DNA of 40,095 nt from a virus. Location of the stretch: IMG/VR virus record IMGVR_UViG_3300025305_000045, positions 1 to 40,095 of that record; one strand, written 5' to 3'. The translations under genes and the position numbers were made by a program. The notes beneath the pieces are model-generated. The model searched no databases, had not been told where the DNA came from, and saw only the letters and a list, made by a program, of their open reading frames with translations. Of this stretch, positions 1-40,095 are shown in pieces (positions within the stretch are counted from its first letter, which is position 1; each line of letters opens with the position of its first letter).

Positions 1-473
1 ATAATTCTGTTTTTGTATTCGCCGGAAGCGCAATAACCTATCTTCCAAAACAGAATGTCTTTCCCTACAACGTCACGTTTGCGTAAATAGTTTAGGGCGA
101 GGCTGGCGGCTGTTGAGGGGGAGCGACCCGTAAGCGTTTGAAACTCATTTGGAAGGTCAATTCTCTGGTTAGTTTCTTCTTCCTTTGCGAATAGGTTGTC
201 TAGGTCGCCTAACTCAATATCGGCGTCAAAATCTTTCCATCTATGGATGTGACTTACGTCGCCCCACCGACGCACTATGCGTCGTAAATTTTTGGTTCGC
301 CAGTCACAAGCCCAACACTTGCCGACATTCTTATCAAAGTTTATTGAGAGCTTGCGTTTGTGGTGCCCGCAACATCGTGAGGGGTAAAGATATTCCTTGC
401 CTTGGCGTTGAGGTCTGCCAAGGATTTCATCAAGTATCTTTTTCTTTTTGGCTGCCGCCGGATCGTTGAGCAA
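1..473 (-). CDS. DNA primase, gp61/DnaG type, N-terminal part (runs off the left edge)
   Basis: An open frame continues from 473 to the window edge, giving about 157 residues with no stop. It encodes a zinc-ribbon of the phage primase type: a CCGHH cluster at residues 34-38, then C53 and C56 in a CWACDW context, followed by an RRIVRRWG helix. This arrangement is what I know from T4-superfamily primases (gp61-like), which make RNA primers with the replicative helicase. The catalytic TOPRIM domain would lie beyond the window. No ATG or GTG precedes the zinc site. The only plausible start is a TTG at 473-471, directly after the TAA of the upstream HAD gene, so translation is probably coupled. 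The stretch before the zinc site is lysine-rich (AAAKKKK). The primase identity is fairly secure; the start codon is inferred. Confidence 0.82.
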   Translation of the reverse strand, partial: MLNDPAAAKKKKILDEILGRPQRQGKEYLYPSRCCGHHKRKLSINFDKNVGKCWACDWRTKNLRRIVRRWGDVSHIHRWKDFDADIELGDLDNLFAKEEETNQRIDLPNEFQTLTGRSPSTAASLALNYLRKRDVVGKDILFWKIGYCASGEYKNRI

Positions 474-1133
474 TTAGAAGCCGTATTGTTGAAGTTGCTT
501 AATCGTATTATCCACGTTATTTGGATCATGTTTAATGGCAATTCCCCCACCGGCTCTAAACTCGTTGACGTATTTGTCACGGTCGTCAATCAAAAGACCT
601 TGTTTGCCGTTCCATTCGCCGTAGGGCTTCTTGCTGTCAGCCAAGTTGACTTTACTTGCTGGTAATCCTAGTTCTCGCTCAACCCAAATTCTCTTGCCGA
701 CTTTTGAACCTTCTGCCATCGGGGCTGACAGAATCTCCAGCCCTGGAATATCTTTGATATAATTCCACAGTTGTTTTCCGCCTTTTTCCCAGCCGAGGTT
801 GGCCCAAAGGTCAACGTCATCTTCCACAAGCCGATACATGAAGTCTCTCGTGCGGTAGTTTCTTTTGAGGCTTCCCTCTTGATCCGAGCGAGCGATATGC
901 CACTTGTTGATTACCACGTCCCAGCCGCCAAGCTCCTTGGCTGCTGATCGGGCAAGTTTGTAATCAGGATGGTCAGGTTGATCTTTCAACTCCTGAAGGC
1001 GTTGGTTCATGTGTTCTAGAACGCCGCCCTCAAAGTTGACGAGGACGCCATCCATGTCGCAGAATAGCTGATATTGTTCTGAACCTCCTTGTTCGTTCAA
1101 ATATCGTTTCCAGTTTTTCATCACTTTTTCCAT
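474..1133 (-). CDS. HAD-superfamily 5'(3')-nucleotidase-like protein with capsid-targeting-like N-terminus
   Basis: The 219-aa product has the HAD catalytic signature: motif I FCDMDGVLVNF with D26 and D28, motif II serine S136 in ILSAPM, a lysine near K168, and motif IV LIDDR with D183 and D184. The IDDR segment followed by a GGGIAI strand resembles 5'(3')-deoxyribonucleotidases, so a role in nucleotide dephosphorylation or salvage is likely but not proven. The extreme N-terminus, residues 5-14 (MKNWKRYLNE), is not part of the HAD fold. It lines up position by position with the T4 internal-protein capsid-targeting peptide and ends in L-x-E, the prohead-protease site type. The start at 1133 has a strong GGGAGGA ribosome site, and a second ATG lies four codons in. 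A sigma70-like promoter precedes it. The primase TTG start abuts its stop codon. Confidence 0.8.
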   Translation of the reverse strand: MEKVMKNWKRYLNEQGGSEQYQLFCDMDGVLVNFEGGVLEHMNQRLQELKDQPDHPDYKLARSAAKELGGWDVVINKWHIARSDQEGSLKRNYRTRDFMYRLVEDDVDLWANLGWEKGGKQLWNYIKDIPGLEILSAPMAEGSKVGKRIWVERELGLPASKVNLADSKKPYGEWNGKQGLLIDDRDKYVNEFRAGGGIAIKHDPNNVDNTIKQLQQYGF

Positions 1134-1141
1134 AACGGTAT

Positions 1142-1148
1142 TCCTCCC
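1142..1148 (-). promoter_or_regulatory. Strong ribosome binding site for the HAD-like gene
   Basis: Read on the minus strand this is GGGAGGA, eight bases before the ATG at 1133-1131. Its spacing supports the first ATG over the in-frame ATG at 1121-1119. Confidence 0.7.
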
Positions 1149-1156
1149 GCATGAAT

Positions 1157-1184
1157 ATTATCCCACAATTTTTAGGAAAGTCAA
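1157..1184 (-). promoter_or_regulatory. Candidate sigma70-type promoter for the HAD-like and primase genes
   Basis: On the minus strand there is TTGACT (1184-1179) as the -35 box, a 16-base spacer, and GATAAT (1162-1157) as the -10 box. An alternative -10, TAATAT, would give an 18-base spacer. It sits in the 60-base gap between the 128-aa and HAD-like genes, just upstream of the strong ribosome site. It matches the host vegetative consensus rather than a T4 late promoter. This suggests that the HAD and primase genes can be expressed early, apart from the late structural block. The support is sequence match only. Confidence 0.5.
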
Positions 1185-1193
1185 GTAATTTAT

Positions 1194-1580
1194 TTACTTT
1201 TTGCGCTTACGCTTTTCTCTATTGACTTGAGCGCCAGCAAATGCCATCTTTTTTTCTTTTGAAATGCCGGGATCTTCTTTCTCGATCTCCTTGGCTATTT
1301 TTTCTTGCTTGTCGTGGTCAGCATCCGACCATTTCTTTTCCTTGCGGTTGCCCATACTCATACCCATTGCTGTCTCATCTTTGGGCAGAGCAGCCTCGTA
1401 AGCCTCCTTGGCGGCGTTGAGCACATCTTGCGCATTAATATTAGTTTGTTCTAATCTCATGAGAATATTGGAGATCTGAGTGATGGCATTATTCCGTTGT
1501 TGTTCCATTGTTTCTTCGTTCACAAGATTTTCAATGGCTTCTTGGATAAAGTGACGGAGAGTAGGGCGATCGAGTTTCAT
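1194..1580 (-). CDS. Small lysine-rich protein with capsid-targeting-like N-terminus, unknown function
   Basis: I do not recognise this 128-aa product. It begins with an amphipathic helix (MKLDRPTLRHFIQEAIENL) containing FIQE followed by A, then LVNE. Both resemble the (I/L)-x-E sites cut by T4-type prohead proteases, and FIxEA matches the end of the T4 capsid-targeting peptide. A helical middle follows (about residues 25-70). The C-terminal half is highly charged with alternating Lys and Glu and ends in a basic tail (NREKRKRKK). Small, basic, helical proteins with this leader would fit internal head or core proteins, but this is inference. It lies between the RuvC-like and HAD-like genes. 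Its ribosome site is weak; the ATG at 1580 follows the preceding stop by about 15 bases. Confidence 0.7.
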   Translation of the reverse strand: MKLDRPTLRHFIQEAIENLVNEETMEQQRNNAITQISNILMRLEQTNINAQDVLNAAKEAYEAALPKDETAMGMSMGNRKEKKWSDADHDKQEKIAKEIEKEDPGISKEKKMAFAGAQVNREKRKRKK

Positions 1581-1595
1581 ATCATAAATAGTCAG

Positions 1596-2174
1596 CTATT
1601 CCACTAAAACTATTTTTTCGGATAAGAACCCTTTGTTATCTTGGTTGCGCAAAAGAAACTCTCCGGCGCGGGCTATGACGATTGCATCAGCCCGGTCATC
1701 AGTTCCGCGCTTATAGTTCTTGCCTCCGCGAGCCATCTCGTAAGGAAAAGCGTTTTTCTCTTTTTCGATGACCGCTTCGATTACCATCTTTTTTCTTTTT
1801 GGCCCCTTTGTTCCGCGAGGGAAAGAAAGTCCATAAAGCGAGCGCGCGGTATTGACGTTGATGTAAGTGGGTTCAAGATCGAAACATTCATATACGAGCC
1901 ATGAAACAATTCCGTTAAACTTCGCTAATTTAATAATAGTGTCCGCCCGCGACTTGCCGGGAATAAATTTCTTCAGCGCAGTTTCGATGAAAATATGCTC
2001 AATATTATATTCTCCGCGGAGACCATAAAGCTCGGCTCCCACAAACTCAGATTTCTGATAAGTTGTATCCAGTTTGGAAATATCCCACCCTTGCGATGTG
2101 ACTAGTTTTCCGTCGTAAGAATTGATTACAGCGGCCCCAACCAAGGTAGTGGATATGTCTAACCCAAGGATCAT
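1596..2174 (-). CDS. RuvC-like Holliday junction resolvase
   Basis: The 192-aa product shows the RNase H-fold RuvC layout: MILGLDISTT with D6 on the first strand, IFIET with E64, and TDDRADAIVIA with D159/D160 and D163 in the last helix. The length fits RuvC (about 170-190 aa). It probably cleaves branched DNA during replication, recombination and packaging. T4 itself uses the unrelated endonuclease VII (gp49) for this, so a RuvC-like enzyme would be a functional replacement. The middle contains a basic loop (GTKGPKRKK, about 121-129) that could contact DNA. It starts 10 bases after the stop of the last tail gene, with little sign of a ribosome site. It could also be a RuvC-related nuclease with another specificity. 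Confidence 0.82.
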   Translation of the reverse strand: MILGLDISTTLVGAAVINSYDGKLVTSQGWDISKLDTTYQKSEFVGAELYGLRGEYNIEHIFIETALKKFIPGKSRADTIIKLAKFNGIVSWLVYECFDLEPTYINVNTARSLYGLSFPRGTKGPKRKKMVIEAVIEKEKNAFPYEMARGGKNYKRGTDDRADAIVIARAGEFLLRNQDNKGFLSEKIVLVE

Positions 2175-2186
2175 AAGATGATTATA

Positions 2187-3410
2187 TCAGAAGTCTACTT
2201 TAAACTTAAATGTGTAGGCGTCGGTTTCTCTCTTTTGAACTGGGGTCGCCAATTTTGCTACACCAATCAAATTTTTATCTTTGTCAAAAATGCCTACTTT
2301 ACTTATAAAGACTTGCTTTTCAAACTTCTCGTCGTAGCCACAATAGTCGCTCTGCATAGTATTCTTTATATCGAGATAACGCGACTCTATGAAAGACGCG
2401 CTTCGGAAATTGGTAAGATTATTCTTGTTCCCGTAGGATGAACTTATCCAAGTGGGATTTTGGGAGTTATTAGTGTCGCCGGCTTGGGCGTTGGCAAACA
2501 TCGTCAGGGTGGGCACGTTATTAGTTCCCTTAAACGAGACTGTGTAGAGGCTGGAGGTTGCATAATTCTGGGAATTCGATCCAGAGTATGCGCCGAAATA
2601 GAGCCAGCTAGCTTGAGCTTGATCTCCCTCGTTGGTATAGTCATCATAGTTGGGGGGATAAATTGCCTGTGACGAAGTCAAAAGAATGAATCCTTCGCTA
2701 TATAGGGCGACTCCCACAATCGACCCACTAGTATCTCCCATGGTAGACATTAGTGCCCCGTTCTGATATTCGTCGATTGCCGAATCCATCAAAGTTCCTG
2801 TATAGTAAAAGTTAAGGGTCATAGTTCCGCGCTTAATTCCCGAATCAAAAAATATCGAAGGAATGCTCAGAAGGTTGACCGATCCGGTCAACAAAGGCTT
2901 ATCCACGTTGGGGTTGCTGGAAGAATATTCGAAGGCGGGGCTGAGTAATTTATTTCTGTTAAGAGTGTTCCCCAAGGCTATCATTCTTTTTCGAGCCGCA
3001 AAAAAATCATCCGTCGAACTTAGGGCGGTAGTAGGAAGAGAAGACGCCGCAATCAATTCTCGTTGTATGCTTGAGGTGAGGGGATAACTACTTGTCAGCC
3101 CGGTGCCATAAGATGCGGCATTGTATTCGGCTTTAGTGATGCTGTTGAAGCTTTCAAGGGAGCCGTCTTTCACGGTAAAAGGATAACAAAGATTATCTTT
3201 GTTATCCCCAGTCACCACAATGCTGCTGGTTATTTCTCTGCCAACGTTTAGTTCGTATAAGCTAATACTTCCGCTAGCCTTGTTGGCTCCGCCATACCTC
3301 TCGTTGTTGGTGTAAACCGACCCGCTATAAAGGGTAAATTCGTACTGAGGGGAGGTATTGAGCCTATTGACAAAAATATCATCTGTGGTAAATTTGTGGA
3401 GGTATGGCAT
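2187..3410 (-). CDS. Tail or fibre structural protein, paralogue of the next gene upstream
   Basis: The 407-aa product is rich in Ser, Thr, Gly, Asn and Tyr, as expected of an all-beta virion protein. Four blocks match the neighbouring 386-aa protein in the same order: IKRGT (192-196), VGVALYSEGFILLTSS (232-247), NPTWIS (319-324) and KVGIFDKDKNLIGVAKL (371-387). The two are therefore paralogues that differ most at the N-terminus. The C-terminal block resembles tail proteins I know from marine T4-like phages, but I cannot name a T4 counterpart. It is the last structural gene before the nucleic-acid genes. A perfect AGGAGG ribosome site sits just after the upstream stop, suggesting high expression. 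A receptor-binding role is possible but unproven. Confidence 0.75.
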   Translation of the reverse strand: MPYLHKFTTDDIFVNRLNTSPQYEFTLYSGSVYTNNERYGGANKASGSISLYELNVGREITSSIVVTGDNKDNLCYPFTVKDGSLESFNSITKAEYNAASYGTGLTSSYPLTSSIQRELIAASSLPTTALSSTDDFFAARKRMIALGNTLNRNKLLSPAFEYSSSNPNVDKPLLTGSVNLLSIPSIFFDSGIKRGTMTLNFYYTGTLMDSAIDEYQNGALMSTMGDTSGSIVGVALYSEGFILLTSSQAIYPPNYDDYTNEGDQAQASWLYFGAYSGSNSQNYATSSLYTVSFKGTNNVPTLTMFANAQAGDTNNSQNPTWISSSYGNKNNLTNFRSASFIESRYLDIKNTMQSDYCGYDEKFEKQVFISKVGIFDKDKNLIGVAKLATPVQKRETDAYTFKFKVDF

Positions 3411-3416
3411 CGGCCG

Positions 3417-3422
3417 CCTCCT
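3417..3422 (-). promoter_or_regulatory. Perfect AGGAGG ribosome binding site for the 407-aa tail protein
   Basis: AGGAGG lies on the minus strand directly after the TAG of the 386-aa gene, six bases before the ATG at 3410. It fixes the start and predicts strong translation. Confidence 0.75.
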
Positions 3423-4583
3423 CTAATAGTCTAGGCGCACTCGTAAAGTAAACTCGTTGGAGGGGGTTTTCTTTAAGGGCTCGCTAAGTTTAGCAACGGC
3501 GAGCAACTCATTGTTAGCCCCATAGAGCCCCACACTCGTCATATAAGTGATCGGCTCATCCGTTCGAGTTTCCTTCACGCGAATCTTACTAGCCGAGACA
3601 TAGGTGGGATTGCTGCTGTAGTTGAACTCATTGGCGTTGGAGCGGCAAAAATAGATGGTAGAATTAAGCTCAGTGGTGTTCGCCATGTAGATATTTTGAA
3701 CCCTGGCTCGAAAGGCATCACACGCTCCCGATATGGAGGAACTTTGAAAACTGCCCGTAACACCATAGCCGCCGCCAGGAGTGCTGTTTGGCGTCAGGAT
3801 CACCTTGCTAAGTGTTACGCCTCCGGATCCGATGTCATCAGAAAGGATGCCGCCAGAAGTGGCAACCTGAAATAGGGATGACGACAAAACCACGATGCCA
3901 GCTTGATAATAAATAAGACCAACTGGGACATCTTGATTTGTCAATGTATCCATTGTAGAGGCGGTCGCGTAAAGAATATTATATTCGCCAGCGGGAGAAT
4001 TTACTTTCCAGCTAGTTGAGCCGCTTGAGTCACGAACGCGCACCACGCGGTCGGTGACTGCGCCAGGTGCTCGCCCACCAGCGACTGCGCCCGATGGCCA
4101 GACGCTCACATCCATGTAGAAAGTTCCTTTTTGAATCTCGTCTTTAGAGAGGAGGCGTGCAAAATTAAGAAAGTAGGCGCTCTTGAGTTTTGTGCCTGAT
4201 CCGAGATCTCCATCTTCATCAAAAGGTCGAACATTGCCCGAAGTGTCAAATCCTACGAGAACTTGTGCCATTTGGTTATATATCTGGATTTTCTGAGCAT
4301 TTTGAATCGAAGTAGACGCCGACATATCGGATCCTGTTCCATATCCCACTGTCAGATCAAGAATGTGATTGGCAGATGAACTAAGGTAAGGATAATCATA
4401 CACCGACTGAAACATTCCGTGGGTGTAGTTTTTAATGTTTTCCTCGCTGGTGGCCGCCGGGGGTGCTGCGGGCAGAGTGTATGTTCCGGAAAGAATAGTT
4501 CCGGTGACGGGTATTGCTTCGTGAAGCTTTGTGCGAGTTGATTGTATGTCGGTGCTTAAAAGTGTTTTAAATGATGTAGCCAT
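3423..4583 (-). CDS. Tail or fibre structural protein, paralogue of the downstream gene
   Basis: The 386-aa product is a Ser/Gly-rich, probably beta-structured virion protein. The blocks IQKGTF (150-155), VGLIYYQAGIVVLSSS (221-236), NPTYVS (325-330) and SVGLYGANNELLAVAKL (350-366) recur in order in the 407-aa neighbour, showing a tandem duplication. The segment FCRSNANEFNYSSNPT and the closing block resemble a C-terminal domain seen in tail proteins of marine T4-like phages (from memory, not searched). The N-terminal 130 residues differ between the two copies and may hold the copy-specific attachment or binding part. It starts 17 bases after the 352-aa gene, with GGAA as a modest ribosome site. 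The exact position in the virion is unknown. Confidence 0.75.
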   Translation of the reverse strand: MATSFKTLLSTDIQSTRTKLHEAIPVTGTILSGTYTLPAAPPAATSEENIKNYTHGMFQSVYDYPYLSSSANHILDLTVGYGTGSDMSASTSIQNAQKIQIYNQMAQVLVGFDTSGNVRPFDEDGDLGSGTKLKSAYFLNFARLLSKDEIQKGTFYMDVSVWPSGAVAGGRAPGAVTDRVVRVRDSSGSTSWKVNSPAGEYNILYATASTMDTLTNQDVPVGLIYYQAGIVVLSSSLFQVATSGGILSDDIGSGGVTLSKVILTPNSTPGGGYGVTGSFQSSSISGACDAFRARVQNIYMANTTELNSTIYFCRSNANEFNYSSNPTYVSASKIRVKETRTDEPITYMTSVGLYGANNELLAVAKLSEPLKKTPSNEFTLRVRLDY

Positions 4584-4600
4584 GTTTGTTTCCTATATTA

Positions 4601-5659
4601 TCAAACTATCTTAATATATCTCACAGGAATTTCCAGGCGATATCCTGTTGTAAAACCAGTGATGCGTATCATCGACTCTATGTAGTAAAATGTCTTACCA
4701 ACTCCCCCCACCGTAGCATTCAGATAACCTGCTGCTGTAGTTCCTCCCAGTTTTGTAAACAAGGTGGAACTGGTCTGAATATCTTGCGAAGCGCGAATTC
4801 GGAAAGCAAGCCGGGTGCCGTAACGGCCGCCCTGAGATGTTCCAATCACGGTGTCGGGATCGGCAGGAGAATCGATATTGTTGATGTCTGGTACAAACGC
4901 CGGAACGGCTTCCGAGTTAGCGTTACTAGCAAAATACCCAGGGTTAGAGTTCAAAGATAAATAATAACTAGCAATGTTATCATCGTCTACGAACGAGGGG
5001 CGGGCCACCACGGTGGGGTCCAATCCTGTTACTTGTCCCAGGCGGTTGTCCAGTTCTATCAAATATTGGGTTTCACGAAGAGGGTCGCCGACTGCCAACA
5101 TGGCCACCGATAGATCGGCAGTATCTAAACCTTGGTCGATGACAATCTCTTCAGCGGCTGCAATGGAACTGCCCGCGCCCCTAATAACGCCTTGTCCGTC
5201 GAGTAGGGGGCAGTTGGTGGTGCCCGTGTAGCTTGAGGGTTTCGACGTGGTGTCGTCTGCCGTAATAATATATCCTCCGGCTGGCACATTTGTGGTAAAA
5301 GCTGAGTTGAAAACCATATCGATAGTGGGGCTTAACTTCCAATTAACCTTCATAACAGGCAGATATAAAATATCGTTGCGCGTATAGGAAATTAATTTTG
5401 AATTAAGCACAGAGGTATTGTTAGTAAATGCCTCCATCACCGGAGTTTGAAGAATGTTCAAGTCGTAATAAGCCGAGCCGCTTGAGTGCCGACCCTCTGT
5501 GCTATTGGAATTTCTATAAAGGGCATAATCAATTTCATCATCCCCCATTGAAAACTTAACCACTCGAAAGCTTCCGTCGCCTGCGGCCAACCTTTTTCTT
5601 CCTGTATCTGTTAATACAGCGTCAAGGATGATATCTCCGCTGTTATCTAAAAATGCCAT
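4601..5659 (-). CDS. Virion structural protein with conserved N-terminal motif (352 aa)
   Basis: The N-terminus (about residues 3-46) reads as a compact domain: a short hydrophobic strand, LTDTGRKRLAAGDGSF, then VKFSMGDDEIDY. The same pattern, LT-x-x-G-(R/K), a G-F turn and a DD-x-I-x-Y end, appears in the 314-aa protein encoded upstream. The rest is Thr/Ser/Gly-rich and shows no domain I can name; it ends in a basic beta-strand-like tail (RLEIPVRYIKIV). The 82-base gap before it, one of the longest in the structural block, shows AGGGG about nine bases before the ATG but no clear promoter or terminator hairpin. It is probably a tail fibre, baseplate-periphery or decoration protein. Structural status comes from context and composition. 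Confidence 0.7.
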   Translation of the reverse strand: MAFLDNSGDIILDAVLTDTGRKRLAAGDGSFRVVKFSMGDDEIDYALYRNSNSTEGRHSSGSAYYDLNILQTPVMEAFTNNTSVLNSKLISYTRNDILYLPVMKVNWKLSPTIDMVFNSAFTTNVPAGGYIITADDTTSKPSSYTGTTNCPLLDGQGVIRGAGSSIAAAEEIVIDQGLDTADLSVAMLAVGDPLRETQYLIELDNRLGQVTGLDPTVVARPSFVDDDNIASYYLSLNSNPGYFASNANSEAVPAFVPDINNIDSPADPDTVIGTSQGGRYGTRLAFRIRASQDIQTSSTLFTKLGGTTAAGYLNATVGGVGKTFYYIESMIRITGFTTGYRLEIPVRYIKIV

Positions 5660-5741
5660 TTAAACTGCCCCTTTTTCTATAACTAAAATTGTGAGAATCC
5701 TGGCTCTTAGTAAATAGTGTCTTCTTTTCCTTTTTGGACAT

Positions 5742-8700
5742 TTATGTATTTCCCTGCTCTTCGGATGCGCGGAAGCGGAATTTCAAATCGATTTTCCGTC
5801 CCGTATCTTTCGAAGTAATCCTCACCACAAAGGCATTATTTTCCACCTTGTCTTCTGCTTCGTCTTCGATTAATCCCTTCTTCCAGCTAGGAGTTTCGTT
5901 ACCCTCTTCATCGACGCTTGGAAGATTGAAAGGTTCTACTTGAATATCAGCAGCACGAATCTCTAAAAAGCGTGCAAAAGAACGTGTGGAGACCTTATCT
6001 TTTTCCATGGATGGTTCATACAGAGAAATTCGCGGCAAATAAAGACCGCGCTCATATAACAATTCTACTTGATAAATCGCCGACGGGTTGGATTTGTGGC
6101 CATGGCGATCGATCGCCCGGCAAGTGTAATAATATTTCTTGTTGGGCACCAATGTATCGACATAATCGAAAGCTAACGCATTGTTGGGGTCGTCGGGATT
6201 ATCACTGGGAGTTATATCCAAAGTCTTATGTAATTTGTCAGCAAAGCTCTGATAAAGATCTAGAATATCTGTCGGGTTTTCTTTTATTTCGTCTGTGCGA
6301 TAAATCTCCATCACGTCGATTTCTTCTGTTCCTTCACTCCGAAATTCGAGATGACCGACAGGAAGACCGAAATTTTCTACCCTCTTTTGGTAGTCGGCTA
6401 ATTCTTGGAACTCCACGGCGTCTTCCGGGGATAGCGGAATATACTTCAAAGCTCGGTCTCCCAAGAACTCTCCGGATTGCGGCTGCATATTAAACATTAT
6501 CTGGGTATAGTCATCTTTAAACGGAACTAAATTAACCTCGGGAGGACAAGGAGGGCGATCCAAAACCTTCACGTCGGGATAGCAGAGCCCTGCGGTTGAA
6601 AAACCAACGTTCATATTAGGAAAATTGCGGGGAACCTTTCCCCATGTCGTAGCTGCCGCGCCGCCCTTAGTAAACACAGGATATTCCACAACCTTAAGGT
6701 TAGGTAAAGTTTCCACGTTGAAGGAAAAATAAATAGGACTACCGCCGGCTTGTGGTGGCATTCCGAGAGTGTCTGAGACTTGATATTCCCTGCACCTAAA
6801 TCTAAATGTAGAACCATAAACCACCGCATAGGCGTAAATTTCGTAGCGATAAGTGGTATTATATTTGACCTGCGTGTCAACAAAATCTATGACGTCTACA
6901 TAGCTTGTATTGGGGAGAAAATATTTTTGGATCGTTTCCCATCCGTTGCCTAAATTCTTTTTCTTTTCTATCCGATAAATAATAGTCTCTGCTTCGCAAT
7001 AAGTTAGCTCTTGGCGGTTTTGGTCATTACGCTGCACTAACAACTCTTTATACAACACCATTTTCTCTCTGGCGACTTTGTTCATGCCATTCTTTATTCG
7101 GCGCACAGCGAGTCGGCTCATTTGACTTAGGCATTCCTCGGTATCTACCGGTAAATCTATCCCCTGCGCGGTCAGAACTGCCCCTACCGCGACATTGTCG
7201 AGGTTGTCAATCCACTCATTAAAGTCATATGTCTGCGTCTCGGCATGAATAGTGGCTTTATTCCATTTTAGAAATCTCGACGATAATCTATCGGCAAAAA
7301 GATCAAACTTGTGACCTTCTCTTCCAAGCTGATGCCCTTCTGAAGTGCGTGCGGCTCGTTGTCTCCACGACCCAGAGGGAGCAAAATAGGAGGGGCAAGT
7401 ATAATTATGAACGGTGGTAGTGCCACCGTTCTGAAGAGAACCGATAAACGGCGCGCTTAGAGCCGACCTCTGTAACATTTCCCCAAACGGTCCCAACGTA
7501 GGAGTGGGAATATTTAATTCGATATACATGGGGTAGGCATGCTTGGCATTGTTAAATTTGGGATATATATCCATATCTCCTGCGGGGGTGATTGTATTAG
7601 CATTTTTGCGATTTAAGTTAGCGTACATGTCTACCGTAAGTGCCCGACCTTTCGTCGCTTCGGCATAGCGAGTAAAGTAATCCGGAAAATCTTCGTCAGT
7701 TGAGCGAGGGAGAATATTCATTTCAAATTCATCTAGCGTGATTAATTTATCGTAGTTCCCTTGAAGCTCTTGTGCGGCGCGGGCGGTGCCTTGCCATGCC
7801 GGGCTTTCGTTAATAGGGAAAGGGTCGCTCCCATTAGCCAATTCATATACATACATATTGGGAAGAAGAGCCTCTGCAATATTTGAGCCTGCTATAGCAA
7901 TTTCGTAAGTGCGATTATAGTAGTTGTATTCAGGATTAATATACGACAGTCCCTTGGGTATCCTGCTTTCGTTGTTCGCATTTCTGCGCGTGTTTGTTCT
8001 TCCCTGGCGCTCTCTACCTCTGCTGTCTATGACGGTAGTTGCCTCATTCCAAGCCTTGTGGGTCATCCAATCATCTACAAAAGAAGATCCTACCTGAAAA
8101 TCATAGAATTCAAAATCTTTATAAGCGTGTTGGCTTTGGGTAAGATACATCTGGGGGCTGTATGTTGCTAGCGCCGCACGCCTTGGGTGGTCGGTTCCCA
8201 CATAGTGGCGGTCGATGGCTTGCTGAACCTCAAAAGCATTTTCTGCTAGGCGTGTGAGCCCATTTCCTAGATCTACCGGCTTGCTGTCTAGAAACTGCGC
8301 AATATGTTCTCCGGTTGCCGCTATTTGATTTTGCACCAGGCGATTAAATCCCCCGCCTCCCATGGGATTGGCTACTGGGATCCCCCTCAAGTAGGCATTC
8401 TCTCCCTCATTCGGATCCCCTGTCGATCCATTCCAACTAGGTAGAGCATAGGCTTCCGCCTGTCGGCGCTGACCATCTATATATCGAGTTGCCCGAGGTC
8501 GGCCAGTTGGGTGCGTCCGGGGAGTAAGAGTTGCTTGTGCAAGAGACACCAATTGCTGGGCCATATTAAAATCTTTGTCAGATTCAAAGGGTCGATTAAC
8601 CAGCGAAGCGGGAGCAGTGAGAGAATTATAATTTCCCTTTATCTGGCTGGTATTAGTATCTGAGGGCAGATTGCCCTCTCGGGAAAAATCATCTCTAAAC

Positions 8701-9101
8701 TTAGTTCCCTTAGCTTCGTCGGCGGTCGCAAAAGCCAGGCGGCCGTTGGTATCGTGATATCCTCCCCACGACCAATTAATAGTAATGGAGTTGGGGGGCT
8801 CGACAGTGAGAGGAATTCGGGGAATTATGCGGGAGTTTCCTATAATTCCATCGACAGCAGTTACTGCGTCGGGAGTGTAGCCGGACTCGCTATCGGGGCG
8901 AGTAAAAAATACATGGCGATCAACAGAACGTGCGGGTTGGCCGCGGGGCGCAAATACCTGATCAACCGTGGCTGGGTAGCGCAGTGGTGCCGTGTAACGG
9001 GAAAGCACCTTGTAATAGCTGGTGATGGGGTCTTTGTTGAGATTCCCCTCGCTATCAAATACCGGAAGTTCAACCGTGATATTTCTTTTCTTTATTACCA
9101 T
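5742..9101 (-). CDS. Large virion structural protein with fibronectin-III-like C-terminal domains (1119 aa)
   Basis: The 1119-aa product has a long N-terminal part without a domain I recognise. Two fibronectin-III-like segments follow, at about residues 690-795 (ending in NTTYRYEIYAYAVVYGS) and 930-1020 (VDTLVPNKKYYYTCRAIDRHG). Both show the typical end of such a domain: a Y-x-Y-x-(I/C)-x-A strand after a loop. Folds of this type are common in phage tail proteins and can bind carbohydrate weakly. The protein ends in an acidic linker followed by a strand-rich tail (VRITSKDTGRKIDLKFRFR). It lies among other tail-end genes, so it is probably a baseplate-periphery or fibre-attachment protein. No signal peptide or membrane segment is visible. 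GGGTGGAAT before the ATG at 9101 is a modest ribosome site. Confidence 0.75.
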   Translation of the reverse strand: MVIKKRNITVELPVFDSEGNLNKDPITSYYKVLSRYTAPLRYPATVDQVFAPRGQPARSVDRHVFFTRPDSESGYTPDAVTAVDGIIGNSRIIPRIPLTVEPPNSITINWSWGGYHDTNGRLAFATADEAKGTKFRDDFSREGNLPSDTNTSQIKGNYNSLTAPASLVNRPFESDKDFNMAQQLVSLAQATLTPRTHPTGRPRATRYIDGQRRQAEAYALPSWNGSTGDPNEGENAYLRGIPVANPMGGGGFNRLVQNQIAATGEHIAQFLDSKPVDLGNGLTRLAENAFEVQQAIDRHYVGTDHPRRAALATYSPQMYLTQSQHAYKDFEFYDFQVGSSFVDDWMTHKAWNEATTVIDSRGRERQGRTNTRRNANNESRIPKGLSYINPEYNYYNRTYEIAIAGSNIAEALLPNMYVYELANGSDPFPINESPAWQGTARAAQELQGNYDKLITLDEFEMNILPRSTDEDFPDYFTRYAEATKGRALTVDMYANLNRKNANTITPAGDMDIYPKFNNAKHAYPMYIELNIPTPTLGPFGEMLQRSALSAPFIGSLQNGGTTTVHNYTCPSYFAPSGSWRQRAARTSEGHQLGREGHKFDLFADRLSSRFLKWNKATIHAETQTYDFNEWIDNLDNVAVGAVLTAQGIDLPVDTEECLSQMSRLAVRRIKNGMNKVAREKMVLYKELLVQRNDQNRQELTYCEAETIIYRIEKKKNLGNGWETIQKYFLPNTSYVDVIDFVDTQVKYNTTYRYEIYAYAVVYGSTFRFRCREYQVSDTLGMPPQAGGSPIYFSFNVETLPNLKVVEYPVFTKGGAAATTWGKVPRNFPNMNVGFSTAGLCYPDVKVLDRPPCPPEVNLVPFKDDYTQIMFNMQPQSGEFLGDRALKYIPLSPEDAVEFQELADYQKRVENFGLPVGHLEFRSEGTEEIDVMEIYRTDEIKENPTDILDLYQSFADKLHKTLDITPSDNPDDPNNALAFDYVDTLVPNKKYYYTCRAIDRHGHKSNPSAIYQVELLYERGLYLPRISLYEPSMEKDKVSTRSFARFLEIRAADIQVEPFNLPSVDEEGNETPSWKKGLIEDEAEDKVENNAFVVRITSKDTGRKIDLKFRFRASEEQGNT

Positions 9102-9145
9102 GCTGTTCTATTCCACCCATTTCGTTTCAATATATAACATCTTCT

Positions 9146-12100
9146 TTAAGTTCTGGTCGGCTCAATCACAAAATATTGATTATAAAAATCCATATCAAAA
9201 AGGCTTTGAGAGTCTACTTTTATATTCACTCCCTCCGGAAGATCTGATCCGTCAAGAGGGCGCAGCCGGCACAACAAAGTGCGAGCATCATTGCCGCGAA
9301 AACCGCTGTCGCTAAATTTACGCCATTGCGGCGTGCCCAGTGACGTTTGAGCATTGGCGTTACTGGGAGGAGTGAATGTCTCCAAATATTCTATAACCGC
9401 TATTTGTTTATAATTCATCCAAAAAGTAAGAAATTTAGAATATATTTTCATGGGGTCGGAAGTCAAGCTATAGGGCGGAAATTGGACACCCTCCAAAATA
9501 GCTCCGATAGATTTGGCGGCGGGTGCCGGGTCGGCGTCTTCTAGTTTAGTTCGAACAACCTGTAATGCACCGGGGCCTATGGAGACAGTGTTTTGTGCCG
9601 CGCCCATGACGAGCAAAGCTTTTATTTGATTGGGGAGGTCTCGGTATCGATTTTGAATGGCAGCAATAATATTGTCTTGGTCTAAGCCCTCACTAAGTGA
9701 TAATCCGGCTATGGAGTTGTAGGTGGTGCCCGGTGATAGCTCTAGTTCACCAAAAATGCCGAATAAGAGTTTAATTGGAGCGAGCGCGTGTTCAGGAGTT
9801 TCCTCATTCTCAGAATCTTGAGGTGAACGTCGCAGGTTGTCGGTGGTTCTTTGCACATAGCCTTCTTCTTCGCCAGACATAGACCCCAGCACTGTAGAAA
9901 GTAAACTCGCCCCCTGCTCGTTACTCCTCATTAACGGCGAAGAACCCGGTGGCAGAGGAGATGCCGTCGGGCCAGGGGGGGATTCTGAGGATTGAAGCGA
10001 AACGAATACCTCTTCGGCAATTCCTACGGCGGCTGAACAGCTTTCTTTTTCTAAATTTTGAAGCAAAGGGAGGAGGGATACATTAAAGCCTAAAGCTGGT
10101 GGCTCACTATTGGGAAGATAATAAAAAGGATAGTTGAGATATTTGGTGGCTCTTTTTATTTTGGCCAGATCGGTGAACAGTTTGGCATAGCGATCAATAT
10201 CATAATTAATCTCGTTGGTCTCATCGTTCCGAAAATCAGTCTGGTCTAGATCGGGGGCTCCATATGTCTTTATTACCTTAGGCGTGATAAACCGATAAGC
10301 CGAATCAGCGAATAACTCAGAGCTTGGGCCAAATGGAGAATCAGATATGTCCACGTTTGGTGATTGGTGCCCAAAATATTTTGAAAACTCAAGAGTCAAG
10401 CGATTGTTAAACTGATTTCGCGCAATGCGCGGAATTCCTTCCATGGCGTTGATTCGTTCGTGATCCTCTGTTCCAAAGATATAATCATATCCGTTGCCAT
10501 AGTCTTTGCCATACTCAAAAAATTCCTCAAAATATTTGTCAACAACCAAAATTCCATCTTGCCCTGATTGGGAGAATATTTCTGTTTGCGATACGTCTCC
10601 TTCGCGATGCGAATTGTTGGGTAACACATTCCCGATAATATCATTTAAATACGTCGCGAAATTCCCTATAATATCCGCCACTTCTTTTATTCCATAGGGA
10701 TTGGGAGAATCTGCCAAATCTGTCATCATCGAAGCTATTCCACCTTCCGAGGTATTTTCATCCTGCCACAACGCAATTATCTTAAGATATCGCGAACACA
10801 ACGCGATGGCTCGGTCCAATTTCGTCTGGGCGGATTCGTCAGAATTGCCACGATCAACCGTAGGAATATAGATAGTTCCCAAAGCAGCCTCTCGCCGCCC
10901 CGTCACACGGTTATACAGCCCCACTCCATCGGTGATTGCTTGTCGGGGTTGTGCCATTTCTGCTTGGGTGATGGGAGGTGAATTCAAAATCATGTCATAT
11001 ATTTCACGCACCTGACGTTCGGCAGCCTGTATTTTTTTCGAAAGTCTCTCTAAAAACACCAAGGAGGGGTCATAAAGGGCGATCTCGGTGCCGTATTGAT
11101 AGCGGATAACATCTCCCGCCTTAAAATGATCGGCGTAAGAATCATGCCCCTCAAACATCTCGACATTGGGATCAGTCAAGGTGATTCCCGGTAGCCTGCG
11201 TACGTTATTTACTACCTCTTCGGGGCTGCGATATTCATCGGAAGTGGGGATATTCCTTACAATCGAGAGACCGTTAATCGACCCCGCATACCCCTCAAAG
11301 TGAATGCGTTTTTTCTTCATTCGGATGTTTATAATCCGAGCGCGGTCGTCGGCGGAAAGAATACCTGCGCCATTTATCAATTCTTCCGCCACCGCGGGGC
11401 TTCGATACAGCGCAGGAAACAAGCTATTTTGAGCTAAAAATGCTACTCGGTCAAATGCGAAACAAAATCGGGCACTACCGGTTGAGTCTTTAGAAATCCA
11501 AAGATTGGAAAAATAATCGATCTTTTTAATTACTTTTACGGTATCTCGGTCTAATCCAGATCGGGTAAGAGCCTGGTCAATGTCTTCAAAAATGCTGTGA
11601 TCGACAGGGGGAGCTTTAGTGGGGGCGAGATTTCGCAGATCCTGAAGTTGTGACCCAGCTTTACCGACAGTCGTAATCGGATCGAGAGGACCGATTGGTG
11701 CTTCTCCCTCAGCTTGTGCCTTGTAGGTGGTTTCCGATCCCACGAACGTAGAGGCATTCATAAACCCCATTCCCGCCTCTAAACCGGTCATATCTATCTG
11801 AGGAGAAAGATCTTCCCCAACATTGTGTCCCTCAAAAAACTCTTCGTAATCAAAATACATAAAGGCATATAGGCTGAGATGGTCGGTTATGCGCAGGTTC
11901 ATCTTACGCTGGTCACGGGAGTTCAGTTGCTCTCTTTGTATTTCTTCCGCATCTATATCCAGCACCACGGGCTTTAAAAAAGCTTTTTCGGTCACATAGG
12001 TTTGAGTAGTATCGCCGGCAGCAGACACCGTTACAGTCTGCGGAGTTATCTGGCGAATTTGCTTTTGACGTCCGTTTTCATCCATTTCCATTTGAAACAG

Positions 12101-12709
12101 ATCTTCAATCGGTGCATCATATACTATTAGGTTGGCAAAGGAGGAATTATTCTCTCCACAGAAATTAACTTTAGTGTCGCCATTCTTCATTTCCAGATTG
12201 AGTTGTTGCACATCTAGGGGTCCCAGAGGTCCGATCGCTGCGGTGACAGTCGTCTTGAATGCCTCTGAGATCAATGATCCCCCATTGTTTGTTACCATCG
12301 CAGGATCGGTGCTATCTATTAGAGCCCTAATAAATGGGGCTACGCCTTCCACGCCTTGGGTATTCATCAAATCAGATGAGTAATCATTAAAGCGTTGAGA
12401 AATAAAATCTAACTCTTGAGAGTTTTCCTTTCCAAAACAACCCACTACGCGTATCCGAAGATATTGGGTATAATCGGCATTATCATACCACCTGAGCGCG
12501 TCGGGAGAAGCGATGCCCTCTGAAAAACTCAGATCAATAACCACACTAGCGTCAATCTCTTCGACGGCTGGTTTCTCTAAGGTTACTCCCTCAAACACTA
12601 AGGAAGGGGCGATGCTCGTGGCTAATCCAACCTGATTGCGAGCCTGACCCTGGCGGTTGTTTTCATTAGTATTTACATTAACCGCGCAGGCATCGTTATC
12701 TTGAGTCAT
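9146..12709 (-). CDS. Large virion structural protein, unknown function (1187 aa)
   Basis: I do not recognise a domain in this 1187-aa product. It is acidic, begins with a polar Asn/Gln-rich stretch (residues 1-25), and contains a beta-like region (about 30-320) followed by mostly helical segments. One of these, around 535-575, is a possible coiled coil (FLERLSKKIQAAERQVREI). A Pro/Ser-rich linker at about 905-925 (SPPGPTASPLPPGSS) separates a C-terminal helical domain. It starts five bases after the stop of the 314-aa gene, with CGAGG between them, so the two are probably co-translated. Position and size suggest a baseplate or tail-tip component. There is no frameshift, and codon use looks like its neighbours. 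The structural role is inferred from context. Confidence 0.7.
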   Translation of the reverse strand: MTQDNDACAVNVNTNENNRQGQARNQVGLATSIAPSLVFEGVTLEKPAVEEIDASVVIDLSFSEGIASPDALRWYDNADYTQYLRIRVVGCFGKENSQELDFISQRFNDYSSDLMNTQGVEGVAPFIRALIDSTDPAMVTNNGGSLISEAFKTTVTAAIGPLGPLDVQQLNLEMKNGDTKVNFCGENNSSFANLIVYDAPIEDLFQMEMDENGRQKQIRQITPQTVTVSAAGDTTQTYVTEKAFLKPVVLDIDAEEIQREQLNSRDQRKMNLRITDHLSLYAFMYFDYEEFFEGHNVGEDLSPQIDMTGLEAGMGFMNASTFVGSETTYKAQAEGEAPIGPLDPITTVGKAGSQLQDLRNLAPTKAPPVDHSIFEDIDQALTRSGLDRDTVKVIKKIDYFSNLWISKDSTGSARFCFAFDRVAFLAQNSLFPALYRSPAVAEELINGAGILSADDRARIINIRMKKKRIHFEGYAGSINGLSIVRNIPTSDEYRSPEEVVNNVRRLPGITLTDPNVEMFEGHDSYADHFKAGDVIRYQYGTEIALYDPSLVFLERLSKKIQAAERQVREIYDMILNSPPITQAEMAQPRQAITDGVGLYNRVTGRREAALGTIYIPTVDRGNSDESAQTKLDRAIALCSRYLKIIALWQDENTSEGGIASMMTDLADSPNPYGIKEVADIIGNFATYLNDIIGNVLPNNSHREGDVSQTEIFSQSGQDGILVVDKYFEEFFEYGKDYGNGYDYIFGTEDHERINAMEGIPRIARNQFNNRLTLEFSKYFGHQSPNVDISDSPFGPSSELFADSAYRFITPKVIKTYGAPDLDQTDFRNDETNEINYDIDRYAKLFTDLAKIKRATKYLNYPFYYLPNSEPPALGFNVSLLPLLQNLEKESCSAAVGIAEEVFVSLQSSESPPGPTASPLPPGSSPLMRSNEQGASLLSTVLGSMSGEEEGYVQRTTDNLRRSPQDSENEETPEHALAPIKLLFGIFGELELSPGTTYNSIAGLSLSEGLDQDNIIAAIQNRYRDLPNQIKALLVMGAAQNTVSIGPGALQVVRTKLEDADPAPAAKSIGAILEGVQFPPYSLTSDPMKIYSKFLTFWMNYKQIAVIEYLETFTPPSNANAQTSLGTPQWRKFSDSGFRGNDARTLLCRLRPLDGSDLPEGVNIKVDSQSLFDMDFYNQYFVIEPTRT

Positions 12710-12714
12710 CCTCG

Positions 12715-13659
12715 TTAGTCTCCCTCTTCAGGTATTACAGGATTACACACATCTTCGGGAGAAGTAATTTTTCCCGCCGTATAAAGATTGTCCCCTGCGG
12801 GGGCCACGATCTCATCAATCTCACTATCAACTCTTACCGAAAGAAAAAATTCCACAAACTCCCGAGTGAGGGGGGGAAACTGCCCCTCTATGTATTCCTC
12901 GTCTCCATTGAGAGCACGGTTGAAAACTATGGGATCCATTTGCTGGAACAAAAGATCTGACGTGGCTGATTTTTCATTTATAAAAGAAAGCCTCTCAATG
13001 TCTCCTTCAATCAGAACTAGCTCGCCGTTGCGTCTCTGGGTATTTAAAGGAGCGTGAAAAACTTCTATGTCATAGTTTCCTTGGGATTTAAAGATCGTGT
13101 TTAATTCTAGCATATCAATTAATATTCGATCGTTTCTGATTAGATCATATACAATATAATCATCTTCGTCTGAGTTGGGGTCGTTGCCCTCCTCCTCTGT
13201 CGCTAAATACCTAACATCCAATGATGCGCTCAAGGTCGGGAGGGCAACATTGGTTTGATAAGAACTGCCTGAAAATCCTACCGAATCCTGCATAGTTGTG
13301 ATATGCCATGCGGGAGCGTAGTCTGACCACGGGCTGCTGCTGCCGAGAGGCTTCAAAAACATTGTGCTAGCCTCTGTTAGTTGTGCCATCTCAATAGCAG
13401 AAATATTCGTAGTCGAATTGGTATTTCCGATGCTAGATGTAAAAAACGCTTGAACTCCCAGCCGAGGCGTTTCTTTAATGCGCGTTACGATATTATTTTG
13501 TTCTTCGGCTCCCACTCCATGTTCACCATCATAGAGAATGTCATCGTCATAAAACGAGTAGTAGACCGGCATAAACTTCCCCACCGAAAAGAGGTGTTTG
13601 CCATAGGGGGTCAACTCAAGCTGGATGACCTCTTCTTTTCTGTTGAAAAACGTGCTCAT
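12715..13659 (-). CDS. Virion structural protein sharing an N-terminal motif with the 352-aa protein (314 aa)
   Basis: The 314-aa product opens with FFNRKEEVIQLELTPYGKHL, then a GKF turn and YYSFYDDDILYD. This parallels the N-terminus of the 352-aa protein: LT-x-x-G, a G-F turn, then DD-x-I-x-Y. From memory, similar openings occur in virion proteins of other large marine phages. The remainder is acidic, with no domain I can name; it contains an acidic loop (EEEGNDPNSDEDD, about 155-167) and an acidic, Pro/Glu-ending C-terminus. The gene lies between the giant 3360-aa gene and the 1187-aa gene. The ribosome site before the ATG at 13659 is poor. It could be a small baseplate subunit that links larger ones, but this is inference from position only. 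Confidence 0.7.
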   Translation of the reverse strand: MSTFFNRKEEVIQLELTPYGKHLFSVGKFMPVYYSFYDDDILYDGEHGVGAEEQNNIVTRIKETPRLGVQAFFTSSIGNTNSTTNISAIEMAQLTEASTMFLKPLGSSSPWSDYAPAWHITTMQDSVGFSGSSYQTNVALPTLSASLDVRYLATEEEGNDPNSDEDDYIVYDLIRNDRILIDMLELNTIFKSQGNYDIEVFHAPLNTQRRNGELVLIEGDIERLSFINEKSATSDLLFQQMDPIVFNRALNGDEEYIEGQFPPLTREFVEFFLSVRVDSEIDEIVAPAGDNLYTAGKITSPEDVCNPVIPEEGD

Positions 13660-13694
13660 AACTTAAATATCAGTTGGCTGCCTTTTTGTGTGGT

Positions 13695-16600
13695 TTAAAA
13701 ATCGTAGTCACCGCCGTTGCCGCCCACTTTGCCACCGCCCATCCGGGGGGTGTTATCTAAATCTCTTAGTTCTATTTGTTGTTGTCCTGGTGCTGGCTCG
13801 GCTTCTTCAAAGCCAATCTGCTCGGGTTGGGGCTCAGGTTGCTCTTTGGGGGGTTCTCCTTTTTGTGGATCCCTTTCCTTAGATTTGGCTGGCTTAGGTG
13901 AAGATTCCCTATTCCGTATGACCTCTTCCCTTTCCTCGCGAGAGTCTTCTTGCTGCTCGACTCTCGACCTTGGCCCCGGTTGCGATGGGGGAGGCTCTTC
14001 CGGTCTTTCTTCGCGTTCCAATTCAGGGCGGAAACCTACCTTGGAGGTGATCTTTCCTAACTCCACCAACGAGCAATAGTCATAAGGCCAATTATAATTG
14101 TTTCTTCCGACGCCCAATATTCCCTGGTCATATAAATTCATGGTATATCTATTTTTACGGGCTACTACCGAGTTTCGCATTCCAGGCGGAAGAGAATCAG
14201 ATATATATCCAAACTGGGTGTTAAAATTCTGCGTGGCGTTGCCGTCATTAATCTCTTGGAGCATCATCGTAGTGTAATCGGTCATTCCCCGCTGTTTAAC
14301 CTTGAATACCAGCCAGCGGATTTCTGGGACAAATCCATCTTTGTGAGGATGAATAACGGTATCAAGCAGGTCGGCACGCGGAATTCCCGTGCGGGGAATA
14401 TTAAGCTCAATTTGTTTGCTCAAGATTTCCGGATAGGGCACAAGGCGATCTTCGCTCTGCGCTGCGGGCATGTAGTGATCTATAGCCACGACGCTGGTCT
14501 TAAAATTGTCTCCGATGCTTGGCAAGATTCCTTGCCATATATCCGCTAAATCTTGGCGCGAGAAAGCTACCGTGTGTTCAAAAAGATAAATAACAGGAAT
14601 GCGCGCTTCCGCTGGCGAAAGAACTTCATCATAGTCATCCCCCCCAAAAGGATCAATAAAGCCGGGAATTGAAGGATAATCCGGGGGGAGAAGATTTTTT
14701 ACTTGCTTTCGCAACGAGGGGGGCATAGAATATTTTGTAAATGCCCGACGAAATTCTTTAATTTTGGGTCCGAGTTGATGCAGATTCGCGCGCAAGGTCA
14801 TTGCCCGCATTCTCCCATTTTCAGAGTCGTAATAAAAGGGCATCGCTATAATCCCTTCGGAAATAGTCTTTTCGCCGTCTTCCCCCAAAGTTCCCATTTT
14901 TTTAGCTCGCGAAGGAACCCATTGATTAGGGGGCATAATTTCTTCAGGCTTAAAACCGACCAAAGAAGCTAAAGAATCGACACTACGACTGGCTTCCAGC
15001 ACAAAGAGCGGAACTTTTTTCACTGGTTGCACTAAAGCATTGGGATCCACACCACCGGTACTTCCGGGGTCACCGCACAACCTAAATTCCGTAGAATTCA
15101 TATCTACATCTGAAATATAAAGATAAATCCCCTCGTTTTCTTGGGGCATTACACCATATTGGTGCCACATACCATAAGTAAAATAATCGGTTCCAGGCTG
15201 GTTGGGATCGCCTGTTGAAGGCACATTCGCGTTGGTAAGCCCTCGCATCACTGACGCACTAAAGTTATAGCTCACAGGTGTTTGAGCTTCCGACGAGTCG
15301 CGCGATGCTGGCTTGGGAAAATCTAAAATAGGACATTCCCACTTAGGCATGATAACCCATTTATTGCTATTTAGAGGGCTAATTTTTCCTCCTACTTCCG
15401 ACGGAAACTGATTGTCGATAACAATCGTGGCATCAAGATCCTGCCGGTTTTGCCACGCTCGATTCCACTCGTAGATCGGCAGGTTAGAAGAACTGATAAC
15501 CTCGGAGGATGTTAGAGAAGCAAACGACCCGGAGGCAAAGTCATAATAATACCCGTCAGAGTTGACATATTCCACATAAATATCATCCCCTTGTAGTATT
15601 TGTCCAAGAGTTACTTCTCCACTTTCTTTGGGCATGTAGGTAAGGCGCGCAATGCTCGGTCCATAGTAATAGGTTGGTGCAAAGGGGGCGAATTCGCCGC
15701 GGTGCAAGGGCCAGTCGCGTCCTTCGGGGGTTGCGCCGACAGTGGTTTTGGTCGCTGTGCCGTAGCCCGCGGCCCTAAGCTCATCCCACCCAAATACAGT
15801 AGAACCTGTGGCGGTAGGAGTTCCAAACGCATAGGGATTACTATAAAGGTTAAAATTGTCAGTCTTCCTCACTACAACTTCCATAATGTAGGCTTTTTGG
15901 GCAGATACCGTCGCCGTTCTTTCCTCAATTTGAGATGTTGACTGGGCTCCTTGAGGACTAGTTGTAGTATTCTTTTGCGGGATTTCTGCCACAAATTTAG
16001 TCATATACCCTGTCTCTCTTTGGGTTAGAAAAAACTCGGGTGTTACCCCCAAAAAATTGGAAATAGCCGATCGGTATAACGTATCATTAAAAGAAGAGGA
16101 AGCTGGTATCGAAGCTGTTACGTCTAGCCAGAGTAATGTATTTATATCAGCATTGACGACGCCAGGTTTTTCGTCGGTAAAATGTTCCATGGGCTTCAAA
16201 AGACCTTCAAAAGGAATTACATCTCCCCAAAACATCTTATTGACGTTAGCGTCTTCGAAATCAAATTGTTCCGCGCTTCCTTGCTTGCGGCGGCGGCGGC
16301 CGCCTGGGAAACCTTCGGTAATTCCGCTGAAAGCTCCAGTCAGACAACCCTTGAGAGGACTATAGAGGGTTTCCACTTGCCCAGCGGCGATGCGTCCTGG
16401 GAAGAATTGTTCGCTGTTTCTCCCGTTACGGCAAATGGGATATTGCACTCCCATGCCCGATTTAATGGAGTTATACAGAATGCCGGGAGCAAAAAATGGG
16501 CGCAGCACGGTGCGCCAAGCAGATGCAGACAGGTGGGCATAACCATAGTTAATCGTCGAGGTCTCTTCGTTTAAACCCGAAATATCTAGGCGTGCCCCGG

Positions 16601-19600
16601 CAGTAACGGTGGATTCGGGTCCTCGGGTAGATCCTGAATAGGTAGCAAAGGCTCCGTATGACTCAGAAAATAAAGTAGCAATCTCCAGGGTTCTTGTTTG
16701 AGGATAAAAACCATCATACGGCAATAATTTCACAATCGCTTCAGACGTCAGCCCAAACTCTTTGGGCTTTTTGTTGAACTCTAAGTCATCCGTTCCATGT
16801 TCCATAAATGGATTCAAATATTCTATCAGATCGGTAGTGGTAAAACGAGTAAAAAAGTTGGCGTCTATCGAACTGCTCAAATCGTCGGATGCCCCTGTCA
16901 GTGTGAGGGCTCCCGTCAAAGCCGTATACACTGACCCATTCGCCTTATAGGTCGGCATGTGCTCACTAATTCGGAATTCTGGTATAAGAGTATATTCTTT
17001 TCCCGCACGCCGAATATCGGTAACGTAATCGTTGTATGTCGCGTAGGAAGGAAAATGTTGTTTAGTGAGCGCAAATCTTTGAGCCCCATCGACCACTCTT
17101 CGGCATCTTCCCGCTATCCAGTCGGGGCGGCTATAAATAGATCCCCCTACTGTTAGAGGATTGACTACATCGTAAAGTGTGATCAGCGGGGTGGTGGCTT
17201 TTTCTGAGGTAACATGGGTAGGAACGCAATAGACATATTGAGCAGATATAATACTGGAAGTTTGATAAAAGCTGATGCCGGCTTCAGCGTCTTGGTCATA
17301 ACCGTCTATTGTTTGTCCAAAATGTGGCATCATCAACTCGCCCGATTGCATTTGACCTGCGCCCGCAATAAGAGTGGCATCGTTGGTTATGTTTCCAGGT
17401 CCCCCGCCATTGAGGCGAAGTCCAAATCTCAGCATCGCGTTAAAGGGGTTTACTGTATTGAACCCGGAAGCTCTTCCGTCACGCGCGGTAAACCATTCGG
17501 AATAAGGGAAGGAATCCATAGGCCAGATGGATCCGGTTCCTTGTCCCGTGACGGTGGCTAAAGTAAAATACGGATTAGATATTGCGGTGCCCCAGCCATG
17601 GCTCCATGGAAGTTGTTCTTCTCCCATCACCCGATATCCCTGGGAGGTGACGAAATTTCCTGTCTGTTCGGAAGCATAAACAATGGTCTCGATAAGATTC
17701 GAGCCACTAAATCTCCCAGCCTGAACAGAATTGCTTGTTATTACCGCCGATCCTGTGAGATTTTGTATTAGTTGGGGATAGAGTCCCTCAATGGTGGTGC
17801 CACCTTTCACCAACTGCTCAAGTTCGTCAGAAAAATATATATTAGGTACCGTTACGCCATCCTCACGCCAAAAGTTGTTTTTAAACGCCAAACGCGAGCG
17901 AGTGCCAGACAAATAAGTATATCGTTCCTGCGGATAAATCGTTTCCTTATAGGTCATTCTTTTGATAAGATCCACGCCTGTGGTGGTTCTCTCTACTTCT
18001 TGCACATAGGAATCTCTTAATATTTCATAGGGTCGCCTTATGATCCCAGACTGATATTTTCTTTTATTTCCTAATTTTACGTTCAGCCCTTTATTGGCAA
18101 ACCCTTGCAGAACATTTCCGTAAGAATATTCGAGTTCTACGGGCACCAACTGTTCGTATTCGGTTTTGGAAGGAGTGCCGCGATAGGTTCTAATAGTGTG
18201 CTTGAGAGGTTTATATCGCGATGTAAGTGGAGGCTCAATAAACCGTTCGCTATATCTCTGGGTAAGAACATTGCCCACCTCCCCTGGGTTGGGGCTGGAG
18301 TATTGGCTTCTTCCCGCGTCGCGGAATGTGCGAGAATAGCTGTCTCTAAATGCCTTACTTCCTCTGTTGGTGTTGACTGACTGGGCATCAAATTCGTATA
18401 CATTATTTTGGGTGTAATATTTTGCCTGTGCCAATTCGCCGGTACGAGTTTGGGTCCATGGAACAAAACTAGGGAAGGTCTCTGCCCAGATCCACCCCAC
18501 ATTCCCCACACTGTTAGTGAAAAACGGTGAGAACGTACCGCTTAAAAGAGCATCAATATCCCATTCGGGAGATGAGGCTGCGCTATAAGCGCCGAATTTA
18601 TAAACCTCAGCCGTAGATAGGCTGCTAGAAGGAATCAATATATTTGAAGGATAGTGGGATGACGACAGAATCCACTTGTCGTAGTTTTCGCTCCCTGTTG
18701 TGTCACTCCCTGACGTTGCCAAAAACCATTCGGTTCTGTCTGCCGCGGGAATCGGTCTGGTCACAAATCCATTATCTCGGATCGAGGCAGTGAGGGCCTG
18801 GGTGCTCCCCGCCGATGCTGGGTATGCAGCTAAAGAGAGTCTTTGTATGGTATTGCGTTGAGTTTTGTGTAAATTAGCAAGTCCAAACACAGGAACCGTA
18901 TAAACATCTCCCTGTGATGCAGTTAGATTAACGATGTTGGGATTACCTGGGATATCGGTAGCTGATCGGGTCAAAGAGGGTAACCCATCATTGAACCATG
19001 TTAGCCCATCTCCCGAAGTTTGAGCCTGCATATAGTCAAGTTCAGCAGTAATGTTTTGCTGGAATCCGCCCCAACCTGTGTATTGACGTAAATATCCTCT
19101 ATAGCCGGTGCCGGCTCCCAGGGAGTAACCGAGAACTCGGCTGGCATTGTTGCCAATGCGTTTCACATACTCGTTACGATAAGTTACTACATTGTTTGGA
19201 GAAACCTGATCCGAAGGCATGTCGCGAAATTGTTGTTTCGATACCAATTTTCCGCCGGGAGCAGCGAACTGGTTTACAATAATGGTCTGATTAGTTCTCG
19301 CCGATCCGGTTTGTCGGGGAGAGAAATAATCTACGGAGCCCGTGAGCCCGGCTGTCCTTCTTATTGGAGGGGTAACAAAAGCTGATGCCATAGACCCGCT
19401 TGATCCAGTTCCACTGGCGTGGTTGGTGACAAGATAGTAATTGCTGTTATTAAAGACAAAATCCATATTCGTCAAGGCGCGATCGTTCGTTTGAACTACC
19501 TCATAGTTTAGCTTGTAATTACCGATGGGCTGCACACCCGCAGTGGGAGCAATCGTTCCCGTAAGGGTTTTGATATTTTTAATGTTCACCGGAGCCTGGG

Positions 19601-22600
19601 CTAACATCCCGCGTCGGTAAAATCCTTTGGGAACAGTTCCGGAGATAATAGTTTCGAACGACCCAGTTCCCGAATTAATCGTCAGCTTGTATGACTCTTT
19701 CCTTGAATCTTTGTTTTGTTCCAGAGGATTAACGTGGCGGGCTTGTAGCCCCCCCACATGCTCAAACGTAAACGGCCCTTGAATAGCAGCAGGTCGCTCA
19801 TGAAGATCAACCAAGTCAACATTAGATATTCCATAAAGAACGAGAGACCCTTGATAACCTGTCGTGATGCTCGATGAGACTGCTTGGAAGGGTGCTAAAA
19901 GTTTGCCTCGGTAATGTGTACCGTCTTTGGTGGCTCTAAACGAAACTGCTCGTTTCGTTGTGGATAAAATTCGCTGAATTGGTGTGGGCAGCGGCTGAAA
20001 AGAATCGAAAGAAAAGCCGGTATTGTTGCGTGCGCGGCTTTGGTGTTCTTGGGAAATAATATTTTCTCCAGCATCGTTGCTGCCCAAGCTCACCTCAATA
20101 TACGGTCTTTGACTACTAGTGTATTCAGTCTGGGCGGCAGATAAGATAGCTGCTCTATCGGTGTTTATACCAGTGTCGGTGACCGCATCAATTGACCGAG
20201 ACAGGGGATAAGCTGTTCTTTCGGCTCGAACTTTCCACCAAAAACCATTGGTGGCTTGAGAAAGCGGGATCGGTGCGTGGTTAAACTCCCAACCCCTCGT
20301 ATGGGGGTTGCTTGAGTATCCCGCGCTTCTAACAACGCCGTCGCCGATAGGATAGGGATAGTTGCCCATTCGTTTTTTGTTTCCGAGAAAATGATAGTGG
20401 TATTTAGGTCTTTCGAGGATGTGACTCTCGACGATCGTCCTTACGTCTTCTGAATGGCGAGCAGAGGCGGGAAATAGTTGTTCAATCATTTGACCCATGG
20501 CTGTATCTAACCATTTATAATATTTAAGGTATTTTTCCAGATCGGGGGTGTTGCCCACTTTTCGGAAAAATATCTCCCGCAACTTTGCCATTGACTTATA
20601 ATCTTGGCGATATTTGTTGACCGGCTCTCCTATGAGATTGTTCATTTCTTCGATTGACGCAAACATTTGAAGCATCCTATCGGAGATGCCCCGATACATG
20701 CTTTTTTCCAAGGAGAAGTAGAAATTAGTAGGGCGGCGATTAGGCTTAAATACTTCTACATCTCCTGCGAGAATTTTCACCATATCGTCGCTGGCCACAT
20801 ATTCGGGGAGTTGAGTTTTTTGAGTATAAACATATTGCTTGCGCACAGGTGACGAGCTAGTAGCAAAGAAATCGCCTCTGCCGGTGTGCTGTCTTAAATT
20901 AATATTACTAAAGACGCCCCCCTGATAAACAGATGGGTATTCGCTGGTGCCGGTGACTGAGCCCGATGAGTAGTCGGCTACTAAAAATCTTCCGTTAATA
21001 TTGCTGCCACTAACGTCACCGAAATCCCAGTTCAGAGCCATCGTCTCTATGGCAGGAATATAATCCTGGGAAGAACCTGTTTGAAACCCGTAGGCATATC
21101 GGTAGGGGCGTAGGCGGCCAAAACTATCAACCTCTTGCGCATGGCGGTCTACTGTTCCCGTTGGAATATAATCGCTCCAATAGACCAGGCTAGACGCACG
21201 CACATCCGTCGCGGTGTCTACTGCCCCCGTAAAATTAGTGCGGTGGGCACCGAGGTATAGGCGTTTACTAGTGCCTAGCATCGCTCCACCGCTCGCAGCA
21301 GTCAATGACGAGGTTAGATAAAAACTGTTTCTTTTAAATCCGGTGTTATAGTTGACGCCGTAAAATTCCAACTTGTAGTAATCAGAAGTCTGATCTTCAA
21401 TGACGGCTCCGGTAACCCCATCAGAAAAAGGATATTTGGTCGGGCGCACACTTAGTGCTAAATTCCACTTTTGATTTTCATAGACGTTTTGAAAAACACT
21501 GCTAGTGAGAATCGTGGTTCCAGCGCGGTCAAGCACAGCAAAACTAACGTCTTTAATTTTGGAGGTAGGTGACGTGATCTCCGCATCAGCAGATGCAGAT
21601 TTAATCGCATATACCATCAGCCCATGATCATTGCCGTAATCCGCCCAAGTCAAATTACTAGAAGTGACGCTAGCAGTAAGAGGACTATGATACCCGAACA
21701 AAGAGGCCGAGTTAACCGTCACAATTTCATGATTTAGGGTATGAGTATTTGATTTATCGGGAAAGATAAATTCCGATTCAATTGTGAAGGCATATTGTCC
21801 CAAGTCATTGCTGCCGGTAATAATCCCGATAGACTCCGGATTTTCTGCGTTATAATGTTGATAAATGGTGCCATAAGAGTCTTGGGTGTTCAAAAGACCC
21901 GTAAAATCAACATATTTTTTTGATGCAGCGCCGGCTTTATAGGAAGTATCTAAAACAAAATCTTGGTTATTCGCATATACATTCAGGGCAATGAGATCAT
22001 CATCCACTCCCAAACAGCGAATAAAGTTTCTTATTGCCTTCTCGCTTCCTTTAGATTTCAGAATATAAGGAAGGTTAGCGTAAATGTTCTTATAAATTAC
22101 ATTTTTTATGTCAGTGAGATTCTGGTCAAAGTTGAGGGTGGCATCCCGTTGTAAAAATTGTTCCATTAAGCCAGCATTTTCAAACAACTCCGGAGTTTGA
22201 ATTCCCACACTATCCAAAAGACGATCATTGTAGGGGAATTCATTAATGCTAGCTGTTGCGCTGCCGCTAATGTAGCGCATTTGTTTGAGTTGTGATAGCT
22301 CCCCAATTTGAGCATGGAGCGTATCAAGATAACTAGCCATAATCTGCGTTATGTTTGAAAGTTCATTGTTGGTTTGTGCATCTTCTTCGATGATCCATGA
22401 CGGGAGCGTATTAACGAGTCGCGCTGTATTAGTATAATCGTATAATTTACCCGAAGCGGTCAACTCTCCGCGGGAACCTGTCAATAAATGGTGTGTGGGC
22501 CGGACAATTGGATCCGGCTTCTCATAAAGCGATAATGACGCAGAGTAGGCGATCGCATCTATCGCAGAGCCTGTGCTGCGGGCTCCCGAAGCATAATTGA

Positions 22601-23777
22601 CGAACAAGCCATTTGATATTCTTCCGGAATAATCTAAAACAACCTTATCCAAAGGCGTGGAATCAGTAACTCCCTCATTGAAACGGTAATAAACCCCCAA
22701 ATCGACGTTGGCTAAATACTGATCACTTCCGCCATAAACTCGGCTAAACCAATTCCTTCCAACCTCTTCCGCATTTCGGGCTTTTTTCCAAAACCTAAAT
22801 TCATCCAGAGATCCTGACAATTTCCCCCAGCCAAGCATGCTCGCATCGGATGCGTCGGCGGATCCCGAAGGAGCAGATCGTAGAGCCGCCAAATTGCTTA
22901 TTAAAGATCCCGTAACAACTCCAATCTCTGCGCTGTAAGTTATTTTGGGGCCGACACAAGTTCCGCTTTGATAAAATTTAATATCAACTGTAGAACCGCT
23001 TGTGTCGAGAGTCACAGAATATTGATTCCACTTATTGTTACCAATATTTAAACCACCTGTGGTGGGCACCGGCAATTCGTAAAAGCCGGTTGTGCCTGAC
23101 TGCATCGTGACAAAGAACCTGTCTTGTTCCACCGAGCTAATAGATACTGTAAATCTTCCATAATCATGAGAAGATGATAAATTTCCGTTCCACGCATCAA
23201 AAACTACTTCCCGAGAAGAAGTTACCTGAGAAACAGACCAGTCTTTTTTGAGGCAAAATTCTACTGCCGATCCTGAAGCGCCGCCGAATTCCAGATTGTT
23301 AGTTCTGTATTGGGCGGTAGAATAGATAGTTCCGGAATGAGGCCCGCCTTTTGTTTGAATATATTCAGCAGAACTCGAATAATATCCCGAAGAGTGTGTA
23401 GTTGGGGTTCCGTAAGATAACCCAAACGTCACATATCCAGTAGAGCGCGGGTATTTGTCATTAAGAACATATTTTTCAAGAGCGTTAAGGTCATTATAAA
23501 ACTTTGTCGTTTCCAGACCCGATCCGTCATAAGGGTAGCTGCTCGAAATATAATCAAATGCGCTCGCATAATACTTTTCGGCTGAACCAAATTTTACAAA
23601 GTTGTCGGGATCCGAAAAATCAAGTGGGGAAACAAAATCTCTATTTTTCTTGATGCTCTCACTTAGGTGAGCCGCTGATTCAATCCCATCGCCCAATGAG
23701 CCAACCGCCGATTTCTTGAGAAATTTATTAACAGTGGTTGTCTGCTTGTTTTTTTCAAATAACTTTTTGATACTCAT
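13695..23777 (-). CDS. Giant baseplate/tail protein (3360 aa) with LamG-like domains and tail-protein-I-like motif
   Basis: One uninterrupted 3360-codon frame covers a quarter of the window. A LamG/concanavalin-like domain lies at about residues 165-395, recognisable by W-N-x-Y-S-V-T-L-D and by SLDEFRFWKKAR at 323-334. A second such domain is likely at about 655-900 (KWNLALSV, RLYLGAHRTNF). Between them, at about 555-592, is IYKNIYANLPYILKSKGSEK, then a helix ending CLGV, resembling the L-P-x-L-x-K-G-(S/T) core of P2 tail protein I. Near 1150-1210 is a helical block ending ESHILERPKYHYHF. An Arg run (GRRRRK) lies near 2490. The last 110 residues are Pro/Glu/Lys-rich and likely disordered. Encoded after the gp6-like gene, it may be the gp7/gpI counterpart, about three times the length of T4 gp7. 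It overlaps the 507-aa gene by ATGA. Confidence 0.78.
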   Translation of the reverse strand: MSIKKLFEKNKQTTTVNKFLKKSAVGSLGDGIESAAHLSESIKKNRDFVSPLDFSDPDNFVKFGSAEKYYASAFDYISSSYPYDGSGLETTKFYNDLNALEKYVLNDKYPRSTGYVTFGLSYGTPTTHSSGYYSSSAEYIQTKGGPHSGTIYSTAQYRTNNLEFGGASGSAVEFCLKKDWSVSQVTSSREVVFDAWNGNLSSSHDYGRFTVSISSVEQDRFFVTMQSGTTGFYELPVPTTGGLNIGNNKWNQYSVTLDTSGSTVDIKFYQSGTCVGPKITYSAEIGVVTGSLISNLAALRSAPSGSADASDASMLGWGKLSGSLDEFRFWKKARNAEEVGRNWFSRVYGGSDQYLANVDLGVYYRFNEGVTDSTPLDKVVLDYSGRISNGLFVNYASGARSTGSAIDAIAYSASLSLYEKPDPIVRPTHHLLTGSRGELTASGKLYDYTNTARLVNTLPSWIIEEDAQTNNELSNITQIMASYLDTLHAQIGELSQLKQMRYISGSATASINEFPYNDRLLDSVGIQTPELFENAGLMEQFLQRDATLNFDQNLTDIKNVIYKNIYANLPYILKSKGSEKAIRNFIRCLGVDDDLIALNVYANNQDFVLDTSYKAGAASKKYVDFTGLLNTQDSYGTIYQHYNAENPESIGIITGSNDLGQYAFTIESEFIFPDKSNTHTLNHEIVTVNSASLFGYHSPLTASVTSSNLTWADYGNDHGLMVYAIKSASADAEITSPTSKIKDVSFAVLDRAGTTILTSSVFQNVYENQKWNLALSVRPTKYPFSDGVTGAVIEDQTSDYYKLEFYGVNYNTGFKRNSFYLTSSLTAASGGAMLGTSKRLYLGAHRTNFTGAVDTATDVRASSLVYWSDYIPTGTVDRHAQEVDSFGRLRPYRYAYGFQTGSSQDYIPAIETMALNWDFGDVSGSNINGRFLVADYSSGSVTGTSEYPSVYQGGVFSNINLRQHTGRGDFFATSSSPVRKQYVYTQKTQLPEYVASDDMVKILAGDVEVFKPNRRPTNFYFSLEKSMYRGISDRMLQMFASIEEMNNLIGEPVNKYRQDYKSMAKLREIFFRKVGNTPDLEKYLKYYKWLDTAMGQMIEQLFPASARHSEDVRTIVESHILERPKYHYHFLGNKKRMGNYPYPIGDGVVRSAGYSSNPHTRGWEFNHAPIPLSQATNGFWWKVRAERTAYPLSRSIDAVTDTGINTDRAAILSAAQTEYTSSQRPYIEVSLGSNDAGENIISQEHQSRARNNTGFSFDSFQPLPTPIQRILSTTKRAVSFRATKDGTHYRGKLLAPFQAVSSSITTGYQGSLVLYGISNVDLVDLHERPAAIQGPFTFEHVGGLQARHVNPLEQNKDSRKESYKLTINSGTGSFETIISGTVPKGFYRRGMLAQAPVNIKNIKTLTGTIAPTAGVQPIGNYKLNYEVVQTNDRALTNMDFVFNNSNYYLVTNHASGTGSSGSMASAFVTPPIRRTAGLTGSVDYFSPRQTGSARTNQTIIVNQFAAPGGKLVSKQQFRDMPSDQVSPNNVVTYRNEYVKRIGNNASRVLGYSLGAGTGYRGYLRQYTGWGGFQQNITAELDYMQAQTSGDGLTWFNDGLPSLTRSATDIPGNPNIVNLTASQGDVYTVPVFGLANLHKTQRNTIQRLSLAAYPASAGSTQALTASIRDNGFVTRPIPAADRTEWFLATSGSDTTGSENYDKWILSSSHYPSNILIPSSSLSTAEVYKFGAYSAASSPEWDIDALLSGTFSPFFTNSVGNVGWIWAETFPSFVPWTQTRTGELAQAKYYTQNNVYEFDAQSVNTNRGSKAFRDSYSRTFRDAGRSQYSSPNPGEVGNVLTQRYSERFIEPPLTSRYKPLKHTIRTYRGTPSKTEYEQLVPVELEYSYGNVLQGFANKGLNVKLGNKRKYQSGIIRRPYEILRDSYVQEVERTTTGVDLIKRMTYKETIYPQERYTYLSGTRSRLAFKNNFWREDGVTVPNIYFSDELEQLVKGGTTIEGLYPQLIQNLTGSAVITSNSVQAGRFSGSNLIETIVYASEQTGNFVTSQGYRVMGEEQLPWSHGWGTAISNPYFTLATVTGQGTGSIWPMDSFPYSEWFTARDGRASGFNTVNPFNAMLRFGLRLNGGGPGNITNDATLIAGAGQMQSGELMMPHFGQTIDGYDQDAEAGISFYQTSSIISAQYVYCVPTHVTSEKATTPLITLYDVVNPLTVGGSIYSRPDWIAGRCRRVVDGAQRFALTKQHFPSYATYNDYVTDIRRAGKEYTLIPEFRISEHMPTYKANGSVYTALTGALTLTGASDDLSSSIDANFFTRFTTTDLIEYLNPFMEHGTDDLEFNKKPKEFGLTSEAIVKLLPYDGFYPQTRTLEIATLFSESYGAFATYSGSTRGPESTVTAGARLDISGLNEETSTINYGYAHLSASAWRTVLRPFFAPGILYNSIKSGMGVQYPICRNGRNSEQFFPGRIAAGQVETLYSPLKGCLTGAFSGITEGFPGGRRRRKQGSAEQFDFEDANVNKMFWGDVIPFEGLLKPMEHFTDEKPGVVNADINTLLWLDVTASIPASSSFNDTLYRSAISNFLGVTPEFFLTQRETGYMTKFVAEIPQKNTTTSPQGAQSTSQIEERTATVSAQKAYIMEVVVRKTDNFNLYSNPYAFGTPTATGSTVFGWDELRAAGYGTATKTTVGATPEGRDWPLHRGEFAPFAPTYYYGPSIARLTYMPKESGEVTLGQILQGDDIYVEYVNSDGYYYDFASGSFASLTSSEVISSSNLPIYEWNRAWQNRQDLDATIVIDNQFPSEVGGKISPLNSNKWVIMPKWECPILDFPKPASRDSSEAQTPVSYNFSASVMRGLTNANVPSTGDPNQPGTDYFTYGMWHQYGVMPQENEGIYLYISDVDMNSTEFRLCGDPGSTGGVDPNALVQPVKKVPLFVLEASRSVDSLASLVGFKPEEIMPPNQWVPSRAKKMGTLGEDGEKTISEGIIAMPFYYDSENGRMRAMTLRANLHQLGPKIKEFRRAFTKYSMPPSLRKQVKNLLPPDYPSIPGFIDPFGGDDYDEVLSPAEARIPVIYLFEHTVAFSRQDLADIWQGILPSIGDNFKTSVVAIDHYMPAAQSEDRLVPYPEILSKQIELNIPRTGIPRADLLDTVIHPHKDGFVPEIRWLVFKVKQRGMTDYTTMMLQEINDGNATQNFNTQFGYISDSLPPGMRNSVVARKNRYTMNLYDQGILGVGRNNYNWPYDYCSLVELGKITSKVGFRPELEREERPEEPPPSQPGPRSRVEQQEDSREEREEVIRNRESSPKPAKSKERDPQKGEPPKEQPEPQPEQIGFEEAEPAPGQQQIELRDLDNTPRMGGGKVGGNGGDYDF

Positions 23778-25297
23778 GAGCTTTCTTCATTGTTCACTCT
23801 AAATTTAAAGACCTCTGGTTGTTCCATATATTTTCCATACATATAATACATGAACTGGATCCCATAGGAATATCCTGGCTCTAAATAAGTCGTGTCTAAG
23901 TCAAAATAATTTCCGCTAATGTCGTAGGAAAGCTTCGTAAAATTGTAACTCCCCGTTCCAAAGGGAAGAATTTCCATTTGATCGATAACCCGATAAAGTC
24001 GATAATAAGCCGATTCAATTTGTTTGGGTTTTATCGTCGTGGTGGCCAGCGTATAAATATTAGGGTTCCAGTTTTTATCTCGTACGAACACGCGCAATCG
24101 GGATTGCTGCCCCTTGAGATACTCACTTTTAAGATTCGTGATATCGGTGACATATTCCGTATCGTAAACCAAACTGCTAGCAGTTAGCGAGGTGGGGCTG
24201 AAGCTTCCTGTATAATATTGGGTGGAGCCCGAAAACCAGACGTCGCATATACCATCCAGCGTGCTCGTGGTAGCGAAGGAAGCCGTATAAGTTCCTGTAA
24301 TTGTTAGATCATTTTCGGTGAGCACTCCTCCCGAGATGTTGTATACGGTAGAGCCCAACAAATCTACGACCTCTAATTTACTTCCCGCGGGAGTTCCGTC
24401 ATAACTCGCGCTATAGAAATTAACCAGTATATTTTGGAGTTTAGATTGGTCGCGACCACCGCCGGCAGCAGCTTGAGAAGTCGTGGGCTCAAGCCCCGGT
24501 ATATTTTGAAGGTTTCCTCGAATATCATTATAAAGGAAGAGAGTTTGGCGATTTTCTGCCGGAGTCAACAGACTGCTTGAGAGCAAAAAGTTTCCTCGGT
24601 TATCCTGCCGGGAAGAATCCCACCTTGCCTCTATAACCGGTCTCTTGAAATAATAGTCGCTAGTTCTTCCGAAGAACCTTTTGGTATAAAATGAGCCCGA
24701 CGAGCCGGAAATGATGGCGTCGGGAAATTTCAGAAGAAAGCCGTAGTTCGTTTTTTCGGTCGATCTAAAGCGCGCTATGAGGGAAGTAATATCCACACTA
24801 ATATCTTCCAACCCTCCGGTAAAGAAAAAGCTAGTGGCATAATTTCCAGTCAAGTAGTCGCTTCCTGTATTGTTCCACTCTACTCCTTGAGAAGATGAAA
24901 TCCAGTTGGATACGCCAATATCGGTATAGTTTTCCATATCCAATCCAGTTCCCTCAACCCAGGCGGATTCTACCATGTTGATGTCGAGGCTGTAGCTAAT
25001 GGGCGTCGTGTTTCCGTGAGGAGCATTATACATTTTGAGCATGTATTGAACACTAGAGGAGGGTACGGTGCCGGCATTTATATCGGATATAAGGGTGCTC
25101 ACAGGGAAGTTAATTAAAATTCTAGCCTGCTCGGCTGTGGTAGAGTTAGCCGACGCAGAAGTTTGCCCATGAATAACAAAGGCTTCCAAAATATCGGATG
25201 CACCCATATTTGAACCAGTGCCTCGTGTTTGAAGGTCGTCTTTGAAAGCGTTGGTAATGGTATTATCACTGTTGGAAAAATATTTCTTGATTGCCAT
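23774..25297 (-). CDS. Baseplate-associated structural protein, DNRLRE-like (507 aa)
   Basis: The N-terminal half has the character of DNRLRE/CBM-like beta domains: a conserved strand ILINFPVS near 63-70, a W-V-E-G-T-G-L-D-M-E-N-Y-T-D turn near 115-128, and the late strand YGFLLKFPD near 190. The C-terminal half is Ser/Thr/Tyr-rich and ends in a compact domain (about 430-505) that may cap or attach. Such proteins occur in phage tails as beta-rich adaptors. The start ATG overlaps the TAA of the gp6-like gene (TAATG) and the stop overlaps the start of the giant gene (ATGA). The three are therefore translationally coupled, implying assembly into one wedge-like complex. There is no counterpart in the T4 gene order; the function is inferred from position. 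Confidence 0.72.
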   Translation of the reverse strand: MAIKKYFSNSDNTITNAFKDDLQTRGTGSNMGASDILEAFVIHGQTSASANSTTAEQARILINFPVSTLISDINAGTVPSSSVQYMLKMYNAPHGNTTPISYSLDINMVESAWVEGTGLDMENYTDIGVSNWISSSQGVEWNNTGSDYLTGNYATSFFFTGGLEDISVDITSLIARFRSTEKTNYGFLLKFPDAIISGSSGSFYTKRFFGRTSDYYFKRPVIEARWDSSRQDNRGNFLLSSSLLTPAENRQTLFLYNDIRGNLQNIPGLEPTTSQAAAGGGRDQSKLQNILVNFYSASYDGTPAGSKLEVVDLLGSTVYNISGGVLTENDLTITGTYTASFATTSTLDGICDVWFSGSTQYYTGSFSPTSLTASSLVYDTEYVTDITNLKSEYLKGQQSRLRVFVRDKNWNPNIYTLATTTIKPKQIESAYYRLYRVIDQMEILPFGTGSYNFTKLSYDISGNYFDLDTTYLEPGYSYGIQFMYYMYGKYMEQPEVFKFRVNNEESS

Positions 25298-27090
25298 TAT
25301 TTCACTACCCCCACGACATCTTTATTCGGCAGTAGCACCTCTGCCACACTATCTTGGGGAATAACTAGATATCTTCCGTCTGTGGAGAGGTTTGTATCAA
25401 TATCATATTCCGCGGTGCTGTATAATCCCCCGACTTTGTTATCAAGCTCCACATTGAGGGTATCAATAACCCCAGGCACTTCGTTTAAAAGTTTGTAAAT
25501 TTCGGAAATGTAAATGGCTTCCCCAATATTTCTCTTCACGTTTAGCAACTTGTTGATTAATTTATTCGTGCAAGCGTCTAAAAGCTCATATTTGTTTACA
25601 TCTAATTCGGGGGTTATTTCAAACTTGATTCCATAATTTATTACCTTTGCATCCAAAATGTCAATGGTGTCATTCATCATGCGATAGCGATTAATCCATG
25701 TTTTGAGATTCTCTTTCATCGTTGTGTTGGCCACAGCTAAATTCCCCGAAGTGTCTTCGGATAACACATACATGTTCAAATTTCTTTTAAGTGAGTCGGG
25801 ATCTTGGATCACGTTCACTCTCTTGATCCTGCCAAACTTAGAAGGCATCATGTAGGCAAGCGTCGTATAATCCGACCGTGTTACCGCTCGGTTTTGAGAA
25901 GCAAATGCACCGTAGGCCCTAGTCCTTACTTCATCGGGCATAAGCAAACTCGTATCGCCCGTAATCGGTTCGGCATTTTGGGCTTCCAGTGATTGGATAA
26001 CTTCCCCCATAGTGGCGGCGGCGAGATTTGCTCGATTCCTAAAAATTAATTCGGGATTCAGGATTGTGCGAACTGATCCCACCGAAGCGTTAATATTATC
26101 ATTGGTATTAGCGCGGTAGGATACGGTTAAGGTTGTATTTTCGGGCACGACTCCGAACTTGTCAGTTTGTATGAGGTTGGAGGGATCAAAAGTTGGGTCA
26201 GAGATATAACTTCTCCCCACTACATCTAAAACCACGTCAGCCGGATCAGCAATGATATCGCCCGTCAGATTACCCGACGACCCATAACCAAATTGCAAAA
26301 ACGCATCTCCCGAGGCATCGAACTCGGTTACAAAACGGCGTGGCACCGGGCGCAGTCGCATCACATAGGGCACAGCGGTTCTATCCGAGGCGTAATTGGG
26401 AACTTCCTGTGCCACTACATCCTGAGTCAGATACTCGACTTCGTAGTATTCGTTACCCTGAGAATCTGTCACCGAAATAATTTCGCTAATGTTAGAAACC
26501 CCAACCGGAAGGCGTATAAATCGTTGATAATTGCCCACTTCTATAGCTTTGGTGCCGTTTTGCCCGGATGTAACATTCCCGAATGCTTGAACAGCAAACC
26601 ATGTTGGAACACCGGTATCCGAATCTACCTTTGCTACCGTTACCTCATTATTCGCTGCCGAGAAATCCACATTCTCGTTCAACGTAAATACTGCCCCTCC
26701 TGCCGACGACACTGTTAACCCGCGCTGCAAAATAGGCAGATAATCAGTATCGGGTTCTCCGCTTGCTGCGGTTGCTGGGATCAGCACATAAAACGTTACT
26801 ACTCCGGTCGTAGTAGCTGCGCCGGGGATTTTATATCCCAGTTGTTGTGCCAGGCGCACAACATTTTCATATTCAAGCGCGCTATCCAAAAAACTTTCGT
26901 TAGCCTGATAATCAGTATAAAATGATAACTGGTCTCCGACATACGCAACCAAATCCAACATAAGAGCGCCAAACGAAGCTTCGTTGAAGTCTTTAAAAGT
27001 GGTGGGATAATATCGTTTTGCGTAGTTGGTCAGCGACTCCTTGATGGTTTCAAAATCTCTGCTTGCATAAGAGATCGGTTTTTTTGACAT
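25297..27090 (-). CDS. 6: Baseplate wedge protein, T4 gp6 / P2 gpJ type
   Basis: The 597-aa product has the gp6 opening: ISYASRDFETIKESL (6-20), then YYPTTFKDFNEASFGALML, LDLVAYVGDQLSFYTD (45-60) and ENVVRLAQQLGY. These are hallmarks of the gp6/Baseplate_J family, which forms the inner ring of the baseplate wedge and transmits sheath contraction. The middle is beta-rich, and the C-terminal third (about 395-560) includes R-T-R-A-Y-G and TRSDYTTLAY, typical of the gpJ dimerisation region. The length is close to T4 gp6 (about 660 aa). It follows the gp25-like gene by 27 bases, as W precedes J in P2-type tails. It is one of the most secure calls in the window. Confidence 0.92.
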   Translation of the reverse strand: MSKKPISYASRDFETIKESLTNYAKRYYPTTFKDFNEASFGALMLDLVAYVGDQLSFYTDYQANESFLDSALEYENVVRLAQQLGYKIPGAATTTGVVTFYVLIPATAASGEPDTDYLPILQRGLTVSSAGGAVFTLNENVDFSAANNEVTVAKVDSDTGVPTWFAVQAFGNVTSGQNGTKAIEVGNYQRFIRLPVGVSNISEIISVTDSQGNEYYEVEYLTQDVVAQEVPNYASDRTAVPYVMRLRPVPRRFVTEFDASGDAFLQFGYGSSGNLTGDIIADPADVVLDVVGRSYISDPTFDPSNLIQTDKFGVVPENTTLTVSYRANTNDNINASVGSVRTILNPELIFRNRANLAAATMGEVIQSLEAQNAEPITGDTSLLMPDEVRTRAYGAFASQNRAVTRSDYTTLAYMMPSKFGRIKRVNVIQDPDSLKRNLNMYVLSEDTSGNLAVANTTMKENLKTWINRYRMMNDTIDILDAKVINYGIKFEITPELDVNKYELLDACTNKLINKLLNVKRNIGEAIYISEIYKLLNEVPGVIDTLNVELDNKVGGLYSTAEYDIDTNLSTDGRYLVIPQDSVAEVLLPNKDVVGVVK

Positions 27091-27117
27091 TGGAAGCCCT
27101 CGGTATTACTTCAGTAA

Positions 27118-27519
27118 TTAGTCGTTTATCGGAGATATTTCTATTCTATCAGAAGTGTCAATTGAGCCGACGTTGTATTCGATAGAGATGCGGACTGCAT
27201 TCAAATCCATGTGACTGTCTTGATCGGATGTTATAAAGCTGATTTTCTCGATATTAATAAACGGTAGATATTTGGTTACCTGCTTGTTTATGAGTGTCAC
27301 AACCTGATTTTGAAGTCTGCCCGAAATTCCCTCGAACAACACTCTTCGAAGCCCGCATCCAAACTCGGGAATCATAGGACGCTCTCCCGGTGACGTCAAC
27401 AACATATTTTTAAAGTTTTGTTTTATAACTGGGCCCAAAGTTTTGTTCAATGCATAAGGTCCGTCTTCTTGGCTGTAAGCTAGCGGAAGCCTAACTGAAA
27501 TTCCCTGTAATTTTGACAT
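27118..27519 (-). CDS. 25: Baseplate wedge protein, gp25/GPW (lysozyme-like fold) family
   Basis: The 133-aa product matches the GPW/gp25 family in length and motif. It has an N-terminal strand, then LLTSPGERPMIPEFGCGLR (41-58), the PEFG-x-G-L-R signature, then LFE and a final strand (RISIEYNV). Gp25 joins the inner baseplate to the sheath and starts sheath polymerisation. The fold resembles a lysozyme, but the family is structural. Its place directly before the gp6-like gene reproduces the W-J order of contractile tails. A strong AAGGAGGG ribosome site and a late-promoter-like box precede it. Nothing is unusual beyond the very large LysM gene immediately upstream. Confidence 0.93.
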   Translation of the reverse strand: MSKLQGISVRLPLAYSQEDGPYALNKTLGPVIKQNFKNMLLTSPGERPMIPEFGCGLRRVLFEGISGRLQNQVVTLINKQVTKYLPFINIEKISFITSDQDSHMDLNAVRISIEYNVGSIDTSDRIEISPIND

Positions 27520-27527
27520 TCAAGTAG

Positions 27528-27535
27528 CCCTCCTT
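27528..27535 (-). promoter_or_regulatory. Strong ribosome binding site for gp25
   Basis: AAGGAGGG on the minus strand, eight bases before the ATG at 27519-27517. It confirms the annotated start. Confidence 0.7.
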
Positions 27536-27539
27536 CCTT

Positions 27540-27547
27540 TATTTATC
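27540..27547 (-). promoter_or_regulatory. Candidate T4-type late promoter box before gp25
   Basis: The minus strand reads GATAAATA, seven of eight matches to the T4 late consensus TATAAATA. It lies about 20 bases before the gp25 ATG, so a transcript could start just before the ribosome site. It includes the TAA of the LysM gene, so it may be chance. The gp55-like factor encoded upstream makes such a box plausible. Confidence 0.3.
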
Positions 27548-30500
27548 CGCGGTTGTCATAAAATGCTTGAAGTTTATTTATTTTGCTGTTTAGGTTAGCT
27601 CGGTCTACTACGGGTTTGAGATCTGCGGAAGCTGCCGCCAATTTCAAATAAAGGTGGTTGATCCCTACCTTATCTAAAACGGCACCTTGGTGCGCGTCTC
27701 GCGCCTTAAGAGGTTGCGATTCCGACGAGTCACTGTTATACCACGCGATCATACCATCCGCCATTTGGGGGGTCGCAAAATTGAACCACCATTCTGTAGA
27801 CCACTCCACATCAAATAACGCTGCCACCCCGTTAGCCGAATACGCTTCCCACAAAGGAGAATCTGCATCGGTTACATGTAACTGCTCGTAGTCATCACTT
27901 CTTCCCGGTATTCCATTAGATTGGGGCCACGTACTATAGGCAGAAAAAGCCTCTAAAAAATTATAGGAAAAAGCAGTCCACGGAATATCATAATTCACGC
28001 CATAGAGCAGCCGTTGTCGCTCCACGGATGCCCAAGGTTTAAACCGAGCACCGCCGGTCAAATCCTCACGATTTGAATGATAGTCGCCAGGAGAAGTCAT
28101 AGCTGCCTCTATCACCCCTAACGCCGAAACATAGGGAGTGGTGAGAGCTTCTCGAATAATAGAATTTTTAATATTTTGGCTTAATACTGCCCACGCATCC
28201 CAGGCTACCTCGTATATTCCACCAGAGCCCCCCTCATGTTCGCTGCCCTCAAATGTGTTTTTCCAAACCGAGCCTCCTACGTCTGAGTAGCTAAGTTTTT
28301 GAAGCCTTCTGCCTTCTCCCTTTGTGGGATCAGCTAATCCGAATTTATTTCCTAGGGTCAACTGTGGTCTCCCGCTTTCGCCTTGATTAATAAGCCTGGT
28401 GTGGGATACTCCCGGCATAGCTCGCAGCCTTAAAAAAGAGTTCGTCGTTCTGGGGTAGGCACGGCTGACGTAATTTTCTTCGGGCGTGCCCAACACCCCA
28501 TACGGCGTCGTTAGAATTCGAATTCGGTTGATATTATCGGATGTCTCAGGGTTTGGAGGAAGAAGTGGGGGAGTAATTCTCTGCTGCGTTGATCCGCCGC
28601 CGAGGGCCCTGGCCTCAAATACAGGAACTGTGGTATGAGAACCAAACATAAGTTCCTGCTTAACAATATCTTCGTAAGCCTCGTCTAACTCATTGATGCG
28701 ATTTCTAATATCTCTATACCCATAAAAAGTTTCGCCATCAATCTCCACGGGGAAGTTCATGTAGGGATTACTATAAACCGTGACCTTCTGTTCGTTGATA
28801 GCTCCCAGTAAACCATCGTCGGCTAAAGCTGCTCTTTGCCCGGCAAAGAAATTGAAGGGAGCATAATTATGCAAAAAGTCAACTGCCTTATCATAATAAA
28901 TAATTTGGAGGCCGCGGATAAGTGGAACAGGGAAATATCTTAAAAACGAGATCTTTCTAAATGCATCTTTGTCAGCGGCGGAATTCCACCCTGGCGCAGG
29001 CCCGCTCGCATGAAATCCGGTGACTTGGTTTTCGATAGCATGATCAAATCCCGCGACCAAAAACCTTCCATTGTAGACGTAATCCGAGTAAGTATTATAC
29101 CATCTTTTCCACACTGATTGCTGTGGTGTTTTTTCAAAGAAATTATTCGTCACAGAGGCGTATGCATCATTCTCTGACATGTTTTTGAATAACGTTAAGA
29201 GTATTTGCCTGATAAGGTAAACGAATTTGTCTTGCAGGTCGTCTATTTGGTTGTATTCAGATAATTGTCCGCCCTCTTCATCATCCACCATCACTTTCTC
29301 TACGTTATCAAGGGAAGACAACACAAGATCAAAAATCTTCCGCTCACGGAGATCTTTCTCTATTTTGTAGGCGAGATACCCCACCATCATATTGACCGTA
29401 TCCGGAATAGCCCATCCATTATAAACCCTGAGTAGGGGTCCAGCATTAAGCATAAAATTAGCTACCCTCACCTGAAGCGTGTTTATTAGCGCGACGGCTA
29501 TGTTTTCCTCTTTGGTCTTGAGGCAATCATTATTAAGACTACGCACGGCAGGTTGAGACAATACCTTTGTTAAATTTTGAAGCTTGGTTTTTCCCTGCGC
29601 TGTAAGCCAGAAATTTAGGAGTTGCGTGCGGAACTCTTCCATCCGGTTATCAAATAAATTTGAAAAGTGGTATGTGCGCCTCGTATCCTCATCCAACTCG
29701 GATAAATTTGGCGATTCACCAAGAAGGGCTGCGCGCCGAATATCTGTGTTGGCTGCTGCCACTAAATCGGGGGAATAATTATTTGTTTGAGTGGAAGTTC
29801 CGACTCCAACCGGAACCTGAATCATTCTCATAGGGTTCGAAAGAGGTCCCGTATTTATGAAGTCGTCAGGATTGGCAGGTTCTACCAGCCGTGACGGAGC
29901 CGACGGTTGCCAGCCATGGTCGGGATTAGGGTAGGTCCGATAGGGTTGGTGTGCCACAATGCTATAGTTAGCTTTATCGGGGTTATTGACTACTTGATCG
30001 TTTACGGTAATAGTGCGGGGTAGATTGGGTGTGTTATCTTCTGCCAGCTTAAATGTGAACATGTCATCCCTGATGACTTGATCCCCAGGAGTGTTCTCTC
30101 CTGCGGGGAATCTGTTCATTGCGACGCTAACTTTATTGTCGAGGTGAAAACGAAAAAACATCTCGCCGAGATCTTTGTCGCCCGTAAACCATATTATGTC
30201 AGGAGTTGTTTTTTCGCGCTGATCACCGTCGTCGGCGTAATCGCCGTCGGGATTAGCAATAGATAAAAATACTCTGCTTTTTTTAGATTCATAAAAATTA
30301 CTGGCAGCGAGATAAAGCTGCGTTTGAGTCAGCGGGGTGGCAGCTTGCTCAGGCGCTGGGTTGGCTACTTGAGCAAATAAGGCTTCCTCGATGGCTTTCC
30401 TTGCGGCATTGGAAAGATCTGCCAGATATTGTAGAAACGCGTTGTAAAACCCAGCGAAGGGCAAGTTTTCCATAAAATTATCAATTTCAAGTTGAAAAGA

Positions 30501-33500
30501 AAAATTAAACTTGGCAAGTTCGCACAGACTCTTGACTTCCTCTAATTTGGCGGTTATTTGACTGTCTATTTCCGCCAACAGTTGCGCTTCACTCAGCCCT
30601 GTAATTACAGGAGAAGGAACGGGAGGATCTTTAGCCTCGCAAAATGCTTCTTTGGGGTCAACTTTGGGTAACAATCCTTCCACTCCCGAAAGCAATGACC
30701 CGATGGTAGCAAAATATTGAATGATTTTTTCGGGGGTGATACCCAAAGAAGCATATTTCGTGTCATCTCTCTTGAGAGATTCTTGTCTTTCGGCCACCAA
30801 AAGAGGATCACCCTTCTCGTCTGGGGAAAGATCCGATAAATCAGCAAAGCCCTTGTTTACCATTTCGTTTATAATTCCGATGGTGCGATTTTTGGCGTTG
30901 CTTTGCAGCAATGCGGTAGTCTCTGTCATCAGCAGAATGTTAGAGGTATCTCTATTGAACTGCCTCAATTGATCTATGGTGGCTGCTTCTTCAACTACTA
31001 TTTTTTGGTCCTGGTCGTTTCGTCGAGAATATCGATTTACCAGCCCGGAGTCAGTGGCTACCCTCACAAGATCTATATCCCCCGCTCCATCAACCAGCAC
31101 ATTAATCTGGATGTTGCCATAGGTGTCAATGGCAGACCCCTTGAGCTTGTCTGGGTTGTCTTCCGCATCCGATGATTCGGGCCCACACCCAAGTGCCGCT
31201 TTGACTACATCCCCCAGAACACTCAAGATCATCTGTTTGATAAAGGAAAATACTAGCTGCTCTATCTTTTTTCTCCAAAGAGCCATAAAGTCGGTAGTAG
31301 GTTGCTGGGAGAATTTAATCCCCTTGGGAGGAACGAGAGCCTCTGAAACTAAAGTTCTTACTCCAGGGGGGATACCGCCAGGCTTCAATATCTGCGTATC
31401 AATAAGATCGCCGATTACCTCAATAATACAAAAAAGTTGGTTGTTTACCTCTTCTTCGACAAGGCGAAGAACTTTGTCAGGATGCGACGTATAGAATTCT
31501 AAATCGGTAAGTTTATATTTTTTAATATGCTCTTCAAGTAGTTGGTCTCTAATTTTGCTGGCGACGAGGGCTATAATATCGCGACGTTTCATTTTGCCAG
31601 TAAAAAGCTGATATACCTGCATAGCATCGCGGAGTAATGCCGCTTGAGCCGACCCGCATTGTCCTGCCGAGGCTCTAATAGTGTTAATCATGTCTTTAGA
31701 ACTGATGGCTAGTCTTTGCTGGGTTTGCTTTCTAGCCAATCCGGCTGTTTTGAATATCTGCTCTTCCTCTTCTTTAGTGAGTTTCCCCTTTTTCTTATCC
31801 TCTTCTTTTTTGCGCTGCACGGCAGCCGGATAAATAATAGGATTAGGCCAAGTAAACTTAGTAACAAATTCGGTCCAGGGAATTTTATTTGCCGAAGTTT
31901 TTCCAATAGCAGAAATCTCCTTACAATAGAACATATACCCCAGGGTTGTGGGAGTTATGCCAGCAAAAAGATTGGTAGCCGAAGTTTGTGTTGGCGATGG
32001 AGAGGTAGGATTCCCGTCAGCGGTCTGCCTTTCGGAAGGGGCAGGATCGTCAGTAAAGCTTCTTCCGTATCCTTTAGTATAGGCAGTGCCGTCTACCACA
32101 ATCAATTGAATAACATAAGATGCATCCATCATAAACTCGATGGTAGAATCCGAAGTAGTAGTGATTTTATTCAATGCTAAAAATTGTTCCACAGTCGCAT
32201 AAAAGGTATCTACATGTTCCGCCTGTGCCTCTAAACTTAAGCCGGACATTAGCTCCGGAGTCATCCCCTCGGAGGTAACTTCGGCGTCGTATTCTCTCAA
32301 TACTCGCGCTGTCTCCTTAAGATTTTGTTTAAGATCTTCCAGCTTAAAGGGAGCGTTTTTCATCGTCCCTGTCCACCGATTGGTGGTCGATAAAATAGCT
32401 TTTAATAATTGAAGGGAAGTCATATCGCCTTCGCTGATTCCTGTCGGGGGGATAGCGCCGGAAGGTATTACGGAGTCTAATGTCGTCTTGCTCACTTTGG
32501 CATAAACTATCCATCGCTTGGGAACCGGGCGCGGAGCTTCGCCGGTAGGGGCTTTTCCGGTACCGGAATGAGGTCTTCCAGGGTCTCCGTAATAAGACCC
32601 CACCTCGACACCTTCAGTTAGGTCTTCGCCTGACAGAAGCCGGGCTTTTTGTTCTGCGGTGGCAAATGGCTCTTTCCCCGCAGCCTTTAAGATTTGGTTA
32701 AGCCCCCGTTCTTTTAATTTCCTAAAGTTTTCCCTTACTGGGGCGCTCCCCTCTACGAGCCCAATATCATATGATCTGGGGTTGACGGCATTTGTTCTTT
32801 TGACATAATACCAATATTGATCGCTGGTATTATAGTAGGGCTCCGGGTTTGGGTCTTCGGGCGGAGCGTGAACAAAAGGATTGTGCCCTGTTTTAACATT
32901 TTGGGGGGCCGCTCCTTGATCTTCAATAGGTTCTGGAGGAGGTGTTACGCTGGGGCTGACCGTTTCTAAATAGCCGGGGATAAGAACGGGATCCCCAGGA
33001 TAAATCAGATCGATGTTGCGGATCTGCGGATTAGCCTCTACAATTTTGTTCAAAGGCATGTTGTAAATCACGGCTATCCCACTTAGTGTGTCGCCCCGCA
33101 CCACTATATGGGTAAAATCCGACGAAGGCTCAGCAGGTGTTGCATTTCCAAACGATGTTCGGATCTGTTTTACCTTTTCTTGCGGAATGGTGTTTTCTAC
33201 ATCGGGCATCTGCGCTACTTTAGTAGAAACACTTTGCCCTGCGGCCGGCTGGTCAATGGTCGATTGATTTTCAATTAATTGAGAGAGTTGGGTGGTCACA
33301 CTCAATAAATTATCGATCCCTTCCGTGTCATCCGCAATTTCTCTCAAAATCACTAGGGCGGCTTCGTCACCTACAAGCATCAATGTTAGTTGATCTGGAT
33401 TTATCTCCCGTATAGGCGGGACAGTTCTCGCTTTTTTTACAATGGCATTTTGGGGATACAAGGCTGCGTATGCCAATGCATCCTCAACGGTGATGGTGCG

Positions 33501-33707
33501 CGTCTCCTCCGTTAAGGGACCTAGCACTAGCAGTTTTTGCCCAATCGAAGAGAAAGTTCCAAAATTAATATAGGTGTCATGAATCCCCGAAATTACCCAC
33601 TGATTTCGGGGTTCATCATAAATATAGTCAGTGCCCTTTCTTCCATCGCCCGCATATTTCCCAGGGTTTGGGTTAACTATATTTCTCTGCTTGGTGGTAA
33701 GTGCCAT
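27543..33707 (-). CDS. Giant LysM-containing baseplate/hub protein (2054 aa)
   Basis: The 2054-aa product has one clear LysM domain at about residues 198-246: THIVVRGDTLSGIAVIYNMP, then NPQIRNIDLIYPGDPVLIPG. A Pro/Glu-rich linker follows (about 250-290). Most of the rest has no domain I can name. It includes helical, partly hydrophobic stretches such as IEQLVFSFIKQMILSVLGDVV (about 815-835) and a helical region near 1080-1130. T4 gp53 and P2 gpX also carry LysM folds and sit at the baseplate, where LysM mediates assembly or holds the tube. This gene lies between the spike and gp25, so a gp53-like role within a much larger protein is plausible. It is not a typical lysin: no catalytic domain is visible. 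The ribosome site is modest (TAAGG, 11 bases upstream). Confidence 0.75.
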   Translation of the reverse strand: MALTTKQRNIVNPNPGKYAGDGRKGTDYIYDEPRNQWVISGIHDTYINFGTFSSIGQKLLVLGPLTEETRTITVEDALAYAALYPQNAIVKKARTVPPIREINPDQLTLMLVGDEAALVILREIADDTEGIDNLLSVTTQLSQLIENQSTIDQPAAGQSVSTKVAQMPDVENTIPQEKVKQIRTSFGNATPAEPSSDFTHIVVRGDTLSGIAVIYNMPLNKIVEANPQIRNIDLIYPGDPVLIPGYLETVSPSVTPPPEPIEDQGAAPQNVKTGHNPFVHAPPEDPNPEPYYNTSDQYWYYVKRTNAVNPRSYDIGLVEGSAPVRENFRKLKERGLNQILKAAGKEPFATAEQKARLLSGEDLTEGVEVGSYYGDPGRPHSGTGKAPTGEAPRPVPKRWIVYAKVSKTTLDSVIPSGAIPPTGISEGDMTSLQLLKAILSTTNRWTGTMKNAPFKLEDLKQNLKETARVLREYDAEVTSEGMTPELMSGLSLEAQAEHVDTFYATVEQFLALNKITTTSDSTIEFMMDASYVIQLIVVDGTAYTKGYGRSFTDDPAPSERQTADGNPTSPSPTQTSATNLFAGITPTTLGYMFYCKEISAIGKTSANKIPWTEFVTKFTWPNPIIYPAAVQRKKEEDKKKGKLTKEEEEQIFKTAGLARKQTQQRLAISSKDMINTIRASAGQCGSAQAALLRDAMQVYQLFTGKMKRRDIIALVASKIRDQLLEEHIKKYKLTDLEFYTSHPDKVLRLVEEEVNNQLFCIIEVIGDLIDTQILKPGGIPPGVRTLVSEALVPPKGIKFSQQPTTDFMALWRKKIEQLVFSFIKQMILSVLGDVVKAALGCGPESSDAEDNPDKLKGSAIDTYGNIQINVLVDGAGDIDLVRVATDSGLVNRYSRRNDQDQKIVVEEAATIDQLRQFNRDTSNILLMTETTALLQSNAKNRTIGIINEMVNKGFADLSDLSPDEKGDPLLVAERQESLKRDDTKYASLGITPEKIIQYFATIGSLLSGVEGLLPKVDPKEAFCEAKDPPVPSPVITGLSEAQLLAEIDSQITAKLEEVKSLCELAKFNFSFQLEIDNFMENLPFAGFYNAFLQYLADLSNAARKAIEEALFAQVANPAPEQAATPLTQTQLYLAASNFYESKKSRVFLSIANPDGDYADDGDQREKTTPDIIWFTGDKDLGEMFFRFHLDNKVSVAMNRFPAGENTPGDQVIRDDMFTFKLAEDNTPNLPRTITVNDQVVNNPDKANYSIVAHQPYRTYPNPDHGWQPSAPSRLVEPANPDDFINTGPLSNPMRMIQVPVGVGTSTQTNNYSPDLVAAANTDIRRAALLGESPNLSELDEDTRRTYHFSNLFDNRMEEFRTQLLNFWLTAQGKTKLQNLTKVLSQPAVRSLNNDCLKTKEENIAVALINTLQVRVANFMLNAGPLLRVYNGWAIPDTVNMMVGYLAYKIEKDLRERKIFDLVLSSLDNVEKVMVDDEEGGQLSEYNQIDDLQDKFVYLIRQILLTLFKNMSENDAYASVTNNFFEKTPQQSVWKRWYNTYSDYVYNGRFLVAGFDHAIENQVTGFHASGPAPGWNSAADKDAFRKISFLRYFPVPLIRGLQIIYYDKAVDFLHNYAPFNFFAGQRAALADDGLLGAINEQKVTVYSNPYMNFPVEIDGETFYGYRDIRNRINELDEAYEDIVKQELMFGSHTTVPVFEARALGGGSTQQRITPPLLPPNPETSDNINRIRILTTPYGVLGTPEENYVSRAYPRTTNSFLRLRAMPGVSHTRLINQGESGRPQLTLGNKFGLADPTKGEGRRLQKLSYSDVGGSVWKNTFEGSEHEGGSGGIYEVAWDAWAVLSQNIKNSIIREALTTPYVSALGVIEAAMTSPGDYHSNREDLTGGARFKPWASVERQRLLYGVNYDIPWTAFSYNFLEAFSAYSTWPQSNGIPGRSDDYEQLHVTDADSPLWEAYSANGVAALFDVEWSTEWWFNFATPQMADGMIAWYNSDSSESQPLKARDAHQGAVLDKVGINHLYLKLAAASADLKPVVDRANLNSKINKLQAFYDNRG

Positions 33708-33726
33708 GTAATATATAACGCCTTAT

Positions 33727-34650
33727 TTAGTTTGTGGTGTTGTAGGTGCTGTTTATGTAGGATTCGCCGGCTGGAAACAGATAATTTCCCTTCAACATAA
33801 CAGAATTCATTTGATTAGCTTGAAGATCTGTGATCATCGTGACTAAAGTGCTGACCTGGCTCAGTATCCCTGTCGCTAGATCCGGGGAAGGAGAAACGGG
33901 AGTGCCGGGCGCGGTCGAAACATGAACATGAACTGCCAAGTTGAGCAAAAGCTGAATGTAGCTTTTTACAAGCGTAAGGCACAGACCATTTAATTGCATA
34001 ACTAAATCTGTCTGCGCAGCCATCGCTTTAACCATGTTTTCCCCTTTCACTAAAGGTTGTAGCGTTGTATCTTCATTTCCGGCGATGAGGTCGATGCCTG
34101 AACGGATATTCACTTTCACTCCTTGGGAATTATAGGTATCCGTGCCGGTCACTAGTTTGATGCCATCTCGCGCAATTATCCTGACGCCGTCAGCTTTAAT
34201 CGCAATTCCCGATCGTGTCTTGGGAGATCCCACTCTCCCTGGTGTCAAGTGAAAATTGTCATCAATATCAGTTCGTTGGCTAATATAAATCCGCGCAGCA
34301 TCCAACTCCGGGCTTTTATCCGTGTAAACTGTTTGCTCGTCGGAATTCACTTCTCGGCACATCATACCCGACATACCGGCAATGATATCAATGCATCCTG
34401 CGTGGGTGTTCCCCCTCCCTCCGTAGCCGCTATCTGCGCCTCGGGGACGGTCACGTCCCATAATGATAAATTGGTTATTGGCTGCTTGGATCACCTTCTC
34501 GGAGGGAGTCCTGTTATAAACGGGATTAGCTTCGGGAAGGTGCGTATTAAATAATCCGCTGTTTTGGACGAAGTAATCGTCTATTTCTTGGGATTGTTTT
34601 CTAACATTTTCGGGTGCCCCGTCTTTAATGTCTGCTCTTATTTTTGCCAT
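33727..34650 (-). CDS. Tail spike (membrane-puncturing, gp5 C-terminal-like beta-helix)
   Basis: The 307-aa product has the spike pattern: IIMGRDRP (62-69), a glycine-rich segment (GYGGRGNTHAG, about 75-85), then IDIIAG. Rung-like repeats follow at about 147-191: RSGIAIKADGVRIIARDGIK and IRSGIDLIAG. A hydrophobic helix (about 214-240) leads to HVHV, then a Pro/Ser-rich segment (PGTPVSPSPD). Similar proteins in T4-like marine phages form the trimeric beta-helix needle under the hub. In T4 this is the C-terminal part of gp5; here it is a separate gene placed after the OB-fold/muramidase gene. No metal-binding tip (H-x-H near the end, as in P2 gpV) is obvious except HVHV. A PAAR tip protein is not visible here. 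Confidence 0.78.
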   Translation of the reverse strand: MAKIRADIKDGAPENVRKQSQEIDDYFVQNSGLFNTHLPEANPVYNRTPSEKVIQAANNQFIIMGRDRPRGADSGYGGRGNTHAGCIDIIAGMSGMMCREVNSDEQTVYTDKSPELDAARIYISQRTDIDDNFHLTPGRVGSPKTRSGIAIKADGVRIIARDGIKLVTGTDTYNSQGVKVNIRSGIDLIAGNEDTTLQPLVKGENMVKAMAAQTDLVMQLNGLCLTLVKSYIQLLLNLAVHVHVSTAPGTPVSPSPDLATGILSQVSTLVTMITDLQANQMNSVMLKGNYLFPAGESYINSTYNTTN

Positions 34651-34666
34651 TTATGAACCTCTAAAC

Positions 34667-36064
34667 TTAAGTTGAAACTGACCAGCCGGGGTAGGGTCGT
34701 GGAGTTTGGGGGTACCAGTTTCCGGCCTTAGCCTTACTGCTCCACTTGCCGCCTAAGTTTTTAGCCTTTTCCTTAGCAGCTTTGGCGTTGCTCCAGTCAT
34801 TGTTTTTAATTCCCTCGACGTCGTACCCGTAAAATTTACGCAAATAGGTGACGTTGCTAGTTCCTAATCCATCTTTGGCTCCAAGACCCTTTTCCACAAA
34901 TACTTTTACACTCCATATCCCAGTGATATGAGCCATTGCCATGACTCCCGACAAGTCAATTTTTTCTCCATGCGGAGTAACCCCGGCTTCAATAGCGGCT
35001 TTCACCGACGGGTATTTCATCGCCTCTAAATATTTAAGTTTCCACCAACGGTCGGCGAACTTTTCCTGAAGGGTAGCCTGAATAAAACGGTTCCAGGGAA
35101 CTAGGGCGGGATGAGCCCCCACATCTTGTCGGGCGAGGTGCCCCATTTGGTATTTTCCCCAAAAAAATGACATGCCGTTCTTTCTTGTTGGTTTTCCTTT
35201 CCTCAGCCAAGTTCTATACCAGCGATTTTTGTTGTAAGTATTGCTGCTTTCGCGTTGCCCTACTGCACTCTTGAAAGCGTTGTAATCTCCCCGATTAGGG
35301 ATAGCTTTGCTTCCTCCGACGCTACGGCCTTTTGCATAGCGCCGCATCAAAGACTTTTTGCCACATTTGGGTTTTTCTTTGTCGGCGGGAGGAACAGTAA
35401 GTTTAGCGGGTACGTTGGGGGCGCTGTTGGGTTTGCGATCTTTTGCCGTCACTCCAGCGGTGTCAGTTGTGCCGCCCACTTTTCTTGGAGTTTTATTGCT
35501 CACGGCTTTGGCTAGATTGGGTCCTGTTTTGGGCGCTCCTTGTGAAGGGGTAACACCTGACTTGGCCACCTCTTTGCACAAAGCAATAGTCTGCGAATAT
35601 CCAGCGGGGAATGCGGAATGACCACCAAGAACCTCCAGAATCACTCCGTTTTCATGTCTAAATTGCGCATGGTTCCGATCCTGGTGGTTTACTCGAATTA
35701 GTGATCCCGCAGTTATACCGTTCAGGTGACTTCCTCCCACATATTCGGGATAGAGGTCTATAATTTGATGGTCATGGGGAGATGATGGTATAGGCAAATG
35801 GGCATGAACTTCAGGTATGCGCGCCTTCACTCTCACGACGTTAGCGGCAGAAGAACCTGGCGTTACGCTCATGACGGTCTCCGGGTTGCGCAGCACCACA
35901 GCAAACCATTCAGTCTTTCCTTCGTAAGTATTAGTTCCAAAACTCTCTGCCGTGCGCGCCTTTAACTCGTCAAGCAACGTATCGCTCGTAGCATAAAGTC
36001 GTTTAGTTTTTGGAGTTACTCGATTTGGGCGATTAAGAAAACTGTTATCGACTGGCTTTGTCAT
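34667..36064 (-). CDS. 5: Baseplate hub protein: gp5-type OB fold plus cell-wall-degrading domain
   Basis: Residues about 52-146 form a gp5-like OB fold: FAVVLRNPETV, VVRVKARIPEVHAHLP, DLYPEYVG, GSLIRVNHQDRN, GVILEVLG. A Lys/Pro/Ala/Thr-rich linker (165-235) leads to a muramidase or lytic-transglycosylase-like domain (about 258-415). Its likely catalytic glutamate is E272 in GQRESSNTYN, followed by FFWGKYQMG (300-308) and MAMAHITG (375-382), the order seen in goose-type/SLT-like enzymes. It probably cuts peptidoglycan during DNA entry. T4 gp5 has OB-lysozyme-spike in one chain and a T4-lysozyme-type domain; here the enzyme family differs and the spike is the next gene. AAGGGG precedes the ATG at 36064. 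E272 is inferred from motif spacing. Confidence 0.82.
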   Translation of the reverse strand: MTKPVDNSFLNRPNRVTPKTKRLYATSDTLLDELKARTAESFGTNTYEGKTEWFAVVLRNPETVMSVTPGSSAANVVRVKARIPEVHAHLPIPSSPHDHQIIDLYPEYVGGSHLNGITAGSLIRVNHQDRNHAQFRHENGVILEVLGGHSAFPAGYSQTIALCKEVAKSGVTPSQGAPKTGPNLAKAVSNKTPRKVGGTTDTAGVTAKDRKPNSAPNVPAKLTVPPADKEKPKCGKKSLMRRYAKGRSVGGSKAIPNRGDYNAFKSAVGQRESSNTYNKNRWYRTWLRKGKPTRKNGMSFFWGKYQMGHLARQDVGAHPALVPWNRFIQATLQEKFADRWWKLKYLEAMKYPSVKAAIEAGVTPHGEKIDLSGVMAMAHITGIWSVKVFVEKGLGAKDGLGTSNVTYLRKFYGYDVEGIKNNDWSNAKAAKEKAKNLGGKWSSKAKAGNWYPQTPRPYPGWSVST

Positions 36065-36079
36065 GAGATAACATCCCCT

Positions 36080-36370
36080 TTATTTGTCGTTGATCATGTC
36101 GAACAAGTGCTTTTTATCATCCTCGCTTAGCGACATGTCGCCTTTGTCGGCTTCTTTTTTATAGACCAGTGTAGCCAGCTTAACCAATTGCTCATTGCTA
36201 CGTTGCAACGTTTCTACAAATTTGGCAGCGGTTGTTCCCGCGTCGGCATACCGTTCTTTCGAAACTCCCATATATTCTTTAAGCTCCGAAAGCAGAAGCT
36301 CGGTTTCTTGCCTGTCGTTTTTGATATTTTCTAGGGCTTGCTCTATGAGGGAGTCTAAATTTTTACGCAT
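36080..36370 (-). CDS. Small helical protein of unknown function (96 aa)
   Basis: I do not recognise this 96-aa product with certainty. It is helical and charged, with a core AAKFVETLQRSNEQLVKLATL (about 48-68) that resembles small proteins in T4-like marine phages. It ends in an acidic helix with LFDMI close to the C-terminus. A hydrophobic patch in an acidic C-terminus is how T4 gp33 and gp55 reach the sliding clamp. Because it lies directly downstream of the gp55-like gene, a gp33-like late coactivator is a speculative option. GGAGG lies 12 bases before the ATG, longer than usual. No zinc site, DNA-binding motif or membrane segment is visible. Confidence 0.65.
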   Translation of the reverse strand: MRKNLDSLIEQALENIKNDRQETELLLSELKEYMGVSKERYADAGTTAAKFVETLQRSNEQLVKLATLVYKKEADKGDMSLSEDDKKHLFDMINDK

Positions 36371-36409
36371 TAGTTTCTATGTCCTCCCGTCGGTATAGTA
36401 AATAGAACT

Positions 36410-37102
36410 CTACTTAATTTCTCCGCTGTTCCATTTTTCTTTGAACGAGCGGTATCTCACCCTCATTTTATTCAGACAACTGACGACCTGCTTGGTGTTG
36501 AGTCCGGTAATTTCTCTCATATAAAGATAGACAGCCTTCTTATTAAAAATTTCTATCTTATCCAAATTGTTCATCAATGTTAAGACAGCATCTAAAACTT
36601 TTTTCTCATTTTCTTTTAGAGTGAGAGATTGCCACCCCTCCACCTCACCCAATAAGTGCGACCAAAATTGGTATTCTTCCTGCTCGTCTAAAAGATCCTG
36701 ATGGTCGCTAGCGGAAAATGCCTCAATCTCCCGAAGCATGCTGTCATAGTGGATTTCTCTTTTGTTCTTTTGGGTTTGTTTTTTGGCCTTATGGGTGAAC
36801 CAATTCTTGGTAACTACAGAAAAATATGAAAATGCTTTAGTTCCCTGGTTGGGATCGAATTTTCCTAAGATAGTCGTGAGCCAGATTTTACATTCATCTT
36901 TTAGGGGGTTGATATTTTCTAGGGAAGTAAATTTGTAGGTGTAAACGATTTTATCCACCAGTTCGTTGAAAGCTGGCTGGATATGTTCAATATAAAGTTT
37001 AGTTCTCTCTGAAGTATCTTCGGTGGCGCAATATGCAACAATTGCTGCTTCAGTATCTTGGGTAAAGTAATACTGTTTTTTTTTCTTAGCTTTCCTCGCC
37101 AT
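36410..37102 (-). CDS. 55: Late-transcription sigma factor, T4 gp55 type
   Basis: The 230-aa product begins with a basic tail (MARKAKKKKQ). It carries a sigma region-2-like core at about 67-110: DECKIWLTTILGKFDPNQG, then AFSYFSVVTKNWFTHKAKK, with the aromatic residues that melt the -10 element. A C-terminal helix-turn-helix-like segment (about 188-218, YLYMREITGLNTKQVVSCLN) follows, as in gp55 relatives of marine T4-like phages. Gp55 directs host RNA polymerase to late promoters with the sliding clamp. I chose the ATG at 37102 rather than the GTG at 37114, because AAGGTG sits nine bases before the ATG. Either start overlaps the end of the 105-aa gene. It lies just before the structural block it would be expected to control. 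Confidence 0.88.
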   Translation of the reverse strand: MARKAKKKKQYYFTQDTEAAIVAYCATEDTSERTKLYIEHIQPAFNELVDKIVYTYKFTSLENINPLKDECKIWLTTILGKFDPNQGTKAFSYFSVVTKNWFTHKAKKQTQKNKREIHYDSMLREIEAFSASDHQDLLDEQEEYQFWSHLLGEVEGWQSLTLKENEKKVLDAVLTLMNNLDKIEIFNKKAVYLYMREITGLNTKQVVSCLNKMRVRYRSFKEKWNSGEIK

Positions 37103-37403
37103 ATACACCCACACCTTCTTCTAAAGTAGAATCTTCCTCGATCACCGTAAACATTTCCTTATATATTTCAAGCTCGTCTTTTAAATCGCGGCTATGAACT
37201 AGCAACTCGCTCAAAGTGGTGTCGCCATAATAAGTTTCAAGCTCATAAACTTTTTCGAGATGTGTCACATAGTCTGCCATTGCCGCGGATGCATTTTGGC
37301 TTGTATCGCTCAAATATTGGAACCTCCTCAGCAGTTCCCGAATATACCACACTGCCAATAAGTCTAAGACTAAATTGGCCCCAAATAATATCCATCCAAT
37401 CAT
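37086..37403 (-). CDS. Small protein with N-terminal membrane segment (105 aa)
   Basis: Residues 2-22 (IGWILFGANLVLDLLAVWYI) form one transmembrane helix, so the protein is probably anchored in the inner membrane with the rest in the cytoplasm. The soluble part is acidic and helical, with a conserved-looking ETYYGDTTLSELLVHSRDL segment (about 55-73) that resembles small proteins in other T4-like phages of unknown role. The start ATG overlaps the stop of the zinc-ribbon gene (ATGA), and the end overlaps the gp55-like start by about 17 bases. The three genes are therefore translated together. I see no enzymatic motif. A role in host takeover or membrane binding is possible but unsupported. Confidence 0.7.
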   Translation of the reverse strand: MIGWILFGANLVLDLLAVWYIRELLRRFQYLSDTSQNASAAMADYVTHLEKVYELETYYGDTTLSELLVHSRDLKDELEIYKEMFTVIEEDSTLEEGVGVYGEES

Positions 37404-37660
37404 TTTCTGCTTTTTTCCTTCAATTCTTTTTTCGACTTAATAATTTCTTTTTTAGCATCTGTAATGGCCGCACGAGTTTCCTCCCCAACCTTTTTAGAGC
37501 GAGTTGGGGTCTTTATCCTGGTTTTTGAGGGCGTGGACAGATCTTTCCGCAATGCGCCAGGAGTGTTGCAGGCGTTACAATCTGTAAGACGTTCGCGGTA
37601 TGAATGAACTGCTTCCATTCCAGCCCCGCATTCTACACACATGTAGAGATATCGAGGCAC
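37400..37660 (-). CDS. FmdB-type zinc-ribbon protein (86 aa)
   Basis: The N-terminal half is a four-cysteine zinc ribbon of the FmdB family: RYLYMCVEC with C8 and C11, then DCNAC with C28 and C31. FmdB-like proteins are small putative regulators found widely in bacteria and in many marine phages. The C-terminal half is very basic and helical (KKEIIKSKKELKEKSRK), suggesting contact with nucleic acid or polymerase. The start is a GTG at 37660, overlapping the TAG of the 64-aa gene by one base. Its end overlaps the membrane-protein start. It sits just upstream of the gp55-like gene, so a transcription-related role fits, but the function is not established. Confidence 0.78.
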   Translation of the reverse strand: MPRYLYMCVECGAGMEAVHSYRERLTDCNACNTPGALRKDLSTPSKTRIKTPTRSKKVGEETRAAITDAKKEIIKSKKELKEKSRK

Positions 37661-37854
37661 TATGCTAGGTCAAAACGAACTTTGTCGGGATCTTTTTCCG
37701 CTGCCCTAATGGTGGGCGGGTTAAGAACATAAACCTCGTCGTCTTTTAGTTCTAGTGCCCAATCGCCCAAAAGTTCAGTAATGTCGGATTCTTCGGCAAG
37801 ACATTTTTGAAGAGTCATCAAAAGTGCCCCGATGGCTTGGCTAGATAGTTTCAT
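37660..37854 (-). CDS. Small conserved-looking protein, unknown (64 aa)
   Basis: The 64-aa product starts MKLSSQAIGALLMTLQKCLAE and ends with VLNPPTIRA. From memory the pattern of an amphipathic helix, an acidic ITELLGD segment and an N-P-P-T motif recurs in short proteins of T4-like cyanophages, whose function I do not know. TAGGAG lies eight bases before the ATG at 37854, so the gene is well translated. It is separated from the epimerase gene by 34 AT-rich bases and couples to the zinc-ribbon gene by a TAGTG overlap. No signal peptide, cysteine pair or DNA-binding motif is visible. Confidence 0.7.
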   Translation of the reverse strand: MKLSSQAIGALLMTLQKCLAEESDITELLGDWALELKDDEVYVLNPPTIRAAEKDPDKVRFDLA

Positions 37855-37888
37855 AGTTTTTTCTCCTATTTGTTATATTAGGTGGTTT

Positions 37889-38899
37889 TTAACATTTTGT
37901 TAAGTGTCGATTAGTTCTCGTGTAAATATTGGCGATATGAACAGCCGCTTTGCCGTCGCCATAGGGGCACTTTTTTCCTGCAAGGTTGATCTCGTTGGCC
38001 CATCTGACGCAAGCAGCCAATTCCCCCGGCTGCTTACATAGGATGGAAAACGTTCCCAATCCTTCGCCTCGCTCAGTAAAGTCGCGGCAGACAATACAGG
38101 GTTTTTTTAAGAACGCGGCTTCTTCCTGTATGCCCCCGCTGTCAGTTATAATATATTTACACGCCGCAAGACGATCAATAAATTCATCATGCTCCAGTGG
38201 CTCAATTACTTCTACGTTTGGAAGGAGCGCAATGTGCTTTTTCACACTGGGGTTAGGGTGGATGGGTAGAACGAACCTTAGATCTCTATTCTCTTGCGCT
38301 AAATGGTTTATAGCGGCAAACCACTGCTCTATCTCGTGATGCTTCTCTCGACGATGAAGCGTGACGATGACCGTGTTGCTATCCGAGGTATTAATGTGGG
38401 CAATATTGTCGAGAACGGTGTTTCCCACCATATAGAGTTTTTGGCTGAATCCTTCATCTGCTAATCTTTGGCGCGCAGTTTCAGTTGGCGTAAAATGAAT
38501 TTCGGCAAGAGCCGATATTGCGCGCCTATTGAATTCCTCCGGATAGGGGCTGTATTTATCATAGGTTCTCAGACCGGCCTCTAGGTGAGCCACAGGGATC
38601 TTCCGATGAAATGCCGCCAAAGCCGTGGCAAAAGCAGAGGTAGTATCTCCCTGCACCATGACCGATGTTATATCCGTGAAGATTTCTTCGTTATTCAAAA
38701 TAGACTGCACAATAGTGTCAAGGCGGTTGCTCCCTGACCCGATATTTAGAGTGTGGTCAGGTGGGCGAATATTTTGAAGCAGGTCAGTGTGTTGCCCGGT
38801 AAAAAAAGTCTTATAAGGATATTTCCTCTTATCCAACTCTTTCATCACAGGCTTGACTTTGATGTATTCCGGGCGCGTTCCGAACGTAATGAGTAGCAC
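37889..38899 (-). CDS. wecB: UDP-N-acetylglucosamine 2-epimerase (WecB type)
   Basis: All family motifs appear in order: FGTRPE (6-11), TGQH (34-37), QGDTTSA (83-89), HLEAGLRT (105-112), YPEEFNRR (119-126), LHRRE (181-185), HPNP (214-217), SGGIQEE (254-260) and RDFTERGEG (272-280). The residues corresponding to E. coli WecB D95, E117, E131 and H213 are D85, E107, E121 and H182. The first three keep exact spacing, while about 21 residues are missing before the histidine, so this is a compact version (336 versus about 375 aa). It should interconvert UDP-GlcNAc and UDP-ManNAc. The GTG start at 38899 lies one base after the dehydratase stop, with AGGTGG in the end of that gene as ribosome site. 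Confidence 0.9.
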   Translation of the reverse strand: MLLITFGTRPEYIKVKPVMKELDKRKYPYKTFFTGQHTDLLQNIRPPDHTLNIGSGSNRLDTIVQSILNNEEIFTDITSVMVQGDTTSAFATALAAFHRKIPVAHLEAGLRTYDKYSPYPEEFNRRAISALAEIHFTPTETARQRLADEGFSQKLYMVGNTVLDNIAHINTSDSNTVIVTLHRREKHHEIEQWFAAINHLAQENRDLRFVLPIHPNPSVKKHIALLPNVEVIEPLEHDEFIDRLAACKYIITDSGGIQEEAAFLKKPCIVCRDFTERGEGLGTFSILCKQPGELAACVRWANEINLAGKKCPYGDGKAAVHIANIYTRTNRHLTKC

Positions 38900-38900
38900 C

Positions 38901-39851
38901 TTACCACCTAAAGTTTTCTTTATAAAAGTTTACTATTTCACCAATTTCTACATCAAATATTTTTTTAGGCTGCCATCCGAGCATTTTCAACTTGGTATCA
39001 TCTACAGCATATCTCACATCCTGCCCTTGTCTCACATAACCCAAGTTGACATATCCGTTCCAATCTACTTGGTCCCCGTAGAACGCTTCAATAACTTTTC
39101 TCACTGTGTCTTTGTTCTTTTGTTCAAAGTCGCCGGCAATATTATAGATCTCGTTGGGCACGCCTTTATCGATCACTGCTAACACCGCATCTGCCGTGTC
39201 TTGGGCATGCAGCCAATTGCGATAAGGTTCCCCTTTGTCGTGAAGGCGGATTTCCTTCCCGCGTTGGAGATTTCGCACGCATATAGGAATTAGCTTTTCG
39301 TGGTATTGGTTTTTGCCGTAGTTGTTGGTGGGGCGAACAATATTGTAGGTAATACCATAAGTTCTGGCCCACGCAACCACGAGCATATCCGCGGCTGCCT
39401 TGGCGGCTGAATAAGGGTTGCTTGGGTGGAGACGATCTGTTTCTTTATGGTATCCCTCCACAATATCTCCATATACTTCATCCGTGCTAAAGTGAATAAA
39501 CCGTGGGCGGCTGTCAGTATTCTCTGGCTTGTTCCGAATAATGTCGAGAAGATTTTTGGTTCCCACGATATTGCTGCTAATGAAATCGTCGCTGTTGATA
39601 ATGCTGTTTCCCACATGAGATTCCGCAGCCGTGTTAATAACATAGTCGCATTCCGGCAGCGTTCTGATTTTAGCAATGTCTGCGCGTTGAAACGTAAAGT
39701 TTTTGTTCTGCGAAAATTCTGCAATTAGCTCGGTGTTTGCTGCATAAGTGATTTTGTCAATGCCATAAACTTTCCACCCGCGTTCCAGGCAGGCACGAGT
39801 AACATATGACCCGATAAACCCTAGGCAGCCGGTGATAGTAACAAGCTTCAT
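38901..39851 (-). CDS. rmlB: NDP-sugar 4,6-dehydratase (RmlB-type extended SDR)
   Basis: The product has an NAD-binding G-C-L-G-F-I-G (8-14), the RmlB-type active site STDEVYGD (122-129, with T123, D124 and E125), Y147 and K151 of the YxxxK pair, RPTNNYG (173-179), RNWLH (211-215) and RQGQDVRYAVDDTKL (274-288). These match dTDP-glucose 4,6-dehydratase, which makes the 4-keto-6-deoxy sugar. At 316 aa it is somewhat short for RmlB (about 350). R-Q-G-Q-D replaces the usual R-P-G-H-D, so substrate identity is not certain. The start overlaps the stop of the preceding gene (ATGA), and the epimerase follows after one base. The pair probably feeds a surface or phage glycan. Confidence 0.87.
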   Translation of the reverse strand: MKLVTITGCLGFIGSYVTRACLERGWKVYGIDKITYAANTELIAEFSQNKNFTFQRADIAKIRTLPECDYVINTAAESHVGNSIINSDDFISSNIVGTKNLLDIIRNKPENTDSRPRFIHFSTDEVYGDIVEGYHKETDRLHPSNPYSAAKAAADMLVVAWARTYGITYNIVRPTNNYGKNQYHEKLIPICVRNLQRGKEIRLHDKGEPYRNWLHAQDTADAVLAVIDKGVPNEIYNIAGDFEQKNKDTVRKVIEAFYGDQVDWNGYVNLGYVRQGQDVRYAVDDTKLKMLGWQPKKIFDVEIGEIVNFYKENFRW

Positions 39852-40095
39852 TCCACAAATCCCACATAGTCGCTACACACGCCAGCAATATCGGAAGCAG
39901 CCATTTCTTGCGTTTCTTCTATAGAGTGACATACGATGACAGATTTGTTATTTACAGGTTTTCCAGGGTAAGTCCACACATATCCTTTACTGGTCAAGGT
40001 GAAGTCGTCGGTTTGATGCCAAAAACAATGAACGTCATTCTCCAGCATTATGCTGAGGGCATCCAGAGATTTAGCATGACACCACAAGCCAGGGG
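39848..40095 (-). CDS. C-terminal part of an unrecognised protein (5' end outside the window)
   Basis: The frame is open to the right edge; codons before the TTG at 40087 (Pro, Gly) are also coding, so that TTG is probably internal and the gene starts beyond the window. About 82 residues are visible. The block HQTDDFTLTSKGYVWTYPGK (about 27-46 of the visible part) and the end GVCSDYVGFVE look like a conserved domain. I have an impression of similar ends in proteins from sugar or capsule clusters, but cannot name the family. It overlaps the dehydratase start by ATGA, so it belongs to the same sugar-nucleotide operon. It could be a phosphatase-like or transferase-like enzyme; no catalytic motif is clear in this fragment. 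Confidence 0.6.
   Translation of the reverse strand, partial: PGLWCHAKSLDALSIMLENDVHCFWHQTDDFTLTSKGYVWTYPGKPVNNKSVIVCHSIEETQEMAASDIAGVCSDYVGFVE

Follow-up and report, generated by a model that had tools for sequence, protein, structure and literature searches.

A candidate capsid-targeting leader on a phage deoxyribonucleotidase belongs to a modular leader class of uncultured T4-like phages

Our analysis points to a short capsid-targeting leader on a viral nucleotidase. The enzyme is encoded in what we call the window, that is, the whole 40,095-bp viral record under study. We put the probability at roughly 0.75 that residues 1 to 14 of the protein work like the leaders of T4 internal proteins, in which case the enzyme would be packaged in the head, cleaved, and injected with the DNA. 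Lying outside the fold of the enzyme, the leader terminates in (L/I)-x-E of the type recognized by the T4 protease gp21 and has been added in frame to a nucleotidase gene (Table 1). This interpretation was proposed in an original prediction made from the DNA letters alone; it is supported by our work, and every sequence-level prediction that was tested held.

The window covers a tail/baseplate region of a T4-like myovirus, as indicated by PHROGs matches to baseplate wedge proteins, one of which has Microcystis phage Mel-JY01 (~34% identity) and Flavobacterium phage immuto (~33%) as its closest cultured relatives. The open reading frame at 474-1133 (-) encodes 219 residues and begins MEKVMKNWKRYLNEQGGSEQYQLFCDMDG. 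A Pfam search of this protein returned no match, and its identity came from PHROGs, where the HAD body matched the 5'-3' deoxyribonucleotidase families phrog_2643 and phrog_420, and from a fold search. The AlphaFold2 model (mean pLDDT, 88.5) found its best PDB matches by Foldseek in the human cytosolic and mitochondrial 5'(3')-deoxyribonucleotidases cdN and mdN (2i7d, 4yih, and 2jao; E, 1e-6 to 2e-6). Furthermore, the DxD nucleophile (D26 and D28) and the aspartates of LIDDR in acidic motif IV (D183 and D184) are invariant across 36 homologues. Judged by sequence and model, the gene product is a 5'(3')-deoxyribonucleotidase of the NT5C type, with predicted dNMP phosphatase activity. It shares its fold and catalytic aspartates with the NT5C-type HAD proteins of phrog_2643, whose closest phage members have no leader.

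Table 1. Features of the leader-bearing gene and its surroundings in the window
Feature	Position	Strand	Basis
Class-A leader M1-E14, MEKVMKNWKRYLNE; predicted prohead-protease cut after E14	1092..1133	-	Profile score of 20.1 bits; T4 register; AlphaFold2 helix
Linker QGGSEQ, residues 15-20; predicted new N-terminus Q15	1074..1091	-	Sequence; class conservation drops past E14
In-frame segment, residues 2-20, replacing the relatives' single codon (net +18 codons)	1074..1130	-	219 versus 201 residues; comparison with L005
HAD-fold 5'(3')-deoxyribonucleotidase domain (predicted), residues 21-219 and stop	474..1073	-	phrog_2643, phrog_420; PDB folds; invariant residues
Shine-Dalgarno sequence GGAGG, 9 nt before the M1 ATG	1143..1147	-	Favors M1 over M5 as start
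Sigma70-like promoter TTGACT-16-GATAAT, 5' of the HAD gene	1157..1184	-	Aligns with the L005 promoter; resembles promoters of other close relatives
Leader-like N-terminus MKLDRPTLRHFIQE of neighboring gene 1194-1580, L8xxF11-I12-x-E14, class-B-like	1539..1580	-	Register shared with the HAD leader

Previous experiments have defined what such a leader does in T4. Head entry of IPIII needs its first ten residues, with substitutions affecting targeting mainly at residues 4 and 7 and processing at residues 8 and 10, and gp21 cuts after L/I-x-E (PMC9026906). In the T4 genome (NC_000866), both ipII and ipIII begin MKTYQEFIAE. We confirmed that this string aligns without gaps to MKNWKRYLNE at residues 5-14 of the window protein, as had been claimed, and that W8xxY11-L12-x-E14 reproduces the T4 spacing Y4xxF7-I8-x-E10 (aromatic, aromatic, I or L, and E). 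A leader is therefore present, but its proposed start at M5 did not stand: the unit runs from M1 to E14, and all 14 residues match a leader, which we term class A, found in related phages. Residues 2-14 are modeled as one helix apart from the HAD fold, whose first strand spans residues 21-25, close to the expected start near residue 22; close homologues begin at the fold, likewise placing the leader outside it. The T4 and window leaders are identical in pattern and too short for a homology test. The window leader should work as T4's does, as proposed, but its class is lineage-specific, and homology with the T4 leader is not demonstrable.

The relatives in question are uncultured T4-like ocean phages, in which the leader class tops dozens of unrelated proteins. 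Its consensus, MKKLLTEWRK(F/Y)LxE, occupies the 14 N-terminal residues. Many genes of G001 (174.6 kb) and G002 (190.5 kb), two near-complete relatives, open with leaders of class A (for example, MKKLLTEWRKYLKE, MKKLMTEWRNFLQE, and MKLLMEQWRKFLKE) or of class B (MKITKSQLRKIIKEE), which keeps the same register with L8, I11, I12, and E14. Each genome has 6-9 class-A genes in addition to those of class B; the shuffle test counted 8 and 6, against an expectation of 0.05-0.07 per genome from shuffled N-termini. Two DNA-pattern scans of the viral collection yielded further class-A genes. Clustering of the mature portions that follow the leaders gave 79 groups with no similarity detected between them when class B was included, and 48 of these carry class A. 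Within this phage group, the leader behaves as a modular tag at protein N-termini. The window leader scored 20.1 bits against a profile of 83 class-A leaders from which it had been excluded, a value reached by none of 7,168 internal-Met windows (maximum, 2.2 bits) and by 1 of 2,000,000 random peptides; these controls rule out a chance origin. Besides the HAD gene, the window fragment holds just one further candidate: the neighboring gene at 1194-1580 (-), which, judging by its N-terminus, probably encodes a second tagged protein.

Conserved positions of the leader are encoded with six leucine and six arginine codons, and this variety led us to reject an RNA or DNA signal as the sole cause of conservation. 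The codons CTA, ACA, and GAG are favored, which fits recent copying of leader DNA between genes. In G009, a T4-like genome with an S77 protease, and in lambda, the general leader pattern was not enriched, so the leaders are restricted to certain lineages and are not universal even among S77 phages. No cultured relatives of the G001 head region emerged from a search at the DNA level.

Conservation of the leader ends where a gp21-type protease would cut. Among 84 non-redundant leaders chosen by residues 1-9 alone, E stood at W+6 in 75 and L, I, or V at W+4 in 77, although part of this set had been retrieved with a pattern requiring L and E. Under the same selection, information content was 3.6 bits at E14, falling to 1.3 and then to <0.8. 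Because of the way the larger set was gathered, the clean test comes from G001 and G002, which were retrieved for the HAD gene and are free of selection on L and E. There, of 15 genes picked on residues 1-9, 13 had [LIV]-x-E at the expected position, and LSE or LTE appeared one residue later in the remaining two. Similarly, most class-A leaders with extra residues retain [LIV]-x-E just past the extra residues.

A matching protease and matching head proteins accompany the leaders. It had been suggested that the phage's own prohead protease be sought: a gp21-type protease (PF03420) was present in all five class-A contigs of 170-190 kb (G001, G002, G012, G013, and G018), and the search of the 40-kb window fragment gave no match. 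Since the fragment includes neither this protease nor any head genes, its head and protease machinery is inferred from the relatives. All nine major capsid proteins read from the group have L-[KR]-E at the equivalent of T4 E65, the gp23 cleavage site; the context is ENQAxxLL[KR]E, with the IVRR segment following shortly after. Likewise, all 10 scaffold proteins have L-[RK]-E near the N-terminus. These are expected processing sites at which cutting is predicted, and the anticipated sharing of one cleavage consensus was borne out. The leader could instead be an uncleaved docking or localization helix shared by proteins that meet another partner, such as a membrane, a host protein, or a replication site. 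Its predicted form, a short helix, would suit that role, as would the clustering of many leader genes away from the head genes in G002. Yet we find this account unlikely, as it explains neither why (L/I)-x-E is kept even where an insertion shifts it, nor why conservation stops after E, nor why capsid and scaffold proteins have the motif in common.

How the window gene came by its leader can be read from 18 close relatives (L001-L018; 81-92% identity; L008 and L010 are identical in the compared stretch). In all 18, the leader is missing and the ATG sits directly at the fold, as M[KRST]YQ(V/L)F. The promoter and ribosome-binding site of L005 align with those of the window (80% identity over the 40 nt before the ATG), after which L005 continues ATG-ACT-TAT-CAG and the window has ATG, 19 codons, and TAT-CAG. 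The absence of the leader from every close relative shows it to be a recent in-frame insertion in the window gene, and also indicates that the enzyme can dispense with it. As for the source of the inserted DNA, we found just 16-nt matches, which are uninformative because most of the loci concerned were retrieved with an overlapping DNA pattern.

Within this close subgroup the leader is known from one genome, that of the window. An argument can therefore be made that the leader is a genuine targeting signal whose fusion to the HAD gene was a recent, neutral accident of recombination, with no role for a packaged enzyme. We consider this quite unlikely, since the register, E14, and linker are intact in the window and distant HAD homologues of other lineages bear the leaders of those lineages. 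For example, a third leader class, M[RK]L[ST]xY[IL]xE, opens 10 of 31 genes in L025 (locus 4432-13469) and 13 of 36 in L029 (2901-14440), where shuffles give 0.1-0.15. The tagged genes there include ATPase/kinase-like proteins and the HAD, which begins MRLSNYIKEE-IEYKIYCDLDG (leader in L025, MRLSNYIKE). In L026 and L046 the HAD begins MIKL..LLKE. Finally, the cultured phage immuto, whose annotation includes a prohead protease and gp23, has MKKVMGNLADLLLE ahead of the HAD in the same 14-residue register as in the window; a leader of the form MENFDLKKFLVE is common to four further immuto genes. At 1.6 bits against the class-A profile, the leader on the immuto HAD falls outside class A. It appears, then, that the HAD enzyme acquired different local leaders on several occasions; since trees cannot be built from leaders this short, we infer this from the pattern. 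It is very improbable that the leader reflects a misassigned start or an upstream reading that arose by chance: the relatives do begin adjoining YQVFSDMDG, but the Shine-Dalgarno sequence makes M1 the most likely start, no ATG, GTG, or TTG lies between residue 12 and the fold, and the profile score is high, at 20.1 bits.

If the leader targets the enzyme to the capsid, as we favor, its helix would bind the prohead scaffold core via W8 and Y11, and the S77-family protease would cut after E14. The mature enzyme, starting at Q15, would remain in the head, enter the cell with the DNA, and dephosphorylate (deoxy)nucleoside monophosphates as infection starts. As guesses, on arrival it might remove deoxynucleoside monophosphates, provide nucleosides, or counteract a defense based on nucleotides. 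The sigma70-like promoter may mean early expression, whereas packaging needs the protein at head assembly. Given that the HAD gene retains this promoter, newly synthesized enzyme may act early as well.

The principle has precedents in T4 and P1, while the leader class, its scale, and its nucleotidase cargo appear to be new; within the literature collection searched, no paper had the leader strings. A search of the same collection for virion proteomics of the cultured relatives immuto and HTVC008M yielded nothing usable. The T4 capsid-targeting sequence of IPI, IPII, IPIII, and Alt, cut by gp21, is likewise a short N-terminal leader on unrelated mature proteins, and has in common with class A the aromatic-x-x-aromatic-(I/L)-x-E pattern, an S77 protease, and a capsid protein bearing the same site. 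The internal proteins of T-even phages are highly diverse, with the targeting sequence alone conserved (PMC3012670). Class A differs from it in reaching E after 14 rather than 10 residues, in its own consensus (MKKLLTEWRKFLxE), and in its cargo, which includes a deoxyribonucleotidase, a NUDIX protein, several ADP-ribosyltransferases (ARTs), and a SAM-lyase-like protein. In P1, the N-terminal signal of DarB suffices to bring a foreign protein into the head, and BLAST of Dar protein N-termini revealed no consensus (PMC9024508). Unlike class A, that signal spans 9 to 30 residues, with no gp21-type (L/I)-x-E cut described (PMC9024508). The propeptides of ejection proteins in phiKZ-like phages (SPN3US and 201phi2-1) are also removed after E by gp21-related proteases; however, those of SPN3US measure ~111-130 residues, the phiKZ motif is S/A-x-E, and there is no short shared tag.

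The other tagged proteins include ART-PolyVal domains (ADP-ribosyltransferases), a NUDIX hydrolase, and a 2H phosphoesterase; a further one matches S-adenosylmethionine lyase weakly, at a score under the Pfam cut-off. T4 Alt is itself an ADP-ribosyltransferase, and by this analogy the cargo fits what would be expected of injected proteins. We think it reasonably probable that, in a large, mostly uncultured T4-like group, leader codes particular to each lineage bring many unrelated enzymes into the head as an injected arsenal, varied between genomes by moves of the leader, and that the leader could serve to find injected effectors in metagenomes. The proposed arsenal would hold ADP-ribosyltransferases, SAM-lyase-like, NUDIX, 2H, and kinase-like proteins, and the deoxyribonucleotidase. 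If so, a 14-residue tag readable from sequence marks proteins delivered with phage DNA. Delivered proteins such as T4 IPI and Alt and P1 Dar counter host defenses or serve immediate host takeover, so the tag would list candidate enzymes of this kind in phages still beyond cultivation. As cargo, a packaged deoxyribonucleotidase would be unusual, hitting nucleotide pools ahead of phage gene expression. As experimental targets we recommend the immuto HAD protein (gp087) and the synthetic peptide MEKVMKNWKRYLNEQGGSEQ, which spans the predicted cut between E14 and Q15.

Some observations concern neighboring genes and other phages. In immuto (L185, 9276-12600), the HAD gene adjoins a 907-residue gene annotated as a NadR-like nicotinamide mononucleotide adenylyltransferase, which hints at a nucleotide/NAD theme. 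In Mel-JY01 (L203, 10276-12718), three nearby paralogues start MIKLKSLLQE, MIKLKSLLKE, and MIKLMSLVTE, followed by a common ISDRVWH segment; these N-termini make them candidates for tagged effectors of a cultured phage. A separate phage group has the HAD at the C-terminal end of long frames, with ~360-900 residues ahead of it (L019, L021, L022-L024, L027, L028, L031, L037, L044, L056, and L057). The S77 protease frame of L060 (G010:C1:50206-50733) contains one in-frame TAG, attributable to recoding, a sequencing error, or a decayed gene. In the window itself, genes for a UDP-GlcNAc 2-epimerase and a nucleotide-sugar epimerase/dehydratase (37889-39851, minus strand) adjoin the tail module.
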